A stretch of 64,000 nt of DNA from Natronobeatus ordinarius (GTDB lineage Archaea; Halobacteriota; Halobacteria; Halobacteriales; Natrialbaceae): NCBI RefSeq assembly GCF_024362485.1, contig NZ_CP101456.1, forward strand, positions 1,488,001-1,552,000, in the 5' to 3' direction. The notes under the pieces were generated by a model, which was not told the DNA's origin, did no database searches, and worked only from the letters and a program-made list of their open reading frames with translations. The position numbers were made by a program, and so were the translations under genes. Positions 1-64,000 of this stretch are shown here, piece by piece (position 1 is the stretch's first letter; each line of letters opens with the position of its first letter).

Positions 1-2
1 TC

Positions 3-908
3 CTCGCGCTGGCGCTCGCCGCCTGTCTCGGTGGCGTCTACCTCTACCGGGAACTGGCTGCCTACGAGGTGGCCGACCGGGCCGAAGACGGCCTCGGGGG
101 ACGGATCCTCCGGTACAGCGTGCCGATCGTCTTCACCCGCGGGTCGGACATGCTCGACAAGCAGGTCGATACGATCCTCGTCGGCTTCTTTCTCACTCCC
201 GCGGCGGTGGGCTACTACGTCGTGAGCAAGCAGGTCGTCACCTTCGTCCAGGCGCCGGCGGCGGCGCTCGGATTCACCGTCTCGCCGACGTTCGGCAACC
301 GGAAGGCTGCCGACGAACTCGTCGAGGCCGCCCGCGTCTACGAGTCGACGCTCGTCTACGTCCTCTTGCTGTACCTGCCTGCCGCGGCGGGGATCGCCAT
401 CGTCGCCGAACCGGCGATCGAGTACACGTTCGGCCCCCGCTTCCTCGGGGCCGTTCCCGTCCTCCAGATCCTGGCGTGTTTCGTCGTCCTCCAGGCGGCG
501 ATGAACGTGACCAGTAGCGCCCTCGACTTCCTCGGTCGGGCTCGAACCCGGGCGATCGCTCGAGGAGTCACGGCGGTCGGGAACGTCGTCCTGAACGTCC
601 TCTTGATCCCCGAGTTCGGCGTCGTCGGCGCGGCGGTCGCGACCGTGACCACTTATGGCCTCTACGCGGCCATCAACCTCTACGTCATCTCGACGGAGTT
701 CCCGTTGCGAATCCGGTACCTGGCCCGGCAAACGCTCACGATCCTCGCCATCACGGCCCTGATGACCCTGTTGATCGTCTCGCTCGTGAGCTACGTGGTC
801 GACGTCGTCACCCTCGCCGGCGTCGTCCTGGCCGGTGCACTCACCTGGGCCGCACTCTCGTATCTCACTGGCTTTCTCGAACCGGACGAGCTCGCGGCGG
901 CGCTCTGA
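3..908 (+). CDS. Polysaccharide flippase (Wzx/PST type), 5' truncated
   Basis: C-terminal portion of a multi-spanning membrane protein that would flip lipid-linked sugar units across the cytoplasmic membrane for S-layer glycan or exopolysaccharide synthesis. The reading frame is open from the left window edge, so the true start lies outside; about 301 residues are visible, against roughly 450-500 for a complete member. Several hydrophobic helices can be followed, and the stretch after VDTILVGFFLTPAAVGYYVV is typical of the MATE-like flippase fold. An internal ATG exists at 69 but sits inside a continuous helix-loop pattern and is unlikely to be the start. The downstream sugar-related genes support a polysaccharide locus. 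The family call is firm; the substrate is unknown. Confidence 0.85.
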   Translation, partial: LALALAACLGGVYLYRELAAYEVADRAEDGLGGRILRYSVPIVFTRGSDMLDKQVDTILVGFFLTPAAVGYYVVSKQVVTFVQAPAAALGFTVSPTFGNRKAADELVEAARVYESTLVYVLLLYLPAAAGIAIVAEPAIEYTFGPRFLGAVPVLQILACFVVLQAAMNVTSSALDFLGRARTRAIARGVTAVGNVVLNVLLIPEFGVVGAAVATVTTYGLYAAINLYVISTEFPLRIRYLARQTLTILAITALMTLLIVSLVSYVVDVVTLAGVVLAGALTWAALSYLTGFLEPDELAAAL

Positions 909-953
909 CCGACATTCAGCGCGTGAGAGACGAACCAAGATACATCGCCACCG

Positions 954-2003
954 ATGTCGTTCACGACGACTGTGACGACGAATCGACGGAGTTTGACAAC
1001 CCGTGCTCGAGCCGTCTACCACGAACGTGGTCTCACCGCGGTGCTGTCGGCGGGATTTCACCGCGCGTTCAGTCACGTCCCCGGCGACGAGGCCATCCTC
1101 GAGTCCCTCCACGCTGTCGTCCACGGGCGAACCGCGGGACGAAACCCGGCGATCACCGCCCGCGACGTCGACGACTACGGTCGGTGTCAGTTCGTCGCGG
1201 ACCCCTTCCTCGTCGTCGAGGACGGGACGTGGCACCTCTTTTTCGAGGTGTACAATCCGAATCGGACGCCCGACGCGGTGATCGGTCACGCGACGAGCGA
1301 GAGCCGCGGCCGAGCGTGGACGTACGAGGGCATCGTGTTGCAGGAAGATCGCCACCTCTCGTTCCCGTTCGTTTTCGAACACGACGGCGAGTACCAGATG
1401 CTCCTCGAATCCGGCGGCCGCGCCGGGCGACCGCGAACGATCGACTGCTACCGGGCGGCGCCGTTCCCGACGGGCTGGGAGCACGAGCGGACGCTGCTCG
1501 AGCTCGATCGGATGGGTGATACGGTCGTCTTCGAGCACGACGACCGGTGGTGGCTCGTCGGCGGCCACCAGGACACCGGGCTGTTCGTCCACTGGAGCGA
1601 CGACCTCCTGACGTCCGAGTGGCACGCACACGATGAAAACCCCGTCGTCGGCCCCGACCGGGTCTCTCGTCCCGCGGGCCGACCGCTCGTCGAGGACGGC
1701 CGGGTTCTCTTCTTCTTCCAGGACTGCGACCGCGTCTACGGCGACGCCGTCCGCGCGTTCGAGTTCACCGAACTGACGCCCGACAGCTATGCGGACCGGG
1801 AACTCCCCTGCTCGCCGATCCTCGAGGGCGACGGATGGATCGGCTGGAACGCCGGACGGATGCACCACGTCGATCCTCGGCGCGTCGACGGCGAGTGGGT
1901 GTGGGCCGTCGACGGCGACTCGACGGGGAAGTGGCTCTTCAAGGATCGGTGGTCGATCGGCGTACTCGAGGGGCCGTCCCTCCCGCTCGCGGACGCTCCC
2001 TGA
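954..2003 (+). CDS. Five-bladed beta-propeller protein, GINT1 N-terminal/GH43-like
   Basis: 349 residues, no signal peptide. Repeated short blades rich in aromatic and acidic residues (FVADPFLVVEDGTWHLFFEV near residues 80-99, then FPFVFEHDGEYQMLLE, DTVVFEHDDRWWLVGG, WLFKDRWSIGVLEGPS) match the propeller found at the N-terminus of plant glucosamine inositolphosphorylceramide transferase and in GH43-like proteins of surface-glycan clusters. The ADPF segment near the start of a blade resembles the place where GH43 enzymes carry a catalytic Asp, but a full catalytic set was not assigned. It follows the flippase by 45 bp on the same strand, so a role in assembling or trimming a surface glycan is inferred. 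The fold is likely; the activity is not determined. Confidence 0.7.
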   Translation: MSFTTTVTTNRRSLTTRARAVYHERGLTAVLSAGFHRAFSHVPGDEAILESLHAVVHGRTAGRNPAITARDVDDYGRCQFVADPFLVVEDGTWHLFFEVYNPNRTPDAVIGHATSESRGRAWTYEGIVLQEDRHLSFPFVFEHDGEYQMLLESGGRAGRPRTIDCYRAAPFPTGWEHERTLLELDRMGDTVVFEHDDRWWLVGGHQDTGLFVHWSDDLLTSEWHAHDENPVVGPDRVSRPAGRPLVEDGRVLFFFQDCDRVYGDAVRAFEFTELTPDSYADRELPCSPILEGDGWIGWNAGRMHHVDPRRVDGEWVWAVDGDSTGKWLFKDRWSIGVLEGPSLPLADAP

Positions 2004-2033
2004 CGCGTCGGTCGGCTCGAGGGGGCGTCGATC

Positions 2034-2234
2034 TCAGTCGAGTTCCTTGTCGGCCACCAGTTTCACGTCCCCCTCCTCGACGACCGACGCGAACTCCCGG
2101 AACTCGCGGGCCGACATGTCGACCCGCATCGAGTCGACGTGGACGTGAACTTCGCCACCCTCGTTGTACTCGACGCGATAGTTCGTTCCGTCGGACAGCT
2201 CGAACTCGGCGAGAACCGTCTCAACGACTCCCAC
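2034..2234 (-). CDS. Small acidic HVH-motif protein, second of a coupled pair
   Basis: 66 residues from a GTG at 2234, chosen because it overlaps the last 14 nt of the upstream gene and is preceded by a Shine-Dalgarno-like GGAGGA (reverse strand, about 2242-2248). Longer extensions run into basic out-of-frame-looking sequence. The core VHVHVDSMRVDMSAREFREF is clearly related to IHVHYRNVRFEMSIDDYRTF in the upstream gene, so the two are tandem paralogues. Both have the layout of a beta hairpin followed by a short helix. Function is unknown. The position between a sugar-active propeller gene and a nucleotidyltransferase-like gene suggests a surface polysaccharide accessory role. Confidence 0.7.
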   Translation of the reverse strand: MGVVETVLAEFELSDGTNYRVEYNEGGEVHVHVDSMRVDMSAREFREFASVVEEGDVKLVADKELD

Positions 2235-2430
2235 GATCGATCTCCTCCGCTGCGGCGGCGAGCTCGTTCGCGAACGTTCGGTAGTCGTCGATCGACATCT
2301 CGAACCGAACGTTTCGATAGTGGACGTGGATCCCCTCTCCAACGTTGTCCTCGACGACGAACTTCGTCGGCGAGCGGTCGGGACTCGAATCGAGCGACGC
2401 TCGAGACAGTTCCCTGACGAAGACGTTCAT
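2221..2430 (-). CDS. Small acidic HVH-motif protein, first of a coupled pair
   Basis: 69 residues, ATG start 27 nt downstream of a TATA-like element, so the transcript is probably leaderless. It contains the segment IHVHYRNVRFEMSIDDYRTF, repeated in divergent form in the next gene, whose GTG start lies inside its 3' end. This gives a two-gene, translationally coupled operon. The C-terminus is a short helix rich in Glu and Ala. No enzyme motif is visible. It is divergent from the nucleotidyltransferase-like gene at 2611. Small partner proteins occur beside nucleotidyltransferase-like genes in capsule clusters, but that link is inference. Confidence 0.75.
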   Translation of the reverse strand: MNVFVRELSRASLDSSPDRSPTKFVVEDNVGEGIHVHYRNVRFEMSIDDYRTFANELAAAAEEIDRGSR

Positions 2431-2453
2431 ACGCGACCGGTTCCACGATCGGA

Positions 2454-2460
2454 CATATCA
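2454..2460 (-). promoter_or_regulatory. TATA-like element of the small HVH operon
   Basis: On the reverse strand the sequence reads TGATATG, centred 27 nt before the ATG at 2430. This is the spacing expected for a leaderless haloarchaeal transcript. Confidence 0.55.
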
Positions 2461-2610
2461 ATCTATGGCCGATTCTCAATCGATCGTAGTTCGGGGAGAC
2501 CCGGAGCCCACCACTCCCGCTCGGCGCCGATCGAGTTCGAGAACTGACTTTGCCGATCTGAGACGCGACACAAAGGCCAAGTGATCCACCGATGTCGTGG
2601 CTGATACGTC

Positions 2611-3426
2611 ATGGCCGTCAATACGTCCCCGCGGCGCGAGTATCGGGTTCGACGGACGGTGTACACCGGACGCGAACAGCGACAGCTCGAAGAGTTGTTC
2701 GGCGCCTTCGAGGAAGCTGACATCGGATACGTCGTTCCGCGAAATTATCGGGGGCTCCCCGAGTACGTCCACGGTGGCGACGTCGACGTGCTCGTCCGGT
2801 CGGACTACTACGCCGAGGCGATCGCGCGCGCCGAAGCCCTGGGATTCGAAGCTCAGTCGAGCGCAACGGACGGCCTCTCGGAGCTGATCCGAACGGGGCT
2901 GTCGAAACCACGGGCCGCGCTCGCGTTCGCGACGAACCACCCGGGGCGGCTCGTCGAGCACGTGAGACGAACGATGGGGTGGGTCGACCACGGCAACGGG
3001 GAGGTCGCCCAGCACTACGCCGAACGGAAGCTGTACGACGGCGACCTGATGGTCCACCTGATGAACCACCTCGCGTACACGTCCCCGCTCAACGGTGTGC
3101 AGATACGGGTCGACCCGCGCGTCGAGGAGGCGCTCTACGAGCGGTCGCGGCTCGTGGACGGACTCCGCGTGCCGAGTCCGCCGGACGAACTGGCACACCT
3201 CGTCTGTCGCGGCGTCTTCGATAAAGAGGGGTCGTTTCCGAACTACTACGTCGATCGGTGTGAGGAGCTCAAAGCGGACGTGTATGGCTCCGATTCGACG
3301 CGGACGACGTTCGAATCACTCCTGTCGATGCTCTTTTTCGACGCTTCGGCGGTCGTCTACGACCACGTCGACCGCGGCGAGTACGATTCGATCCGTCGCG
3401 AGCTGATCCGGTACGATCGGTACTGA
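2611..3426 (+). CDS. Nucleotidyltransferase-like protein of a glycan locus
   Basis: 271 residues, soluble. The segment IGYVVPRNYRGLPEYVHGGD followed by VDVLV resembles the Asp-x-Asp hairpin of the nucleotidyltransferase superfamily (uncharacterised NTP_transf class found in capsule clusters). The following helix and the central DGDLMVHLMNHLAY segment fit that group. A complete catalytic triad of carboxylates was not located, so it may be a degraded or divergent member. It is divergent from the two HVH-motif genes and separated from them by 180 bp with promoter-like sequence. Function is assigned only at the level of fold and with low certainty; the reading frame itself is certain. Confidence 0.6.
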   Translation: MAVNTSPRREYRVRRTVYTGREQRQLEELFGAFEEADIGYVVPRNYRGLPEYVHGGDVDVLVRSDYYAEAIARAEALGFEAQSSATDGLSELIRTGLSKPRAALAFATNHPGRLVEHVRRTMGWVDHGNGEVAQHYAERKLYDGDLMVHLMNHLAYTSPLNGVQIRVDPRVEEALYERSRLVDGLRVPSPPDELAHLVCRGVFDKEGSFPNYYVDRCEELKADVYGSDSTRTTFESLLSMLFFDASAVVYDHVDRGEYDSIRRELIRYDRY

Positions 3427-3431
3427 GGATC

Positions 3432-3866
3432 TCAGCCGGATCGGTCGAACTCGATCGACCGCCCACCGCCGACTCGATCGCAACGTTCGTGGAACGCCTC
3501 CCTGTCCACGAGCTCGAGCAAGTGCGCCTCACAGTCGCAATCCGACGCGCCGAAGCCCGCGACCGGCTCGCCGGGGAGCGTCGACGCGAGCTCGCACTCG
3601 CAATCCTCGCCCGGGACGGTCACGACCGCCTCGAGGCGCGTCGCCGGCTGTCCCAGCAGGTAGTCGACGTGCCAGTGGCGGACGTCGCGCTCGCCACGGG
3701 CCAGCTCGCGGTGTCGATCCACCCGAGAGAAGCCGCCCGGCCCGAACGCGCTGCCGACGTAGGCGTAAGCGTCGGCCGCGAACGTCAGGGGTCCGAGCGC
3801 GCCAACCTCGACGGTGATCGAATGGGAGACGGTGATCTCGAGGACGTACGTCCCGCCGGTTGTCAT
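3432..3866 (-). CDS. DUF123 family protein (GIY-YIG-like)
   Basis: 144 residues from the ATG at 3866 (MTTGGTYVLEI). A longer in-frame ORF adds nine residues upstream but lacks the usual family start. Conserved DUF123 features are visible: the N-terminal GTYVLEI strand, the VGALGPLTFAADAYAYVGSA segment with Gly-Ser-Ala, and RHWHVDYLL near the middle. The family is related to GIY-YIG nucleases and is sometimes fused to endonuclease III, which suggests a nucleic-acid role, though no activity is established. Near the C-terminus a cluster CDCEAH with an earlier CECE could bind metal. It converges with the gene ending at 3426 with only 5 bp between them. Confidence 0.85.
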   Translation of the reverse strand: MTTGGTYVLEITVSHSITVEVGALGPLTFAADAYAYVGSAFGPGGFSRVDRHRELARGERDVRHWHVDYLLGQPATRLEAVVTVPGEDCECELASTLPGEPVAGFGASDCDCEAHLLELVDREAFHERCDRVGGGRSIEFDRSG

Positions 3867-4119
3867 ACCGATCGCTCGTTTTGGAATCCACACAACAGTT
3901 TCGAGTTCGGCCGCCCGACGAGCGTCGAGTCAGCCTCGTCCTCGAGTTTATTGCCGATGACGCGGCCAGCACCTCCATGCGTTGACCGATCGCCCGGTTG
4001 CGGCCCGAACGCGTGCGGCCGACCGCGCCGGGACCCGACCTGGCCGCCTGTTTGCCCCACTCATCGAGTTCGCGTGATCGGCAGTCGAAGCCGTACCGAC
4101 GGCAGCCGCGGTTGGTACC

Positions 4120-5307
4120 TCAGTCACGCCTCGCGATGGCGAGCCCTGCCGCGGCCGCCACGAGGTTGAGGAGGCCGAGCAGGACGAACGCGCCGTCGTA
4201 TCCACCGGTCACGTCGCGGAGCCAGCCCGTGACCGCCGGGAGAACGAGTGCAGCGACGTTGCCGGCGGCGACGACGATCGCGACCGCGGTGGCGTCGCGT
4301 GACGTTGCCGTCGCGGTGGTCTTGAAGATCGCACCGAAGGGGAGTGACACCGCCGCGAGGGCGAGTAACAGAAGCGCGACGAGTGCTGGACCGTCGACGA
4401 CGGTGAGTGTGACCAATCCGAGCGCACCGACACCTGCGGCCCCGGCGATCACCCGTCCATCGCCGACGTCCGGACGGAGGACGGCGATCCCGCCGCCGAC
4501 GCGTCCGAGTGCCGCCACGAAGAGCGCGATCGCACTGACAGGGCCGACGATTCCCAGGTCGTCGAAGTACGCCGTGACGAACGTCGCGAGCGTGATGTAC
4601 GCCCCGAGCGTCGCGACGTTACAGAGGGCTGCAAGTAGCACGACGCGGTTTCGAAGGGTCGAAAACCGGGCTCTCGGTCGGCCGCCGTCCGTGGATCGGC
4701 TCTCGCCGTGCTGTCGGACGTCGTCGGACGTCGACGTTCCGATCGGTGCCGTTCGATCCGCTCGAGTGCGGTCGCCCCACAGCACCACGATCGCGGGAAC
4801 TGCCGCGAGTGCGCCCACTGCGTGGACGCCGAACCAGCCCGTCTGTGCGACGAGCGGTGGAGTCAGGACGAACGACGTCGCTCCGCCGAGCGTGAACATG
4901 GCGCCGTTGAGCCCCTGGTGCCACGTGGCGGTCGGCCCCTCGTACACCCGCGAAAGCTGGGTCGCACAGACCGTCACCGCAAGTCCGCCGACGAGTCCCC
5001 AGAGTGCGCGGAGTCCGAGGATCGAGGTAAACGACGGAGCGAGGTCGAGCACGACGGCGAGAGCAGCGTTGATGACGACGATCGCGAGCAGGATCGGAAG
5101 CGTCGGCCGGTCGTCGACCAGTCGGCCGCCGATCGTCTGGACGACGACGAACGACGCGAGCGCAGCGCTCATCAACAGTCCAACGGCGGTGTAGCCGACG
5201 TCGAACTCGTCGACGATGACGCCCGGAACCGACGCGTAGGAGAAGACGACGTAGCCGATGCTGAACGCGACGAGGTGTGGCCCGTATCTGACGCCGACGG
5301 TTTTCAT
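4120..5307 (-). CDS. Major facilitator superfamily transporter
   Basis: 395 residues with about 12 hydrophobic helices in two halves, separated by a polar, charged loop near residues 185-215 (DRTRADRTAPIGTSTSDDV). The motif GGRLVDDRPTLPI after helix 2 is the usual MFS loop 2-3 signature in a diverged form. Overall it looks like the CynX/NarK-type branch. It starts at an ATG at 5307, and no clear TATA box was found at the expected position. Substrate unknown; no neighbour gives a strong hint. Confidence 0.85.
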   Translation of the reverse strand: MKTVGVRYGPHLVAFSIGYVVFSYASVPGVIVDEFDVGYTAVGLLMSAALASFVVVQTIGGRLVDDRPTLPILLAIVVINAALAVVLDLAPSFTSILGLRALWGLVGGLAVTVCATQLSRVYEGPTATWHQGLNGAMFTLGGATSFVLTPPLVAQTGWFGVHAVGALAAVPAIVVLWGDRTRADRTAPIGTSTSDDVRQHGESRSTDGGRPRARFSTLRNRVVLLAALCNVATLGAYITLATFVTAYFDDLGIVGPVSAIALFVAALGRVGGGIAVLRPDVGDGRVIAGAAGVGALGLVTLTVVDGPALVALLLLALAAVSLPFGAIFKTTATATSRDATAVAIVVAAGNVAALVLPAVTGWLRDVTGGYDGAFVLLGLLNLVAAAAGLAIARRD

Positions 5308-5433
5308 CGAGAACGTTCGTTCGGGAGGTCACACCCTGGAGTAATGTGTCTCACTATCCCGGCGAGGGCACTCGAGCGCGGATCGACGGCTCGCGTGAAA
5401 TCGGCAACCGTCGCCGCCGGCGACGCGAACGAC

Positions 5434-5440
5434 TTTATAT
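5434..5440 (+). promoter_or_regulatory. TATA box of egsA
   Basis: TTTATAT centred about 26 nt before the ATG at 5463. The gene is therefore probably transcribed as a leaderless mRNA. Confidence 0.7.
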
Positions 5441-5462
5441 CACGGCACTCCTTCTCAGAGAC

Positions 5463-6524
5463 ATGTTCGAGAAGTCGACGTGGATTCGGCTCCCGCGGAA
5501 CGTGGTGGTCGGTCACGGCGTCCGGTCGCGGACCGTCGAGGTCGTCGACGACCTTCACCTCGGAGGCCGGCCGCTGTTCGTGACGAGCCCTACCCCACGC
5601 GAGGTCGCCGCCGATCCGATCGCCGCCGACTTCCAGGCGGCGGGCGTCGACCCCGCGGTCGTCACGATCGAGGAGGCGCGGTTTTCGGCCGTCGAGACCG
5701 TCATCGAGACGGCCAAGGCCGAGGAGGTGGCGTACCTCGTTGGGATCGGCGGTGGGAAGGCGATCGACGTCGCGAAGATGGCGAGCGACCACCTCGGAAT
5801 GGGCTTTCTCTCGGTGCCCACGGCGGCGAGCCACGACGGCATCGTCAGCAACCGCGGTTCGGTTCCAGAGGGTGACACCCGCCACAGCGTCGCGGCCGAA
5901 CCGCCGCTGGCGGTGGTTGCCGACACCGAGATCCTCGCGGAAGCCCCGTGGGAGCTCACGACGGCGGGCTGTGCGGACATCATCTCGAACTACACCGCGG
6001 TGATGGACTGGCGACTCGCCCACCGGCTGCAGAACGTCGAGTACTCCGAGTACGCCGCCGCCCTCGCGGAGATGACCGCCGAGATCCTCGTCGACAACGC
6101 CGACCTCATCCGGCCCGGCCTCGAGGAGTCCGCCTGGATCGTCACGAAGGCGCTCGTCTCCTCGGGCGTGGCGATGAGCATCGCGGGCTCTTCGAGACCC
6201 GCCAGCGGTGCCGAACACCTCTTCTCACACCAGCTCGACCGGCTCGCCCCCGGCGCGGCGTTACACGGCCACCAGGTCGGCGTCGGGGCGATCATGACCG
6301 CGTACCTCCACGGCGGGGACCGAGGAATCTGGCAGGACATCCGGGACGCCCTCGACAACATCGATGCCCCGACGACCGCGGCCGACCTCGGCCTCGCCGA
6401 CGACACCGTGATCGAGGCGCTCTCGAGCTGTCACGCGATTCGCGACCGGTACACGATCCTCGGCGACGGGATGGACGAACGGGCGGCTCGAGAGGTCGCC
6501 GAGCGAACGGGCGTCGTCTCCTGA
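5463..6524 (+). CDS. egsA: NAD(P)-dependent glycerol-1-phosphate dehydrogenase
   Basis: 353 residues, the usual length for the family. It reduces dihydroxyacetone phosphate to sn-glycerol-1-phosphate, the step that sets the stereochemistry of archaeal membrane lipids; cytoplasmic. Visible features: nucleotide-binding GIGGGKAIDVAK at 94-105, SHDG at 123-126, and predicted zinc ligands Asp172 (CADIISNYT), His252 (GAEHLFSH) and His268 (LHGHQVGVG). The ATG at 5463 was preferred over an upstream ATG at 5346 because the family begins close to this residue and a TATA box sits 26 nt upstream. It converges with the LPG-synthase-like gene, with 2 bp between stop codons. A confident assignment. Confidence 0.96.
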   Translation: MFEKSTWIRLPRNVVVGHGVRSRTVEVVDDLHLGGRPLFVTSPTPREVAADPIAADFQAAGVDPAVVTIEEARFSAVETVIETAKAEEVAYLVGIGGGKAIDVAKMASDHLGMGFLSVPTAASHDGIVSNRGSVPEGDTRHSVAAEPPLAVVADTEILAEAPWELTTAGCADIISNYTAVMDWRLAHRLQNVEYSEYAAALAEMTAEILVDNADLIRPGLEESAWIVTKALVSSGVAMSIAGSSRPASGAEHLFSHQLDRLAPGAALHGHQVGVGAIMTAYLHGGDRGIWQDIRDALDNIDAPTTAADLGLADDTVIEALSSCHAIRDRYTILGDGMDERAAREVAERTGVVS

Positions 6525-6526
6525 GT

Positions 6527-7543
6527 TCACTCGACCATCGAGGGGCCACCGGTCGCCGACAGGTAGAGCGCACCGAGCCCGCAGACGGTCAGGTGGAGCC
6601 AGTACGTCGAGAGCCGGTAGAGCAGCGCCGTGGCTGCGGCGACATCGCCGGTGAGTCCCGCGGTCGCGACGAGTAGCCCCGTCAGGACGGCCTCGATGCC
6701 GCCGGTGCCGCCGGGAAGTGGGATCACGCCGCCGAACGATGCCAGCGGCGCGAGCGCGAACGCGAGAACGAGCGGCACGTCGACGCCGAGCGCGAGCAGC
6801 CCGAAGTACAGCGGGAGGGCGTTGACGAACCAGCTCGCGAGCGCGAGTGCGAACGCGGCGGCCAGCGTCCGGCGCGCCGCGCCGATCCGCTCGAGCGTCG
6901 TGAAAAATCCCTCGAGACGAGCCTGGAGTGCACCCTCGCTCGCGGGGAGCCGTGGGAGACGGGCCGCGAGCGACTCGAGGCTGGCGGCGAGCCCGAACAG
7001 GAACGGCTGGATCCAGCCCCGGCTGATGGCGAGCACGAGTGCGACGATCACGAGGATGCTGACCCCGCCGACGAGCCCCAGGTTGGTGAGGAGGTCGCCC
7101 GGAACGTCGCCGCCCATCACGTAGACCGAGAGCCCGACGAGGGCGACGACGATCGACGCGAGGAAGGCGAACACTTCGGCGGTCGCGACGACCGCGAGGT
7201 TGTCCTCGAACTCCGAGTCGGAGTTCGCCGCGAGCAGGTAGGCGGTAATCGGCGTCCCAACCGACCGACCCCACGGCAGGGCACTCCGCGCGAAGTAGCC
7301 GGAGAGGAACGCGACGACGAACGACCATCCCCGGGCAGCCCCGTCGACCGGTTCGAGCAGCCGGTGGACGATCGCCCCTCGGAGGGCGAGGATCGCGCCA
7401 CCGGCGACGAGCGCGGCGGCGAACGCGGCCGGGTCGGCTCGCTCGAGGTTCGAACGCACCGCTTCCCAGCCGACGCCGTAGACCAGCAGGCCGACGAGCG
7501 CGAGCGCGAGGACGAGGCCGGGAATGGCCTGGCGGAGACGCAT
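6527..7543 (-). CDS. LPG synthase-type integral membrane protein (UPF0104)
   Basis: 338 residues with about eight to nine hydrophobic helices. The signature near the C-terminus, GGVIPLPGGTGGIEAVLTGL, is characteristic of the lysylphosphatidylglycerol synthase transmembrane domain (UPF0104). The segment PWGRSVGTPITAYLLA also fits. Only the membrane half is present; there is no soluble aminoacyl-transfer domain, as is usual in archaeal members, so lipid aminoacylation should not be assumed. Its location beside egsA on the opposite strand is consistent with lipid or envelope metabolism, but this is inference. The start is the ATG at 7543, in a divergent region shared with the HTH-binding-protein gene. 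Confidence 0.88.
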   Translation of the reverse strand: MRLRQAIPGLVLALALVGLLVYGVGWEAVRSNLERADPAAFAAALVAGGAILALRGAIVHRLLEPVDGAARGWSFVVAFLSGYFARSALPWGRSVGTPITAYLLAANSDSEFEDNLAVVATAEVFAFLASIVVALVGLSVYVMGGDVPGDLLTNLGLVGGVSILVIVALVLAISRGWIQPFLFGLAASLESLAARLPRLPASEGALQARLEGFFTTLERIGAARRTLAAAFALALASWFVNALPLYFGLLALGVDVPLVLAFALAPLASFGGVIPLPGGTGGIEAVLTGLLVATAGLTGDVAAATALLYRLSTYWLHLTVCGLGALYLSATGGPSMVE

Positions 7544-7632
7544 TGATAGCGTAGAGGGAGTCGAGCGGCTTGTACGCTGCTTTTCGACGGCCTCGCTCGC
7601 CTCACCGGTGTCCGTCGCCTCGACCGTGGGCC

Positions 7633-7655
7633 GTGATCACACTCGTACATTTATG
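7633..7655 (+). promoter_or_regulatory. Promoter of the HTH/binding-protein operon with upstream palindrome
   Basis: TTTATG at 7650-7655 is centred about 27 nt before the ATG at 7680. Ten bases upstream lies the perfect 8-bp palindrome GTGATCAC (7633-7640). A palindrome just upstream of the TATA element is where an archaeal regulator could act, and the first gene of this operon encodes an HTH protein. Autoregulation is only an inference. Confidence 0.45.
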
Positions 7656-7679
7656 GTCGTTCCTTTGGTTACGTCTCAC

Positions 7680-8984
7680 ATGGACACCAGGGAGGTTCCC
7701 GTTCTCTCTGCGGGCGATCAGCCGCTCGTCGATCGGCTCGCGGCGGGGCTGGGTGAGAACGCGGCTCGTGTGCTGGCGTACCTGGTGTTACGTGCAGAAC
7801 ACTACCCGGACGAGGAGCCGGCGTCGGAGCCCATCGTTCAACTCGGGACGGAGCTGAACCGGAGTCGGGTCAAAGACGCGCTCGCCACCCTGTGCGAGCG
7901 GGAACTGGCGACCGAGACGACCGTCCGAACGACCACGTCGGGTCGGCCACCGAGAGCCTGGTACACGACGGAGTCTCGCGCCACCGCGACGCGGAACGCG
8001 TCCGATCGACACGCCCAGCGGTTGCTGGAGCGGAGTCGTCGGTGGGCCGATTCCGAGAACACTGATGGTGGCGAGTCGGTCGCGATATCCGAACCCCGTT
8101 CGACGGTATCGTCCGACGCCGATTCTCACGTTACCGTCGGCCTCAACTGGCGGCCGAACGGGCTCCAGCTGCCGCTGTTCGCCGCGCTCGCCGGGGGCGA
8201 GTACGACCGTCGAGGTGTTTCGGTCACCCTCGAGGAGTACCGGGGGTCGGCGCGGGCCATCGAGAGCGTCGTCGACGGGGAAGCGGACGTCGCCATCGCG
8301 GGGGCGGCGTCGATCGTCCGAGCGCGCGCGGACGGTGAGCCGGTCGTCCCGATCGTGGTGTGGTTCCAGCGACCGATGGTCGTCTTCTACACGACGCGTG
8401 AGCCCTTCGGCGAGCCGCTCGAGACGGTCGGACAGCTCCGCGGTCGGCGCGTCGGCATGCCGATCGAGTCAGAAACTGGGCTGCTCGGTCGGCTCTACCT
8501 GTCACAGGCGGGCGTCCTCGAGGAGACCGAGTGCGTCGATCTCCGGGGCGAAGAGTCGGAGCCGCTCCAGTCGGGGACGGTCGAGGTCGTCACGGGGACG
8601 TTCTCCGATCCGATGCGGCTCGAGGACGGCGGCGCGACGGTCGATTCGATCCACGTTGCGGACCAGTATCCGATCTACGGCCCGGCGATCGTCGCCCACG
8701 CGGAGACGCTGAGACGACAACCACGGCTCCTCGAGACGTTCCTCGCCGGGACGGTCGCGGGGTGGGCGCTCGCCACCGAGGACCCGAGCACGGCCGCCCG
8801 TGACGTCGCCCGGCAGACGGACCGTCCCGCGGCGTGGATCGAACGCGTCTTCGAGCGGGCGGCCGACCGGTTCGGGACGACGGACGCGGTTCGAAAGCAC
8901 GGCTGGGGGTGGCAGTCCCCCGAGACGTGGAGCCGGCTGGAGGAGGCGCTCGAGCAGGTCGACCTCCTCGAGGTGAGATCGTGA
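7680..8984 (+). CDS. HTH regulator fused to NMT1/THI5-type substrate-binding domain
   Basis: 434 residues from the ATG at 7680. Residues about 12-100 form a winged helix-turn-helix (LGENAARVLAYLVLR, then ELNRSRVKDALATLCERELA, wing near TSGRPPRAWYTT). A polar linker follows to about 150. Residues about 153-430 are a periplasmic-binding-protein-type domain of the NMT1/THI5/SsuA class: VGLNWRPNGLQLPLFAALAG, YDRRGVSVTLEEYRGSARA, later HGWGWQSPETW at 407-417. The same HGWGW motif is in the lipoprotein encoded at 11374-12435. There is no signal peptide, so the binding domain should stay in the cytoplasm and act as a ligand sensor for DNA binding. Its stop overlaps the ATPase start by 4 nt. The upstream in-frame ATG at 7524 would add unrelated basic sequence. 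Confidence 0.85.
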   Translation: MDTREVPVLSAGDQPLVDRLAAGLGENAARVLAYLVLRAEHYPDEEPASEPIVQLGTELNRSRVKDALATLCERELATETTVRTTTSGRPPRAWYTTESRATATRNASDRHAQRLLERSRRWADSENTDGGESVAISEPRSTVSSDADSHVTVGLNWRPNGLQLPLFAALAGGEYDRRGVSVTLEEYRGSARAIESVVDGEADVAIAGAASIVRARADGEPVVPIVVWFQRPMVVFYTTREPFGEPLETVGQLRGRRVGMPIESETGLLGRLYLSQAGVLEETECVDLRGEESEPLQSGTVEVVTGTFSDPMRLEDGGATVDSIHVADQYPIYGPAIVAHAETLRRQPRLLETFLAGTVAGWALATEDPSTAARDVARQTDRPAAWIERVFERAADRFGTTDAVRKHGWGWQSPETWSRLEEALEQVDLLEVRS

Positions 8985-9760
8985 TCGACGTCGACGACGT
9001 GACGGTGGCGTTCGACGACGTGACCGCGATCGAGGAGATCGACCTCGCGGTCGACGAGCACGAGTTCGTCACCGTCCTCGGGCCGTCGGGGTGTGGGAAG
9101 ACGACGCTGTTGCGGACGATCGGCGGCCTCCAGGAGCCGACGAGCGGGCGCGTTCGCATCGACGGGCAGCCGCCGGCGCGTGCACAGGCGTCGGCCAACG
9201 TCGGCTTCGTCTTCCAGCAACACACGCTGTTCCCGTGGAAGTCCGCGCTCGAGAACGTCACCTTCCTCCGATCGGTGGCCGGCAAGCCGGCCGACGAGAG
9301 GGGGGCGATGGCGCTCCTCGAGAAGATGGGGCTCGAGGCGTTCGCCGACGCCCGTCCCGCGGCGCTCTCGGGCGGGATGAAACAGCGGGTCGCGATCGCC
9401 CGCGCGCTTCACCTGGGGGCGGACGTGCTGTTGATGGACGAGCCGTTCGGCGAGCTGGACGAGATCACGCGGGATCGGCTGGGCGTCGAAGTGCGTCACA
9501 TCTGGCGCGAGGAGAAAAAGACGGTGCTGTTCGTCACCCACAGCGTGCCCGAGGCGGTGTTCCTGGCCGATCGCTGCGTCGTGATGGCCAGCGACCCGGG
9601 ACGGATCGACGAAGTGTTCGAGATCGACCTCCCGCGGCCGCGTGACGAGGCGGTGTTCGAATCGACGGCGTTCCACGAGTCCGTTTCGACGGTCCGGCGG
9701 CGAATCCACCGCACGGGCCCGTGGTCGGCAGCCACGCGAACGATGGATCGGTCGCCATGA
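8981..9760 (+). CDS. ABC transporter ATPase (SsuB/TauB/ThiZ type)
   Basis: 259 residues from a GTG at 8981 that overlaps the previous stop (GTGA), preceded by the ribosome-binding-like GAGGTGA. Complete ATPase: Walker A GPSGCGKT at 34-41, Q-loop FQQHTLFPWKS near 78-88, signature LSGGMKQR at 129-136, Walker B LLMDEPFGELD at 150-160, switch His188 (VTHS). It energises import by the neighbouring permease or permeases and belongs to the nitrate/sulfonate/taurine/thiamine-precursor branch. Longer in-frame extension upstream overlaps the HTH gene and lacks similarity. The next gene begins at ATGA overlapping this stop, so the three genes form a tight operon. Confidence 0.93.
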   Translation: MIDVDDVTVAFDDVTAIEEIDLAVDEHEFVTVLGPSGCGKTTLLRTIGGLQEPTSGRVRIDGQPPARAQASANVGFVFQQHTLFPWKSALENVTFLRSVAGKPADERGAMALLEKMGLEAFADARPAALSGGMKQRVAIARALHLGADVLLMDEPFGELDEITRDRLGVEVRHIWREEKKTVLFVTHSVPEAVFLADRCVVMASDPGRIDEVFEIDLPRPRDEAVFESTAFHESVSTVRRRIHRTGPWSAATRTMDRSP

Positions 9761-10563
9761 CGTCCAGGCGGCCGACTCGAGCGAGTCCGAGTCAGGCAGC
9801 TGCGATCTACTCCGTGTTCCGGCCCGCGGTCGCCCTCGTCGCCGGACTCGGCCTCTGGTGGGCAGTGACGAGCGTCTTCGACGTCCCCGCCTTCTACCTG
9901 CCGCCGCCGGAAAGCGTCGCCGCTCGCCTCCTCGGCAATCCGGAGCTCTACCTGACCAACGCGGTGTCCACACTCGAGAAGGTGCTCTACGGCGGGGCGG
10001 TCGGCGTTTCGACTGGCTTCGCCCTCGCGCTCGTCGTGGCGTTCGTGCCCTCGGTTCGGCGGATCGTCATGCCGTACGTCGTCACGGCGCGCGTCCTCCC
10101 GAAGATCGCGATCGCCCCCGTCCTGTTGATCTACATGGGGACGGGGATGGACACGGCCATCCTGTTCGTCGCGCTCATCTCCTTTTTCCCGATGGTCCTG
10201 AACACCGCGGCTGGGTTCGATCGGGCGCCGAGGGACCACCTCGAGTTGCTGCGGTCGGTCGACGCGAGTCGCTACCGGCGCTTTCGGTCGGTCTACCTGC
10301 CGTACGCGCTGCCCGACGTGTTCGCGGGGCTCAAACAGTCGGTCACCCTCGCCGTCGTCGGCGCGGTCGTCGCCGAGTGGATCGTCACCGACAGCGGGCT
10401 TGGCTACGTCATCCTCATCGGTTCGGAGAACATCCGGACGGACGTGATGCTGGCGGCGCTGTTTTCCCTCCTCGTGCTCGGGCTGTGCCTGTACGGGGCC
10501 GTCGCTGTACTCCAGCGGCTGCTCCTCGCCGGGACGCTCGAGTCGGGGGCCGATCCGTCGTGA
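9757..10563 (+). CDS. ABC transporter permease (SsuC/ThiX type)
   Basis: 268 residues from the ATG at 9757 (ATGA overlap with the ATPase stop). Six or so membrane helices are present, with the cytoplasmic coupling loop RDHLELLRSVDASRYRRFRS corresponding to the EAA loop that contacts the ATPase. It belongs to the BPD_transp_1 family, SsuC/TauC branch. It is the third gene of the operon. The second permease of the island lies opposite and converges 51 bp further on, so the channel could be this protein as a homodimer or a heterodimer of the two permeases. Substrate is not determined from sequence. Confidence 0.9.
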   Translation: MTSRRPTRASPSQAAAIYSVFRPAVALVAGLGLWWAVTSVFDVPAFYLPPPESVAARLLGNPELYLTNAVSTLEKVLYGGAVGVSTGFALALVVAFVPSVRRIVMPYVVTARVLPKIAIAPVLLIYMGTGMDTAILFVALISFFPMVLNTAAGFDRAPRDHLELLRSVDASRYRRFRSVYLPYALPDVFAGLKQSVTLAVVGAVVAEWIVTDSGLGYVILIGSENIRTDVMLAALFSLLVLGLCLYGAVAVLQRLLLAGTLESGADPS

Positions 10564-10614
10564 CGACAGTGGTGACCGACGCTGCGTCTCGAGGGTGACG
10601 GGATCACGCGGCCG

Positions 10615-11370
10615 TCAGGCGTCCCGCCACGCCCGTTCGACCAGTGACGGCAGGAGGTAGAACGCGATCCCGAGCAGCGAGAGGACGACCAGCGCGGCGT
10701 AGGTCTCCGCGGTGCGGAGTCGCGAGGAGGTCTCGAACACCCGGTAGCCGATGCCCGCGTTCAGCGTGACGAACTCGGCGACCACGGCACCCACGATGGC
10801 GAGCGTGGCCGCGATCTTCGCGCCGGCGAGGATGCTCGAGGCGGCTGCCGGCACCCGGATGCTGAGGAACACGCGCGTCGACGGTGCGTCGACCGACCGG
10901 GCGAGGTCGAGGTACTCGCGGGGAACCGACCGGAGCCCGTCGAGGGTGGCGATCGTCATCGGGAACAGCGTCAGCGACGCGACGACGAGCGCGCGTGCGG
11001 GGATTCCGCGACCGAACCAGAGAAAGAAGAGCGGAGCGATCGCGATGACCGGGGCGATTCGGAGGGCGACGACGTAGGGGAGGATGGTGTCCCGTGCCGC
11101 CCGAGAGGACGTCATCGCGAACGCGAGCCCGAGCCCGACGACGACGCCGACGGCGAGGCCGAGCCCCGCGGTGACCGCCGTCACTGCGGCGTCAGCCAGG
11201 AGCTGCGGATACGTCTCGAGCAGCGCCGCCCCGACGTCGAGCGGCGAGGGGAGGATGACTGGCGGGATGGCGTAGGTAGTCACCACGAACTGCCAGCCAC
11301 AGAGCAACCCGACCCCGACGAGCAGGGAAGGCCCCCAGCGGAGCGTCTCCGTTCGCACTCGAGCGTGCAT
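10615..11370 (-). CDS. ABC transporter permease, second copy (SsuC/ThiX type)
   Basis: 251 residues, six predicted helices, coupling loop REYLDLARSVDAPSTRVFLS. It is related to the permease at 9757: both have LP(P/S)P near the N-terminus, RxLPKIAIAP versus RIAPVIAIAP in the middle, and AIVGAVVAE(F/W) near the C-terminus. It begins 3 nt after the stop of the substrate-binding lipoprotein on the same strand, so these two form an operon without an ATPase of their own. The ATPase at 8981 is the only candidate in the island to energise it. Confidence 0.9.
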   Translation of the reverse strand: MHARVRTETLRWGPSLLVGVGLLCGWQFVVTTYAIPPVILPSPLDVGAALLETYPQLLADAAVTAVTAGLGLAVGVVVGLGLAFAMTSSRAARDTILPYVVALRIAPVIAIAPLFFLWFGRGIPARALVVASLTLFPMTIATLDGLRSVPREYLDLARSVDAPSTRVFLSIRVPAAASSILAGAKIAATLAIVGAVVAEFVTLNAGIGYRVFETSSRLRTAETYAALVVLSLLGIAFYLLPSLVERAWRDA

Positions 11371-11373
11371 CCG

Positions 11374-12435
11374 TCACTCGGAGACGACGGTCGCGTAGTC
11401 ACCGACGTACTCTGACTCCTCGTCGATGTACTCGTTGGTCCAGATGGCGTCGGGATCGACCTCGCTCTCGAGGAAGTCGCCCGCCTCGAGCGTCTCGTGG
11501 GTGGCCTCCCACGGCTCGGGTTCGTTCCAGCCCCAGCCGTGTTCCGAAACGGCCTCAGAGAGCATGTACTCGGTGCTCATCGCGATCCACTTGTCGAGCT
11601 GGTTCTCCCGGACCTCGCCCAGTTCGGGTTCGTGGTCGACGAGCACGTCGATGGCTTCCTCCGGGTTCTGGTGGGCCCACGCCGCGCCCCGCGCGGTGGC
11701 GCGGATGAACGCGCGAACCGTCTCGGGATTCTCCTCGAGGTAGGACTCGCCAACGCCGACGACGTGACCGTACGACGGGATGACTTCGTTCACGGGGAGG
11801 ACGTCGATCGTCGCGTCCTGGTGTTCGGCGTCGATGACGTCGCTGAACACCCCGCCCGCGGCGTCGATCTCACCGGCGAGCAGCTGCTGGACCGTGTCGA
11901 AGCCGGAGTCGACGTACTCGACCGACTCGAGCACGCCGTGGTGGTCGAGAAACGACTCGGTCATCGTCCGGACCATTCCGGGGCCGCTCCCGACGGTCAC
12001 GCCCTCGAGCTGGCTCGCGTCGGTCAGCTCCTCGCCGAACGCGTCTCGAGCGGTGAAGACGACGGTCGGTCCCTGCTGCATGACGACGGAGACACAGCGG
12101 AGGTCGAGCCCGTCCTGGCTGTTCACGTTCAGTACCTGATCGCCGCTCGTGATCGCGAACTCGGTGTTTCCGAGGGCGACTTGCTGGGCCGAGAAGTCAG
12201 AGCCCTGCCCGCTCTCGATCGCCTCGAGGTCGATACCCTCCGCCTCGTAGTAGCCGCGTTCGAGGGCGGCGTAGTAGTGGGCGTGTAACCCGCCGGGCTG
12301 GAAGTTGAGCAGGAGCGATGCGGACTCGAGGTCGCCCTCCTCGCCTGGACCGGCCGACTCGCCGAATTGGCCGAGACAGCCGGAGAGGGCGACCCCACCG
12401 AGTGTCGCGACGAACGCTCGTCTTGAGTGGGGCAT
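11374..12435 (-). CDS. Tat-exported substrate-binding lipoprotein (NMT1/THI5 type)
   Basis: 353 residues from the ATG at 12435. Twin-arginine signal SRRAFVATLGGVALSGC with lipobox Cys20 predicts export by Tat and lipid anchoring to the outer face of the membrane. The body resembles NMT1/THI5/SsuA proteins: LLNFQPGGLHAHYYAALERG, then YYEAEGIDLEAIESGQG, DAAGGVFSDVID, and HGWGWNEPEPW at 299-309. It should capture a small organic ligand and deliver it to the permease encoded next. The start at 12435 was preferred over the ATG at 12444 because a TATA-like TAGTTTAT sits about 30 nt before it. Candidate ligands by family are pyrimidine thiamine precursors, sulfonates or similar; none is proven. Confidence 0.9.
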   Translation of the reverse strand: MPHSRRAFVATLGGVALSGCLGQFGESAGPGEEGDLESASLLLNFQPGGLHAHYYAALERGYYEAEGIDLEAIESGQGSDFSAQQVALGNTEFAITSGDQVLNVNSQDGLDLRCVSVVMQQGPTVVFTARDAFGEELTDASQLEGVTVGSGPGMVRTMTESFLDHHGVLESVEYVDSGFDTVQQLLAGEIDAAGGVFSDVIDAEHQDATIDVLPVNEVIPSYGHVVGVGESYLEENPETVRAFIRATARGAAWAHQNPEEAIDVLVDHEPELGEVRENQLDKWIAMSTEYMLSEAVSEHGWGWNEPEPWEATHETLEAGDFLESEVDPDAIWTNEYIDEESEYVGDYATVVSE

Positions 12436-12460
12436 CGTGGCCATACACAACGTGTACCAC

Positions 12461-12468
12461 ATAAACTA
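12461..12468 (-). promoter_or_regulatory. TATA-like element of the binding-protein/permease operon
   Basis: TAGTTTAT on the reverse strand, about 30 nt before the ATG at 12435. The divergent region up to 12614 is locally AT-richer and also has to serve the ArsR-type gene. Confidence 0.5.
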
Positions 12469-12614
12469 TTCGGTCAAATGTTTACATACCCCGCACCAGT
12501 TCGACTCCGTCGGTCCACCGGTCCGGCGCACGGTCGGTACCACGGCGAAGAGAACCGGCACGACTGACCGAAATCGTCCCGTAAAAGACGCTCCTCGAGG
12601 AACGTGGACGTACC

Positions 12615-12893
12615 GTGTCTCTCATCGACGTCCTCGGCAGTCCCGCGCGGCTGAAGATCCTCAGGGAGCTCTCACACGGCCCGATGTACGTCTCGGAACT
12701 CGCGGAGGCCGTCGGGATGGACGGCTCGACCGCCGTTCACCACCTGTCGACGCTCGAAGAGTACGGCGTCGTCGAACACTACCTGCACGGCAACCGGAAG
12801 TACTATCTGCTCGTCAAGTCGGTCGAGCTGCACGTCGCGCCGCCACCGGAGCGAACGTTTATTCTGCAGGCGAGGGACGTCGACGACGAGTGA
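12615..12893 (+). CDS. ArsR-type winged-helix regulator
   Basis: 92 residues from a GTG at 12615; no nearer ATG is available. It has the compact ArsR fold: IDVLGSPARLKILRELSHGP, recognition helix MDGSTAVHHLSTLEEYGVVE, wing HGNRKYYLL. It lacks the Cys-based metal site of classic ArsR proteins and ends in a short acidic tail. It is placed between the binding-protein gene at 11374 (divergent) and the FbpA-like gene at 12992 (same strand, 98 bp downstream), so it could control either transporter. Which one cannot be told from the sequence. Confidence 0.85.
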   Translation: MSLIDVLGSPARLKILRELSHGPMYVSELAEAVGMDGSTAVHHLSTLEEYGVVEHYLHGNRKYYLLVKSVELHVAPPPERTFILQARDVDDE

Positions 12894-12991
12894 CGCCCTG
12901 ACGTCGACGACCTCCGCGCATGTAGGATCTTCCAATGGACGTCTCTACCCGGAGAGGTACGTTTATGCGGACACTCAGAATGGTGGGGGCC

Positions 12992-14086
12992 ATGTCCGAC
13001 GCCAGTCGCCGACGATTCCTTCGATCGACAGGCGCGGTCGCCGGTGTGGCCCTCGTCGCCGGCTGTTTCGGCGGCGAGAATGGGGACGACGTGCTCGGCG
13101 ACCCTGAGTACGTCGAGGGCCGACCCGATCCCGGCGGGACGTCGATCGAGGAGTTACCCGACCTGAACGGCGAACTCACGATCTACTCCGGTCGAAGCCA
13201 GACGCGTATCGGCGAGCTAATGGATCATCTCGAGAACGAGTACGACGATCTCTCCCTCGAGGTCCGGTACGACGACACCGCCGACCTGACCGCGACCATC
13301 GAAACGGAGGCGGAGACGCCCGCTGACGTCTTCTACGGGAGCGAGACGCAGTCGATGACGCACCTCAAAGAGGGCGGGTATACCACTCCGCTCCCCGACG
13401 ACGTGCTCGAGCTGAGCGAGCCGGACACGCAGGACCCAGACGGCCACTGGGCCGGTTTCACGCGTCGGTTCCGGGCGATCGGATACTACACCGAACGGTA
13501 CGACAGGGAGGAGTTACCGGACGACATCTTCGAGTTCGCCAGCGACGAACGCTTCCGCGACGATATCATGTGGGCCCCGGATCAGGGGTCGTTCCAGGCG
13601 TTCGTGACGGCCATGCGGGTGTACCACGGCGAGGAAGAGACGCGCGAGTGGCTCCGGGCGATGGTGGACGACCAGAACGTTGCGACGTCGCCGGGTGGCG
13701 ACAGCGCGATGGCGCAGGCAACCGCCGACGGCGAGGTCGGCATCGCCCTCACCAACCACTACGTCCTTCGCGACAACCCCGGCGACACGCTCGATCTCGC
13801 GTACACGAGCGGTGACGCCGGTGCGATGTTCAACGTCACCGGCGCGACGGTGATGGCAGACAGCGACGACCAGGAAACCGCCGCGAACTTCGTCGCCCAC
13901 CTCCTCTCGGCTGAGGCCCAGGAGTACTTCGCGACGACGACGTGGGAGTATCCGACGATCGACGGCGTCGAACCGATCGACGAGCTCCAGTCGACCGACG
14001 AGTTCGAACCCCCCGAACTCGACCTGAACGAACTGGCCGACCTCGAGCCGACGCTCGAACTGCTTCGCGACGAAACCATCCTGTAA
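12992..14086 (+). CDS. FbpA-like iron(III)-type substrate-binding lipoprotein
   Basis: 364 residues from the ATG at 12992, with TTTAT centred 28 nt upstream (12962-12966). Tat lipoprotein signal SRRRFLRSTGAVAGVALVAGC. Body of the extracellular solute-binding family 1, Fe(3+) branch: GELTIYSGRSQTRIGELMDH, PADVFYGSETQSMTHL, RFRAIGYYTERYDREELPDD, with paired Tyr residues typical of this class, and GATVMADSDDQETAANFVAH. It would bind ferric ion or a chelate outside the cell and pass it to the fused permease-ATPase encoded 32 bp downstream. The transporter class is confident; the exact ion is inferred from family resemblance. Confidence 0.88.
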   Translation: MSDASRRRFLRSTGAVAGVALVAGCFGGENGDDVLGDPEYVEGRPDPGGTSIEELPDLNGELTIYSGRSQTRIGELMDHLENEYDDLSLEVRYDDTADLTATIETEAETPADVFYGSETQSMTHLKEGGYTTPLPDDVLELSEPDTQDPDGHWAGFTRRFRAIGYYTERYDREELPDDIFEFASDERFRDDIMWAPDQGSFQAFVTAMRVYHGEEETREWLRAMVDDQNVATSPGGDSAMAQATADGEVGIALTNHYVLRDNPGDTLDLAYTSGDAGAMFNVTGATVMADSDDQETAANFVAHLLSAEAQEYFATTTWEYPTIDGVEPIDELQSTDEFEPPELDLNELADLEPTLELLRDETIL

Positions 14087-14118
14087 CTGGTTCGACTTCG
14101 TCTCCCCTCCAATTTCCC

Positions 14119-17037
14119 ATGGCCACGGCTGACCCGTTCAACGTCGACCCCCGGAGGCGAGAGGGTGCAGACTCCTCGAGTGACGGGGGTGACGAGGGCG
14201 GCGGCGACGGGCTCCCGATCGGGCTCACGCTGCTCGCCGGGGCCGTCTCGGCCGTGATCGTGATTCCCGTCCTCTGGGTCGGCGTCGTTGCGCTTTCGGT
14301 CGAGTACGAGCGCGCGGCGGCGATCGTCTTCCGGGCGCGGACGCTCGAGATCCTCCTGAACACGCTGGCGCTCGTGGTCGTCGTCACGACGCTTTCGGTG
14401 CTCATCGCAGTCCCGCTCGCGTTCCTCACGACCCTCACGAACCTCCCGTACCGACGGCTCTGGATCGTAGCGCTCTCGCTGCCGCTCGTGGTACCGAGCT
14501 TCACCAGCGCGTTCGCGTTCATCTCGGTGTGGGGGCCGCGGGGACTGGTCCAGTCGCTCGTCGAACCGTTCGGCGTCGAGTCGCTGCCGTCGATTTACGG
14601 CTTCTGGGGGACCGCCTTCATCCTCACGCTCTACAACTACCCGTTCGTCTACATCACGACGCTCGCGGGGCTCCAGGCGTTCGACAAGACGTACCTCGAC
14701 GCCGCCCGGACGCTCGAGACCGGTCTGTGGCCCGTGTTCAAGCGTGTGGTCTTCCCGCTGGCCAAACCCGCGATCGCCGCGGGGGCGTTGCTGACGGCGC
14801 TCGAGACGGCCGGCGACTTCGGCGTCCCGGCGCTGTTGCGTCTCGACGTGCTGACGCGCCAGATCTACGTCGAGCACAACGCCTTAGCCCACGACTACGC
14901 CGCCATGCTTTCGCTGCACCTGGTTGCGATCACGCTCGTGATCCTCGCGATCGAGTCGCAGGTGCGCGGTCACGAGACGATCCACGGCGGCTCACGCGGC
15001 GAGTCGCGCTCGTACACGATCCGCCTCGGCCGGTGGAAATGGCCCGTCCTCCTCGGTTGCGGGATGCTCTTCACCCTCAGCATCGTCCTCCCGATCGTCT
15101 TCCTGACCTGGTGGCTGATCCAGGGCCCGCAGACGTACGTCGCCTCCCTCGAGTTCAGCCCCGAGTACGCGTTCAACTCCGCGTCCGTCTCCGTGCTCGC
15201 GGCCCTCGTCGCCGCCGCGTTCGCGCTCCCGGTGGCCGTTCTCGCCGCACGGTACCGGTCGACCGTCTCGACCCTCCTCGAGCGGGCGACCTACGTCGGC
15301 TTCGCCGTCCCCGGCGTCGTCATCGGCCTGAGTCTCGTCTACTTCGGCTCGGCGTACCTCCCGGCGCTCTACCAGACGATCCCGCTGCTCGTCTTCGCGT
15401 ACGTCGTCCTCTACCTCCCGCTCGCCGTGGGCTCGGTTCGAGCGTCGATCCTGTACGTCAACCCGCACCTGACCGAGGCGGCCCGCTCGCTGGGCTGTTC
15501 GCCACGTGAAGCGTTCCGGAAGATCACGCTCCCGCTGATCCTCCCCGGCGTCGTCGCCGGCGCGGCGCTCGTCTTCCTCCACGGGATGAAAGAGTTGCCG
15601 GCGACGTTGCTGCTCCGTCCCACGGGATTCGAGACCCTGGCGTCGTTCATCTGGGTGGCCGAGCGAAACGCCTACTACGGCTACGCCGCCGTTCCCGCCC
15701 TCGTGCTCATCTTCGTCTCCGGCTTCGCGATCCTGGCTGTGCTGCCGGGCGAACGATTCGACTACCGGCGGGTCCGCCGCCGGATCGGCCGCTCGTCACC
15801 CCGTCTCAGAAGCGCCAAGTCACTCGAAGGTGACCGAGCCGACGTGAGCTTCGACGGGGGACGACGCGAGGACTGGAGCGAGGGCGACGACGAAGCCGAC
15901 GTTCCGGCCACTCGGGCTCGAGCGACGGCAACGGCGAAGGCGGACGCGGAGACGGACCCAGGCGACGTGATCCTCGAACTCGAGGCCGTCCGCAAGGCCT
16001 TCAATGGCGAGACGGCCGTCGACGACTGCTCGCTCTCGGTTCGCGAAGGTGAGGTGCTCACCCTGCTCGGGCCCTCGGGCTGTGGAAAGACGACCACGTT
16101 GCGACTGATCGGGGGGCTCGACCGGCCGGACGCCGGCACGATCCGGATTCACGACCGGGTCGTCGCCGACGACTCGTCGTTCGTCCCCGCGGAGAGCCGG
16201 GACGTCGGCATCGTCTTCCAGGACTTCGCGCTCTTTCCACACCGGACCGTCGCCGAGAACGTCGCGTTCGGACTCGAGGCGAGTTCCGAGGCGGAGACGA
16301 CCGTGGACGAGCTACTCGAGCTCGTCGGCCTCCGCGAGTACCGCGACAGCTACCCCGACGAACTCTCGGGCGGACAGAAACAGCGGATCGCGCTCGCCCG
16401 CTCGCTCGCCCCACAGCCCGAGCTCCTGTTGCTCGACGAGCCGCTGTCGAACCTCGACGCTGGCCTTCGCGTGCGCATGCGGACGGCCATCCGGGAGATC
16501 CTCGACGCCGTCGACGTCACCGCGATCTGGGTCACCCACGACCAGGAAGAGGCGCTCTCGGTCGGCGACCGGACCGCCGTGATGAACGCTGGCTCGATCG
16601 AACAGCTCGATACCCCGCGGGCGGCGTTCATGCGCCCCGCGACGCGGATGGTCGCCGACTTCCTCGGCCAGGCGAGCTACCTCCGCGGCGCGCTCGAAAA
16701 CGGCGTCGTCGAGACGGCGATCGGTCCGCTCGAGCGCGACCACGTGCTCGTCCCGGAATCGGCCGACGTCGGGCGGCTCGACGTCCTCGTCCGCCCGGAC
16801 GACGTCGCGCTCGAGGAGGCGGCACCGTCGGCCGCCCACGGCCGGATCGTCGACCGACAGTTCACCGGCTCGAGCGTCACCTACCGCGTCGAACTCGAGG
16901 ACGGGACGACGCTGCACTGTCGTCGGCCACACGAGGACTGGCTCGACGTCTCGGCGCCGGTCCGGGTGTCGATCACCGCCGGGCACGAGCTGCCGGCGTT
17001 CGAGGTCGAGTCGGAGTCGGGTGCTCGAGGCGGGTGA
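14119..17037 (+). CDS. Iron-type ABC transporter, permease and ATPase in one polypeptide
   Basis: 972 residues from the ATG at 14119. Residues about 35-540 are an FbpB-type double permease: two sets of helices with coupling loops KTYLDAARTLETGLWPVFKR and PHLTEAARSLGCSPREAFRK. A charged linker covers about 541-612. Residues about 615-850 are a complete FbpC-type ATPase: Walker A GPSGCGKT at 651-658, QDFALFPHRT, LSGGQKQR at 749-756, LLLDEPLSNLD, VTHDQEE. Residues about 870-965 look like the regulatory TOBE domain. These parts are normally two proteins; here no stop or frameshift divides them, although a GTG at 15967 could serve as an internal start. With the upstream binding protein it forms a complete importer. 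Confidence 0.92.
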   Translation: MATADPFNVDPRRREGADSSSDGGDEGGGDGLPIGLTLLAGAVSAVIVIPVLWVGVVALSVEYERAAAIVFRARTLEILLNTLALVVVVTTLSVLIAVPLAFLTTLTNLPYRRLWIVALSLPLVVPSFTSAFAFISVWGPRGLVQSLVEPFGVESLPSIYGFWGTAFILTLYNYPFVYITTLAGLQAFDKTYLDAARTLETGLWPVFKRVVFPLAKPAIAAGALLTALETAGDFGVPALLRLDVLTRQIYVEHNALAHDYAAMLSLHLVAITLVILAIESQVRGHETIHGGSRGESRSYTIRLGRWKWPVLLGCGMLFTLSIVLPIVFLTWWLIQGPQTYVASLEFSPEYAFNSASVSVLAALVAAAFALPVAVLAARYRSTVSTLLERATYVGFAVPGVVIGLSLVYFGSAYLPALYQTIPLLVFAYVVLYLPLAVGSVRASILYVNPHLTEAARSLGCSPREAFRKITLPLILPGVVAGAALVFLHGMKELPATLLLRPTGFETLASFIWVAERNAYYGYAAVPALVLIFVSGFAILAVLPGERFDYRRVRRRIGRSSPRLRSAKSLEGDRADVSFDGGRREDWSEGDDEADVPATRARATATAKADAETDPGDVILELEAVRKAFNGETAVDDCSLSVREGEVLTLLGPSGCGKTTTLRLIGGLDRPDAGTIRIHDRVVADDSSFVPAESRDVGIVFQDFALFPHRTVAENVAFGLEASSEAETTVDELLELVGLREYRDSYPDELSGGQKQRIALARSLAPQPELLLLDEPLSNLDAGLRVRMRTAIREILDAVDVTAIWVTHDQEEALSVGDRTAVMNAGSIEQLDTPRAAFMRPATRMVADFLGQASYLRGALENGVVETAIGPLERDHVLVPESADVGRLDVLVRPDDVALEEAAPSAAHGRIVDRQFTGSSVTYRVELEDGTTLHCRRPHEDWLDVSAPVRVSITAGHELPAFEVESESGARGG

Positions 17038-17161
17038 TCGGCCGTCTGCGGGTTCGCCTGTTTCGAACGGCGAGCGTCTCGAGCCAGTGGTGGCGAGGAC
17101 TGCCCACCGCCGCCGACGCGAGACCGACGACGCTTTGAGGCCCCCGGCCGCCGCCTCGAGT

Positions 17162-17707
17162 ATGGCCATCCAGTTCGTGACGGGCAACGACGGAAAGGTG
17201 CGAGAGGCGCGTGCGTACCTCGAGGGCATCGAGCCCGTCGAGCAGGTCGACTACGACTACACGGAGGTCCAGAGCGACGACCTCGCGGAGATCGCCGCTC
17301 ACGGCGCTCGAGAAGCGTTCGAGGAACTCGGCGGCGAGGATGGCGTGCTCGTCGACGATGCGGGGCTGTTCGTCGACGCACTCGGGGACTTCCCGGGACC
17401 CTACTCGGCGTACGTCGAGGACACCCTCGGCGTCGAGCGCGTCTGGCAGCTGGCGAGTGCGGAGGAGAACCGGCGGGCGCACTTCCGGACGGTGCTGGCG
17501 TACTGTGACGAAAACGGCGTCGAGACGTTCGAGGGAGCCGTCGGCGGGACGCTCGTCGCCCCACGCGGCAAGGGTGGGTTCGGCTACGATCCGATCTTCG
17601 AGTACAACGGACAGACGATGGCGGAGATGAGCACCGAGCAGAAGAACGCGATCTCCCACCGCGGACGGGCGCTGGCAGCGTTCGTGGAGTGGTACGCCGA
17701 GCGGTAG
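17162..17707 (+). CDS. rdgB: XTP/dITP pyrophosphatase (RdgB/HAM1)
   Basis: 181 residues from the ATG at 17162. It hydrolyses non-canonical purine triphosphates (ITP, XTP and deoxy forms) to monophosphates, keeping them out of DNA and RNA; cytoplasmic. Signature pieces are all visible: FVTGNDGKVREA at the N-terminus, DYTEVQSDDLAEIA, VDDAGLFVDALGDFPGPYSA, and GKGGFGYDPIFEYNGQTMAE plus KNAISHRG at the C-terminal end. CTTTGA about 27 nt upstream fits a leaderless start. A longer in-frame extension to 17021 lacks similarity. Standalone gene; the assignment is secure. Confidence 0.95.
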   Translation: MAIQFVTGNDGKVREARAYLEGIEPVEQVDYDYTEVQSDDLAEIAAHGAREAFEELGGEDGVLVDDAGLFVDALGDFPGPYSAYVEDTLGVERVWQLASAEENRRAHFRTVLAYCDENGVETFEGAVGGTLVAPRGKGGFGYDPIFEYNGQTMAEMSTEQKNAISHRGRALAAFVEWYAER

Positions 17708-17770
17708 TCGCCGATCGGATCGCTCACTTTCGACGGGGGCGGTCGGGAACTCCAACTTCGAACCGTCGGT

Positions 17771-18247
17771 TCACGTCGATTCTCGCACGGACCGTATCCG
17801 CTCCATCGACCGTTCGGTGAAGTTGCGTTCCATCAGCGGAATGTCCTCTTCGTACAGCCAGTACTTCACGAGCGACGCGTGTACCCCGACCAGCAATCCG
17901 ATCCACCAGAGCGTCCGTTTTCGTTCCCAGAACAGTTCCTCGAGTCGATCACCGTCCGGGCGACGGGTTACCAGAGACCGGTACTCCCGTTTGGGGTCGC
18001 CGTCGTTCGGGACGATGACCCCCTCTTTCTCCAGCAGGTACGCGGTGACGAACGGTTCGCCGAGACTGGGGACAGTCCGATCGACTCCCTCGTCGTACAG
18101 CGAATCGTGGATCGTCTTCACCGCAACGTAAGGGTCCTCGTCGGACACGTCGTCTCGGAGCCGTTCGACTTGCGCCGTAATTTCCGGTGCCGGCGGTCCG
18201 AACGCGGCCTCGATGGTTTCCCAGGTGACCGGATCGAAATCTCCCAT
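17771..18247 (-). CDS. Uncharacterised protein with one membrane helix
   Basis: 158 residues. The first 105 residues are acidic and soluble-looking (TIEAAFGPPAPEITAQVERL, EPFVTAYLLEKEGVIVPND), followed by a single hydrophobic helix WWIGLLVGVHASLVKYWLY and a basic tail. A TATA-like ATTATG lies about 27 nt before the ATG at 18247. No family recognised. It converges with rdgB. Reading frame judged real by composition, promoter and clean start. Confidence 0.65.
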   Translation of the reverse strand: MGDFDPVTWETIEAAFGPPAPEITAQVERLRDDVSDEDPYVAVKTIHDSLYDEGVDRTVPSLGEPFVTAYLLEKEGVIVPNDGDPKREYRSLVTRRPDGDRLEELFWERKRTLWWIGLLVGVHASLVKYWLYEEDIPLMERNFTERSMERIRSVREST

Positions 18248-18436
18248 GGTCTGGGTACTGACGTTCGGAATACATAATTTTGGTGGGCTGTTGAACCAGT
18301 CTATCGTATTTCGCTACCGATGGCCGCCCGAACCGCCCGAGTCAGTCGCCGCGGACGAACCGCTCGCTGTCCCACTGATTCGTCACCGGATGGGTGGTAA
18401 GCGTTATCACGCCACGACCGCTAGGCTCTCTGAGCC

Positions 18437-18799
18437 ATGCCCGAGACCGAACTCGCCGACCGCGACTGCGAGGCCTGTACGAGCGAGGACGAACCGCTCA
18501 CCGGATCGGCGCTGACCGACCTCTACGAGGAACTCGACACCGACGTCTGGGAGGTCGTCGACGAACACCACCTCGAGGGGACGTACGCCTTCGAGGACTT
18601 CCGGGACGCCCTCGAGTTCACCTACGAGGTTGGGGAGCTGGCCGAAGAGGAGTGGCACCACCCCGACATTCACCTCTCGTGGGGCGAGGTCGTGATCGAA
18701 ATGTGGACGCACAAGATCGACGGCCTCCACGAGACGGACTTCATCATGGCGGCGCGGATGGACCGGATGCACGAAGAGTACGACACGCCCGAGGAGTGA
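18437..18799 (+). CDS. Pterin-4a-carbinolamine dehydratase family protein
   Basis: 120 residues. The core [20 protein letters not shown], then [13 protein letters not shown], contains the active-site histidines and Asp of 4a-hydroxytetrahydrobiopterin dehydratases (HHP...W...H...D). It would dehydrate carbinolamine forms of reduced pterins. No aromatic hydroxylase is nearby, so the physiological pterin is unclear. An N-terminal extension with [11 protein letters not shown] carries two Cys residues, perhaps a vestigial metal site. TTAT about 31 nt upstream of the ATG fits a leaderless start. Confidence 0.9.
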
Positions 18800-19031
18800 G
18801 ACCGACCGGTGGGAATCGGTACCGATGCAACTGCGGGACCTTCGCGGCTGCATCGGAGCCAGTCACGACGGACACGGGTTGGTGAGATCCTCGAGCGGTG
18901 ATCAGTTTTGGGAGTCGTGCTGAATATCCAGCGCGAATGTGTTACGGACTAAGATTCAATCTGAGACGGTAGTGATCGCTCAGTACTGGGCATACACTTT
19001 TCACATCAGTCCACTAACATTCGTAATAACG

Positions 19032-19220
19032 ATGGTCTCCAAGTATCAAGACCAGTCGTCCGTGATTACTGCGTTCGGCATACTCATAGCTACCGTCGCT
19101 ATTGTGGGAACGCAGTTCTTCGGTTGGGAGTGGGGAGATGGACGACTCATTCCAACGATCATCGGCGTCGTTGTTGCCGGAATTGCTGTCATTGTTGTTG
19201 CCAGAAGAGTAGTGGGCTGA
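19032..19220 (+). CDS. Small two-helix membrane protein
   Basis: 62 residues from the ATG at 19032, chosen over a longer frame opening at 18939 because a T-rich promoter-like stretch (about 18995-19008) lies 27 nt upstream. Two hydrophobic helices, ITAFGILIATVAIVGTQFFG and IPTIIGVVVAGIAVIVVARR, are separated by a short charged loop. The gene and its flanks are distinctly AT-richer than the surroundings. No family recognised; possibly a recent acquisition or a lightly conserved gene. Confidence 0.55.
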   Translation: MVSKYQDQSSVITAFGILIATVAIVGTQFFGWEWGDGRLIPTIIGVVVAGIAVIVVARRVVG

Positions 19221-19408
19221 TCACTCGCGTCTAAACTCTGCTCGTGACTCGAGGCGCGTTTGAGCTGCAAATACACCCTCTTCTGCTCGTTCCCTGCTGG
19301 ACTCGTCCATACAGCAGCCCGATTCACTGAGTGTTTCACCGGTGCCAGCAGCCAGTATGGTTCGACACTCGGATCACGCCCGCTACCGCGCCGTCGCTCG
19401 GCGGTACG

Positions 19409-19416
19409 TTTATATT
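19409..19416 (+). promoter_or_regulatory. TATA box of the amine oxidase gene
   Basis: TTTATATT centred about 30 nt before the ATG at 19442. The 188 bp between it and the preceding small gene hold nothing else recognisable. Confidence 0.65.
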
Positions 19417-19441
19417 TTCGTTTGTTGGCGCTTGCTAGCGC

Positions 19442-21481
19442 ATGGCACTAATCGACACCTACCCGACCGACCATCCGCTGGATCCGCTGACGCCGTCGGA
19501 GATCGACCGCGCTCGAGCGGTCGTCCTCGAGGAGGCCGACCCGTCCGAAGACGCCAGGTTCGTGGAGATCACCCTGTCAGAGCCGCCGAAGGAGGCACTG
19601 GTCGCGTTCGAAGACGAGGGCAGCAAGCCGGACCGGCGGGCTCGAGTGGTCGTTCGGGACAAGGAGGAGAAGGCATCGTACCAGGGAATCGTCTCGCTCG
19701 ACGAGGAGGAACTGCTCGAGTGGGCCGAGATCGACCGGGGCCAGCCCCGGATGATCGGCGAGGAGTTCGTCGAGGTCGAGGCGGTCGTCACGGCCCACCC
19801 GGAGTTCCGCGAGGCCGTGGAGCGACGCGGAGCCGATCCCGACCTGGCGATCGTGACCGCGTGGTCCGCAGGCTACGACTTCGTCCCCGCGGACGTCGGT
19901 CGTGATCGGCGACTCGCCCACGGCATCGCCTGGGTACAGGGCGACGAAGATGACGAGGGCGCAGAGGCGTACAACCGGCCGCTGTCGGGCATCCACGCCT
20001 GGGTCGACCTCGACGAGCGCGAGGTGGTGAAGGTGGTCGACACCGGTCCGAAGAACGAGGACGTGGTCACGAACTTGCGGACCCACTACTACCGCGAGGG
20101 CAAGCGCGAGTTGCGCGACGACCTGAAGCCGTACAACGTCGTCCAGCCCGAGGGGCCGAGCTGGGCGGTCGACGGCAACGTCGTGGAGTGGCAGAACTGG
20201 CGCGTGCGCGTCGGGTTCAATCCCCGCGAGGGGCTCGTCCTCTACGACGTGAGCTACGACGACGACGGCGAGCAGCGGTCGATCCTCCGGCGGGCGTCCT
20301 GGCCCGAAGTCATCGCGGCGTACAACGACCCCGACCCCGACCACGACTGGAAGACCCCCTTCGACGTCGGCGAGTACGGCATCGGCCGACTCGCGAACTC
20401 GCTGACGGAGGGCTGTGATTGCCTCGGCTACATGCACTACTGGGACGCCGTCCTCAACGACGGCGACGGCGAGCCGCAGGTGATCCCGAACGCGATCTGC
20501 CTGCACGAGGAGGATTATGGCCTCCTCTGGAAGCACTACGACTGGCGCGTCGACGACACCGAGGTCCGGCGGAACCGCCGGCTCGTGATCTCGTTCATCT
20601 CGACGATCGGGAACTACGACTTCGGCTTCTACTGGTACTTCTACCAGGACGGCTCCATCGAGGGACAGGTCCGGCTCACCGGCTGTAATGCGACTGGCCT
20701 GCTGGGTCCCGACGAGCGCGAGACGGGCTACTCGGAGACGATCGGACCCGGCCACAAGTCGATGCTCCATCAGCACGTGTTCAACTGCCGGCTGGACTTC
20801 GAACTCGACGGCCGCGAGAACACCGTCCGCGAGGTGAATCTCAGACAGGTGCCCTACGGCCCCGAGGGCTACGACCCCGACCCCCACCGCGACCCCGACC
20901 GGATGCACCTCAACCCCCACGGGAACGCGGCGTACGTCGAGCGGACGCGCTTCGAGCGCGAGTCCGAGGCCCAGCGGATGACCGACACCCACGCCGGCCG
21001 ATACTGGGAAATCGTCAACGAGGACGTCGAGAACGACGCCACCGGCGAACCGGTCGGCTACCGGCTCCGACAGAAGGCCGGATCGAACACCGCGTTTCCG
21101 ATGCAACCCGGCTCGTCGAACGCAAAGCGCGCCGGCTTCGCGACGAAGCACCTCTGGGTCACCCAGCACGACGACGACGAAATCTATCCGGCCGGCGACT
21201 ACCCGAACCAGCACCCCGGCGGCGACGGCCTCCCCGACTGGACCGAGGCCGACCGCCCCATCGCGAACGAGGACGTCGTCGTCTGGTACAACCTCTGCCA
21301 GACACACGTCTCCGTCCCCGAGGACTGGCCGATTCTCCCCGTGAAGATGCTCTCGTTCAAACTCGAGCCTGCCGGCTTCTTCGAGGAGAACCCCGCGATC
21401 GACGTTCCGCCGGAACACGCGATCAAGGACGTCGACGCCTGGAAGACCGACAGACAGGAGTCGATGGATCTCGGGGAGTGA
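19442..21481 (+). CDS. Copper-containing primary-amine oxidase
   Basis: 679 residues, typical length. It oxidises primary amines to aldehyde, ammonia and hydrogen peroxide with copper and a topaquinone made from an internal Tyr. Landmarks: catalytic-base region FDVGEYGIG (Asp308), topaquinone precursor Tyr392 in TIGNYDF, copper ligands His443 and His445 in LHQHVF, third ligand near residue 622 in THVSVPEDWPILP, and KHLWVTQH before it. The usual cofactor consensus is N-Y-(D/E)-Y/N; here the fourth residue is Phe. No signal peptide, so the enzyme is probably cytoplasmic, as in several archaeal and actinobacterial relatives. Single-gene unit with its own promoter. Confidence 0.93.
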   Translation: MALIDTYPTDHPLDPLTPSEIDRARAVVLEEADPSEDARFVEITLSEPPKEALVAFEDEGSKPDRRARVVVRDKEEKASYQGIVSLDEEELLEWAEIDRGQPRMIGEEFVEVEAVVTAHPEFREAVERRGADPDLAIVTAWSAGYDFVPADVGRDRRLAHGIAWVQGDEDDEGAEAYNRPLSGIHAWVDLDEREVVKVVDTGPKNEDVVTNLRTHYYREGKRELRDDLKPYNVVQPEGPSWAVDGNVVEWQNWRVRVGFNPREGLVLYDVSYDDDGEQRSILRRASWPEVIAAYNDPDPDHDWKTPFDVGEYGIGRLANSLTEGCDCLGYMHYWDAVLNDGDGEPQVIPNAICLHEEDYGLLWKHYDWRVDDTEVRRNRRLVISFISTIGNYDFGFYWYFYQDGSIEGQVRLTGCNATGLLGPDERETGYSETIGPGHKSMLHQHVFNCRLDFELDGRENTVREVNLRQVPYGPEGYDPDPHRDPDRMHLNPHGNAAYVERTRFERESEAQRMTDTHAGRYWEIVNEDVENDATGEPVGYRLRQKAGSNTAFPMQPGSSNAKRAGFATKHLWVTQHDDDEIYPAGDYPNQHPGGDGLPDWTEADRPIANEDVVVWYNLCQTHVSVPEDWPILPVKMLSFKLEPAGFFEENPAIDVPPEHAIKDVDAWKTDRQESMDLGE

Positions 21482-21574
21482 TCGGCTCGCGGACGCTCGA
21501 GTAGCCGGGAGCGCACGCTCACGGCACAGCGTCGTCGAAAAGTGGTTATAAACGGGTCGAGTCGTCCAGTCGCC

Positions 21575-21769
21575 TTAGAGGCGGTTGACGTTGGTCGCCC
21601 GGGGGCCCTTGGGGGCCTGTTCGATGTCGAATTCGATCTCCTGTCCCTCTTCGAGGTCCGGGCCGCCAACGTCTTCCATGTGGAAGAATACGTCGTCGTC
21701 CGCGTCGTCCGTCGAGATGAAACCGTAGCCGCCAGTGTCGTTGAAGAAATCAACGTTTCCTTTCGCCAT
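21575..21769 (-). CDS. cspA: Cold-shock domain protein
   Basis: 64 residues, a minimal cold-shock domain that binds single-stranded RNA or DNA as a chaperone. RNA-binding motifs GGYGFIS (RNP1) and DVFFHM (RNP2) are intact, and the C-terminal QAPKGPRATNV strand is standard. The protein is highly acidic, as expected in a high-salt cytoplasm. It has a strong TATA box and an A-rich start region, which suggests high expression. Confidence 0.96.
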   Translation of the reverse strand: MAKGNVDFFNDTGGYGFISTDDADDDVFFHMEDVGGPDLEEGQEIEFDIEQAPKGPRATNVNRL

Positions 21770-21795
21770 TGCGTTTCAACACATGGCCCCTCCCC

Positions 21796-21801
21796 ATATA
21801 A
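21796..21801 (-). promoter_or_regulatory. TATA box of cspA
   Basis: TTATAT on the reverse strand, centred 29-30 nt before the ATG at 21769. Leaderless or nearly leaderless transcript expected. Confidence 0.65.
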
Positions 21802-22119
21802 CAGTTTCGTGAGAACTGTTCACTCGACTCGCTTACAAATGCGAAGGAGCAGGTCCGGAAATACGTCTCTATGTGCTTCTCAAGCGCTGTCTCAGCGCCT
21901 CTACTGGTCGAACGCTATTTTTCTGCGTCCAGGGAATACGGCTCTCGATGTGATGAGAGTTTTCGATCGCACACTCCGAATCGCTCACCGCGGTCGGGGA
22001 GTGGCTGCCCGTTCGGTGACCCCAGCCGTAGCTCGAGTGCCCCAGAAGAGGGCTCGAGTCCGACTGCACTCCTCGCCAAATAGTATCACTTACGGTGGGT
22101 CCCCCAGTAGGCCCCGTCG
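21802..22119. other. Intergenic stretch, cspA to queuosine-precursor transporter
   Basis: About 318 bp between divergent genes. Short frames here have no coding character. A TATA-like CACTTACGG lies about 27 nt before the ATG at 22120. Nothing else recognised. Confidence 0.6.
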
Positions 22120-22845
22120 ATGACAGACACTCGAGTTGCGACCCCGACGATTCCGCAGGTGACGCTCATCGGCCTGTTCGTCACGGCGCTGGCGACGGCA
22201 CAGTTGACCGCCTCGAAGGTGCTGGCGTTCTCGCTCCCGTTCGGACTCGAACTGCCGATCACGGGTGCCGAACTCGTGCTGCCGGGGGCGGCGCTCGCCT
22301 ACGCGCTGACGTTCCTCGCGAGCGACTGTTACGCCGAACTGTACGGCCGACGGGCGGCACAGGTCGTCGTCAACGTCGCCTTCGCGATGAACTTCGTCGT
22401 GCTCGCGCTCGTGTGGTCGACGATCGCTGCCCCCGACGCCGGCGCTGGCGTCCCCGGCGACCAGTTCGAGGCGGTGCTCGGTGCGTCGACGAACGTCGTC
22501 CTCGGGAGCCTGCTGGCGTACGTCGTCAGCCAGAACTGGGACGTGTGGCTCTTCCACGAGATCCGAGACCGAACCGGTCCCGGCTTGCTCTGGCTGCGCA
22601 ACGTCGCCTCGACGGGCACCAGTCAGGCTATCGACACCGTGATCTTCGTCAGCGTCGCCTTCTGGGTCGGCCCGACGTACCTCGGCGTCGGCGAGGCCCT
22701 CCCGCTCGAGGCGATTCCCGCGCTGATCGTCGGCCAGTACCTGCTGAAACTCGCCATCGCCGTCCTCGACACGCCCGTGGTTTACGCCGTCGTCGGGTTC
22801 GTTCGATCGCGCCGGGCGGCCGGGAAGAACCTCGCGACGGCGTGA
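22120..22845 (+). CDS. Queuosine/archaeosine precursor transporter (YhhQ/VUT family)
   Basis: 241 residues with six or so membrane helices. Family hallmarks: ATAQLTASKVLAFSLPFGLE near residues 24-43, LTFLASDCYAELYGRRAAQ, and FHEIRDRTGPGLLWLRN with the following STGTSQAIDTVIF. The YhhQ/DUF165 family takes up 7-deazaguanine precursors. In archaea these feed archaeosine in tRNA, so salvage of preQ0-type bases is the likely role. No tgt or queC-type gene is in the window. The start ATG is consistent with the TATA-like element upstream. Confidence 0.92.
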   Translation: MTDTRVATPTIPQVTLIGLFVTALATAQLTASKVLAFSLPFGLELPITGAELVLPGAALAYALTFLASDCYAELYGRRAAQVVVNVAFAMNFVVLALVWSTIAAPDAGAGVPGDQFEAVLGASTNVVLGSLLAYVVSQNWDVWLFHEIRDRTGPGLLWLRNVASTGTSQAIDTVIFVSVAFWVGPTYLGVGEALPLEAIPALIVGQYLLKLAIAVLDTPVVYAVVGFVRSRRAAGKNLATA

Positions 22846-22908
22846 ACGTCGGTCCCTCTCGACCGCCGAATCGTGGACCGTTTAGTGCTCGGCCCGCGAG
22901 CGACCACT

Positions 22909-24006
22909 ATGGACGAACGCGTTCGCGAACACGCGGCAGTGCTGGTCGACTGGAGCGCCCGGGTCGAAGCGGGTGACAACGTCGTTCTCTCGGTTGGGCC
23001 CGATGCCCACGAACTCGCCGTCGCGGTGGCCGAGCAGCTCGGCGAGCGAGGGGCGAACCTGCTCGCGACCTACAGTTCCGGGGAGATACAGCGAGCGTAC
23101 TTGCGCGCACACGATGGCGACTTCGACGAGGACCCCGCCCACGAACTCGCGCTCGCCGAGCACGCCGACGTCTTCCTGTCGCTGGGCGGCGGCCGGAACA
23201 CGAGTGCGACGGCTGACGTCCCGGGGGAGATCCGCCAGGCGTACCGAAAGGCCCAGGAGGGTGTCCGCGAGGCGCGCTACGATACGCGGTGGGTCTCGAC
23301 GGTCCACCCGACGCGCTCGCTCGCCCAGCAGGCGAACATGGCCTACGAGGAGTACCGCGACTTCGCCTACGACGCGATTCTCAGAGACTGGGAGGCTCTC
23401 GCCGAGGAGATGGCCCGGATGAAAACGATCCTCGACGAGGGCAGCGAGGTACGGCTGGTCTCGCCAGGGACGAATCTCACGATGTCGATCGAGGGGCGAA
23501 CGGCGGTCAACAGCGCCGCGAGCGTCGAGTACGACTCACACAACCTGCCGAGCGGCGAAGTGTTCACGGCTCCGAACGGGACCGACGGCGAGGTCACCTT
23601 CGACGTTCCCATGACGATCCAGGGCGAGTCCGTCCGGGACGTCCGCCTCGAGTTCGATGACGGCGAGGTCGTCGCCTCCGAGGCGGCCGAGGGTGAGGCC
23701 GTGATCGGCGACGTGCTCGAGACCGACGACGGCGCCCGTCGGCTCGGCGAGCTTGGGATCGGGATGAACCGGGGGATCGACCGCTACACGGATAGCATCC
23801 TGTTCGACGAGAAGATGGGCGACACCGTCCACCTCGCGCTCGGGCGGGCGTACGACGCCTGTCTCCCCGAGGGTGAGACCGGCAACGAGTCGGCGGTCCA
23901 CGTCGACCTCATCACCGACGTGAGCGAGGAGTCGCGCCTTGAGGTCGACGGCGAGGTCGTCCAGCGAAACGGCCGGTTCCGGTGGGAAGACGGGTTCGAC
24001 GCGTGA
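22909..24006 (+). CDS. M29-family aminopeptidase (AmpS/PepS type)
   Basis: 365 residues from the ATG at 22909, with TTTAG 26 nt upstream. It is a metal-dependent cytoplasmic aminopeptidase that releases N-terminal residues. Family features: LPSGEVFTAPN (metal-ligand Glu), LGELGIGMNRGID, KMGDTVHLALGRAYDAC (ligand His) and HVDLITD (ligand Asp) close to the C-terminus. The N-terminal domain with SVGPDAHELAVAVAEQ is also typical. It lies 63 bp after the transporter gene and has its own promoter. The upstream in-frame ATG at 22873 was rejected because it precedes the TATA element. Confidence 0.93.
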   Translation: MDERVREHAAVLVDWSARVEAGDNVVLSVGPDAHELAVAVAEQLGERGANLLATYSSGEIQRAYLRAHDGDFDEDPAHELALAEHADVFLSLGGGRNTSATADVPGEIRQAYRKAQEGVREARYDTRWVSTVHPTRSLAQQANMAYEEYRDFAYDAILRDWEALAEEMARMKTILDEGSEVRLVSPGTNLTMSIEGRTAVNSAASVEYDSHNLPSGEVFTAPNGTDGEVTFDVPMTIQGESVRDVRLEFDDGEVVASEAAEGEAVIGDVLETDDGARRLGELGIGMNRGIDRYTDSILFDEKMGDTVHLALGRAYDACLPEGETGNESAVHVDLITDVSEESRLEVDGEVVQRNGRFRWEDGFDA

Positions 24007-24049
24007 TCGAGGTCGGTGGCGGTGGCGTGGTCGAACTGTTGGCAACCGT

Positions 24050-24235
24050 TCAGCTGTCTTTCGACGGCGGTGGCAGGAGCTGATCGGCCGACTCGATCGT
24101 GTGTCCCGTCTCCACGAAGTGCTCGAGCGTCCGTCTCGAGAGTTCCTCGTCCGAGTCGACCTCGTCCTCGGACAGGGCCCACGGACAGTCGAGACAGTAC
24201 TTTTCGAGTGAGTGATCCCCACCGTCGCCTCTCAT
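24050..24235 (-). CDS. Small zinc-finger-like protein (CxxC-H-H)
   Basis: 61 residues from the ATG at 24235. YCLDCPW near the N-terminus and HFVETGH in the middle make a plausible C2H2 zinc site with the spacing seen in small haloarchaeal zinc-finger proteins. The remainder is acidic. Such proteins are common in haloarchaea and mostly of unknown function. It converges with the aminopeptidase. An upstream in-frame ATG at 24265 would add ten residues without similarity. Confidence 0.7.
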   Translation of the reverse strand: MRGDGGDHSLEKYCLDCPWALSEDEVDSDEELSRRTLEHFVETGHTIESADQLLPPPSKDS

Positions 24236-24348
24236 AACTGGACCGATGCCAGCCCAGCGGTTCACGTTGGTGCATGATATACCACCCGTGGTCGCTCGAG
24301 CAGGGGCGACGACAGACTTTTTTGATCCGTCGTGGCGTCTGCCACCGC

Positions 24349-24606
24349 ATGGAGCTCACCGTGTACGGCCCGCTGCGGAGTGTGACGGGCGAGAAGACGG
24401 TTCCGCTCGCGTTCGAGGGCGGAACCGTCGCCGACGCGATCGAGGCGTTCGTCGACGCCTACCCGCGCGCACGGCCACAGCTCTACGACGGCGAAGCCCT
24501 CCGGCCGAGCGTCCGAGTCGCCCTCGAGGGCGAGCGCGTCGACCTCGAGGCCGACTGTCCGGCCGACGCGTCCCTAGCACTGTTTCCCGCGGTGCAGGGC
24601 GGCTGA
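24349..24606 (+). CDS. MoaD/ThiS-like ubiquitin-fold protein (SAMP-like)
   Basis: 85 residues, beta-grasp pattern starting MELTVYGPLRSVTG and ending LALFPAVQGG. The C-terminal Gly-Gly is the residue pair activated by an E1-like enzyme, either as thiocarboxylate for molybdopterin or thiolation chemistry, or for isopeptide linkage as a small archaeal modifier protein. Sequence alone cannot separate the two uses. No E1-like or MoaE gene is nearby. The start at 24349 follows a T-rich stretch at about 24319; the longer frame from 24274 overlaps that stretch and was rejected. Confidence 0.85.
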   Translation: MELTVYGPLRSVTGEKTVPLAFEGGTVADAIEAFVDAYPRARPQLYDGEALRPSVRVALEGERVDLEADCPADASLALFPAVQGG

Positions 24607-24669
24607 CGCCGACGGAAGCGGGGCATCGGACATGGCAACTCCTTTAGTGATTCCGCCTCGAGTGAGCGC

Positions 24670-25191
24670 ATGGAGATCCGAGAGGCCGTCACGGCCGACC
24701 GCGAGGCGATCCGCGAGGTTGCCCGCGCGACGTGGCACGACACCTACGACGAACTCGAGGCGGTAACGATCGACGAGACCGTCGACGAGTGGTACGCCGA
24801 CGACGAACTCGAGACTGCGATCGGCGGCTGGTACGCCGACGCCGACTTCGACCTCGACCTCGAGAACCTGAAGTCGACGCTCCTCGTCGCCGAGGTCGAC
24901 GGCGAGGTCGTCGGGTTCACCCACGGCGTCGTGATGGGTGAGGAGGGCGACGTCCTCCGGATGTACGTCCACCCCGACCACCAGGGGGCGGGCATCGGCA
25001 CCGCGTTGCACGAGCGACTGGTGGCGGCGCTCGAGGCGGCCGGCGTCGAGCGGATTCGCGCGCTCGACCTCGCCTCGAACGAGGCCAGCCGGCGCTTCTA
25101 CGAGGGGCTCGGATTCGAACGGACGGCCGAAGCGACCGTCGAGATCGGCGGCGAGCGGTACGCCGAGGCGGTGTACACGATCGAGCTATAG
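24670..25191 (+). CDS. GNAT family N-acetyltransferase
   Basis: 173 residues. Acetyl-CoA-binding motif A is clear: MYVHPDHQGAGIGTALHERL near residues 97-116. The C-terminal DLASNEASRRFYEGLGFER is the usual motif B. The N-terminal IREAVTADREAIREVARATW closely resembles the GNAT protein at 33666, so the two are paralogues. Acceptor substrate unknown (protein N-termini, small amines or antibiotics are all possible). TTTAG about 26 nt upstream of the ATG suggests a leaderless transcript. Confidence 0.92.
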   Translation: MEIREAVTADREAIREVARATWHDTYDELEAVTIDETVDEWYADDELETAIGGWYADADFDLDLENLKSTLLVAEVDGEVVGFTHGVVMGEEGDVLRMYVHPDHQGAGIGTALHERLVAALEAAGVERIRALDLASNEASRRFYEGLGFERTAEATVEIGGERYAEAVYTIEL

Positions 25192-25198
25192 CCCGTCC

Positions 25199-26506
25199 TC
25201 AGAGCCCGTACTGCTCGCGCACGAGGTCGGCGATGCCGCGCTCCTCGAGGACGTCCAGCGGAGCGAGCATATCGAGTTGCACGACGCCCGGGAGCCGGCC
25301 GATCTGGACGCCACCGGTGAACGTACACCGCGAGCGGACCTCACCCTCGCTCATCTCGAGCAGGTCGCCCGCGCGGTCGAAGGCGTTCTGGGTGGCGTCG
25401 TTGATCGTTGCACCGGTGCCGATGACCTGGATCGGGCCCAGCTCGTCGGTGAGTGAGACGCCGTGGGCGTCGGCGAGGTCGCGGCCCGCCTCGCGTTCCG
25501 CGTCGCTGTAGGGTTGGCTAATGTGGGGGAGGTCCTCCTCGTTAGGCAGGAGGAGCGGCCCGTCGAGCTCGAGGCCCTCGATGACCTCGACGTCCATCGT
25601 GACGGTGCCGCTGACGTCGGTGGTGTGGAGGGCGAGTTCGCCGTCGCCCTGGTTGGCGTGGAGGTCGCCGACGTAGACGCCAGCGCCGTCGACCTCGACG
25701 GGGCAGATCAGGGTTGCGCCCGCCCGGACCTCCGAGACGTCCATGTGGCCGTCGGTCCGCTGCTCGAGGTCGGCCTCGTCCTCGAGTCCCCAGTCGTGCT
25801 CGGCGCCGATGAGGAACTGGCCGAAGTCGCCGGCGTTGTGCGAGTCGGGGAGTTCGATCGGTGGCGTCGTCCCGACGTTCCCGACGAACGGCCGAAGGCG
25901 GCCGAGGGTGCCCGGAATCTCCGACGGTTCGTAGAGGACGATGGGATGCTGGCGGGAGTGTTCGGGAATGTCCATCACGTCCTCGGCGTCCTCGGCGAGA
26001 GCGTGGGCTGCCGTCTCGTCCATCGCCAGGCCGACGGTGTGGTCGTCGTCGAAGGCGACGGTGAAGCCGTACTCGAAGCCGAAGGAGGAGGCGTTCGCGC
26101 CACAGTCGGCGCACCGGATCGCCTCCTCGCCCGTGCCCTCGACGACCGTCTCGGGCCACTCCGTCCCGCACTCGGGACAGCGGTGGTCGACGAACGGATC
26201 GTCGCCGAAGGCACCCTCGCGTTCTGCCATCGTCCCCGTGCTCGTCGCCATGCTCGTGACCTCGACGTTCCTGATCTTCAGGGCGACCGCATCGCCCACC
26301 TCGGCGTTCTCCACCCGGATCGGCCGCGTTACCTCGTGACCGCCGCGGAACTCCGGGGTGATCATCGGCCCCCAGCACGCCGGCGGCGTGTAGGTCGTGA
26401 TCGTTCCGCCGTCGGCGACCGTTCCCGCCCACTCCTGCTTCGGGCCGACGAGTCCGAGGGTGTACTGATCGACGAACAGCTCCTGTTCGACGCGTTGCTG
26501 TGCCAT
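25199..26506 (-). CDS. Acetamidase/formamidase family hydrolase with zinc-knuckle insertion
   Basis: 435 residues from the ATG at 26506, with CTTTATCC about 29 nt upstream. The family hydrolyses short amides to ammonia and the acid. Typical segments: TPPACWGPMITPEFRGGHEV, VYVGDLHANQGDGELALHTT, LPNEEDLPHISQPYSDAERE and PGVVQLDMLAP. Inserted at about residues 109-136 is a four-cysteine element (HRCPECGTEW ... RCADCG; Cys110, 113, 132, 135) that should hold a zinc ion. The protein converges with the GNAT gene, leaving 7 bp. Family is secure; whether it acts on formamide, acetamide or something else is open. Confidence 0.9.
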   Translation of the reverse strand: MAQQRVEQELFVDQYTLGLVGPKQEWAGTVADGGTITTYTPPACWGPMITPEFRGGHEVTRPIRVENAEVGDAVALKIRNVEVTSMATSTGTMAEREGAFGDDPFVDHRCPECGTEWPETVVEGTGEEAIRCADCGANASSFGFEYGFTVAFDDDHTVGLAMDETAAHALAEDAEDVMDIPEHSRQHPIVLYEPSEIPGTLGRLRPFVGNVGTTPPIELPDSHNAGDFGQFLIGAEHDWGLEDEADLEQRTDGHMDVSEVRAGATLICPVEVDGAGVYVGDLHANQGDGELALHTTDVSGTVTMDVEVIEGLELDGPLLLPNEEDLPHISQPYSDAEREAGRDLADAHGVSLTDELGPIQVIGTGATINDATQNAFDRAGDLLEMSEGEVRSRCTFTGGVQIGRLPGVVQLDMLAPLDVLEERGIADLVREQYGL

Positions 26507-26554
26507 GGTATGACGTAGTACGGCAGCAGGCTGGATAAAGGGCACTAGCCGAAT

Positions 26555-27913
26555 TCACTCGAGCGCGTCACACAGCTCGAGCGTCCGCTCTGTGAGCGTC
26601 TCGGCGTCGGTCGCGAGGAGCTTCGTCGTCGGCTCTTTGCCGACGTCGCCGCGGTCGACCACGGCGACGGGCGGCTCCGGTCGGTCGGCGAAGCCCTGCC
26701 GGGCTGGCCAGCCCATCGTCTCGCCCTCGCGTTCGGCCACCGACTCGGGCTCGGCCGGTCGCTCGTCCTCCGCGACGTCCCAGCCGAGCGTCTCGAGCGC
26801 CTCCTCGACGTCCCCGGCGAACCGATAGTTCACCGCGAATCGGAGCGTCGGGAAGCACTCCCGGGCCTCGAGCAAGAATCGGGCGACGTGACTCGAGGCG
26901 CCGAAGCGGACGCCCCGGGTGGGGGCGACTCCCGAGAACGTTCGCGTGATTCGTCCTTCGACGGCCGCCGTCTCGGCGACGGATTCTGCGTACGGCGTCG
27001 CGCCGACGACGTTCGTTCCGACCTCCGGGAGCAGGGGCGAGACGTCCGCCTCGACGAGCGCGTCGACCACCGACCGCACGGCCTCGGCCGTCGGCTCTCG
27101 CGCGGCGTCGTTACGGATTTCGACGCCGTGATTGACTGCCCCCGGCCCCTGCCCGACGTCGTAGGGGTATCGGATCGCCCGCGCGAGAAAGTCCGTCGCG
27201 CCCTCGACCGCCGACTCGAGGTCCGCCCCCCGGGCCAGCCGCGCCGCGATGGCCGCCGCGAGCGTACAGCCCGAGCCGTGGGTCGCGTCGGTGTCCACCC
27301 GCGGGTGCTCGAACGTCCGGACGTCGTCGGCGGTGACGAGCACGTCCCGGACCGTCTCGCCGGGGACGTGGCCGCCCTTGATCAGCGCCGCCTCGGCTCC
27401 CAGCTCGCAGATGGCCTCGCCGGCCGCACGCGCGCTCGCCTCGTCCTCGATCTCGACGCCGGTGAGGACGGTCGCCTCGTCGGCGTTCGGCGTGACGATC
27501 GTCGCCTCGGCGAGCAGGTCCGCGTAGGCGGCCTCGGCTTCTGGCTCGAGCAGTCGATCTCCCGAGGTCGCGACCATCACGGGGTCGACGACGAGCGGAA
27601 ATCCGAACGTCGGGGCGCGATCTGCCACCAGTCGAACGAGCTCGGGCGTCGCGAGCATCCCTGTCTTCGCGCCGGCGACCGCGAAGTCGTCGATGACGGC
27701 CGACAGCTGGGCCTCGACCTCCTCGAGCGGGAGGACGTGGGAAGACTCGACGCCACGGGTGTGCTGGGCCGTGACGGCCGTGATGGCCGACGTGCCGAAG
27801 ACGCCGTGGGCGGCCATCGTCGCGAGGTCGGCCTGAATGCCGGCCCCGCCGCCGGAGTCGCTACCGGCGATCGTGAGTCCGACGGGGCGAGCGTCCGGTG
27901 CTGGTCGTCTCAT
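26555..27913 (-). CDS. thiD: Bifunctional HMP/HMP-P kinase and thiamine-phosphate synthase (ThiD-ThiN)
   Basis: 452 residues from the ATG at 27913. Residues about 10-260 are ThiD, which phosphorylates hydroxymethylpyrimidine twice: GLTIAGSDSGGGAGIQADLA, VVDPVMVATSGDRLL, and the anion-hole motif ATHGSGCTLAAAIAAR. Residues about 275-450 are ThiN, the archaeal alternative to ThiE, which joins pyrimidine and thiazole phosphates: LLPEVGTNVVGATPYAESV, RFGASSHVARFLLEAR, LRFAVNYR. In archaea ThiN can also be a sensor when fused to HTH domains, but here the kinase fusion marks it as biosynthetic. No TPP riboswitch was recognised. Much longer upstream extension overlaps mutL on the other strand and was rejected. 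Confidence 0.95.
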   Translation of the reverse strand: MRRPAPDARPVGLTIAGSDSGGGAGIQADLATMAAHGVFGTSAITAVTAQHTRGVESSHVLPLEEVEAQLSAVIDDFAVAGAKTGMLATPELVRLVADRAPTFGFPLVVDPVMVATSGDRLLEPEAEAAYADLLAEATIVTPNADEATVLTGVEIEDEASARAAGEAICELGAEAALIKGGHVPGETVRDVLVTADDVRTFEHPRVDTDATHGSGCTLAAAIAARLARGADLESAVEGATDFLARAIRYPYDVGQGPGAVNHGVEIRNDAAREPTAEAVRSVVDALVEADVSPLLPEVGTNVVGATPYAESVAETAAVEGRITRTFSGVAPTRGVRFGASSHVARFLLEARECFPTLRFAVNYRFAGDVEEALETLGWDVAEDERPAEPESVAEREGETMGWPARQGFADRPEPPVAVVDRGDVGKEPTTKLLATDAETLTERTLELCDALE

Positions 27914-28020
27914 ACTGAAGGATATTACGCTGTTATACAAATGAGTGATGGTCGACGATCCTCCGGCGTGGTGTTCCGACGACACTGGATTGATAGGGGT
28001 CGGCCCCCACCGTCCCGACA

Positions 28021-28062
28021 ATGAGTGCCCTCGAGCGCGAACGGGCGGGGAGCCAACCATGA
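28021..28062 (+). CDS. Candidate leaderless 13-residue mini-ORF before mutL
   Basis: ATG at 28021 opens MSALERERAGSQP and ends in TGA at 28060-28062, which overlaps the mutL start as ATGA. A TATA-like ATTGATAG (27989-27996) lies 28 nt before this ATG, so if transcription starts at the usual distance, the mini-ORF would be the first codons of the mRNA and mutL would be reached by termination-reinitiation. It is too short for compositional proof, and the TATA match is imperfect. Confidence 0.3.
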   Translation: MSALERERAGSQP

Positions 28063-30308
28063 GCGATGGGGAAGCGACGACGATCCACCAGCTCGACGAG
28101 GACACCGTCGCGCGCATCGCCGCGGGCGAGGTCGTCGAGCGGCCCGCGAGCGCCGTCAAGGAACTCGTCGAGAACGCCCTCGACGCCGACGCCTCGCGGA
28201 TCGACGTCGCGGTCGAGGAGGGCGGCATCGAGTCGATCCGGGTCGCAGACGACGGCTACGGGATGACCGAGGCGGACGTCCGCGCCGCGGTGCGCCAGCA
28301 CACGACGAGCAAAATCGACGGCCTCGAGGACCTCGAGTCGGGCGTCGCGACGCTCGGGTTCAGGGGTGAGGCGTTACACACGATCGGCTCGGTCTCTCGA
28401 CTGACGATTCGAACTCGCCCGCGCGCGGTCGTGGGCGATAGCGAGGCCGAGGGGGCGAATCCAGGCGCCGGGACGGAACTCGTCTACGAAGGCGGGAACG
28501 TGACGAGCGTCGAGCCGACCGGCTGTCCCGAGGGGACGGTCGTGGAGGTCGAGGACCTCTTCTACAACACGCCCGCCCGCCGAAAGTTCCTCAAAACGAC
28601 GGCGACCGAGTTCGCCCACGTCAACCGCGTCGTCACCCGCTACGCCCTGGCGAACCCCGACGTGGCCGTCTCGCTCTCCCACGACGGCCGCGAGGTGTTC
28701 GCGACGACCGGCCAGGGTGACCTCCAGGGGGCCGTCCTCGCCGTCTACGGCCGCGAGGTCGCCTCGGCGATGATTCCCGTCGACGTCGACGGCGAGGAGC
28801 TCCCGCCGGGCCCGCTCGAGTCCGTTTCGGGGCTCGTCTCTCACCCCGAGACGAATCGGTCGACTCGCGAGTACCTCGCGACGTACGTCAACGGCCGTGC
28901 CGTCACGTCCGACGCTATCCGCGAGGGGATCATGAGCGCCTACGGCGGACAACTCGGCGGCGACCGCTACCCCTTCGTGGTCGCCTTTCTGGCGGTCCCC
29001 GGCGACGCCGTCGACGTGAACGTCCACCCGCGAAAGCGCGAGGTCCGCTTCGACGACGACGATGCGGTGCGTCGACAGGTCGATTCGGCCGTCGAGGCAG
29101 CCTTACTCGAGCACGGCCTGCTGCGCTCGCGCGCGCCGCGTGGCCGGTCGGCACCCGAGGAGGCGCGGGTCGAACCAGGCGCAGAGAGTCGGCTCCCGGA
29201 GGCGGACGACGAAGGAGCTTCGCAGGACGTCCCGTCGACGACCACGGGCGAACTGTCGGCGACGGACGAGGGGGCGGCCACGGGCGAACCGGCGGCGACG
29301 GCCGACGGCACGGGACGCTCGCGCTCGAGGACAGACGTCGGCACCGACTTCGAGCCCGCGAGCGCCCTGCCGAGCGAGGACGAGGACTCCAGCCCGAGTC
29401 GGGAGGTCGAGCCCGCAACCGAGCCGGGTGCGGAGGCGGCCTCGAGCGCGCCTGCTGAGCCGGCGACGGACTCGAGCCGTCGCGATCCGGACTCGGCCCC
29501 CGACTCGAGGACCTCGACGGCCGCCTCCAGCCCGTCGACTGAACGACCCTCGAGTGAATCCGTCGACGGTGGATCGGCAGGGACGGGCAGTGCCGACGGG
29601 AGGGCAGACCCACACGGGATCGACGCCGATCGCAAGTTCACTGCGGCGACCGAGCAGCGAACGCTCGAGGGCGAGGCCGCCGCCGCCGACGCCAGCCGCT
29701 TCGAGTCGCTGCCGCCGCTTCGCGTCCTCGGACAGCTGCAAGACACCTACGTCGTCTGTGAGACGCCCGACGGGCTCGCGTTGATCGACCAGCACGCCGC
29801 CGACGAGCGGGTGAACTACGAGCGCCTGCGCGAGGCGTTCGCCGCGGACCCCTCCGCACAGGCGCTCGCCTCGCCGGTCGAACTCGAGCTCACCGCCGCC
29901 GAAGCCGAGGCGTTCGCGAGCTATCGAGAGGCGCTCTCCCGGCTCGGATTTTACGCTGACCGCGTGGACGACCGCACGGTTGCAGTGACGACGGTGCCAG
30001 CGGTGCTCGAGAAGACACTCGAGCCCGATCGATTACGGGACGTCCTCGCGTCGTTCGTGGCGGGCGATCGCGAGGCCGGCGCGGAGACGGTCGACGCACT
30101 GGCCGACGACTTCCTCGGTGACCTGGCGTGTTACCCGTCGATCACGGGCAACACGTCGCTCACGGAGGGGTCGGTCGTGGACCTGCTCGCCGCGCTCGAC
30201 GACTGTGAGAACCCCTACGCCTGCCCGCACGGCCGGCCCGTGATCGTCGAGATCGGCGGCGACGAACTCGAGGCACGGTTCGAACGGGACTATCCGGGAC
30301 ACGGGTAG
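28059..30308 (+). CDS. mutL: DNA mismatch repair protein MutL
   Basis: 749 residues from the ATG at 28059, chosen because MutL proteins begin close to the IAAGEVVERPASAVKELVEN motif. N-terminal GHKL ATPase (VADDGYGMTEADV, GFRGEALHTIGSV), transducer domain with NVHPRKREVRFDD, then a long low-complexity linker rich in Glu, Asp, Ser and Thr (about 345-545), and a C-terminal dimerisation domain. The endonuclease motif DQHAADERVNYE at 577-588 is intact (D-Q-H-A-x2-E-x4-E), and ACPHGRP at 721-727 is the matching metal-site motif. The protein therefore should nick DNA during mismatch repair. No mutS is in the window. It is divergent from thiDN. Confidence 0.96.
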   Translation: MSDGEATTIHQLDEDTVARIAAGEVVERPASAVKELVENALDADASRIDVAVEEGGIESIRVADDGYGMTEADVRAAVRQHTTSKIDGLEDLESGVATLGFRGEALHTIGSVSRLTIRTRPRAVVGDSEAEGANPGAGTELVYEGGNVTSVEPTGCPEGTVVEVEDLFYNTPARRKFLKTTATEFAHVNRVVTRYALANPDVAVSLSHDGREVFATTGQGDLQGAVLAVYGREVASAMIPVDVDGEELPPGPLESVSGLVSHPETNRSTREYLATYVNGRAVTSDAIREGIMSAYGGQLGGDRYPFVVAFLAVPGDAVDVNVHPRKREVRFDDDDAVRRQVDSAVEAALLEHGLLRSRAPRGRSAPEEARVEPGAESRLPEADDEGASQDVPSTTTGELSATDEGAATGEPAATADGTGRSRSRTDVGTDFEPASALPSEDEDSSPSREVEPATEPGAEAASSAPAEPATDSSRRDPDSAPDSRTSTAASSPSTERPSSESVDGGSAGTGSADGRADPHGIDADRKFTAATEQRTLEGEAAAADASRFESLPPLRVLGQLQDTYVVCETPDGLALIDQHAADERVNYERLREAFAADPSAQALASPVELELTAAEAEAFASYREALSRLGFYADRVDDRTVAVTTVPAVLEKTLEPDRLRDVLASFVAGDREAGAETVDALADDFLGDLACYPSITGNTSLTEGSVVDLLAALDDCENPYACPHGRPVIVEIGGDELEARFERDYPGHG

Positions 30309-30394
30309 GCGCCGGTGGGCGGGACGATTCCGGTGGTACGAGCACGGCAACCCGACTCACGCAGCTATTTATTCAGGAGGACGAATGTCTCGCT

Positions 30395-31417
30395 ATGACA
30401 CTCGAGAGACGGCGGCTACTCGCGCTCGTCGGCGCGGCCGCGACGGTCGGGCTCGCTGGCTGTTCCGACGGCGGTGGGGACGAGAGTGGTGAAGACGAGG
30501 ACGGTGAGGACGCGATCGACGCGTCGGAAAGCGACGGCGGAGACGACGCCCAGCACCTCGAACTCCCGGCGTACAGCCGCTGGCTCACCACCGACGACGA
30601 CGGCGAACTCGTGTATGGCTATCTCGACTGGGCCTCGCTCGAGGCGGTCGACGGGGCGGTCGACGAGCCGTTCACCGAGGCAGAACTCGAGTCAGATCCG
30701 ATGCTCGGCTACCCCTTCGTCGGCGCACTCGCCGTCTCCACGGCGCTCGGACAGGGACTCGGCAGCTTCGGGTTGGCTGGGCTCTTTCAGGAGTCAGGGG
30801 CCGAGTCCGGCTCTCGAGTCGACGAACTGCTGTTCGTCGGCCAGACGAGCGTCGTGACCGGCGAGTTCGACGTCGAGGAGATCGACGACGTGCTAACGGA
30901 GGCCTCGTCGGCCAGTCCGTCGTACGACGTGACGACAGCGGTCGCCGGATACGACGTCTACACGTCGGCGATGGACGAGCGAAGCGCCATCGCCGTGGGT
31001 CCGGACGCGCTGGTTTTCGCCGTTGAGGCCGACGATCCGGTCGAGGAGATCCGACCCACCCTCGAGGCTGCCAGCGGCGACGGCGATCGGGCGACCGACG
31101 CAGACGACGTCGCGTGGCTCGTCGCGACCGGCGGGGACGGGCAGTTCGCGCTCGGCGTCTACGGCGCGCCGGAGGACTTAGAGGACGAGGAGGCGGTCGA
31201 AGACGAGGCCGACGAACTGACGTGGGACGAACTGGACGACGCCGAGGGCCTCGTCGCGTCGCTCATCGTGGACGGCTCGGACGGCTTCGAGGGATGGTTC
31301 GCGGCGATCGTCGAGGAGCCCGACGAGGCGGCGCTGGAGGAGCTACTCGGCACCACCGCCGACGACGGCTCGGTCGTGGTCGACGGCGACCGCGTCTCGG
31401 CGGCGGCCACCTGGTGA
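30395..31417 (+). CDS. Haloarchaeal Tat lipoprotein of unknown function
   Basis: 340 residues. Signal ERRRLLALVGAAATVGLAGC with lipobox Cys23 predicts Tat export and lipid anchoring. An acidic, flexible stretch (GGGDESGEDEDGEDAIDASE) follows, then a soluble domain beginning LPAYSRWLTTDDDGELVYGY that looks like alternating strands and helices. A second acidic stretch is near residue 265. TTTATT about 25 nt before the ATG suggests leaderless transcription. An earlier ATG at 30383 opens a different, arginine-rich frame and is not preferred. No catalytic motif seen. Confidence 0.8.
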   Translation: MTLERRRLLALVGAAATVGLAGCSDGGGDESGEDEDGEDAIDASESDGGDDAQHLELPAYSRWLTTDDDGELVYGYLDWASLEAVDGAVDEPFTEAELESDPMLGYPFVGALAVSTALGQGLGSFGLAGLFQESGAESGSRVDELLFVGQTSVVTGEFDVEEIDDVLTEASSASPSYDVTTAVAGYDVYTSAMDERSAIAVGPDALVFAVEADDPVEEIRPTLEAASGDGDRATDADDVAWLVATGGDGQFALGVYGAPEDLEDEEAVEDEADELTWDELDDAEGLVASLIVDGSDGFEGWFAAIVEEPDEAALEELLGTTADDGSVVVDGDRVSAAATW

Positions 31418-31462
31418 GGACCTCGAACACCTATTTCCCGCCGGTCGACGTATCCACGGCCG

Positions 31463-32509
31463 ATGCTCGAACTCGACGGCTCCGACGCCGGCGGACAGTT
31501 CGTCAGGACGGCACTCGCGCTCTCGGCGCTCGAGAACGAACCGGTTCGCCTCGAAAACGTCCGCGGCGGGCGGTCGACGCCCGGGTTGCGACCACAGCAC
31601 CTCGCGGGCGTCGAGACCATCGCGGCGGTCTGTGACGCCGACGTCTCGGGCGCCGACGTCGGATCGCAGACGGTCGAGTTCGATCCTCGAAGCGGGAGGG
31701 TGGACGATGGGCGACTCCCCGGCGGAACGTACGCCGTCGACATCGGCACGGCCGGCAGCATCACCCTCCTGTTCGACACCCTCCTGCCGCTTTCGGTACG
31801 GCTCGAGTCGCCGCTCTCGGTGACCGTCACCGGCGGCACGGACGTGAAGTGGGCCCCGCCGCTCGACTACGTCCGGTACGTGAAGCTCCCGCTGCTTCGC
31901 CGGTCCGGGCTCGTGGCCGCCGTCGAGGTCGATCGCCGGGGATTCTACCCGACAGGCGGCGGCCGGGCGACGCTCCACCTCGCACCCGCTGCCCTCGAGC
32001 CACTCGCCCTCGAATCTCGTGGCGACCTCGAGGGCGTCCGGCTCTACTCGACGGAAGCCGACGCGCTCGCGGACCGGGACGTCGCGACCCGCCAGGCCGA
32101 GGGCGCACTCGAGCGACTCGATCCCGGCGAGCGCGGGCTCGAGGTGGGAGAACGCGTCGAGACGACGGCAGCGAGTGCCTGCCCCGGTTCGGCGTTCGTT
32201 CTGCGCGTCGACGGCGAGTCCGGTCCCGCCGGGTTCACCGCCCTCGGTGAGCGAGGAAAACCCGCCGAGCGAGTCGGCGAGGACGCTGCCGACGCTGCGA
32301 TCCGGTTCCTCGAGCACGACGCACCCGTAGATCGCCACCTTGCAGACCAGCTGCTGGTGTTCCTCGCACTCGCGGGTGGCCGAGTTCGGATTCCCGAGGT
32401 GACCGCGCACGTCGAGACGAGTCTCAAGCTGCTCGCGTCGTTCGATTTCGACGTGACCCTGGCGTCCGGGTCCGGGCCGACGCGTGTCGTGGTCGGCGAG
32501 GTCGAGTAA
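31463..32509 (+). CDS. rtcA: RNA 3'-terminal phosphate cyclase
   Basis: 348 residues. It converts RNA 3'-phosphate ends to 2',3'-cyclic phosphate with ATP, acting in RNA repair or processing. Characteristic segments: ELDGSDAGGQFVRTALALSA at the N-terminus, GGRSTPGLRPQHLAG, GGTDVKWAPPLDYVR, RGFYPTGGGRATLHL, and DRHLADQLLVFLALAGG. The His in TAHVETSLKLL near the C-terminus is in the position expected for the adenylated catalytic His (aligned by eye). CTATTT about 29 nt upstream fits a leaderless start. It lies 45 bp after the lipoprotein gene. Confidence 0.95.
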   Translation: MLELDGSDAGGQFVRTALALSALENEPVRLENVRGGRSTPGLRPQHLAGVETIAAVCDADVSGADVGSQTVEFDPRSGRVDDGRLPGGTYAVDIGTAGSITLLFDTLLPLSVRLESPLSVTVTGGTDVKWAPPLDYVRYVKLPLLRRSGLVAAVEVDRRGFYPTGGGRATLHLAPAALEPLALESRGDLEGVRLYSTEADALADRDVATRQAEGALERLDPGERGLEVGERVETTAASACPGSAFVLRVDGESGPAGFTALGERGKPAERVGEDAADAAIRFLEHDAPVDRHLADQLLVFLALAGGRVRIPEVTAHVETSLKLLASFDFDVTLASGSGPTRVVVGEVE

Positions 32510-32517
32510 CGATACAA

Positions 32518-32524
32518 CTTATAG
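32518..32524 (+). promoter_or_regulatory. TATA box of the kdgK leader
   Basis: CTTATAG, eight bases after the rtcA stop codon and centred 26-27 nt before the ATG at 32548, not before the kdgK GTG at 32598. The spacing makes that ATG the probable first codon of the transcript. Confidence 0.6.
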
Positions 32525-32547
32525 CACACCACTCCATCTGGCAATCT

Positions 32548-32601
32548 ATGGACGAGACAGGTGCCGCCGAACGTCGTCTGGCCCGGGGGTTGGTGTCGTG
32601 A
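32548..32601 (+). CDS. Candidate leaderless 17-residue mini-ORF before kdgK
   Basis: ATG at 32548 encodes MDETGAAERRLARGLVS, ending at TGA 32599-32601, which overlaps the GTG start of kdgK as GTGA. The TATA box sits at the exact distance for transcription to begin at this ATG. Translation of kdgK would then depend on ribosomes finishing the mini-ORF. An alternative is that the segment is only a 50-nt leader. The mini-ORF is too short to judge by composition. Confidence 0.45.
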   Translation: MDETGAAERRLARGLVS

Positions 32602-33551
32602 GCGACCTCGTCACTTTCGGCGAGACGATGCTCCGGCTCTCCCCGCCGCGGAACGAACGAATCGAAACCGCGAGCGAGTTCGAGGTTCGCGCTGCAGGCG
32701 CAGAGAGCAACGCGGCCGTCGCCGCCGAACGGCTTGGGACGACCACGACGTGGCTGTCGAAGCTTCCCGATTCGCCGCTGGGACGACGCGTCGTCGGCGA
32801 GCTCAACCAGTACGGCATCGACACCGAAGTCGTCTGGAGCCGCTCGGGCAGACAGGGGACGTACTACCTCGAGCAAGGGGGGAAACCCCGCGGCACGAAC
32901 GTCGTTTACGACCGGGCGAACGCCGCCATCACGACGGCAGAAGCCGAGGAGTTCGACGTCGGGCTGATCAGAGATGCCCGAGTGTTTTTCACGACGGGGA
33001 TCACGCCTGCGCTCTCCTCGACGCTGCGGGAAACGACGATGAAGATGCTGAAAGCCGCCAGGGACGCCGGAACGACGACCGCGTTCGACGTCAACTACCG
33101 GCGCAAACTCTGGGAGCCCGAGGCGGCCCGGGAGACGCTGTTGAAGCTGTTCCCCGGCATCGACGTCCTCGTCATCGCCGCCCGGGACGCCCGCACGGTG
33201 CTCGATTTCGAAGGTGACCCGCGCCAGCTCGCGCACAAGCTCGCCTCGAGTTTCGAGTTCACCACCGTCGTCGTCACCCGCGGCGACCACGGCGCCCTCG
33301 CCTGGCACGACAACGTCGTCCACGACCACGGCGTCTACGAAACGGAGACGGTCAACCCCGTCGGCTCGGGTGACGCGTTCACCGGCGCGTTCCTCGCGCG
33401 CCGGCTCGCAGGCGACGACGTCTCGACGGCACTCGAGTACGCCTCTGCGACAGCGGCGCTCAAGCGCACCATCCCGGGCGACGTCGCGCTCGTCACGAAA
33501 CGCGAGGTCGACGAGGTCGTCGCTGGCGACGGGGAGTACATCTCGCGGTGA
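32598..33551 (+). CDS. kdgK: 2-keto-3-deoxygluconate kinase (PfkB family)
   Basis: 317 residues from a GTG at 32598, where family similarity begins (VSDLVTFGETMLRLSPP). The enzyme phosphorylates 2-keto-3-deoxygluconate in the semi-phosphorylative Entner-Doudoroff pathway used by haloarchaea for glucose. PfkB features: RAAGAESNAAVAAERLG near residues 33-49, DVNYRRKLWEP, and the C-terminal anion-hole signature ETVNPVGSGDAFTGAFLARR. Other sugar kinases of the same family are possible, but the N-terminal and middle segments match KDG kinases best. It is preceded by the short leader ORF described separately. Confidence 0.88.
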   Translation: MSDLVTFGETMLRLSPPRNERIETASEFEVRAAGAESNAAVAAERLGTTTTWLSKLPDSPLGRRVVGELNQYGIDTEVVWSRSGRQGTYYLEQGGKPRGTNVVYDRANAAITTAEAEEFDVGLIRDARVFFTTGITPALSSTLRETTMKMLKAARDAGTTTAFDVNYRRKLWEPEAARETLLKLFPGIDVLVIAARDARTVLDFEGDPRQLAHKLASSFEFTTVVVTRGDHGALAWHDNVVHDHGVYETETVNPVGSGDAFTGAFLARRLAGDDVSTALEYASATAALKRTIPGDVALVTKREVDEVVAGDGEYISR

Positions 33552-33665
33552 CGCCACACACGGGAACGGGTTCCGTCTCGGACTCCCGGTAATTTCGCTG
33601 TAGCGTGTGTGGGTATCCCACACCTGAGAAACGTTTTACACCCGGGCCGGGCAACCTTCGAGTCG

Positions 33666-34169
33666 ATGGTTTCGATCCGCCAAGCGACGCCGCCAGACGC
33701 GCCGTCGGTTCAGGACGTCGCTCGAGAGAGCTGGCACGCCGCCTACGACGACCTGCTCGGTGTCGCGACCGTCGAGGAAACGGTCGACGAGTGGTACGAT
33801 CGCGCGGCTCTCGAGACGTCGATCGACGACGCCCGCGACCGCGCCGACGCAGCGTTTCTCGTCGCCGAAGACGCGACCGACGGGATCGTCGGGTTCGTCC
33901 ACGTGATCCCGTCGCGCGAGGAGCCGTCGGTCGGCTCTCTGCTCAGGATCTACGTCCGGCCTCGCTCGTGGGGTGAGGGCGTGGGAACGGCGCTGCTCGA
34001 GTCGCTCGAGGCCGCCGTCGGCCCCGCGTTCGACCGACTGCGACTGCTCGTCCTCGCAGAGAACGAGGTTGGCGTCTCCTTCTACGAGTCGAAGAGATTC
34101 GAGCGCGTCGAGACGCGTGAGAGTGAACTCGAGGGGCTCGAGGAGTACGTCTACGAGCGGCCGCTGTAG
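33666..34169 (+). CDS. GNAT family N-acetyltransferase
   Basis: 167 residues from the ATG at 33666, with TTTTAC about 29 nt upstream. The start ISIRQATPPDAPSVQDVARE in slightly varied form and VEETVDEWYDRAALETSI match the paralogue at 24670. Acetyl-CoA motif A reads IYVRPRSWGEGVGTALLESL and motif B LLVLAENEVGVSFYESKRFE. The last 40 codons are repeated in broken form at 34829-34954, on the other side of the next gene. Acceptor unknown. Confidence 0.9.
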   Translation: MVSIRQATPPDAPSVQDVARESWHAAYDDLLGVATVEETVDEWYDRAALETSIDDARDRADAAFLVAEDATDGIVGFVHVIPSREEPSVGSLLRIYVRPRSWGEGVGTALLESLEAAVGPAFDRLRLLVLAENEVGVSFYESKRFERVETRESELEGLEEYVYERPL

Positions 34170-34251
34170 GCTCGAGTCGCCTCGAGTGGGCACGAGAATC
34201 ATCACGAAACCCACCAATTGTGTTTTTGTCACTTCGGATCGAACGGCCACT

Positions 34252-34812
34252 ATGGGAACCTCCCAGCCCCGCATCGACGAACTCCAGGCGCTGTGTCACC
34301 GCTACGGACCCGGCCGGCTTCCGAGAGCCGATCGGTACGAGATCGGTGCCGGCTACGCGGCGGCCGCGGCCGCGTTCGTTGCGGCGGTCGCGTTCGCGGC
34401 CGGGACGTTCGTCGCCTCGCTGATCGGCGCTCCGCTCACCGCCGCCCATCCGTTCTGGTCCGGGGTCGGTCTCGTGGCGATCCCGTTCGTCGTCCCGGCC
34501 GCGTTCGTCGCCGGCACGCTCGTCTGGAGGTCCCTCCCGGCGTCCACGCCGCGCTTCGGTGCGGTCGGGGGCGTGCTCACGGCCGTGCTCACCTACGTCC
34601 TCTCGCTCGCGGCCGTCTTCTTCGTGCTCGCGCTTTACGCCGTGGCAGCGGGAGCGCCCGAGGGCCTCGAGGCAGCGGTCGTGGAACTCGCCGCCCTCAC
34701 GACGCTGATCGGGATCTTCGCGGTCGTCTTCACGACGTGGCTCACGATCCCGGCCGCCATCGTCGGCGGGCTGGTGTACGAGCGAGCGAACGGACGCTCG
34801 TCGGCCGAGTGA
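34252..34812 (+). CDS. Uncharacterised haloarchaeal membrane protein
   Basis: 186 residues from the ATG at 34252. A short polar N-terminus (QPRIDELQALCHRYGPGRLP) precedes four hydrophobic helices rich in Ala, Val and Phe; the last ends WLTIPAAIVGGLVYERANG. A T-rich TTTTTG about 30 nt upstream may be the promoter element. Its stop codon is 17 bp before the truncated GNAT copy, so this gene sits between a whole and a partial GNAT gene. Function unknown. Confidence 0.75.
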   Translation: MGTSQPRIDELQALCHRYGPGRLPRADRYEIGAGYAAAAAAFVAAVAFAAGTFVASLIGAPLTAAHPFWSGVGLVAIPFVVPAAFVAGTLVWRSLPASTPRFGAVGGVLTAVLTYVLSLAAVFFVLALYAVAAGAPEGLEAAVVELAALTTLIGIFAVVFTTWLTIPAAIVGGLVYERANGRSSAE

Positions 34813-34828
34813 GCGGGATCCGTCCTGG

Positions 34829-34954
34829 CGGCTCGTCCTCGCAGAGAACGAGGTCGCCGTCTCCTTCTACGACTCGAGCGGGTTCGAACGCGTCGAGGCT
34901 CGCGAGAGCGAGTTCGATGGCCTCGAAGAGTACGTCTACGAGAAACCGATCTGA
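34829..34954 (+). pseudogene. 3' remnant of a GNAT acetyltransferase gene
   Basis: In one frame this encodes RLVLAENEVAVSFYDSSGFE, then RVEARESEFDGLEEYVYEKPI and a stop. It matches the last 40 or so residues of the GNAT protein at 33666 (LLVLAENEVGVSFYESKRFE ... YVYERPL) with only scattered differences, and DNA identity is also high. No start codon or acetyl-CoA motif A precedes it. It is best explained as the residue of a duplication. Confidence 0.8.
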
Positions 34955-34994
34955 GTAGAACCGGCGGGTGGGTCGACGATCAGCTCGAGCGGCC

Positions 34995-35243
34995 TCACTC
35001 CTGCAGTTCGACGCAGACTTCCGACGGTGACACGCCGACGACACACCCTTCGTACGTGAACTCGACGCGACACTCCGTTCCGTGGCTCATCAGTGCATCC
35101 AGCGCGTCCACGTCGACGACGTCGAACAGGGGCGCTAACTCGGTCATCGGTTCGTTCGTACACGAGGCGACGGCGCGGACGATCGTTACCGCCAGTGGTT
35201 CGCGAATCGCCGTACAGAACACCCCTTCGCTGTTTTCGTTCAC
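34995..35243 (-). CDS. HalOD1 output-domain protein
   Basis: 82 residues from a GTG at 35243. Core LAVTIVRAVASCTNEPMTEL, then APLFDVVDVDALDALM and VEFTYEGCVVGV, is the HalOD1 domain, a small haloarchaeal module found alone or after response-regulator receivers and thought to act as a signalling output. An in-frame GTG at 35270 would give 91 residues, but a CTATAA box directly abuts that codon (35271-35277), so transcription should begin near 35247 and the later GTG fits better. No partner kinase nearby. Confidence 0.8.
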   Translation of the reverse strand: MNENSEGVFCTAIREPLAVTIVRAVASCTNEPMTELAPLFDVVDVDALDALMSHGTECRVEFTYEGCVVGVSPSEVCVELQE

Positions 35244-35435
35244 CGAGACGTCGCTACGACGCTCGGACACTTATAGATGGTTGTACGCTGTCCAACTCTG
35301 CCTACGGGTACTCGATTCTGAACTAGTGCTGTCGGCACGGTGTGACCAGTTTGACGGCGCCGATGCCGGATCGGGTGTGGCTGTGCACCGGTTGACGCCC
35401 TATCGCTGTTCACGAGGCGGTGGGCGTCGCGTCGC

Positions 35436-36722
35436 TCAATCCTCGGCTTCGTCGACGACCTCGATGCCGCGGTTGTTCACCGCCATCGGGTCGAGGCCGA
35501 CCTCCTGGAGGAAGTTCTTGTACTCGCGTTCGCACTGTTCGGCGGCTTTCTGTTTGTCACTCGCACGATCACAGAGGGCCACGAGGTCTTCGGGCACCTC
35601 GTTCTGGTAGACGATCCAGTGGTTGATCAGGTCAGAGAGCCGGCGGATCGGGCTCGTGAAGTGGCCGTAGATCTCGAAGTTGAGCGCGTGGTGGCCGCCG
35701 AAGGGGTCGTTCATGTAGCGAGCGCGCGGCATCACCTTCATCACGGCCCACTGGATCTTATCGAGCTGTCGACCCGGGGCGTCCTCGAGGGTGGCGTTGA
35801 CGGCCTTTCGCGGGTCGTCCCAGGTGTCGCCGGGGATCGAGACGCCATCGAGTTCCTGGATCTCCTGGAGGGCCTTCGACCACTCGTCGGGGGTGGGCTG
35901 GGGGTGGACGCGGTACATCGCCTCGACGCCACGATTCCACATCAGCTCGTGGGTAACGGCCTTGTTCGCTTTCAGCATGCACTCCTCGATGATGGTGTGG
36001 GCCCGATCTCGGCTCGGGTTGAGGACGAGCGAGCCGTCTTCCTTGCGGATCTCGTGCATCCGGTCTGCGACCTCGTGGACGAGTTTGTTCTCCTCGTGTA
36101 GCGGTGCGTCGGGATCGTCGAGGCGCTGCTCGGCCTGGGCGTAGGTGAGTCGCTCGTCGGACTCGATGACGGATTTGTAGATGTCGATCTCGTCGTAGCT
36201 CAGCGTCTCCTTGTCGAGGTGCATCTCGACGGTGTGAGCGAAGCGTTCCTCGTTGGGGACGAGCGAACAGACGGATTCGGCGAGAATCGGCGGCAGCATG
36301 TGGATCGTGTAGCCGGGGAGGTAGACCGTGTTGCCCCGTTCGACGGCTTCGGCCCACATCTCGCTCTCGGGGTGAACGTAGTGGGTGACGTCGGCAATGT
36401 GCACCCAGAGGACGTACTCGTCGTCGCGCTCTTCGATCGAGAGCGCGTCGTCGAAGTCCTGGGCGTCGATCGGATCGGTCGTCCACGTCGTCAGGTCACG
36501 TAAGTCGACTCGCTCGTCGATCCGTTCGTCGATCTCGGCCTGGACGTCGCCGGTCCGCTCCTCGGCTTCGTCCATCACCGCCGCCGGGAACGTATCGCGG
36601 ATCTCGAACTTCTCGAACAGCTCTTCGCGTTTGTTCTCGAGGTGGCGGGCGACTTCCTCGGAGATTTCGACGGGGCCTTGCCCCTCGGCCGTCCCGGCGG
36701 CGGCCTGTGCATCGTCACTCAT
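35436..36722 (-). CDS. rnr: RNase R-type 3'-5' exoribonuclease (RNB domain)
   Basis: 428 residues from the ATG at 36722, with CTTTGA about 27 nt upstream. It degrades RNA from the 3' end. The RNB catalytic motif TDPIDAQDFDD at 82-92 carries the metal-binding Asp residues, followed by LWVHIADVTHYVHPES, PPILAESVCSLVPNEERFAH and the C-terminal FTSPIRRLSDLINHW. The cold-shock and S1 domains of bacterial RNase R are missing, which is the normal architecture for haloarchaeal RNase R. It follows the small zinc-ribbon gene by 84 bp on the same strand. Confidence 0.95.
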   Translation of the reverse strand: MSDDAQAAAGTAEGQGPVEISEEVARHLENKREELFEKFEIRDTFPAAVMDEAEERTGDVQAEIDERIDERVDLRDLTTWTTDPIDAQDFDDALSIEERDDEYVLWVHIADVTHYVHPESEMWAEAVERGNTVYLPGYTIHMLPPILAESVCSLVPNEERFAHTVEMHLDKETLSYDEIDIYKSVIESDERLTYAQAEQRLDDPDAPLHEENKLVHEVADRMHEIRKEDGSLVLNPSRDRAHTIIEECMLKANKAVTHELMWNRGVEAMYRVHPQPTPDEWSKALQEIQELDGVSIPGDTWDDPRKAVNATLEDAPGRQLDKIQWAVMKVMPRARYMNDPFGGHHALNFEIYGHFTSPIRRLSDLINHWIVYQNEVPEDLVALCDRASDKQKAAEQCEREYKNFLQEVGLDPMAVNNRGIEVVDEAED

Positions 36723-36806
36723 ACCGGCGCCTACGAACGAGAGCGTCAAAGACGTGTCGGGACCAGCGTCCGGAAGCGCGAGAGCGGTTCACCCTCCCTC
36801 AGTCGG

Positions 36807-37097
36807 CTACCGCTCCTCGAGTCGCCCGTACCGTCGCTCGACCGTCGTGACGTACCACGTGAGAAACTCCTCCTGGCTGCGCTCTCCCGCGCCGATCTCG
36901 ACGAGCAGCTCCTCGAGCCCGGCTCGCGAGTGATGGCAACACGCTCGATCGCAGGGCTTACAGAGGTATTCGAACGCCTTGCCGTCGCGATCCCAGCGGT
37001 CGCCGTACTTGTCGTACTCGCGAGCCTCGTCCCGGGGAACCGACGTGCCACAGGCGATGCACGTCACCGTCGGGGTGCGCCGTCGGGAGGGCCACAT
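36807..37097 (-). CDS. Small zinc-ribbon protein
   Basis: 96 residues from the ATG at 37097. Two CxxC pairs (CIACG near residue 12 and CKPC near residue 47, with an adjacent CCHH) make a zinc ribbon. The C-terminal half is helical (GLEELLVEIGAGERSQEEFL). No known family beyond conserved haloarchaeal zinc-ribbon proteins. It is upstream of and co-directional with the RNase R gene, though that gene has its own promoter-like sequence. Confidence 0.75.
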   Translation of the reverse strand: MWPSRRRTPTVTCIACGTSVPRDEAREYDKYGDRWDRDGKAFEYLCKPCDRACCHHSRAGLEELLVEIGAGERSQEEFLTWYVTTVERRYGRLEER

Positions 37098-37219
37098 GAT
37101 ACGTCGATCGGCGTGTGCATACTTAGCGATTACCACACCCGTCGTCGACGCTAACGGTCCGGTCGGCCGACCGGTCTCGAGACGGGCGTTTTATGCCCCG
37201 ACCGGTCATCCTCCCGGAC

Positions 37220-37699
37220 ATGCAGGTCAAGTCCAGACACCACCTCCGAAGCGACGCCGTCTCCGACCTCGAGGAGACGATCTCGACACAGCTCGGCGTC
37301 GACCTCGACGGGGACACTTACGAGCGCGTCGAGTTCGAGGACGAGGCGCTCGAGGTGATCCTGATCGACGGCGAGCCGCAGGTCGCCACCTTCGAGGGGG
37401 AGCTGTTCCTGACGGTCCGCGGCGCGAACGCTTACGAACCCGAGCGGCGACTGGTCACCGTCGACGCCGGCGCGATCTCGTTCGTCAGCGACGGCGCGGA
37501 CGTGATGCGCCCGGGGATCACCGAGGCGAGCGAGGACATCGAGGGCGGCGACCTGGTGGTGATCGCCGAGGAGACCCACGGAAAGATCCTGGCGGTCGGT
37601 CGCGCCCGGGTCGACGGCTCGGAGATGGTCGGCGACGAGGGCAAGGTCGTCGACTCGCTGCACCACGTCGGCGACGAACTGTTCGGCTTTACGGGCTGA
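37220..37699 (+). CDS. PUA-domain RNA-binding protein (MCT-1/Tma20-like)
   Basis: 159 residues from the ATG at 37220, TTTTAT about 30 nt upstream. The N-terminal domain (MQVKSRHHLRSDAVSDLEET) resembles archaeal homologues of MCT-1/Tma20. The C-terminal half, VTVDAGAISFVSDGADVMRP and VVIAEETHGKILAVGRARVD, is a PUA domain that binds structured RNA. Archaeal members are presumed to work in translation or RNA modification. Its 3' end overlaps the end of the convergent MFS gene by 11 bp. Confidence 0.88.
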   Translation: MQVKSRHHLRSDAVSDLEETISTQLGVDLDGDTYERVEFEDEALEVILIDGEPQVATFEGELFLTVRGANAYEPERRLVTVDAGAISFVSDGADVMRPGITEASEDIEGGDLVVIAEETHGKILAVGRARVDGSEMVGDEGKVVDSLHHVGDELFGFTG

Positions 37700-38921
37700 C
37701 CGGATCGACACGTGACGCTCGCCGACGCAGGCTCCGCTCGAGGACGGCGACGGAGGCCAGTCCAGCAAGCGCACCGGCAGCGAGCGTCGGCCAGGCGAGA
37801 GCGTAGCCGCCGACGTCGAGCGCCAGCCCGAAGACGACCGGCGAGACGACCGTCGTCGAGAAGCCGACGAACGACTGGATCGACAGCGCCGTCCCGACCT
37901 GGTCGTCGTCGACGACCTCGGTGACCAGCGTCGAGGTGGGCGCGCTGTCGACGCTCAGCAGCGTCCCGTACACCAACAACAGCGCGACGAGCGCCGGCAG
38001 TGGGAGCCAGCCGAGGACGCCCAGGGTCGCGCTACAGATCGCGCTCCCCCCGAGGCCGAGCCCGATCGTCCTCGAGCGACCGATCCGGTCCGAGAGTACG
38101 CCACCGGCAACGTTTCCGACGCCGCTCATCGCGGTGACGACGCCGACGAGCAGGCCGGCGAGCGTCGCGGCGCCGACGCCGAACGCACCGCCGCTCGAGC
38201 CGACCGCCGCGAACGCGGGCGTCACGAGCAGGAACGCCAGCAGCCAGTTGCGAACGCCGAACAGCTCCCAGTTGTGCCAGGAGTAGACGCTCACGCAGGC
38301 GAGGTAGGCGCGGTTTTTCAGCAGTGATCGGTCGACGCCGCGGCTCGAGCGCGCGCTCCGACCGGGGCTGTCCTCGGCGAGTCCGAGCATCAATGGCGGG
38401 ACGGCGAGCGCGCCGACGCTCGTCACGGCGATGGCGGTTCGCCAGTCGACCGCGTCGGCGACGACGGTCGCCGCGACGAACGAGAGGCCGCTGCTCAGCG
38501 AGAACGTCCCGATGTAGAGCCCCATCGCCCGCCCGCGGACGTCCGCGGGGTACCAGTCGCTGACGAAGCGCATCCCGGGGACGTAGACGCCCGCGATGAA
38601 CAGCCCCGAGAGGAAGCGAAACGCGGTTCCGGAGAGAAAGCCCGTCGCGAAGAGCGCAAACCCGAGGCTGAAGAGGCCGGTGCCCGCCGCGCCGACGCTC
38701 ACCACCCACCGCGGCGAGTATCGATCCGCCAGCCAGCCGGCCGGGAGGATCGCGACGAGGTAGCCCGCCTGGAAGACGCCGAAGATGATCCCTGCTCGAG
38801 TCCCCGAGAGCCCCCACTCCTCGACGATCAGCGGGAGGACTGCCGAGTAGTTGAACCAGACGAGGATCGACAGGAACAGCGCGAGAGAGGTGACGACGAG
38901 GGCCCTGGTTCGCGAGCGCAC
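37689..38921 (-). CDS. Major facilitator superfamily transporter
   Basis: 410 residues from a GTG at 38921; a TATA-like AAATAC lies about 27 nt upstream. Twelve hydrophobic helices with the MFS loop motif GWLADRYSPRW after helix 2 and GGVLSDRIGRSRT in the second half. The SDWYPADVRGRAMGLYIGTF segment is typical of the anion:cation symporter and nitrate/sugar acid-type families. Substrate unknown. Its end overlaps the convergent PUA-domain gene. Confidence 0.88.
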   Translation of the reverse strand: MRSRTRALVVTSLALFLSILVWFNYSAVLPLIVEEWGLSGTRAGIIFGVFQAGYLVAILPAGWLADRYSPRWVVSVGAAGTGLFSLGFALFATGFLSGTAFRFLSGLFIAGVYVPGMRFVSDWYPADVRGRAMGLYIGTFSLSSGLSFVAATVVADAVDWRTAIAVTSVGALAVPPLMLGLAEDSPGRSARSSRGVDRSLLKNRAYLACVSVYSWHNWELFGVRNWLLAFLLVTPAFAAVGSSGGAFGVGAATLAGLLVGVVTAMSGVGNVAGGVLSDRIGRSRTIGLGLGGSAICSATLGVLGWLPLPALVALLLVYGTLLSVDSAPTSTLVTEVVDDDQVGTALSIQSFVGFSTTVVSPVVFGLALDVGGYALAWPTLAAGALAGLASVAVLERSLRRRASRVDPVSP

Positions 38922-39024
38922 GTATCTGGTCCGTACAGAGTCGCAGTATTTGACTGTCGGGGTGTCGGCCGATCGAACCGCGACGGCTCGAGTGTGGCGC
39001 CCAGGGGGCGGCGATCGTTGCCAC

Positions 39025-39738
39025 TCAGGCGCCGTCGGTCGACTCGAGCTCGTCTTCCTCGTAGGCGTCCTCGTAGCGGTCCATTGCGTCCGCGTAGCCC
39101 CGTCTGGCGAGTTCGTACGTCTCCCGGAGGTCGGCGGTCGGTTCTTCGGTCGCGTCGACGCGAAGGTCGTCGTAGAAGGGGTCCAGCTCGCGGTCTTCGG
39201 TCGTGCGCACCAGCAGGGCGGCGCTTTGCACCGGCAGCTCCTCGCGTTTGTCGCCGCCTTCCTCGTAGCCGGCCTCGAGCGCGTCGATCAGCCGCTTGGC
39301 CAGCGGTTCGGCGCGGTCGCTCGCCTCGTAGCTCGCCGCGGTCGCTTCGATCACCGACTCGCCGGTTAGCAGGTTGCCCGCGACGGTGTAGTTCTCGCCC
39401 TCGAGGTGGCCGTACCAGTCGCGACACTCCTCGCCGGAGAACGTGAAGGTCCCGTCGGCGTCGACGCCGTGGAGCTGGCGGCCGGCCGCGCCGTCGTCGG
39501 CGTTGAGCAGCGCCTCGAGGGCGTCCCCGATGGCGAGCCCCTCGTCGACGTACTGGAGACCGCGTCGGCCGAGGTCGACGTTGACCAGACTTTGTGTGGC
39601 GATCGCGCCGTTCTCGCTGGCGAACGGACAGAGCGTGCCGACGCCGGCGAGGCGGGTCGTCACCGCGACGCCGAACCGGCGCTGTGGCTCGCCGTCCTCG
39701 TCCTCGTACGTCTCCCGGACGCAGATGCTGAACGTCAT
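39025..39738 (-). CDS. DUF1028 family protein (Ntn-hydrolase-like)
   Basis: 237 residues from the ATG at 39738, with an A/T-rich box about 27 nt upstream. The N-terminal MTFSICVRETYEDEDGEPQR, then FGVAVTTRLAGVGTLCPFAS and GAIATQSLVNVDLGRRG, are DUF1028 hallmarks. The family is predicted to share the Ntn-hydrolase fold with a processed N-terminal nucleophile, but no activity is firmly known. A C-terminal helical extension is acidic. It lies upstream of the first MFS gene on the same strand, 103 bp apart. Confidence 0.88.
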   Translation of the reverse strand: MTFSICVRETYEDEDGEPQRRFGVAVTTRLAGVGTLCPFASENGAIATQSLVNVDLGRRGLQYVDEGLAIGDALEALLNADDGAAGRQLHGVDADGTFTFSGEECRDWYGHLEGENYTVAGNLLTGESVIEATAASYEASDRAEPLAKRLIDALEAGYEEGGDKREELPVQSAALLVRTTEDRELDPFYDDLRVDATEEPTADLRETYELARRGYADAMDRYEDAYEEDELESTDGA

Positions 39739-39863
39739 GGCCGTCTCCAGGGAGTGGGTCGACAAAAAATCAGGCGTACCGGCAGGCGTGTGCCGAAGTC
39801 CGGACCGCCTCGAGGCAGTGCCGTCGAGGGCGGCATCGACTCGAGGTGATCCGTATCGGTCGA

Positions 39864-41657
39864 TTACCGCGTTACCAGTTCTCGAGCGCGGATTCCGGCG
39901 TGGCCACCGGCACCCACCAGGATGCCGACGGCGTACAGGGCCGTGAGCGCGACGCCGATGGAGGCGCTCTCGACAGCCGAGTCGGTTTCGGCCTGGCTGT
40001 CCGAAAGCGACGCACACAGGTCCACGATCTTCCGGGTGGTCCGAGCCGTCAGACTCTCGGGGTGTTCGGCGAGCGTGTCGGCGATGGGTGGACTGATGCG
40101 GTAGTAGAGTCCGACCAGCCCGCGGCCCATCGGCGTCGCCGCCATGGACTCATCACGGAAGCGCCGGAGCGAGTTGAGCGTGTGCCCCTCGCCCGCGGTC
40201 GCCGTGGTGATGAAACAGCCGCCGTCGTCGCTGTCGGTCGTGAACGACTGGGTGAGCCCGGTGTCGGCGTCGTCGGTGGTCTCGGCGACCGCACGGAACT
40301 CGTAGTCTACGCCTTCAGTGAGTCCGGAGAGCGTCTCACTGAACGAGCCCGTCGCGGTGAGCGTCTCGGGGGCCGTCGCGTTCGGGAAGCCGCTGCCGAC
40401 TTCGCCCCACTCGAAGGAGACCTCCGCGCTGGTCGCGTCGCCGAGGTCGTCGAGTGAGCCGTTCAGCGTCGCCGACGTCTCGCCGACGCCGGTTGCGGAG
40501 TTAGTCGAGACGGAGAGTTCGGGCTCGGGGGGGTCCCCGAGAACCGCTGCCTCGGCGTCGAGCAATCCGTAGCCCTGTTCGTTGCCGCTGAGACCGATGT
40601 CCTCGGCGGTGTTCTGGAGCTGCTGGCGCGCCTCGGTGTTGCTCATCCCGTTACCCATCAGGTGCGCGGCCGCACCGGCGACGTGTGGACACGCCATCGA
40701 CGTCCCCGAGAGCGTGTCGTAGCTGTCGTTGAGGTACGTCGAGTAGATGTTACTCCCCGGCGCAGCGATCTCGACTTCGGGGCCGCGCGAGGAGAAACTC
40801 GAGATATTGTCGTTGTCGTCGGTCGAGGAGACCGCGATCACGCTGTCGTACGCCGCCGGGTAGCCGACGTTGTCACAGCAGCCGTCGTTACCCGCCGCGG
40901 CGACGACCAGCGTCCCCTGGCTGACGGCGTACTCACAGGCGTCCTCGAGTGCCTGGACGTGGCTGGAACCGCCGAGCGAGAGTGAGGCGACGTCGATACC
41001 CTGGTCGGCGGTCCACTCGATCCCGGCCGCGACGTCACCGAAGTTGCCGCCGCCGAACGAGTCGAGCACTTTTACGGCGTATAGCTCGGAGTCGAGCGAG
41101 ACGCCGACGACGCCGACCCCGTTGTCCGGCGCGACCGCCGTTCCGGCACAGTGGGTGCCGTGTCCGTTGTCGTCGCCGTACGGTTCGGGACAGGTGGAAC
41201 AGGAGGTTCCGAAGGCGGCGCCGCCGTCGACGTCGAGACTCTCGTGGTCGACCTGGACCCCGGTGTCGATGATCGCGATCGACCCACCGGCGCCGGTCTC
41301 ACCCCCCTGGTGGAGCACGTCGCCGCCGACGCGGTCGACGCCCCACGGGACGGTCTGAAGCGCGAACGCCTCCTGGTCGTCTTCGACGTACCGGACGTTC
41401 GGATTTCGCTCGAGTCCCTCGATCGCTTCGTCGGGGAACCGCCCGACGACCGCCTTCCCGATGTCGTCGAAGTCCAGCTCGTGATCGATCTCGTCGGCCG
41501 CTCGACGGGCGAGGCCGAATGGGGTGTCGGCGGTCAGCCCGACGATCTTCCGCTCTGGTGGTCCTCGTGCGACTGCTGTACCGGTGATTCCCGTAGCCGC
41601 CACGCCCGCAGCGGTGGTGCGGAGCACGCGACGGCGAGTGATGTTGTTGTCTGACAT
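39864..41657 (-). CDS. Tat-exported halolysin-like subtilase with CFI-box C-terminal domain
   Basis: 597 residues. Tat signal TRRRVLRTTAAGVAATGITG, then an I9-type propeptide (about 36-100), an S8 protease domain with Asp131 (IIDTGV), His166 (NGHGTHC), oxyanion Asn257 and Ser320 (GTSMACPHVAG), a beta-sandwich segment (about 405-475) and, from Cys481, a CFI-box domain (CFITTATAGEGHTLNSLRRF, FRDESMAATPMGRGLVGLYY). A hydrophobic helix near 567-590 could anchor the protein in the membrane. Halolysins often end in a polycystic-kidney-type or similar domain; the CFI-box end is unusual. Eight or so Cys in the protease domain could form disulfides. No TATA box at the usual distance; see the upstream region. 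Confidence 0.93.
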   Translation of the reverse strand: MSDNNITRRRVLRTTAAGVAATGITGTAVARGPPERKIVGLTADTPFGLARRAADEIDHELDFDDIGKAVVGRFPDEAIEGLERNPNVRYVEDDQEAFALQTVPWGVDRVGGDVLHQGGETGAGGSIAIIDTGVQVDHESLDVDGGAAFGTSCSTCPEPYGDDNGHGTHCAGTAVAPDNGVGVVGVSLDSELYAVKVLDSFGGGNFGDVAAGIEWTADQGIDVASLSLGGSSHVQALEDACEYAVSQGTLVVAAAGNDGCCDNVGYPAAYDSVIAVSSTDDNDNISSFSSRGPEVEIAAPGSNIYSTYLNDSYDTLSGTSMACPHVAGAAAHLMGNGMSNTEARQQLQNTAEDIGLSGNEQGYGLLDAEAAVLGDPPEPELSVSTNSATGVGETSATLNGSLDDLGDATSAEVSFEWGEVGSGFPNATAPETLTATGSFSETLSGLTEGVDYEFRAVAETTDDADTGLTQSFTTDSDDGGCFITTATAGEGHTLNSLRRFRDESMAATPMGRGLVGLYYRISPPIADTLAEHPESLTARTTRKIVDLCASLSDSQAETDSAVESASIGVALTALYAVGILVGAGGHAGIRARELVTR

Positions 41658-42015
41658 GAAGTAGTGCGCGACGCATGGCGTCTGTGACCCCGCTTGCGCT
41701 CGACGACGACCATCGATCGCAGAGCGCCCTGAACGACGCTCGCGATCGAGTCCACGCCGCCGAGCTGACACACTGGTACGACCCCGTTCCGATGCGGTCG
41801 TTACTTGTCTGTGTGTGTTCACAGCGTGGCGTGTTCGGACGTAGCATGCGCCTGGTCAATGGTTATTACCAAAGTATATTAATATTTCCATTGTTGTTGA
41901 ACAGTCTCTTGCTGAAGACCGCTTTCGCAGACGTTCAGTCAGAAACGTCGGCAATTGATTTCGAAGCGTCGCGGGTGGCTTCAAAAAGTGTGAAACTGAC
42001 GTGCCGCAGTTCGCG
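41658..42015. other. Long intergenic region between the two subtilase genes
   Basis: 358 bp with no convincing gene. The middle (about 41850-41960) is AT-rich and contains AATATACT (reverse strand, near 41872-41880), a good TATA match. It lies about 190 nt before the subtilase ATG at 41657, so either the mRNA has a long leader or the box drives something else. The first reverse-strand ATG after it (41847) opens an out-of-frame, arginine-rich frame that is unlikely to be a protein. Confidence 0.6.
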
Positions 42016-43557
42016 TCAGTAGTCTTTCGTCTCGCTCGTCTCGTTACCGGCTTCGTCGACGACGGTGAGTCGGACGGTGTCGGGGCTGTCGCGAGTGCGC
42101 AGTTCGTGTTCGCCCGACGCACTCGAGCCGCTGACCGACGAGCTCTCTGCATCCAGGACGGTGGTGCCGTCGAGCAGTTCGGACGTCACGGACTCGAGTG
42201 CACCGTCGGCGTCGGAGACGGTCCAGTCGACGTCAGCGCGCGACCAGGGGCCCGAGCCCCGCGTGCTTAGCGAGAAGTCGTCGATCTCCGGGGCGGACTC
42301 GACGTCGTCCTCATCATCCTCTTCGTCGTCGTCCTCTTCTTCGTCATCCTCGTCGTCCTCTTCGTCGTCGCCCTCTTCCAGCTCGAGCGCGTTCGCGACG
42401 TTTAGTCGGCCGGCGCCCTGTTCGTTGTCGTCGAGGCTGATGTCGTCAGCGGCGTCTTTCAGGAGGTCCCGAATCTCGTCGGGATCGTAGCCGGCCGCGA
42501 GCAGTGTCGCGGCAGCGCCAGCGACGTGTGGGCAGGACATCGAGGTTCCCGAGAACGATGCGTAGTCATCGCGCGGAACGGTCGAGAGGACGTCGACGCC
42601 GGGTGCGGCGAGGTCGACCTCGGGACCCGTCGAGGAGAAGTCCGCCAGCTCGTCGTCCTCGTCGGTGGCCGAGACGGCGATCACATCGTCGTACGCGGCC
42701 GGATAGCCGACGCAGTCGGTGCACGGACCCGAGTTGCCCGCCGCGGCGACCATGACGACGCCCGCGTTGGTGGCGTACTCGACGGCGTCCTCGACGACCT
42801 CGGAGCCGCTATCTGCCCCGAGGCTCAGGCTCTGGACGTCGTGACCCTGGTCGGCCGACCACACGATTCCCTCGGCGATGTCGTCGAACGTGCCGCTCCC
42901 GCTGCAGTCGAGGACCTTCACCGCGTGCAGCGTCACGTCGGGCGCGACGCCGAGCACACCGACGCCGTCGTCCGCCGCACCGACGGTTCCAGCACAGTGA
43001 GTGCCGTGGTCGTTGTCGTCGTCCCACGGCTCGAGACACTCCTCGATGTCGTTGCCGCCGCCGAAGGGGCCGCCACCGCAGCCCGTGGTACAGGCGGCGT
43101 CGTCGGTCGCGTACCCCTCGCCGAGGTTCTCTGCGAGGGTCTCGTGGGCGGCGTCGATGCCCGTGTCGATGACGGCGACGCTGACGTTCGCGCCCGTTTC
43201 GCCGTTTTCGATCGCGACGTCGGCTTTGACTTTCTCGATCCCGTACGGCGTCTCCTGGCCGAGCGCGTGCATCCGGCCGTTCTGTTCGACGTAGCGGACG
43301 TTCGGGTTGTTCTGGAGTGCCTCGACCGCCTGTTCGGAGAACCGGCCGGAGATGGCGCTCCCGATCTTCCCGAAGTCGAGTTCCTTCCGTACCGATTGTG
43401 CCGCTCGCCGAACCGCACCCCGGTCGCCGCCGGGAACGATGCCGACGACGTATTCGCCCTCGTTCGCTGCAGTCGCCTTCCCCACGAGTGTCGTCCCGAC
43501 GGCACCCGCCGTTACTCCCTGTAGAACCGTTCGCCGTGAGTAATGCTCATCTCCCAT
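42016..43557 (-). CDS. Tat-exported halolysin-like subtilase with acidic linker
   Basis: 513 residues. Tat signal SRRTVLQGVTAGAVGTTLVG, I9-type propeptide (about 35-95), S8 domain with Asp131 (VIDTGI), His184 (DHGTHCAGT) and Ser339 (FSGTSMSCPHVAG). After the protease domain comes an acidic linker made almost only of Glu and Asp (about 392-418), then a roughly 95-residue beta-sandwich C-terminal domain (DDFSLSTRGSGPWSRADVDW) that should help surface or substrate binding. It is secreted and folded before export. It is a tandem paralogue of the next gene but lacks the CFI-box domain. TTAAGTTATC about 35 nt before the ATG is the likely promoter. Confidence 0.94.
   Translation of the reverse strand: MGDEHYSRRTVLQGVTAGAVGTTLVGKATAANEGEYVVGIVPGGDRGAVRRAAQSVRKELDFGKIGSAISGRFSEQAVEALQNNPNVRYVEQNGRMHALGQETPYGIEKVKADVAIENGETGANVSVAVIDTGIDAAHETLAENLGEGYATDDAACTTGCGGGPFGGGNDIEECLEPWDDDNDHGTHCAGTVGAADDGVGVLGVAPDVTLHAVKVLDCSGSGTFDDIAEGIVWSADQGHDVQSLSLGADSGSEVVEDAVEYATNAGVVMVAAAGNSGPCTDCVGYPAAYDDVIAVSATDEDDELADFSSTGPEVDLAAPGVDVLSTVPRDDYASFSGTSMSCPHVAGAAATLLAAGYDPDEIRDLLKDAADDISLDDNEQGAGRLNVANALELEEGDDEEDDEDDEEEDDDEEDDEDDVESAPEIDDFSLSTRGSGPWSRADVDWTVSDADGALESVTSELLDGTTVLDAESSSVSGSSASGEHELRTRDSPDTVRLTVVDEAGNETSETKDY
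42304..42383. repeat. Simple GAN-type repeat coding the acidic linker
   Basis: Irregular run of TCN/TTC triplets on the plus strand, coding Glu and Asp on the minus strand. It looks like a low-complexity expansion rather than a regulatory repeat and may vary in length between strains. Confidence 0.6.
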
Positions 43558-43751
43558 GGTATATGTGTTGCATGTACACCCACAGGGAGTGATAACTTAA
43601 AACATCCGTATGGTCTCCTCGAGAAACTGTTCGGAAATATAGGAGTAGCGGAATGAACGGGCGAAACTAATGTCACTGAAGTCATCTATTGGGCGCGGTG
43701 AAACTCCGTCTGACGTAAGAACTATACTGACAGCGAAGGTGTCTGTCGACT

Positions 43752-44108
43752 ATGGGACTCATGAGCAAAATTCTCGGCGGCGGACAGTCCCGAACGACCG
43801 AGGATTACGTTGAACTCGACCTCGACGACGTAGCTGACCACGGGAGACAGGCGACGATGCAGGTCCACGTCGCAGAGATCGATGGACAGCCGTCCGCGAT
43901 CGACATCAAAGACGCCGTCTACGACGGCGACATCGTCATCGCCGACATCACCCGCCTGCGCACGAAAGACAGCACGGCCGAACACATCGTCGACGAACTC
44001 CGGCAGGTCGCTCGAGAGGTCGACGGCGACATCGTTCAGAAAGGCGACGACCAGATCATCATCACGCCCACGGGCGTGCGGATCGGCCGGGAGAAGCTCG
44101 GCCGGTGA
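43752..44108 (+). CDS. sepF: Cell-division membrane anchor SepF
   Basis: 118 residues. A short amphipathic N-terminus (MGLMSKILGGGQSR) should bind the membrane, and the C-terminal domain (VHVAEIDGQPSAIDIKDAVY, GDIVIADITRL, QKGDDQIIITPTGVRIGRE) has the SepF beta-sheet pattern. In haloarchaea SepF is known as the anchor for FtsZ2 in the division ring. ACTATACTG about 25 nt before the ATG is a good TATA element. Divergent from subtilase 2. An alternative start at 43761 would remove three residues of the membrane-targeting helix. Confidence 0.93.
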   Translation: MGLMSKILGGGQSRTTEDYVELDLDDVADHGRQATMQVHVAEIDGQPSAIDIKDAVYDGDIVIADITRLRTKDSTAEHIVDELRQVAREVDGDIVQKGDDQIIITPTGVRIGREKLGR

Positions 44109-44369
44109 CCGAGTAGCCGGCTTTTCCTCCGACGGGGCGGACTGTCACTCGACTGTTTCGCCATCGTTTCGATACGAGACTCACCGATCGGTTCCGGCAT
44201 GCCGTGAGCGGCAGAGCGGCGACGCCGCCTCTAGTACTCGTGAGACGAGTGACACCCGATCACAGCCGACGTTCGTGACTGGCTGTGCAGTGACTTCACC
44301 GTGTCCTGTCGCTGATCCGGCGTGACCCGCGTTCTTCCGTCGCCGTTCGCGACGAGAATAACTGAGTTG
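44109..44369. other. Intergenic region between sepF and tenA
   Basis: No gene recognised. It contains one short perfect hairpin, ACTCGT-GAG-ACGAGT (44236-44250). The tenA promoter with its repeats follows. Confidence 0.55.
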
Positions 44370-44393
44370 TATTCGTCAGTTATATTCATCAGT
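44370..44393 (+). promoter_or_regulatory. tenA promoter with direct repeats around the TATA box
   Basis: TATTCGTCAGT (44370-44380) and TATTCATCAGT (44383-44393) are direct repeats 13 bp apart that flank and overlap the TATA sequence TTATAT (44380-44385), itself 28 nt before the ATG at 44411. A protein bound there would block or modulate transcription factor binding, so this is a candidate operator for thiamine-related control. Confidence 0.5.
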
Positions 44394-44410
44394 AGGCGAA
44401 ACAGGGTGGT

Positions 44411-45070
44411 ATGACGTTCAGTGACGCCCTCCTCGAGGAGGGAGAACACGTCTGGGAGGCACAGTACGAGCACCCGTTCGTGGTCGAACTCGCCGAGGGA
44501 ACCCTCGACGAGGCGCCGTTCCAGCACTGGCTGAAACAGGACTACCGGTACCTGCTCGACTACGCGCGGCTGTTCGCCCTCGCCGGGACGAAAGCGCGCG
44601 ACGAGGAGACGATGACCCACTTACTCGGGGTCGCCCACACGGTACTCGACCACGAGATGGACCTCCACCGGTCGTTCGCCGCCGACTACGGAATCGAGCG
44701 TGAGGAACTCGAGTCCGTCGAGAAAGCCCCGACCTGCGTCGCGTACACGAACTTTCTCGTGCGCACCGCCTACGAGGGCTCGGTCGCAGAGATCGCGGCC
44801 GCGCTGTTCCCCTGTATGCAGGGCTACCAGGACGTGGGCGAGCACATGGCCGACCTCGCCACCGAGGAACACCGGTACACGCCGTTCATCGAGATGTACA
44901 CCGGCGAAGAGTTCCGCGAGGCGACCCGCTGGTGTCGCGAGTTCGTCGATCGCTGCGGGGAGGCCTACCCCGGCGAGCACGACGCTATGCGCGAGGCGTT
45001 CCTCACGAGCGCCAAACTCGAGTACCGGTTCTGGGAGATGGCCTACACCCAGGAGGGGTGGGGACTGTGA
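44411..45070 (+). CDS. tenA: TenA family thiaminase II / aminopyrimidine aminohydrolase (TenA-C)
   Basis: 219 residues, full length. TenA enzymes hydrolyse aminomethyl-pyrimidine breakdown products of thiamine to hydroxymethylpyrimidine for salvage. The active-site Cys is present as Cys135 in ALFPCMQGYQDVG, and Asp50 in KQDYRYLLDYARLFALAG and the C-terminal KLEYRFWEMAYTQEGW are conserved. The product would be the substrate of ThiD, which is encoded as ThiDN about 16 kb away. The downstream TenA-like gene starts at GTGA overlapping this stop, so the two are co-translated. Confidence 0.93.
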   Translation: MTFSDALLEEGEHVWEAQYEHPFVVELAEGTLDEAPFQHWLKQDYRYLLDYARLFALAGTKARDEETMTHLLGVAHTVLDHEMDLHRSFAADYGIEREELESVEKAPTCVAYTNFLVRTAYEGSVAEIAAALFPCMQGYQDVGEHMADLATEEHRYTPFIEMYTGEEFREATRWCREFVDRCGEAYPGEHDAMREAFLTSAKLEYRFWEMAYTQEGWGL

Positions 45071-45804
45071 CGGCCACCGACACGTACGCGGCGTACGCTG
45101 CCGACGCCGACGAGCCTCGATTTACCGACTGGCTGCGCGAGCGGGCCGAGCCGGCGTGGACCGACGCGGTCACCCACCCGTTTGCCCGGCAACTCGGCGA
45201 CGGGACGCTCCCCGAGGACGCCTACGCCGCGTATCTGGTCCAGGACTACGCCTTCGTCGACGAACTCGTCGGAACGTTCGGCTTCGCCGTCGGGGAAGCC
45301 CCCGGCATCGACGCGAAGCGGCCGCTCGTGGAGTTCCTCGAGACCGTCACCGACGAAGAAAACGACTACTTCCTGCGGTCGTTCGAGGCGCTCGAGGTTC
45401 CCGAATCGAGGTGGCACGATCCCGAACCGACGGCGACGACGCAGGCCTTCCTCGACCTCCTCGGACGAGCCGCCAGACAGGGCGGGTACGCCGAGACCCT
45501 CGCCGTCCTCGTGCCGGCGGAGTGGATCTACCGTGAGTGGGCGACCGCCGTCGCCGACGAGTACGCCGATCCCGCAGCCGACGAGCCGCCGAGTGCCGGG
45601 GCCGACCTTCCCTTCTACTACGCCGAGTGGATCGACCTCCACGCCGTGCCGTCGTTCGTCGACTTCGTCGACTGGCTGCGCGGCCAGCTCGACGCGGTCG
45701 GGCCGGCGCTCTCCTCGCGTCGACAGCGCCGAGTCGAAACGTTGTTCCGCCGGTCCGTCGACCTCGAGGTCGCCTTCTTCGACGACGCGCTCGAGCAGGG
45801 GTAG
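45067..45804 (+). CDS. TenA-like protein lacking the active-site Cys (TenA-E type)
   Basis: 245 residues from a GTG at 45067 that overlaps the previous stop by four bases; GGAGGGG at 45052-45058 is a good ribosome-binding site. The fold matches the first gene (THPFARQLGDGTLPEDAYAA, YLVQDYAFVDELVGTFGFAV), but where TenA-C has FPCMQGY this has VPAEWIY (Glu152), the pattern of TenA-E proteins. TenA-E members are linked to other steps of thiamine pyrimidine salvage such as deformylation or amide hydrolysis in some organisms. The pair probably handles two steps of the same salvage route; that is inference. Confidence 0.88.
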   Translation: MTATDTYAAYAADADEPRFTDWLRERAEPAWTDAVTHPFARQLGDGTLPEDAYAAYLVQDYAFVDELVGTFGFAVGEAPGIDAKRPLVEFLETVTDEENDYFLRSFEALEVPESRWHDPEPTATTQAFLDLLGRAARQGGYAETLAVLVPAEWIYREWATAVADEYADPAADEPPSAGADLPFYYAEWIDLHAVPSFVDFVDWLRGQLDAVGPALSSRRQRRVETLFRRSVDLEVAFFDDALEQG

Positions 45805-45860
45805 GTGTACTCGAGGCGGTCGCTCTCGGGGATAGAAACGAGAAAACGCAGAACGCAGTC

Positions 45861-48047
45861 TTAGAGGTAGTCGATACTCTGGGGCAGCTCGAGTTTCATG
45901 CCCTTGCGCTCGCGGATCTCCATGATCGTCTCGCGCTGGAGGGAGTCGGACATGACCTCGAAGCCGGCGTTCTCGGTGTTCCAGGCGGCACGACCCTCGG
46001 TCGCGCTGCGGATGTCACTCGAGAAGCCGATCATCTCTTCGACGGGCGCGATGCCCTCGACGACCATGAGGTCACCCTCCTGGTACATGTCGTCGACGCG
46101 GCCACGGCGGCCCTGGATCTCGCCGGAGGCGGCGCCCATGTGCTCGTTGGGGACGTCGATGCGGACGTCCTGCATCGGCTCGAGCAGCTTGACGTGGGCG
46201 TCGATCAGCGAGCGGTGGACGGCCTCCCGGGTCGCCGGGATGACCTGTGCCGGACCACGGTGGATGGTGTCCTCGTGGAGCTTGGCGTCGTGCAGCCGGA
46301 TGAGCGTCCCCTGGACCGGCTCGTTGGCGAGCGGACCGTTGTCGAGGGCCTCCTCGAGCCCCTCGATGAACAGCTCCATCGTCTCGTTCAGGTGCTGGAT
46401 ACCCTTGGTCTGGTCGAGCAGGATGTTGGTGCCGTGGATGTGCTCGACGACCTGGGCGTCGTCTTTCTCCATGCCGGCTTCCATGAGCGCCTCACGGCGC
46501 TCGAGTTCGGGCATGTCCATCGACGCCTCGCCCAGCTGGATCGTCTCGACGAGTTCGTCGCTGAGTGGCTCCGCGGAGATGTAAAAGCGGTTGTGGCGGT
46601 TGGGCGAGATCCCTTCGACGGTGTCGCTCTCGCGCTGGACGGCCTCGCGGTAGACGACGATCGGCTCACCGGTGTTGACGGGGATGCCCTGGTTGGCCTC
46701 CATCCGCTGGGTGATGACCTCGAGGTGGAGCTCACCCTGTCCGGAGATCAGGTGCTCGCCGGTGTCCTCGTTGATGTCGATCTGGATCGTCGGGTCTTCC
46801 TTGGAGAACTGCCGGAGCGCCTCGATGAGCTTCGGCAGGTCGTCCATCGTCTTCGCCTCGACGGACTTCGTGATGACCGGCTCGGAGATGTGCTCGATCG
46901 ACTCGAAGGGGGTCATCTCGACGTTCGAGACGGTCGAGCCGGCGATGGCGTCGCGCAGGCCGGTGACGGCCGCGATGTTCCCGGCGGGAACGCGTTCCAC
47001 TTCCTCGCGCTCGCCACCCATGTAGATGCCGACGTTCTGGATGCGGTTTTTGCCCGCGACGCCGGAGACGTACAGCTCCTGGCCCTTCTCGAGGGAGCCC
47101 GAGAAGACACGACCGGAGGCGACTTCGCCCGCGTGGGGGTCCATCGAGATGTCGGTGACCATCAGGACGACCTCGCCCTCTTCGTCGACGAGTCGCATCG
47201 ATTCGGCCAGCTCTGACTCGGCGTCGCCGCGCCAGATGCGCGGGATACGGCGGGGCTGAGCATCGACGGGGTTGGGGAAGTGCTCACAGACCATGTCCAG
47301 GACGACGTCCGACAGGGGCGTCCGCTCGTGGAGCTCCTGGCGTTTGTCGGCCTGCTCTAAGTCGATGATGTCGCCGAAGTCCATCCCGGTGCGCTGCATC
47401 GAGGGCATCGAGACGCCCCACTTGTACAGCGCAGAACCGAAACCGACGGTGCCGCCTTCGACCGAAACCGTCCAGTCGTCGACGTCGTCCATGTCCTCGG
47501 TCATCCCGCGGATGAGGTCGTTGACGTCCTGGATGACCTTCAGGAGGCGCTCTTGCATCTCCTGTGGGCCTTCTTGCAGCTCGGAGATGAGGCGGTCCAC
47601 CTTGTTGATGAACAGCGCGGGCTTGACGCCTTCGCGCAGTGCCTGGCGCAGCACCGTCTCGGTCTGGGGCATCGCACCCTCGACGGCGTCGACGACGACG
47701 AGCGCACCGTCGACGGCGCGCATCGCACGGGTGACGTCGCCACCGAAGTCGACGTGGCCCGGCGTGTCGATGAGGTTGATGAGGTGGTTGGTGTCCTCGT
47801 ACTCGTGGGTCATCGAGACGTTCGCCGCGTCGATGGTGATCCCACGTTCCTGTTCGTCTTCCTCCGTGTCCATCGCGAGCTGCTGGCCGGCAGTATCATC
47901 GGAGATCATGCCCGCACCTGCGAGGAGGTTGTCCGAAAGTGTCGTTTTACCGTGGTCGACGTGAGCGGCGATGGCGATGTTCCGGATGTTCTCCGGCTCG
48001 TCCATCAACCGTTCACACTCCTGTACGATCTTCTTACGTCGGCCCAT
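45861..48047 (-). CDS. fusA: Translation elongation factor 2 (aEF-2)
   Basis: 728 residues, the archaeal size. GTPase that moves tRNA and mRNA on the ribosome after each peptide bond. G motifs are complete: [35 protein letters not shown]. The diphthamide precursor is His596 in [15 protein letters not shown], the residue modified in all archaea and eukaryotes. CTTTTGA about 27 nt before the ATG is the likely promoter element. Unlike the common archaeal arrangement, no ribosomal protein genes (rps12, rps7) are adjacent here. Confidence 0.98.
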
Positions 48048-48335
48048 ATACGCCCCACTACCGGTAGCGGGGTCAAAAGGGTGCTGTTTCGCATCGCACC
48101 CCTATTTTCGCCAGACGCGACGGTCGTCGCGGATGATACGACTCGACCACGGGAGTTTCGACCGCGAATCGGCGAACGTCGCCGTCACCGCGCCGGCTCG
48201 TGCAATTTGCGTGAGTGAATGCCACGCAGAAAGGTCGACCGACCGGCCGTGAATTTGACCCACACGGCTCACCGCAGACAGCACACGAGATCAGGCGTAA
48301 GAGCCATACCGTCACCGCCCTTGATACTGCTACAC

Positions 48336-49088
48336 ATGGACCTCCGCGTACAGGGGTCAGGGCCCGCCGCACCTTTTCTCGGAGCCCGCGACCTCCTCGA
48401 GACCGAACACGACCTCTCCCTGCCCGTCCACGTCCGGGTTCGTGAGAATCCGGACGAACGCACCTGGGCGGCCCACTACAACGACCGTCACGTCCTGAAC
48501 ATCTCGAGGCAGGCCGCCTCGAGCGCGCTCGCCCGAGAACTCGCCTTACACGAGTTCGCCCACATGGCTCGCTACGAACAGGAACATCCCTCCCACGTCC
48601 AGTCGACCGAGGAGGTGCTCTACCTCGCACTCGCGGGCAAGCGCGTCGAACGGCGCAAGCTCGCCCACTGCTATCAGATCGCGAACCACATGAAAGACAT
48701 CTACGCCGACGACATCACCCTCTCGGTGGGACCGGGTGAGAAACTGCTTGCCTTTCTCGAGTCGAGCCTGGCCCGGGCGCTCGCAGACCAGCCTCCGACG
48801 CCCCCGCGGCCGGGCCTCGAACGGATCTCGCCCGCCGCAGATCCCGAGATCACCGCCGTCAACGCGGCGTTCGCGCTCGCACTCGCCGAGCGTCACGACT
48901 TACTCGAGTCCGACCACCGCCTGTACGACCTCGCGAGCGCCGCGGCGCTCGACGCTCCGACCGTCGACTTCGACGGCTTCCGGCGTCGGTTCAGAGAACT
49001 CACGGCCGATCCGGGCTCGAGTGCCTATCGACGGGTGCTCGTCGAGGCGACGCGCTCGTACGTCGGCGGAGAGCCAGCGGCCGACTGA
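48336..49088 (+). CDS. DUF5781-like protein with HEFAH metalloprotease-type motif
   Basis: 250 residues from the ATG at 48336. The motif LARELALHEFAHMARYEQEH at about residues 67-86 contains HEFAH, the zincin HExxH pattern, with a further Glu in TEEVLYLALAGKRVE that might be the third ligand. The rest is helical. The motif suggests a soluble zinc-dependent protease or a degenerate relative. No signal peptide. It is divergent from EF-2, with 288 bp between them. The longer frame opening at 48219 was rejected as it lacks the acidic composition typical of the rest. Confidence 0.75.
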   Translation: MDLRVQGSGPAAPFLGARDLLETEHDLSLPVHVRVRENPDERTWAAHYNDRHVLNISRQAASSALARELALHEFAHMARYEQEHPSHVQSTEEVLYLALAGKRVERRKLAHCYQIANHMKDIYADDITLSVGPGEKLLAFLESSLARALADQPPTPPRPGLERISPAADPEITAVNAAFALALAERHDLLESDHRLYDLASAAALDAPTVDFDGFRRRFRELTADPGSSAYRRVLVEATRSYVGGEPAAD

Positions 49089-49311
49089 GCATCGACCACT
49101 CGAGGCGGAGTTAACGACCTCCTTCGCTCGTTCCTCCCAGCTGAACCAGGTTCCACGCGGTGAGCAGCGTGTGCACTGACGGACAGCGGCGACGGTAACA
49201 GACTCCTACCTCGGACCGTCGGTCGGCGGCCTCGAGTCGCTCGAGTCGGCGCGGTCACACTGAGCCGGTAACGAATTCATGTAAAAGTACGCCGGCGGCG
49301 AGTCACGGACG

Positions 49312-51195
49312 ATGCGCCCCGGTGAGCCAGTTGCCGACGAACCTCGAACGACGGATTCAGCGGAGCCGGCCGCCGACGAGGTGCCGTTCCGGTCGTTCGT
49401 CGACCGATTCGAGCGCGGTGACCGACTCGAGGCCGTCCAGTTCCTGGTCGAGGCGGTCGACGAGCCACGAGGGCCCCTGACTGACCTCTTCGGCGTCTGT
49501 TACGACGGCTGGCTCGCCGCTCTGGAACCGGTGATCGGCGGCAGCTGTCTCGACGTTTCCCCAGGCCCCGGACGGCACCTGGCCCTGGTGAGCGAACTCG
49601 CCGACGAGGTGTACGCGCTCGAGTCCGACGACGCCTCGCGGCGGCTGCTGTCGGCCCGGACGGATCGCTCGAACGTCGTCCCGGTTGCTGGCGACCCGTC
49701 GAACCCTCCGTTCACGGCTGGCTCGTTCGAGACGATCCTCTCGACCCGTCCGTCCACACCCGGCGAGGTCCGAGCACGCGCCGGCCGGCAGTACGAATTG
49801 CTCGACGAGGGCGGGACGCTCGTGTCCGTCGTCGACGGCTGGCCCCGGACAGCGGGACTGACGGCCCGGGTGGGCCTCGACCGGCAGCGATCGGCCGCGG
49901 CCGCGTCGCCTGCTCCGACGGCGGTTCTCCGGTCGACGCCTGCACGATACGTCTCCACCCTCGAGTCCGCCGGTTTCGACGAGGTGAATCTCCTCGCGGT
50001 GCTCACCATCGGCGGCCGGTTCGAGGGGGCGGCGTGGGTCGACGACGCAGCGGCGCTCGCGTGGCTGACGAGGCCGCTCGAGACCGGCCCGGTGCCCGCT
50101 CGCCTGGTTCGCGGCGGCGGATCGCTGGCCAGCCGTCTGGGCATCCTCGAGCGATCGTTTCCGGTCTACGTCGCAGTCTGTCAGAAAAGCTCGAGGGCGG
50201 ACACACCGGTCGAATCGGCACGCGGTCGCGTCGGTCTAACGCACTCGAGTTCGTCGTCGGTCGTGCGACGGGGCTCGAATCGAGCGATCGTCCTCGAGGT
50301 GGAAGACGGCGCGGTGACCGGCGTCCAGAAGTTGCCCAACGACCCCCGGAACGCCCACTTCAACGAGCGCACCGTTTCGGTCCTCGAAGCGCTCCGGAGG
50401 GCCGACGATCCCGTGACAGAGACGCTCCCCGACGTGACGGCGTTCGACTCACGGCTCGGCCCGACGCTCGTCGAGCCGCCGATTCGTGGCACGCCGATCG
50501 CCGAGACGGTCGACCGGCGGACGCTCCGGTCGGATCCCGAGGCGTTCGGACGCGTCCTCGAGACGGGACTCGAGTGGGTCCGAGCGTTCCAGACGGCGTA
50601 CGCGGGCGCCCCGCGCACGCGATCACCTGTCGACGCCCGTCGAGAGCTGACGGTCGAGCAACTGGCGTTCTCGCCGCCGGAGCCACCCGGACCCCTGCGC
50701 CTCGCGACGGTTCCACACCACGGCGACTACCACCCCGGAAACCTCGTCGTCGAGGGCGGATCGGTCGAGCGCGTGATCGACTGGGAGTACGCCGCCCTCG
50801 AGGGCAATCCGGTCGCCGATCCGGGATTTTACGCCCTGAAACTCGCCGAGTACGCCTTCGGCGACTTCGAACGCGGCGTCGAGGCGGCCTTCCTCGAGCC
50901 GTCCGAACACGCGGCGATCGTCTCCGATCGGCTGGCCGACCACTGCGAGCGCGTCGAGATTCCTCCGTCTACGTTCAGTTACTACCTCGGTGCGGCCCTG
51001 GTCGGCCAGGTGCGGATCTACTTCGAGCACGACAGTCCGTGGCAGTACCACAACACGCCGCGTGAAAAGGTTGCGAAACTCGAGTTCCTGTACGATCGAC
51101 TGGACGGGATTCGAGCGCGACTTCGCCGGTCGATGGACGAAACGGGACCGGCCGACGCCGCTGGCGAGGGCCGGCGCGTGTCCGTCGGTCGATGA
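49312..51195 (+). CDS. Methyltransferase-like domain fused to APH-type phosphotransferase
   Basis: 627 residues. The N-terminal 260 residues resemble a class I SAM-dependent methyltransferase with a modified motif I (CLDVSPGPGRHLALVSELAD at about 79-98; the usual GxGxG is reduced). Residues about 310-600 are a kinase fold of the aminoglycoside/choline phosphotransferase type: HHGDYHPGNLVV (catalytic Asp472, Asn477) and VIDWEYAALEGNPVADPG (metal-binding Asp near 490). TGTAAAAGT about 30 nt upstream is the probable promoter. The substrate could be a sugar, lipid head group or small amine. The cupin gene follows on the same strand after 91 bp. Confidence 0.8.
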   Translation: MRPGEPVADEPRTTDSAEPAADEVPFRSFVDRFERGDRLEAVQFLVEAVDEPRGPLTDLFGVCYDGWLAALEPVIGGSCLDVSPGPGRHLALVSELADEVYALESDDASRRLLSARTDRSNVVPVAGDPSNPPFTAGSFETILSTRPSTPGEVRARAGRQYELLDEGGTLVSVVDGWPRTAGLTARVGLDRQRSAAAASPAPTAVLRSTPARYVSTLESAGFDEVNLLAVLTIGGRFEGAAWVDDAAALAWLTRPLETGPVPARLVRGGGSLASRLGILERSFPVYVAVCQKSSRADTPVESARGRVGLTHSSSSSVVRRGSNRAIVLEVEDGAVTGVQKLPNDPRNAHFNERTVSVLEALRRADDPVTETLPDVTAFDSRLGPTLVEPPIRGTPIAETVDRRTLRSDPEAFGRVLETGLEWVRAFQTAYAGAPRTRSPVDARRELTVEQLAFSPPEPPGPLRLATVPHHGDYHPGNLVVEGGSVERVIDWEYAALEGNPVADPGFYALKLAEYAFGDFERGVEAAFLEPSEHAAIVSDRLADHCERVEIPPSTFSYYLGAALVGQVRIYFEHDSPWQYHNTPREKVAKLEFLYDRLDGIRARLRRSMDETGPADAAGEGRRVSVGR

Positions 51196-51286
51196 CGGAC
51201 GGGATCGACCGTCAATCGGGAGTATCGACGTCGTCGGTGGCAGCTTCCCCAGCGGTATTTTGACGGCAGCTGCCGTAGCTCGGGGT

Positions 51287-52000
51287 ATGACGAGCGGGTA
51301 TGCGAGCGTCTCGATAGACGCCGTCGAGGTGCCGGGAGACGGCGAACCACTCGGCCATCGGTCGTTCACGGACGAACTCGGCTGTTCGACGACCACCGTC
51401 GACGGCTATCGCGTCCCTGCTGGCGGAACGGTACCGCTCTCTGGCGCTCCGGAACAACTGTGTCTCCCGATCGACGCCGACGGGCCGATCTCGCTCGAGG
51501 GCGTCGACGTCCCACCGTCCGGGGTCGCCCGCCTGCCGGCCGGCGTCGAGGGGACCCTCTCGTGTTCGGGCCCGACGGCGGTCGTCGTGATCGGCGCTCC
51601 TGTCGAGTCGACCGCGGCCGACGACCCGATCGCCGTCGACCTCGAGGCGTGCGACTACGCGCCACCGTCGACGTCGTCGATCGAAACCGCCCGGCTCACC
51701 GCCCGGCTCGGCTGTGCGGGCGTGAAGGTCAACGCGAGACTCCTCGACCCGGGTGACCACGTTCCGTATCACACGGAGGGCGAGCAGGAGGAACTGTTCG
51801 TCCCCGTCCGTGGTCCGGCGACGATGCGCATCGACGACGACTCGTTCGAGACGCCGGTCGGAACGATCACTCGAGTCGCACCTCCGGTCCCCAGGAGCGC
51901 CGTCAACGACGGTGACCGCGAGGCGTGCTGGGTGATGATCGGCGCCCCGCCGACCGGCGGCCCGTCGGAGTGGGATCCAGGTGCGGAGATTCTCGAGTGA
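51287..52000 (+). CDS. Cupin-domain protein
   Basis: 237 residues from the ATG at 51287. Two halves, each with beta-strand-rich sequence; the second holds a recognisable cupin motif, LLDPGDHVPYHTEGEQEELF, followed by VPVRGPATMRID and a Gly-rich turn, with one His and two Glu as possible metal ligands. The first half (GHRSFTDELGCSTTTVDGYR) may be a degenerate cupin, so it could be bicupin-like. Enzyme or sensor role unknown. TATTTT about 30 nt upstream fits a leaderless start. Confidence 0.78.
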   Translation: MTSGYASVSIDAVEVPGDGEPLGHRSFTDELGCSTTTVDGYRVPAGGTVPLSGAPEQLCLPIDADGPISLEGVDVPPSGVARLPAGVEGTLSCSGPTAVVVIGAPVESTAADDPIAVDLEACDYAPPSTSSIETARLTARLGCAGVKVNARLLDPGDHVPYHTEGEQEELFVPVRGPATMRIDDDSFETPVGTITRVAPPVPRSAVNDGDREACWVMIGAPPTGGPSEWDPGAEILE

Positions 52001-52012
52001 CGCCAGTCGGTC

Positions 52013-55000
52013 TCAGTCGTCGCTCGCGGCGTATCTCACCGACTCGGACTCGAGGCTCGGCTCGGGCGTCTCGGGCAGCTCGGCCCGGACGTCGTCGCCG
52101 CCGTTCTCGGTGATCGCCTCCTCGTAGGCGTCGGGCATGACCTTCACGAACGACTCGAGGGCACTCTCCCAGTCCTCGAGCAGTTCCCGTCCCCGATCCG
52201 AACCGGTGTAGGCGACGTGGTTCTCGACGAGTCGACGGAGGATGGCCTCGTCGGACTCGTCGAGTTCGTCGTAGAGGGTAACCATGCCGGTGTTGGCCGT
52301 GCGCTCGAGGTCGCCCGCGGGATCGAGGACGTAGGCGACACCGCCGGACATGCCGGCGGCGAAATTCTTCCCGGTGTCGCCGAGGACGGCGACGACGCCG
52401 CCGGTCATGTACTCACAGCCGTGGTCGCCGACGCCCTCGACGACCGCCTTGGCACCGGAGTTGCGCACGGCGAAGCGCTCGCCGGCGACGCCGTTGACGT
52501 ACAGCTCGCCGCCGGTCGCGCCGTAGAGGGCGACGTTGCCGATGGCGACGTTCTCCGTCGGGTCGTAAGCCGCCGACTCGGGCGTCCGGACGGTGAGCTT
52601 CCCGCCGGAGAGGCCCTTGCCGACGTAGTCGTTCGCGACGCCAGTGAGGTGCATCGAGACGCCGCTCGCGAGGAACGCGCCGAAGCTCTGGCCCGCGGTG
52701 CCCTCGAGGTCGACGGTGAGGGTGTCTTCGGGAAGGCCGGGTTCGCCGTAGCGGCTCGTCACGCGGTTGGAAAGCATCGCGCCGACGGCGCGGTCGACGT
52801 TCGCGATCGACGCAGCGAGGGTGACCGGGCGCTGGTGCTCGATCGCCTCCCGGCCCGCGGCGGCGAGCTTGCGGTCGAGCTGTTCGTCGAGTTCGTGATC
52901 CTGTTCGCGGATCTTCCGGCGGACGTCGCCGACGGGTTCGGCGAGGACGGCCGAGAGGTCGACGGTGCGCGCCTTGGGGTGGTTGACGTCCGTTCGCTGG
53001 CGCAGGACGTCGACGCGACCGACCATCTCGTCGACCGTCCGGAAGCCAAGCTCGGCCATGAGCTCGCGCAGCTCCCGGGCGACGAAGGTCATGTAGTTTA
53101 CGACGTGGTCGGGCTCGCCGGGGAAGCGCTGTCTGAGGTCCTCGCGCTGGGTGGCGACGCCCACGGGGCAGGTGTTCTTGTGACACTGTCGAGCCATCAC
53201 GCAGCCCTCGACGACGAGGCTCGCGGTGCCGAAGACGTACTCCTCGGCGCCCAGCAGGGCGGCGACGGCGACATCGCGGCCGGTCTTCAGTCCGCCGTCG
53301 GTGGAGACGCGAATGCGGTCGCGCAGGCCGGTCGCACAGAGCAGCTGGTTCGCTTCGGCGAGGCCGAGCTCCCACGGGAGGCCGGCGTTTTTGATCGACG
53401 TTCTGGGTGAGGCACCCGTCCCGCCCGAGTGACCCGAGATGTGGACGACGTCGGCGTTGGCCTTCGCGACGCCCGCGGCGATGGTGCCGATGCCCGCCTC
53501 GCTGACGAGCTTGACGTTGATGTCGGCGTCCTCGTTGGCCGCCTTCAGATCGTGGATGAGCTGTTTTAAGTCCTCGATCGAGTAGATGTCGTGCAGCGGC
53601 GGCGGTGAGATCAGCCCGACGCCGGGCGTGGACTTGCGGACGTGGGCGATCATCTCGTTGACCTTCTCGCCGGGGAGGTGACCGCCCTCGCCCGGTTTGC
53701 TTCCCTGGGCCATCTTGATCTGGAGCTCGTCGGCCGAGGAGAGGTACGTGGAGGTGACGCCGAACCGTCCGGAGGCGACCTGCTTGACGGTACACTCCTT
53801 CTCGGTACCGAAGCGTTCGGGCGGCTCGCCACCCTCGCCGGAGTTCGATTTTCCACCCAGGCGGTTCATCGCGATCGAGTTCGTCTCGTGGGCCTCCGGC
53901 GAGAGCGAGCCCAGGCTCATCGCGGCCGTCGAGAACCGTTTCACGATCTCCTCGACCGGCTCGACCTCCTCGAGCGGGACGGGCTCGCGGTCGGAATCGA
54001 ACTCGAGTAAGCCCCGTAAGGTCTGGAGCGACTCGTTCTGTTCGTTGACCATCGCGGCGAACTCCTCGTAGCGCTCGTAGTCGCCCGAGCGGGCGGCCTG
54101 CTGGAGCGTGCCGACGGTCTTCGGGTTCCACTGGTGGTGGATGCCGTTGTTCCGGTGGTCGTACTCGCCCGTACGTTCGAGGGCGGCCTCGTCGTCGGCG
54201 AAGGCGACGGCGTGGCGCTCGCGGACGTCGGCTTCGAGCTCCGCGAGGCCGATTCCTTCCGTCCGGTTCTCGGTCCCTTCGAAGTACTCGGCAACGAGCT
54301 CGGCGTCGAGCCCGACGGCCTCGAAGATCTGGGCGCCGCGGTAGCTCTCGACCGTCGAGATGCCCATCTTCGCCATAACTTTCAGCAGGCCGTTCTCGAG
54401 GGCCGTGACGTAGGCGTCGATCGCCGCCTCGAGATCCGCGCCGTCGGCGCCGGCCGTGAGGTCCTCGATGGTCTGGTAGGCGAGGTAGGGGTTGATCGCG
54501 CCCGCGCCGTAGCCGACGAGCGTCGCGACGTGGTGGACCGTCCGCGGATCGGCCGATTCGACGACGAGGCCGACGTGGTTGCGGAGTCCGTTGCGCACGA
54601 GGTGGTGGTGGACGGCGCCGGTGGCGAGCAGGCTCGGGATCGAAAGCCGGTCGGGGCCGACCGCCCGATCCGAGAGGATCACGACGTCGTGGCCCGCCTC
54701 GATGGCCGAAACGGCGTCCGCGCGGACGCGCTCGATGGCGTCCTCGAGGTCGGTGCCGGGCTCGTCGCCCGTCGGCTCGTAGGTGATATCGACCGTGGCC
54801 GCGGTGATCCCGTTGGCGTCGCAGTCGCGGATCGCCTCGAGTTCGGCGTCGGTGAGGATGGGCGAGTCGCAGACGAGCTGGCGGGCGTGCTCGGGGCTCT
54901 CGTCGAGGAGGTTACGCTGGTGGCCGAGCCGGCACTCGAGGCTCGTGACGAGCTCCTCGCGGATGTAGTCGAGCGGCGGGTTGGTCACCTGGGCGAACAG

Positions 55001-56614
55001 CTGCTTGAAATAGGAGAACAGCGGCCGGTTGAAGTCGGTGAGCACCGACAGTGGCGTGTCGTCGCCCATCGATCCGACCGGATCCTTGCCCTTCTGCATC
55101 ATCGGCTCGAGGAGGTTCTCGAGTTCGTCGTGGGTGTAGCCGAACGCCGCCTGGTGGGCGCGCAGGCCGGACACCGGCCGCTGTGGCGTGCGATCGCTGG
55201 TCGGCACGAGCTCCTCGAGGGAGAGCTGTTCGCGTGCGACCCACTCGCCGTAGCGGTCGTCGACGAGGTCGTCGAACACCTCCTCGTCCGGAACGACCCG
55301 TCCCTCCGTCGGATCAGCGAGGAAGAGCTGCCCGGGCTTGAGGCGACCACGTTCCTCGATCTCGGCGGGATCGTGCTCGAGCGCGCCGGTCTCGCTGGCC
55401 ATCACGAGCCGGCCACCGGTCGTCACCTCGTACCGGCAGGGGCGCAGCCCGTTGCGGTCGAGGACGGCGCCGACGCGCTCGCCGTCGGTGGCGGCGACGA
55501 GGGCGGGGCCGTCCCAGGGCTCGACGAGCGAGGCGTGGAAGTCGTAGAAGTCCTTGCGTTCCTGGGCCATCGAGTCGTCCCCGCGCCAGGCCTCGGGGAC
55601 GAGCATCCGCAGCGCGTGGGCGAGGTCCCGGCCGTCGGCCATTAGAAGCTCGAGCGCGTTGTCGACGCTCGCGGTGTCGGACTGCGCCGGGTCGTCGATC
55701 ACCGGCTTGACGGCGTCGATCGCTCGCGGGCGTTGCCCGCTCGCACTGTCCGTGGAACGTGGTTCCACGCAGTCTGCGAGGACGTCGCTCTCGAGGTCGG
55801 TCTCGCGGGCGCGCATCCAGTTGACGTTGCCCTGGATGGTGTTGAACTCGCCGTTGTGGATGACGGTGCGGTGCGGGTGGGCGAGGTGCCACGCGCCGAG
55901 GGTGTTCGTCGAGAACCGCTCGTGGACCATCACGAACGTCGATTCGACGCGCCCGTCGGTGAGGTCCGGGTAGTAGGTCGGGAGCTGCTCGCCCTTGAGC
56001 AGTCCCTTGTAGACGACGGTCTGGCGAGCGAGCGAGCAGACGTAGAATCGGTCGAACGTCTCGAGATCGGCCACCTCCACGGAATTCTCGAGCGCACGCC
56101 GGGCAACGTAGAGCGCCCGATCGAACGCGTCGTCCGACCGGTCGTGCGTCGAGGCGACGAAACACTGCCAGACGTCGGGTTCAGAGTCGAGGGCCGTCTC
56201 TCCCAGGCCGTCGTTGTCCGTCGGGACGTCCCGCCAGGCACAGACCTCGAGGTCGTACGCCGCGAGGGTCTTTTCGATGTACGCTATCAGGTCGTTGCGA
56301 GCGTCGGCGTCCCGGGGGAAAAAGAGCGAACCGACCGCATAGCGGTCGGGCAGATCGACGTCGAGAACCGATCGAAAGAACGCATCGGGCGTCTGCAGCA
56401 TGATCCCGGCCCCGTCGCCGGTGTTCTTCTCCGCACCCGTCGTGCCGCGATGTTCGAGGTTTACGAGCAGTTCGAGTCCGTCGGCGACGACGTCGTGACC
56501 TCCCTCGCCCTCGAGGTCCATGACGACGCCGACGCCGCAGTTCGAGCGTTCGTCCGACAGTTCCGCGAGGTCCCCTGGACGTCCGGTGGATCGCGCTCCG
56601 TGTGGCTGTGACAT
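52013..56614 (-). CDS. gltB: Glutamate synthase large chain (GOGAT)
   Basis: 1533 residues from the ATG at 56614. It makes two glutamates from glutamine and 2-oxoglutarate in ammonia assimilation. N-terminal type 2 amidotransferase domain: Cys26 in RSNCGVGVVMDL is the nucleophile exposed after removal of a short propeptide. Central and FMN-binding synthase domain: GKSNSGEGGEPPERFG, QGSKPGEGGHLPGEKV, HISGHSGGTGASPRTS, and the 3Fe-4S cysteines in CVMARQCHKNTCPVGVA. C-terminal beta-helix with repeated Gly motifs (GSGAKAVVEG-like, MTGGVVAVLGDTGKNFAAGM). No gltD small subunit is nearby, which suggests a ferredoxin-dependent enzyme. Confidence 0.97.
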   Translation of the reverse strand: MSQPHGARSTGRPGDLAELSDERSNCGVGVVMDLEGEGGHDVVADGLELLVNLEHRGTTGAEKNTGDGAGIMLQTPDAFFRSVLDVDLPDRYAVGSLFFPRDADARNDLIAYIEKTLAAYDLEVCAWRDVPTDNDGLGETALDSEPDVWQCFVASTHDRSDDAFDRALYVARRALENSVEVADLETFDRFYVCSLARQTVVYKGLLKGEQLPTYYPDLTDGRVESTFVMVHERFSTNTLGAWHLAHPHRTVIHNGEFNTIQGNVNWMRARETDLESDVLADCVEPRSTDSASGQRPRAIDAVKPVIDDPAQSDTASVDNALELLMADGRDLAHALRMLVPEAWRGDDSMAQERKDFYDFHASLVEPWDGPALVAATDGERVGAVLDRNGLRPCRYEVTTGGRLVMASETGALEHDPAEIEERGRLKPGQLFLADPTEGRVVPDEEVFDDLVDDRYGEWVAREQLSLEELVPTSDRTPQRPVSGLRAHQAAFGYTHDELENLLEPMMQKGKDPVGSMGDDTPLSVLTDFNRPLFSYFKQLFAQVTNPPLDYIREELVTSLECRLGHQRNLLDESPEHARQLVCDSPILTDAELEAIRDCDANGITAATVDITYEPTGDEPGTDLEDAIERVRADAVSAIEAGHDVVILSDRAVGPDRLSIPSLLATGAVHHHLVRNGLRNHVGLVVESADPRTVHHVATLVGYGAGAINPYLAYQTIEDLTAGADGADLEAAIDAYVTALENGLLKVMAKMGISTVESYRGAQIFEAVGLDAELVAEYFEGTENRTEGIGLAELEADVRERHAVAFADDEAALERTGEYDHRNNGIHHQWNPKTVGTLQQAARSGDYERYEEFAAMVNEQNESLQTLRGLLEFDSDREPVPLEEVEPVEEIVKRFSTAAMSLGSLSPEAHETNSIAMNRLGGKSNSGEGGEPPERFGTEKECTVKQVASGRFGVTSTYLSSADELQIKMAQGSKPGEGGHLPGEKVNEMIAHVRKSTPGVGLISPPPLHDIYSIEDLKQLIHDLKAANEDADINVKLVSEAGIGTIAAGVAKANADVVHISGHSGGTGASPRTSIKNAGLPWELGLAEANQLLCATGLRDRIRVSTDGGLKTGRDVAVAALLGAEEYVFGTASLVVEGCVMARQCHKNTCPVGVATQREDLRQRFPGEPDHVVNYMTFVARELRELMAELGFRTVDEMVGRVDVLRQRTDVNHPKARTVDLSAVLAEPVGDVRRKIREQDHELDEQLDRKLAAAGREAIEHQRPVTLAASIANVDRAVGAMLSNRVTSRYGEPGLPEDTLTVDLEGTAGQSFGAFLASGVSMHLTGVANDYVGKGLSGGKLTVRTPESAAYDPTENVAIGNVALYGATGGELYVNGVAGERFAVRNSGAKAVVEGVGDHGCEYMTGGVVAVLGDTGKNFAAGMSGGVAYVLDPAGDLERTANTGMVTLYDELDESDEAILRRLVENHVAYTGSDRGRELLEDWESALESFVKVMPDAYEEAITENGGDDVRAELPETPEPSLESESVRYAASDD

Positions 56615-56645
56615 ACTACCCGGTGCGCGACGGTCACATATGAGG

Positions 56646-56663
56646 TTAGCCAATAATGGCTAA
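56646..56663. promoter_or_regulatory. Palindrome upstream of gltB
   Basis: TTAGCC-AATAAT-GGCTAA, a perfect inverted repeat with 6-bp arms and a 6-bp centre, in an AT-rich region shared with the divergent coiled-coil gene. It lies 32-49 nt before the gltB ATG, just upstream of a TATA-like CATATG. This is the position expected for a regulator binding site. Confidence 0.55.
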
Positions 56664-56849
56664 GTGTATAACTAACCCATACTAGGGAATTAATATAGCA
56701 TAATTGGATTTGAGTGAGATATACGGACTAATACGCTTCCGCATCGACCACCGCTCACGGTCGCGGCCGGCTCCACCAGCAGTCGGCGGCACAATCGCGC
56801 GTTGTGGACCGGCCAAACTTATTTGACCGATAGTGTAGTGTGTGAGCAC

Positions 56850-57347
56850 ATGGCTATCGAAGGAGGCCCCCCGGCACCCGCGATCACGGAACCACCCGAG
56901 GAAGACGCCGAGGACGAACCGACCGAGCCCGACGAAGAGCCGACAGTCGACTCCCGTCCGGGGACGATCGAGCACCGAATCGACCAGCAGATCGACGAAC
57001 GCGTCGAACCGGTCGATCGTCGCCTCGAGGAACTCGAGGAACGCGTCTCGGAACTCGACAACTACGCCAGGATCAGCCTGGGCGAACGACGGGTCAAGCA
57101 CAACGAGGAGAACCTGGCGGAGTTTTCCGACTCGCTGACCGCGTTCGCCGAGCGAACGATGTCGAAGGCGAACGCGATCGAAGAACAGCTCCAGGTCCAG
57201 CGACTGTTGCTCGCGGCGATGCTCGAGGCGCTCGAGGAAGCGGACGTCGACGTCGACCTCTCGGCGGTCGAACGCTACCGGGAGGACCGCATCGTGACCG
57301 ACGCGGGCAACGCCCAACTCGAAGAGGCGATCGAGCGGCTCTCCTGA
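56850..57347 (+). CDS. Acidic coiled-coil protein
   Basis: 165 residues from the ATG at 56850, TTATTT about 28 nt upstream. The first 45 residues are disordered and acidic with many Pro and Glu. Residues about 50-100 show heptad-like repeats (DQQIDERVEPVDRRLEELEE) indicating a coiled coil, and a second helical region follows (EQLQVQRLLLAAMLEALEEA). No enzyme motif. Found between gltB and the ferredoxin gene. Role unknown; it may be a structural or regulatory partner. Confidence 0.8.
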   Translation: MAIEGGPPAPAITEPPEEDAEDEPTEPDEEPTVDSRPGTIEHRIDQQIDERVEPVDRRLEELEERVSELDNYARISLGERRVKHNEENLAEFSDSLTAFAERTMSKANAIEEQLQVQRLLLAAMLEALEEADVDVDLSAVERYREDRIVTDAGNAQLEEAIERLS

Positions 57348-57378
57348 TTCTCTTGCTAGCCGTTCGGGTTCGGCCGGC

Positions 57379-57870
57379 TCAAACCTCACGAACGCCGATG
57401 ACGCGGTCCTGTAGGTACTCGAGGTGCATCGCGTTGTAGACGATTCTGACCTCGTCGGTCGTCGGCACGGCCTGGCAGGTCAGCAGGATTCCTCGTTCGT
57501 CGACCTCCTCGTCGGTGAGGATGAGGTCCATGTCCATCGAAATCTCTCCCTCGTAGAGGATCGCCGAACAGTTGGCACACGACGCTGCCCGACACTCGAA
57601 CGGCCACTCGTGGTCCTGGTCTTCGGCCGCGTCGAGGACGTACCGGTTCTTCCGGACGCCGAACGTCCCGTGATCTTCCTCGTCGAGGTCGGCGTCGGCG
57701 GCCTTCTCGAACAGATCCTCGTCCTCGAGTCCCCAGCCACGCTCCGTGAGCACCTCGTAGTTGAGGTACTCGACCGTGTGCTCGTACTCGACCTCCCCGT
57801 CGCGCTCGGCGTCCTCTCGCTCTGCGTCCCGACCGACGCGGATGTTCGGGAGTTCAGTGTCCGAAGCCAT
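57379..57870 (-). CDS. Halophilic-type 2Fe-2S ferredoxin with N-terminal extension
   Basis: 163 residues. The body from [20 protein letters not shown] matches the halobacterial ferredoxin, including the acidic insertion ([20 protein letters not shown]). The cluster ligands are CRAASCANC and the distant Cys in LLTCQA. Standard halobacterial ferredoxin is about 128 residues, so the first 30 or so ([20 protein letters not shown]) are extra. It carries electrons, for example for 2-oxoacid oxidoreductases or a ferredoxin-dependent glutamate synthase. CTAAGTA about 27 nt upstream is the likely TATA element. Confidence 0.93.
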
Positions 57871-57914
57871 GAATGCTAGTTAGTGACTCACGTACTTAGC
57901 GACGGTGGGACCGT

Positions 57915-58760
57915 TCATCGAGCGGGAAGGTCCTCGACGAGATCCTCGAAGACGGCCACCTCATCGGCGTCCTGTTCGGGAACGCCCACCTCCCCGAACG
58001 GGATGCCACAGGCGTCACACTCGACCCAGACGAACACGTGGGCGGGCTGACAGCACGGGTCGACGCGCTCGTGGTCGCGTTCGACGGGGCCATCACACGC
58101 CGGACATCGCTCGAGGAGTACACGCAGTCGTCGGAGCAGGTCCCGGCGCGTCTCGGAACCGAGTTCGTCCCAGTCGTCGATCCACGACTCGAGTGTGGCC
58201 GACGCCGCGACGTCGGCGACGAGTGCGGCCTCGGACTCCCACTCGAGGAGCGCGCCGTCGATCGAGAACGTTCGCGGCCCTCGCTTCGTCACTTCGTCGG
58301 CGTCGACGAGCGCGCCGACCGCCTCGAGCGTCGGTGACTCGTCGCGGGACGCCCGCAGCTCGCGGCGCCACCGCTCTCGGAACTCGTCGTCCAGAGAGAG
58401 CGTGCCAGTCGGCGACTGGCTCGCGACTCCGGCCGCCGTGAGCGCTTCCCAGGCGTCGTCGGTTCGGTCGGCGATCGTCCGGCCAGAACCCTCGTCCTTT
58501 CCGAACAGCCGGCGGACCGACGCCGGAAGGTACCGCTTCGTGAGCGTCGGCGTCCCTGGGACGAGGTACCCGCGGAGGTAGATCGGAACGAGGCAGGCAA
58601 GAAACAGGACGACGCCCACCTGGCCGGTCGTGACGAACCCGATCGCCGCCGCAACGACGGCTGCGATCGTCACGTTCACGACGGTACACGGCACACAGCG
58701 GTTCTCGCCCGTGTACTCGGGCCGTCGCAGTTCCGGGACCGAACCGACGAGCGAACGCAT
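57915..58760 (-). CDS. Membrane protein with C-terminal zinc-finger-like region
   Basis: 281 residues from the ATG at 58760. RCVPCTVVN near residue 22 (CxxC) is followed by two hydrophobic helices (about 28-65). The middle is a soluble helical domain (IADRTDDAWEALTAAGVASQ and onwards). Near residues 215-250, RCPACDG, CCQP and CDACGIPFG form a zinc-ribbon-like set. The layout, membrane helices plus zinc ribbon, is conserved-looking but unassigned. CGGTTAAGTGG about 30 nt upstream is a good TATA element. The upstream zinc-finger ORF overlaps its start region. Confidence 0.75.
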   Translation of the reverse strand: MRSLVGSVPELRRPEYTGENRCVPCTVVNVTIAAVVAAAIGFVTTGQVGVVLFLACLVPIYLRGYLVPGTPTLTKRYLPASVRRLFGKDEGSGRTIADRTDDAWEALTAAGVASQSPTGTLSLDDEFRERWRRELRASRDESPTLEAVGALVDADEVTKRGPRTFSIDGALLEWESEAALVADVAASATLESWIDDWDELGSETRRDLLRRLRVLLERCPACDGPVERDHERVDPCCQPAHVFVWVECDACGIPFGEVGVPEQDADEVAVFEDLVEDLPAR

Positions 58761-58975
58761 GGATAGTCGCGGGACGGTACCACGACCCGCCACTTAACCG
58801 TTCGTCGCCGGGCTACCGGTTTCCGTTCGATCGGTGGCTGATTCGCGTCGGCTGGACGTCCGTGTTCCTCGAGTTCGTGTTCGTTCACGCGCCGCCGGAG
58901 GTCGGCCGCCGAGTCGACGACCACGTACGTTTCACAGATGGTACACTTGTCGACGGGCAGGGTATCGGAGGACAT
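58676..58975 (-). CDS. Small C2H2 zinc-finger ORF overlapping the next gene
   Basis: 99 residues if translated to the stop. The first half looks real: KCTICETYVVVDSAADLRRR followed by VNEHELEEH gives a C2-H2 pattern seen in short haloarchaeal zinc-finger proteins. The second half is basic and rich in Arg and Ser, and overlaps the first 85 bp of the downstream gene in another frame, so it is atypical. Either the genuine protein is longer than usual or a frameshift has removed an earlier stop codon. The reading frame is therefore only moderately supported. Confidence 0.5.
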   Translation of the reverse strand: MSSDTLPVDKCTICETYVVVDSAADLRRRVNEHELEEHGRPADANQPPIERKPVARRRTVKWRVVVPSRDYPCVRSSVRSRNCDGPSTRARTAVCRVPS

Positions 58976-59074
58976 CGTGGTGACTGGAGTGTTCGAACGG
59001 TCGGACGCTCGTCTCTACGGCGGCGTCCGAATTCCGTCGATCTTGTACCTGGCCGTTGTCGCTTCGTCGAAAAG

Positions 59075-59099
59075 CACCCGCGTGTTGCACGTGCGGGTG
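59075..59099. repeat. Inverted repeat between divergent genes
   Basis: CACCCGC and GCGGGTG arms of 7 bp, extended by GTG and CAC around a 3-nt centre with a small bulge. It could form a hairpin in RNA of either strand. It lies about 93 bp before the ATG at 59192 and 100 bp before the zinc-finger gene on the other strand. Confidence 0.5.
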
Positions 59100-59191
59100 T
59101 TTGATCCAGCATCCAGCGTCAGAACCGCCGTTCAGTCGTCGGCGAACCGTCGAATCAGTCCCTTTTTACCCCGCGACGGGGAACGACGAGT

Positions 59192-59392
59192 ATGAGCTTC
59201 GAGGAAGACGATCGCGTCGTCCTGCACGACAAGCACAGCGAGTTCGACGGCGAGGTCGGCACGGTCACCCAGACGATGGAGTCGATGTTCGGCGACGTCA
59301 CCTACACGGTCAGTTTCGACGACGGCCAGGAGGCCGGCGTTCCCGAGGACGCCCTCGAGGCCGCCGAGGCCGAAGACGAAGACGAAGAGTAA
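59192..59392 (+). CDS. Small SH3/KOW-like acidic protein
   Basis: 66 residues. MSFEEDDRVVLHDKHSEFDG and the GTVTQ and VTYTVSFDDG strands look like a small SH3-type barrel, followed by a very acidic tail (EAAEAEDEDEE). It is probably a stand-alone KOW/SH3 protein of haloarchaea. Function unknown. CTTTTTACC about 30 nt before the ATG suggests leaderless transcription. The next gene begins 33 bp after it on the same strand. Confidence 0.8.
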   Translation: MSFEEDDRVVLHDKHSEFDGEVGTVTQTMESMFGDVTYTVSFDDGQEAGVPEDALEAAEAEDEDEE

Positions 59393-59425
59393 CCCACTCG
59401 AGTCCCGATACTCGCACCCGAATCG

Positions 59426-59875
59426 ATGCCCCAGATACCCCTTCACTACGTCGACCTGCGAGCGTTCTGTTACGTCACCGAGGACGAAAAACGCGTCGAG
59501 GACGCGCTTCGGACCTTCCTCCCGGAGGAGTTCGAGCTCGAGCGGGCCGAAACCGAGGGTCACTACGGTGACCGGATTCTCATCCTCTCGGCGCGCGTCG
59601 AGAACGCCGACGACGTTCGCCACGTCCTCTCGCGGCTCGCCGATCTCGAGACGTTCGACCGGCTACTCGACGAACTCGACGATCGCGTCACCGAAAACAC
59701 GGAGCTCTTCTTGCGACTCGACAAACAGGCCGCCTTCAACGGCGAGGTGCGCCTCGGCGATGGGATCACGTTTCGAGCCAAAGTCGAGGCCTACCCCGCG
59801 AAAAAGGAGATCGCCGTCGAGCGCGCCGAGGAAGTCCTCGAAGCGCTCCACGACGAGGAGACGGCCGACGGGTGA
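59426..59875 (+). CDS. RNA-binding protein of the DUF54 / COG1325 family
   Basis: 149 residues. MPQIPLHYVDLRAFCYVTED, ALRTFLPEEFELERAETEGH and the LRLDKQAAFNGEVRLGDGIT segments are typical of archaeal COG1325 proteins, described as RNA-binding and linked to the exosome by gene neighbourhood in other archaea. It lies 33 bp after the SH3-like gene and likely shares its transcript. No exosome core genes are in the window. Role in RNA degradation or processing is therefore inferred from the family. Confidence 0.85.
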   Translation: MPQIPLHYVDLRAFCYVTEDEKRVEDALRTFLPEEFELERAETEGHYGDRILILSARVENADDVRHVLSRLADLETFDRLLDELDDRVTENTELFLRLDKQAAFNGEVRLGDGITFRAKVEAYPAKKEIAVERAEEVLEALHDEETADG

Positions 59876-59991
59876 CGGAGCCAGGCGAACGGCGACTCGA
59901 ACCCCGTCGATCGAGGGGGTGACGCCCGAACCGGGGCCGTTCGAGGCCGAAAAGCGGAGCGCTTTTCGCACGTCCATCCCACGGACCCCAC

Positions 59992-60804
59992 ATGAGCGAG
60001 CGCCTCGAGATCGTGCTCACGAACGACGACGGGATCGACAGTACGGGGCTCCAGGCGGTGTACGACGCCCTCTCGGAGATCGCCCACGTGACCGTCGTCG
60101 CGCCGGCCGACGACCAGAGCGCCGTGGGTCGCTCGATGTCACACGAGGTAACGGTCGACGAGCACGACCTCGGCTACGCAGTCGAGGGGACACCTGCCGA
60201 CTGCGTCGTCGCGGCGATGGGCGAACTCGGTCCCGAGCCGGATCTCGTCGTCGCCGGCTGTAACCGGGGAGCGAACCTCGGCGAGTACGTCATCGGGCGG
60301 TCGGGTACCGTCAGCGCCGCGATCGAAGCCGCCTTCTTCGACGTCCCCGCGATCGCGACGTCGCTGTACGTCCCCGCGGGCGACATCTCCTACCGGGAGG
60401 TCGAGATCACCCGCGAGCAGTACGTCGAGGCCGTCCGCGCGACCCGATACCTCGTCGACCGCGCCCCCGACACCGGGATCTTCGACCGGGCAGCCGTTCT
60501 CAACGTGAACGCGCCCGTCCCCGACGGCGACGAGCCCGCCCCCCTCGAGCTCACCGTTCCCTCCGACCGCTACGAGATGGACGCCTCGGTCAACGGCGAC
60601 GGCTCGATCCGGCTGGCCGACCGCATCTGGGAGCGAATGGACCCGGAGACGCTCCCCGACCCCGAGGGGACCGACCGTCGGGCCGTCGTCGACGGCCGCG
60701 TCAGCATCACGCCGCTGAGCGTCCCGCAGGCGACCGTTCGCGCCGACGAACTCGAGGCGCTCACGGAGTCGTACCCCGACGCGGCCGTCGACCTCGACCT
60801 CTAG
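59992..60804 (+). CDS. surE: 5'/3'-nucleotidase SurE
   Basis: 270 residues. SurE hydrolyses nucleoside monophosphates and exopolyphosphate with a divalent metal. N-terminal metal site VLTNDDGIDSTGLQAVYDAL (paired Asp), VAPADDQSAVGRSMS, VEGTPADCVVAAMGEL, and VVAGCNRGANLGEYVIGRSG followed by SGTVSAAIEA are diagnostic; usual SurE has SGIN where this has AGCN. TTTTCG about 28 nt upstream of the ATG is the likely promoter element. Confidence 0.94.
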   Translation: MSERLEIVLTNDDGIDSTGLQAVYDALSEIAHVTVVAPADDQSAVGRSMSHEVTVDEHDLGYAVEGTPADCVVAAMGELGPEPDLVVAGCNRGANLGEYVIGRSGTVSAAIEAAFFDVPAIATSLYVPAGDISYREVEITREQYVEAVRATRYLVDRAPDTGIFDRAAVLNVNAPVPDGDEPAPLELTVPSDRYEMDASVNGDGSIRLADRIWERMDPETLPDPEGTDRRAVVDGRVSITPLSVPQATVRADELEALTESYPDAAVDLDL

Positions 60805-60875
60805 TCTAGCCGGATAGTTCAACGCCCGTACTGATACCCGGACAGATTTGTACCACCACCGCGAACTACACGGCG

Positions 60876-61055
60876 ATGACCGCCGCCGAGATCGAGTACC
60901 CCCGCCCGTGTGATCCCCTCGAGCGGGCCGGAGCCGGTCCAGACGCGCTCCTGGCGGGAGCCAGCAGCGGCCTCGGAGCTGCCAGGGCCAGTGGCGAGGG
61001 TAGATCGGACCACGACGTCGGAGAGGTCGTCGACATCGTCCACGATCGACTGTGA
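60876..61055 (+). CDS. Possible 59-residue small protein
   Basis: ATG at 60876 to TGA at 61053-61055. It begins MTAAEIEYPRPCDPLERAG and ends DHDVGEVVDIVHDRL, acidic and compositionally protein-like. The middle is Ala/Gly/Ser rich. Weak T-rich TTTGTA about 28 nt upstream. No homologue recognised and third-position bias is moderate, so it may be spurious. Confidence 0.35.
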   Translation: MTAAEIEYPRPCDPLERAGAGPDALLAGASSGLGAARASGEGRSDHDVGEVVDIVHDRL

Positions 61056-61172
61056 CGTCGAGCGACGCCGACCCGTCGACGCGTGATCGGACTCCAACGT
61101 GCAAGGAAACGGGTAATCTACGGTGCCGAACAATCGACACACGGAACGGTGACTCGCTGGCGGCGGAACCGA

Positions 61173-61180
61173 CATATAAT
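61173..61180 (+). promoter_or_regulatory. TATA box of the HTH gene at 61244
   Basis: CATATAAT lies about 70 nt before the ATG at 61244, so this mRNA should carry a leader of about 40 nt, unlike most genes here. A second ATG at 61228 opens an 8-codon frame that ends past the HTH start. Confidence 0.5.
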
Positions 61181-61243
61181 CGGACGGGCATACCAGTACG
61201 GTACGAGACGGGTGGCAAGTTCAGCTAATGGTGATCGACAACG

Positions 61244-61642
61244 ATGGTATTTGATACACTCAGGACCCGCCTCTCGTCGCTCTGGCGATCGGATTCGAGC
61301 GACGACGAGGACGAAACCGGGTCTGCCAGGACGGAACCAGGCGAATCGGACAGGGAAACCGACGACGAGACGTTGAGTTACGCCGAACAGGTCGAGTACG
61401 GTGTCGACGAACGGGAACTCCCTGACGAGGACAAAATTCTCCGCCTCCTCGTCAAACGCGGCGGCCGCGTCGACGAGACGACCGTTCTCGAGAAAACCGG
61501 CTGGTCCCACGACCATCTCCAGCGCGTCGTCGACGAGATGGAAGCCGACGATCAGATCAGCGCGATTACCGTCGGGCGAAAGCGCGTTATCTGCCGGCGG
61601 GGCTTCGAACCCAAAGGCTACCGATCCCACCTGAACGAGTGA
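61244..61642 (+). CDS. Winged-helix DNA-binding protein
   Basis: 132 residues. A flexible acidic N-terminus (about 1-55) precedes a winged helix: LPDEDKILRLLVKRGGRVDE, then the recognition region VLEKTGWSHDHLQRVVDEME, and the wing ISAITVGRKRVICRRGFEPK. This resembles haloarchaeal MarR-like stand-alone HTH proteins. Targets unknown. It stands alone between surE and the DUF5518 gene. Confidence 0.82.
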   Translation: MVFDTLRTRLSSLWRSDSSDDEDETGSARTEPGESDRETDDETLSYAEQVEYGVDERELPDEDKILRLLVKRGGRVDETTVLEKTGWSHDHLQRVVDEMEADDQISAITVGRKRVICRRGFEPKGYRSHLNE

Positions 61643-61824
61643 CTCGAGTCGGACTCGAGGGGTGAATACCTGCAACCTGTGTCTCACCAGCTCCAGCGAG
61701 TGCGTCACTCGGCCGACTCGCGACGGGTACTCGAGGTCGACAGAGACGTCGGCACGGGAGCGCTGAGCAGCTGCCGCCCCTCAATCACAAAGGCATATGA
61801 CACGTCGGTTCGAACTCACCCGAC

Positions 61825-62277
61825 ATGCCCTCGCCCGCTGACTCGAACGTCGACGACGACGCGAGTTCGAATCCCGCCGACGCACGTTCGGACGCTACCG
61901 ACACGAGTCCGAACCCCGCCGACGCACGTTCGAATACCGACGCGACCTCGAACACCGTCCTCAACGCGGTCATCGGCGCCGTCGTCACCGTCGTGCTCAC
62001 TTTCACCGCCTTCTCACCGATCCTCGGCGGAGCCGTCGCCGGGTACCTCGAGAAGCGCGATGGCCTTCGCGTCGGCGCCATCTCTGGCGCCATCGCCGCG
62101 CTCCCAATCTTGCTGTTCAGCCTTCTGTCGATGACCTTTCTCGGCCTGTTCGCCCTCCAGGCAGTGGGAGTCTTCCTGCTCGTCCTGTTCGTTGCGTTTC
62201 CGCTCATCTTGCTCTGGGTCGTCGGACTGAGCGCCCTCGGCGGCGTCCTCGGCGTCTACCTCGCCGAGGAGCTGTAA
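61825..62277 (+). CDS. DUF5518-like membrane protein with tandem N-terminal repeat
   Basis: 150 residues from the ATG at 61825, with CATATG about 28 nt upstream. The first 42 residues are polar with a repeated NPADARS element. Then come three or four hydrophobic helices; the FSPILGGAVAGYLEKRDGLR and VGAISGAIAALPILLF segments match the DUF5518 family of haloarchaeal membrane proteins. The N-terminal repeat is probably a flexible exposed tail. Function unknown. Confidence 0.85.
   Translation: MPSPADSNVDDDASSNPADARSDATDTSPNPADARSNTDATSNTVLNAVIGAVVTVVLTFTAFSPILGGAVAGYLEKRDGLRVGAISGAIAALPILLFSLLSMTFLGLFALQAVGVFLLVLFVAFPLILLWVVGLSALGGVLGVYLAEEL
61864..61932 (+). repeat. Tandem 42-bp repeat in the DUF5518 gene
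   Basis: Two copies of about 21 bp encoding NPADARS (61870-61890 and 61912-61932) with similar flanks give a 42-bp period, partly continued to about 61950. DNA identity between the copies is high, so the duplication is recent or maintained. Confidence 0.7.
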
Positions 62278-62351
62278 CACGCTCGAGGTCCTCGCAGGAA
62301 TCGATCGGACGAAAACACTTTCTTACCGGGGTGAGGATGGCTAGCATTCAC

Positions 62352-63752
62352 ATGTCCGGGGATGACGAATCAGTTCCAATTATCGGCACGCAGATCGGGC
62401 TCTGGGGGGCGGTTGCACTCGTCGTCGGGAACGCAATTTCAGTGACGATGTTCTTGCTTCCGGCCCATCTCATGGCCGACGGCGTCGGCCCGAGTATCGT
62501 CCCGGCCGTCGTCCTCGCCGCGTTACCGATGGTGTTCGGCGTGATCGTCATGCTCCAGCTCGGCGCCGCAATTCCGGTCGCCGGCGGCGGCTACCTCTAT
62601 CCCTCGAGGTTGATCGGCCCGTTCTGGGGGTTCACCATCCCCTGGCTCGTCGTTCCCACGATCTGGTTCGGCCTGGTGTACACCGCCCACGGCTTCGCCG
62701 AGTACGTCCGGTTTTTCGTCGACCTCCCGATGTGGCTCCTGATCGGCGGCGTGTTACTCGCGTTCGTGCTCTTGAACCTTCGCGGCATCAAGCTCATCAC
62801 CACCGTGCAGTTCGCCCTCGTCGCCATCATCGTCGGTGGGATGGTGCTGTTCATCGTCCCAGGTGCCTTCCACGTCGATGCCGGCAACTACACGCCGATG
62901 TTCCCCGAGGGATACGGCCCGTTCATCGTCGCGACGATCTCGCTGTTCATCGGGATGTACGGCTTCAACCTGGCGATCGACATCGGGGAAGAACTCGAGC
63001 ACCCGGAGCGAAACGTCCCTCGCGTCCTCATCTACAGCGCGGTCATCGGGATGACGCTCATGATCGGGGTCGTCGCGGTCGCCGTCGGGGTGATGCACTG
63101 GACCGACCTCGCCGGCGTCGAAGCCGGCATCGCGGTGGTCGCACTCGAGTTCCTGCCCGGGTGGGCGAGCGGGTTCGTCGCGCTGGCCGCGGTGGTCGGT
63201 GGCATTACGACGGTCAACACGCTCATCGTCACGTACTCCCGCGAGATCATGCGGGCCGCACGCGACGACGTCTTCCCGTCGTCGCTGGCGACGCTCCATC
63301 CGGTCCACGAGAGCCCGACGCGGGCGGTGCTCCTCCTCGGCGTTCCGGCGTTGTTCATCGTCCCGTTTATGCCGTCGCCGGCACTCCTGGCCCCCGGGCT
63401 CGGGCTCGTCCTCCTCTATGCGTTCTTCCTCCTCTCGGTCGCCGCGTGGCGGCTGCCGTCGCTGTACCCGGAGCGGTACCAGAACGCGTCGATCAAACTC
63501 CCGCGCGTCGCCCTGATGCTGGCGGCGATCGGCGGCGGGGTGTCGACGCTCGTGTTCTGGCTCCTCCTCTCCTCACAGCTGCCGGCGATGGGCCTGCTCA
63601 TCCTCGGCTGGATCGCTCTCGGCTACCCCGTCTTCCGATACCGGGTCGCCACGTTCGAACGTAACGGAATCGACCTTCGCGACCGACTGGGGACGCTCGA
63701 CGACCACGAGCGTGCTGACGTGGGCTCACCAGAGACACTCGCCCGAAAATAA
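62352..63752 (+). CDS. APC-family amino acid permease
   Basis: 466 residues from the ATG at 62352; GTG at 62331 and ATG at 62337 are alternatives, but CTTTCTTA is centred about 30 nt before 62352. Twelve or so membrane helices. Features of the APC superfamily: GLWGAVALVVGNAISVTMFL, PVAGGGYLYPSRLIGPFWGF in the substrate-binding region, FNLAIDIGEELEHPERNVPR (conserved IxxGEExxxP loop), and VGGITTVNTLIVTYSREIMR. It would import an amino acid or amine by cation or proton symport. No binding residues specific to a substrate are evident. Confidence 0.92.
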   Translation: MSGDDESVPIIGTQIGLWGAVALVVGNAISVTMFLLPAHLMADGVGPSIVPAVVLAALPMVFGVIVMLQLGAAIPVAGGGYLYPSRLIGPFWGFTIPWLVVPTIWFGLVYTAHGFAEYVRFFVDLPMWLLIGGVLLAFVLLNLRGIKLITTVQFALVAIIVGGMVLFIVPGAFHVDAGNYTPMFPEGYGPFIVATISLFIGMYGFNLAIDIGEELEHPERNVPRVLIYSAVIGMTLMIGVVAVAVGVMHWTDLAGVEAGIAVVALEFLPGWASGFVALAAVVGGITTVNTLIVTYSREIMRAARDDVFPSSLATLHPVHESPTRAVLLLGVPALFIVPFMPSPALLAPGLGLVLLYAFFLLSVAAWRLPSLYPERYQNASIKLPRVALMLAAIGGGVSTLVFWLLLSSQLPAMGLLILGWIALGYPVFRYRVATFERNGIDLRDRLGTLDDHERADVGSPETLARK

Positions 63753-63792
63753 TTCACACCGCTCGCGAATTTGTTCGCGGCGCACGAATCAT

Positions 63793-63863
63793 GGACTCGC
63801 CGGGATTTGAACCCGGGGCCTCTTCCTTGCGAAGGAAGCGATCTGCCACTGATCTACGAGCCC
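63793..63863 (-). tRNA. tRNA-Ala(CGC)
   Basis: On the reverse strand the sequence begins GGGCTCG and ends CGAGTCC, forming a 7-bp acceptor stem (one G-U pair). Anticodon stem CTTCC/GGAAG encloses the loop TTCGCAA with anticodon CGC, which reads the Ala codon GCG. T arm CCCGG-GTTCAAATC-type sequence is intact. No intron. CCA is not encoded. 71 nt long. Confidence 0.95.
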
Positions 63864-63911
63864 TCGTCACATCGTACCCGTGGTCGATACTTGAGACTTG
63901 TGTTTTGGGGG

Positions 63912-63927
63912 ACTCCGTGTGCGGAGT
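63912..63927. repeat. Short hairpin upstream of the tRNA gene
   Basis: ACTCCG-TGTG-CGGAGT, perfect 6-bp arms with a 4-nt loop, about 50 bp upstream of the tRNA 5' end on its strand. It may mark the end of the preceding transcript or a processing element. Nothing else was recognised between the tRNA and the right edge of the window. Confidence 0.45.
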
Positions 63928-64000
63928 TCACATCCTCGAGTCCCCGTTCGAACCCGGATGAAACGAGCCGCAGCCGCGTCGCTCTCACACGGACGGGGTA

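Follow-up and report, generated by a model that had tools for sequence, protein, structure and literature searches.

Which job does an ABC-receptor domain perform when it sits behind a DNA-binding domain instead of an export signal? The question is raised by an open reading frame at 7680–8984 (forward strand) of the 64,000-nucleotide stretch of Natronobeatus ordinarius DNA that we analyzed, here called the window. The frame encodes a protein of 434 amino acids, which we refer to as REG, and our first concern was whether it had been read correctly. The start at 7680 is right, because Met1 is invariant among 24 aligned orthologues and a TATA-like TTTATG (7650–7655, forward strand) ends 24 bases upstream of the ATG. 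That spacing would fit a leaderless start, and leaderless promoters are usual in haloarchaea. Starting from an in-frame upstream ATG, at 7524, would make the protein 52 residues longer, and none of the aligned orthologues has such an extension. No signal peptide was seen at the N-terminus, which belongs to a helix-turn-helix (HTH), and no stop codon was found between the HTH half and the sensor half.

The N-terminal half is a winged HTH (residues 11–95; 7710–7964, forward strand). Searched alone, the window protein gave no Pfam HTH match; among 18 family members MarR_2 was matched in nine (best 3.9e-6), TrmB in five and GntR in three. An AlphaFold2 model (26 sequences, pLDDT 92, pTM 0.89) is confident throughout the sensor and, in the HTH, has helices at 11–24, 26–41, 50–57 and 61–73, with wing strands at 78–81 and 92–95. 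A long helix, possibly a dimer helix, follows at residues 100–129 (7977–8066, forward strand), then a disordered linker (130–147) and a periplasmic-binding-protein (PBP) fold. This last part is the sensor, an NMT1/ThiY-type domain recognized by Pfam, PDB search and model alike (residues 150–431; 8127–8972, forward strand; GWG at 408–410). Residues 164–372 match PF09084 (NMT1) at E 6.7e-25, with 88.7 bits against a cut-off of 20.5 and positions 5–216 of the 216-position profile covered; the only other Pfam matches of REG are Phosphonate-bd and NMT1_2. The reading frame, Pfam, orthologue profiles and model agree with the first-pass annotation, which had described a winged HTH joined in one frame, and without signal peptide, to a full NMT1-type domain. 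The protein is almost certainly a DNA-binding regulator with an ABC-receptor-type sensor kept inside the cell.

The fusion is not confined to this genome. REG matches at E 1e-60 or better occur in 59 of the 391 genomes that were sampled from the class, and in 20 of 86 genera. The match is a near-full-length orthologue (39–54% identity) in 55 of these 59 genomes and sensor only in the other four. Looking for the same fusion in other haloarchaea, as had been suggested, thus revealed a conserved family, with full-length orthologues in 55 of the 391 genomes. A second genome collection yielded 28 named REG loci, from genera including Natrinema, Natronococcus, Halorubrum, Haloterrigena, Haloplanus, Halalkalicoccus, Halolamina, Halogranum, Halomarina and Haladaptatus; loci were found when contigs were scanned with the family alignment as query, and none with a single protein as query. 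On a midpoint-rooted tree of receptors and regulators the REG sensors form one group with an SH-aLRT of 100, so the HTH–NMT1 fusion looks old and of single origin. Orthologues on plasmid records are labeled 'ABC transporter substrate-binding protein' or 'hypothetical protein'. Bacteria are known to join HTHs to sensors of the PBP fold, and REG is a new form of such HTH and solute-binding-domain regulators, wrongly labeled in databases.

In the window, REG is encoded together with an ABC importer. Its stop codon overlaps (8981–8984) the GTG start of an ABC ATPase (8981–9760, forward strand; ORF, Pfam and NCBIfam), which is followed by a BPD_transp_1 permease (9721–10563, forward strand). A convergent operon encodes a second BPD_transp_1 permease (10615–11370, reverse strand) and the importer receptor, a solute-binding protein (SBP) with an NMT1 domain and a Tat/lipobox-like N-terminus (11374–12435, reverse strand; sequence, Pfam and PDB search). 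The ATPase and permease come after REG in 25 of 41 loci, and nearly all of these blocks face the second permease and receptor, in keeping with the earlier idea of a cytoplasmic regulator made from a transporter-receptor domain and genetically tied to an importer. That idea had been taken further, to an importer feedback circuit, and here it proved too narrow: about 15 loci retain REG but lack this importer, so REG is not just an importer feedback device. At one locus (L033:8989–10329) REG is intact and only fragments of the ATPase and receptor are left beside it, so that REG can outlive its importer. A second importer in the window (12935–17037) pairs an SBP_bac_6 receptor with a single ORF in which permease and ATPase are fused; it is of a type that recurs near REG at several other loci (L033, L065, L066, L071 and L083).

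We then compared the sensor with the importer receptor. As had been supposed, they are related (29% identity over 285 residues, E 3e-33), and HGWGW is present in both, at 407–411 in REG and 299–303 in the lipoprotein receptor; GWG is invariant in 24 REG orthologues, which indicates family conservation, not a chance repeat. Conserved positions common to the two are N156, W157, H163, G189–S190, Q230, G306, D310, W409 and W417 (REG numbering). Consistent differences lie at REG 208–211, where G-A-A-T stands against S-x-D-Q in the receptor, and at R257, E265 and E292. By these alignments the two binding domains are related, not identical, and given the differences the statement that REG senses the same ligand as the importer is not supported in that form. 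Could the sensor instead be degenerate, a structural part of a constitutive DNA-binding protein? The window protein does carry Q163 where 96% of REG proteins have His, and the D and Q of the receptor at 210–211 are missing. However, G189–S190, W157, N156, E265, E291–E292, G306, D310 and W409 vary little or not at all across 24–28 diverse orthologues, and the model is confident over the whole domain; we consider a degenerate sensor very improbable.

Which promoter might REG act on? A motif search of receptor promoters returned a palindrome, about AAACGTTTC-NNN-GAAACGTTT, which lies over the BRE/TATA; the correlation of its profile with the reverse complement is 0.76. The window copy, 5'-AAACATTTGACCGAATAGTTTA-3' (12462–12483, reverse strand; motif search and scoring), is a candidate operator that overlaps the BRE/TATA of the receptor operon. 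Held-out scoring, in which the profile used for a promoter omitted similar sites, placed 22 of 24 above all 200 shuffles, and none of 561 promoters of non-recurrent genes exceeded 13 bits. The box tracks REG adjacency. It is present in about 37 of 40 receptor promoters adjoining REG, a count that takes in three promoters whose start or gene call was read by hand, and in 0 of about 13 distinct receptor promoters that do not adjoin REG (L108–L117 plus G373, G383 and G273, some others being repeats of L108–L117). Even in genomes that have REG, it is missing at unlinked importers (G383, G191 and G240). REG-less importers fall at three positions on the receptor tree, all without the box, and one of them, the Halovivax importer L115, is sister to a locus with REG and a 26-bit box. 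In Haladaptatus a different importer adjoins REG and also has the box, at 25 bits. REG had been thought to control the operon that it heads; only 1 of 69 REG promoters has a box above 13 bits, which makes the convergent receptor operon a likelier target than REG's own. From the placement of the palindrome, the receptor–permease promoter is probably regulated by REG. Another near-invariant promoter sequence, AAACGTTGGACAGAACTATTTA, precedes a conserved gene of ~200 residues at L144 (in this genome, C1:1263426–1263447) and in six other genomes; the motif, conserved before this unrelated gene in several genera, looks to have no connection with REG and was set aside.

A genome-wide pattern search also located the box between c41, a divergent cupin gene, and c20. 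The latter heads a c20–c13–SBP2 cassette, with the VOC-family gene c11 nearby. The products of c20, c13 and SBP2 are NMT1-fold proteins with no evident signal peptides, and Thi5 is a soluble enzyme; the generalization that NMT1 domains are normally outside the cell is therefore too strong. The cassette including c11 is present in 54 of 391 genomes, 53 of which also have the c4/c6 gene pair discussed below (examples are L236:7008–10863 and L242–L244, and others are in G378, G151 and G132). At E 0.1, the only solved protein matched by c13 is PqqT, which was solved with PQQ (E 2.9e-25), and the cassette possibly serves cytoplasmic PQQ handling or chemistry. Beside REG or this cassette, members of c7, c8 and c5 (amphi-Trp-like, ArsR-like HTH and Na/Ca exchanger proteins) recur, for example at L041, L056 and L240.

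The c20 promoters bear directly on what binds the box. With the receptor-trained profile, those of genomes with REG scored above 8 bits in 45 of 45 cases, 41 of them above 13, and those of REG-less genomes above 13 bits in nine of nine. Neither REG nor a REG-type HTH was found in these nine genomes, so REG cannot be the only protein that the box serves, and as the sole explanation of the box it fails there. One might propose that some other regulator binds the palindrome and that REG acts elsewhere, for example at a divergent c4/c6 promoter; at about ten loci c4 and REG are transcribed divergently, with a shared intergenic region in several genera. Such a regulator would account for the nine REG-less c20 promoters. 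It would leave unexplained why importer promoters lack the box whenever REG is not their neighbor, the unlinked importers of G383, G191 and G240 included, and why it is missing at REG-less importers in three separate branches. We think this alternative rather unlikely, and at the importer promoter REG is the best candidate binder of the box.

The genomic company of REG offers a lead to its ligand. The gene c4, partner of c6, is present in 69 of 391 genomes, and in 58 of 59 REG genomes and 19 of 20 REG genera, in association tests that ignore phylogeny; species with both REG and c4 and species with neither occur within the same genus (g2). Its partner c6 is related to the PQQ dehydrogenases of methanol/ethanol type, with PedH as closest structure. 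It scores 374 bits against TIGR03075, under the NCBIfam cut-off of 480, and matches the 'empty quinoprotein' family too. It retains GGEYGV and also WDYD, which we take to be the signature of lanthanide-type PQQ dehydrogenases. A GPN in c6 was considered as a loss of the catalytic Asp and dropped, that residue presumably being the one in WDYD, which is kept. For the all-helical c4, nothing was matched in Pfam above threshold, in NCBIfam, or among PDB folds at E 0.001. No signal peptide was found in c6, and in several genera c4 opens with a Tat-like RREFLKALGV; the two may thus leave the cell as a pair or both remain in it. In this genome c4/c6 are far from the window, at C1:2113274–2115965 (L079:8772–11469), and no box was found at their promoter. 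In Halorussus, Halovivax and Halolamina the importer adjoins c4/c6 without REG; importer and REG are thus each tied to this pair. Other genes of the island encode an aldehyde ferredoxin oxidoreductase (AOR), a formaldehyde-dehydrogenase-like Zn enzyme, cupredoxin-domain proteins and a formate dehydrogenase alpha subunit that scores above its NCBIfam cut-off. The near-constant company of c4/c6 suggests that REG senses the PQQ-like cofactor of the enzyme or a related compound.

Comparison with solved structures leads first to another answer. In the PDB the sensor is closest to ThiY (E 1.4e-9 by sequence, 4.7e-16 by fold), and its best fold matches are ThiY, thiamin SBP, Thi5, SsuA and PqqT. REG might accordingly sense a thiamine precursor or a sulfonate, its link to the PQQ dehydrogenase being indirect: ThiY, thiamin SBP and Thi5 are the closest in both fold and sequence, and W-x-P-N-x-x-H at the sensor start is common to ThiY. 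Yet no thiamine or sulfonate gene family was recognized among the recurrent neighbors examined at about 70 loci. Those neighbors are the PQQ-type dehydrogenase, AOR, formaldehyde- and formate-dehydrogenase-like genes and cupredoxins, and c4 co-occurs in all REG genomes but one. Against TIGR01728, the SsuA family (curated at 163.5 bits), REG scores 30.9 bits and the receptor 37. The CCCFC cluster that we take as the mark of the Thi5 HMP-P synthase is absent from REG, which has isolated cysteines only. Gene context gives no support to the thiamine or sulfonate ligand of the first-pass annotation and more to a PQQ-type one, and we regard the former as unlikely.

PQQ or a relative is favored by c6, by the PqqT homologue c13 behind the same box and by the presence of PqqT in the fold family. 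On the other side, ThiY is a closer match than PqqT for both REG and the receptor, and no sequence match to PqqT was found for REG (at E 0.01) or for the receptor (at E 0.001). A search for PqqC gave no match in 61 genomes, but the control genomes were equally silent, so this result carries no weight. Because REG belongs to a PQQ alcohol dehydrogenase system, PQQ or a close relative is the most likely ligand, and we rate a PQQ-type ligand at just short of an even chance.

We propose the following mechanism. The MarR/TrmB-like winged helix of REG would read DNA, and its ThiY-type PBP domain, inside the cell, would read an imported small molecule. REG would act on the receptor–permease promoter of the adjacent importer through the palindrome over the BRE/TATA. 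Both would be part of a haloarchaeal system centered on a lanthanide-type PQQ alcohol dehydrogenase, with PQQ or a close relative such as PQQ–metal as the ligand imported and sensed. The computations establish which domains REG has, how far it is conserved, which genes it is associated with and that the box at the importer promoter tracks REG adjacency; from there we infer box binding by REG, the sign of its regulation and the ligand. That REG is a one-component regulator of the uptake of PQQ or a relative seems to us evenly balanced. A fuller version, in which REG senses PQQ or PQQ–metal, archaea import PQQ, and signal-less PqqT-like proteins handle it and feed a lanthanide-type quinoprotein alcohol dehydrogenase (cytoplasmic, or exported with the Tat-signal c4), is put forward tentatively, with the balance somewhat against it.

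A MarR/TrmB-like winged HTH joined to a complete NMT1 receptor and encoded with its own importer is thus a conserved haloarchaeal regulatory unit with a predicted operator, and the system points to a gene set for PQQ-type uptake and alcohol/formate oxidation in archaea. If the ligand is PQQ, REG would be a transcription factor that responds to PQQ, and the importer an archaeal PQQ importer; we know of no established example of either. In the open literature that we searched, we found no description of HTH–NMT1 regulators or of haloarchaeal PQQ uptake.

How does REG compare with known systems? ThiY (3ix1) and thiamin SBP (4nmy) resemble its sensor in fold (TM-scores of 0.81 and 0.78, by target) and in the motif LNWxPNxxH, but these are stand-alone receptors, whereas the REG domain is cytoplasmic, fused to a winged HTH and only 19–20% identical to them. 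PqqT (9b1u, 9b1v, 9ooz), a PQQ-binding SBP, has a fold common to the sensor (E 8.5e-10). The HTH–ThiN regulators of archaeal thiamine genes share with REG a one-component logic in which a metabolite-reading domain is used, but REG has no ThiN domain by Pfam and no thiamine gene context. SgrR of E. coli likewise joins a DNA-binding domain and a solute-binding-protein domain in one cytoplasmic protein; likened by description only, it differs in having an Opp/Dpp-type sensor (SBP_bac_5) and another HTH. LysR-type regulators such as CysB also pair a winged HTH with a PBP-fold effector domain, of type 2, but their HTH and sensor families are different, and in REG the sensor is a full NMT1 receptor domain encoded beside its importer.

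Follow-up and report, generated by a model that had tools for sequence, protein, structure and literature searches.

A CFI-box tail on a Tat-type haloarchaeal subtilase as a candidate exchangeable membrane-anchor module

The window analyzed here, a stretch of 64,000 nucleotides from Natronobeatus ordinarius, carries two subtilase genes in tandem on the minus strand, flanked by two syntenic markers: sepF (43752–44108, plus strand; PF04472, E 1.8e-15) and a DUF1028 gene (39025–39738, minus strand, start codon taken from the sequence; PF06267, E 4.8e-59). As read from the sequence, the gene at 39864–41657 starts with an ATG at 41657 and encodes a product of 597 aa, P0001. The protein begins with a Tat-type signal peptide by sequence (residues 1–31, RRRVLR ... 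AVA; 41565–41657). Pfam TAT_signal matched this start weakly, under its cut-off (E 0.044), and an RR-x(1,2)-hydrophobic motif lies close to the start in all 15 of the tailed subtilases described below. Next comes a probable I9-like propeptide at about residues 38–98 (41364–41546), whose limits we infer and in which residues 68–96 gave a weak Inhibitor_I9 match (E 0.093, under the Pfam cut-off). The Peptidase_S8 catalytic domain occupies residues 123–364 (40566–41291; PF00082, E 3e-54) and contains the Asp, His and Ser motifs of S8 subtilases, aligned with those of the tandem neighbor; from the subtilisin motifs, Asp131, His166, Asn257 and Ser320 presumably hold the corresponding roles. The closest solved chains found by phmmer were subtilisins, with 4gi3 as the best (E 1.8e-66, residues 101–371). 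The catalytic domain is followed by a linker domain at about residues 377–475 (40233–40529), Fn3-like by eye and free of Cys, for which Pfam and NCBIfam returned no match. In some other tailed subtilases (e.g., L032–L035 and L038), a short Gly/Cys-containing linker replaces the Fn3-like one.

The C-terminal part of P0001 matched NCBIfam model NF041770 (CFI_box_CTERM) at residues 481–534 (40056–40217), with GlyGly ahead, at 57.7 bits and E 7.7e-16 (cut-off 40 bits). The CFI putative sorting motif, NF041763, reached 17.5 bits against a cut-off of 15.9, and the two matches together span residues 475–534; in the sister tail L033 the latter model stayed under its cut-off (12.1 bits). The initial annotation had read a CFI-box C-terminal pattern from Cys481 onward and named the absence of a match to the CFI-box model as the outcome that would overturn this reading. 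The sequence CFITTATAGEG indeed starts at residue 481 and the model search gave a match over cut-off, so that P0001, judged by its sequence, is a Tat-type S8 subtilase ending in a correctly named CFI-box. Downstream lie a second cysteine, residue 548 (40014–40016), conserved in the tail alignment, and a membrane helix predicted by Kyte-Doolittle and AlphaFold2 at residues 565–583 (39909–39965; Kyte-Doolittle mean 2.0), preceded by an acidic segment and followed by Arg. A hydrophobic helix after the motif had also been claimed; it is there, but not directly after the motif, since 83 residues separate Cys481 from its start. The tandem neighbor (42016–43557, minus strand; PF00082, E 3.1e-58) has a Tat-type start and lacks a hydrophobic helix at its end (last-60 Kyte-Doolittle maximum 0.32), and in agreement with the earlier statement that it lacks the tail, no CFI match was found in its product at E ≤ 1. 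In the whole genome P0001 was the sole CFI-box over cut-off, and three further places scored at most 12.5 bits.

Alignment of long tails from 15 tailed subtilases (14 genomes) and 19 standalone proteins (19 genomes) delimited a haloarchaeal module of ~117 aa, composed of the CFI-box, the second Cys, one hydrophobic helix and an Arg-containing end. Compared with the NF041770 and NF041763 models, the module extends about 60 residues further, to include the second Cys, the helix and the Arg end. Ten of the subtilase tails could be aligned with no internal gap and share 61 invariant columns, including Cys481 and Cys548. All 34 long tails align across the CFI-box and the second Cys and, except for the standalone L124, which departs from the family's frame at the helix, also across the helix; in eleven standalone rows one column of the pre-helix segment is missing. 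The CFI Cys is present in all 34 tails, with GlyGly before it in 14 of the 15 subtilases, and the second Cys in 15/15 subtilase and 16/19 standalone tails. An AlphaFold2 model of the tail, built from nine sequences, consists of helices, of which the last is long (92–127 of the tail); its mean pLDDT of 64.6 denotes modest confidence.

For the tail the initial annotation had suggested a possible role in anchoring or processing the protease at the cell surface. Surface anchoring is the best reading of a comparison of the last 60 residues, in which helices were called by Kyte-Doolittle alone: a hydrophobic stretch with a mean of 1.59 to 2.43 was present in 15/15 tailed subtilases and in 0/17 tail-less subtilases of the same stretches with visible ends, where the maximum was 0.63. 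The tail-less comparison comprised 18 rows, of which 17 were scored, as L132_9610 runs off its contig and its end is unseen. Processing found no positive support: no processing gene common to tailed loci was seen, and the gap between Cys481 and the helix amounts to 83 residues.

We surveyed CFI-boxes at three taxonomic levels. Of the 125 genomes of the family, 18 contain a CFI-box scoring over cut-off; at E ≤ 0.001 there are 24 matches in 19 genomes. Sorted by reading, these are ten subtilases, from 10/125 genomes, 12 other short-tailed proteins without a helix, and two partial matches. The latter (L022 and L023; 42.0 and 22.6 bits) lack the motif part and are perhaps gene remnants. Three of the short helix-less CFI-box proteins lie within 22 kb on contig 22 of genome G103 (31.8–53.6 kb; L039 and L040). 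In the order, 40/392 genomes match the CFI-box, and outside the family all 24 matches carry the long tail, on five subtilases (4 genomes) and 19 standalone proteins. At the level of the phylum, where up to 11 candidates per genome were scored, at least 25 of 392 genomes match the long-tail profile at E ≤ 1e-6. Among the candidates scored, at least six genomes match it over the whole length, all of them within the order; in the rest the match covers the CFI-box part only, and matches outside the order end by position 78. At least 11 CFI-box matches were counted in one genome, G497, which belongs to a different family within the phylum; some of them fall on reading frames exceeding 1000 residues. 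A search of genome contigs with P0001 as the sole query gave one distant match.

In all ten tailed genomes of the family the tailed subtilase was found at sepF, either adjoining it or with a tail-less subtilase in between. It lies between sepF and the DUF1028 gene in seven of them and on the opposite side of sepF in three (L032, L033, and L035). Forty further sepF stretches, among which L089 comes from a tailed genome and some end at contig ends, included nine with a tail-less subtilase only and 30 without a subtilase within the stretch. Outside the family, a subtilase array with two tailed members fills the sepF–DUF1028 interval of L112, while the tailed subtilases of L133 and L134 are located elsewhere. 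Comparison of the gene clusters common to most of the ten tailed loci disclosed no gene special to them: sepF, the DUF1028 gene, a small DUF gene and an RNase R-like gene are shared by most and occur at tail-less loci too. A dedicated processing enzyme next door was for this reason set aside.

Two trees and the pairwise identities gave discordant histories for the tail and the protease that carries it. Mean identity is 74.4% in the tail vs. 65.4% in the catalytic domain, and in 90 of 105 pairs the tail has the higher value. In the tail tree (33 rows, L124 excluded) the subtilase tails form one clade (100/99). In the catalytic tree of 33 subtilases, with L132_9610 taken as tail-less and with L133 and the tail-less L059 as long branches, the tailed label needs four changes, at least three of them forced by starred branches, and a single clade of tailed subtilases was rejected (AU p 2.7e-76). 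In windowed comparison, L134 is closer to a tail-less subtilase at about residues 101–400, whereas from about residue 401 onward a tailed one is closer; from about 551 the tail-less relative offers no counterpart, and neither of the two is a good match for the first 50 residues of L134. The pattern recurs less clearly in L133, where one window in six contradicts it. On these comparisons both proteins look like mosaics. We regard exchange of the tail as a cassette between haloarchaeal proteases as the best account of the tree conflict, of which tail loss in some lineages could explain a part.

The 19 standalone proteins end in a homologous module and have no recognizable export signal. An RR-x-x-hydrophobic match occurs before the Cys in eight of them; by eye, none of the eight leads into a hydrophobic stretch. 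Nor is any segment within the 130 residues preceding the Cys strongly hydrophobic (maximum 0.94, in an overlong reading frame). At 16 of the 19 loci one member of a long membrane-protein family is encoded nearby; the single member tested matched NCBIfam Nramp_1 with 269.7 bits (cut-off 50) and gave no Pfam match. These standalone genes (L113–L131, from five families) lie beside a gene cluster, mostly end to end with it; the cluster holds an Nramp-type gene at 16/19 loci as well as unannotated small genes, one of which, of ~180 aa, is found nearby at 16/19 loci. The genome of P0001 lacks the standalone protein, as the query found only P0001 there, and the ~180-aa gene, which four of 125 family genomes have.

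Subtilase and standalone tails differ in the segment before the helix. Over 18 columns its net charge is -5 to -1 in 15/15 subtilases and +1 to +6 in 19/19 standalone proteins, without overlap, and the contrast holds in each of nine subtilase and nine standalone genera. The CFI-box part differs less (mean +1.1 vs. +2.8, respectively). The positive-inside rule predicts opposite topologies for such a contrast; therefore, the acidic and the basic tails are predicted to lie in the membrane in opposite orientations. As each class sits on one side of one branch of the tail tree, the contrast is to be counted as one event, not as 34.

CFI-boxes also occur apart from a membrane helix. In the 12 other CFI-box proteins of the family no hydrophobic helix was found (maximum mean 1.04), though nine have a Tat-like start by eye; thus, membrane anchoring is not a property of the CFI-box as such. 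Although these proteins look exported, a basic charge (mean net +3.4) precedes the best window at their ends, and basic residues alone are consequently no proof of a cytoplasmic place. More widely, the CFI-box or a relative of it was detected at eight viral-contig loci (a second viral scan gave seven contigs, all among these eight), in one of 50,697 phage records and in 33 of 72,556 plasmid records. Pfam, run on eight such proteins, placed HNH_3, GYF_2 and cold-shock domains over cut-off in three and TPR repeats in three (one over cut-off); two of the eight viral CFI-box proteins (L135 and L137) look exported by eye. The fusion to an HNH endonuclease domain lies on a viral contig (L142:1698–2252), and a Burkholderia plasmid carries the cold-shock fusion (L109:1156–1737). 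The placement of CFI-box domains on exported proteins, stated in the initial annotation, is not supported, and the domain is not confined to such proteins in the light of these HNH_3, GYF_2 and cold-shock proteins and of the 19 signal-less haloarchaeal ones, which likewise disfavor a sortase-type signal.

Taken together, we think it probable that the tail works as a portable cassette for C-terminal membrane anchoring, which tethers a Tat-exported protease, and that a homologous module anchors signal-less proteins at the cytoplasmic face. P0001 would be exported through Tat, and helix 565–583 would remain embedded in the membrane, its Arg end facing the cell interior. The helical CFI-box, with its cysteines in some putative role, would then form a juxtamembrane domain at the outer face. 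Recombination between haloarchaeal subtilases would have swapped the cassette, which comprises the CFI-box, the second Cys and the helix and in some cases also the Fn3-like linker, and in signal-less proteins its homolog would anchor from the cytoplasmic side. A more far-reaching proposal, which we put forward tentatively, is that the CFI-helix tail constitutes one membrane module with two topologies, with the CFI-box facing outward in Tat-exported subtilases and inward in the signal-less proteins near the Nramp-type gene, the inversion residing mainly in the short pre-helix segment. As a mobile cassette it may more than once have turned released proteases into tethered ones, and the CFI-box might be a membrane-interface domain suited to either side instead of a sortase signal.

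The most specific alternative takes the tail for a processed sorting signal, in which Cys481 would be lipidated and the rest cut off to leave a lipid-anchored protease. The NCBI name (putative sorting motif), the Cys in all 34 long tails with its preceding GlyGly in most subtilases, and the order of motif, hydrophobic helix and Arg end would all suit such a signal. The same order of motif, hydrophobic helix and basic end is described for the archaeosortase A/PGF-CTERM system on exported haloarchaeal proteins, and MYXO-CTERM, too, combines an invariant Cys with a helix and an Arg-rich end; the myxosortase model has lipid attachment and cleavage at the Cys motif, with the helix after it (PMC11980579). 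In MYXO-CTERM, however, the Cys motif is next to the helix, whereas 83 residues lie between in P0001 and homologous tails occur on proteins without an export signal. The P0001 tail contains no PGF and matched no PGF-CTERM model of NCBIfam at E ≤ 1. Signals of the PGF-CTERM type are several times shorter than the conserved domain of P0001, in which the 61 columns invariant among ten tails are scattered along almost the entire length. The same Cys is found in signal-less, HNH, GYF_2 and cold-shock proteins, the genome offers one CFI target and also contains a strong archaeosortase-type match (TIGR04125, 327 bits), and the genes common to most of the ten tailed loci recur at tail-less ones. A tripartite signal of the sortase type is therefore not our first choice, given the length of the conserved region, the distance from Cys to helix and the signal-less homologs, and we judge cleavage with lipidation unlikely. 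Hedgehog- or intein-like cleavage at Gly-Cys-Phe was dropped as a candidate, as the residue before the Cys varies widely in the sequences read and the domain is short and predicted to be helical.

It is rather unlikely, too, that the CFI-box acts as a compartment-independent protein- or membrane-interface domain (e.g., for dimer formation or cofactor binding) and that the helix alone, and incidentally, provides the anchor. Such a role would fit the occurrence of the box without a helix on exported-looking proteins and on cytoplasmic domain types, and the invariance of its Cys in the alignments made. On the other hand, neither a binding partner nor a ligand site could be named: Foldseek with the tail model found no fold relative, giving a single meaningless match at E 8.9, and a PDB profile search yielded nothing below E 0.22. 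That the tail is a passive or decaying extension with no role of its own, as its sporadic presence on subtilases of 10/125 family genomes might suggest, seems very improbable for a segment whose conservation exceeds that of the catalytic domain and which has apparently moved as one piece.

P0001 can be compared with known haloarchaeal enzymes. The halolysins SptA, Nep, R4 and 172P are likewise haloarchaeal S8 proteases with a C-terminal extension containing two Cys, which in SptA stabilizes the enzyme and aids substrate binding (PMC3158780), and both Nep and SptA are listed among Tat substrates (PMC9263693). SptA is released into the medium, and its extension was modeled as a disulfide-containing beta jelly roll (PMC3158780), while the P0001 tail is predicted to be helical with a membrane helix. 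With its Tat-type start and C-terminal hydrophobic helix with an Arg end, P0001 has the predicted pattern of a C-terminally anchored Tat substrate. Such substrates of Haloferax volcanii are reportedly the subject, by title, of a 2007 paper by Gimenez, and by that title alone they would share the fate proposed here for P0001. In the literature searched, no paper text mentioned "CFI-box", the names of the models or the motif. NCBIfam already covers the domain; its long haloarchaeal form, the cassette-like exchange and the two predicted topologies did not turn up in the searches made. Homologous tails with opposite predicted topology, together with apparent natural swaps, make the role of the CFI-box testable.

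If the anchor reading is true, haloarchaea toggle their halolysin-like proteases between a released and a tethered form through exchange of a single gene end. Given the tailed and tail-less ends, tandem pairs such as that in the window would yield one tethered and one released enzyme, and the cell would display P0001 alongside the freed product of the neighboring gene. The sepF–DUF1028 interval (39025–44108 in the window; L112:808–17291) appears as a nursery of subtilase genes, holding none, one, two or an entire array.
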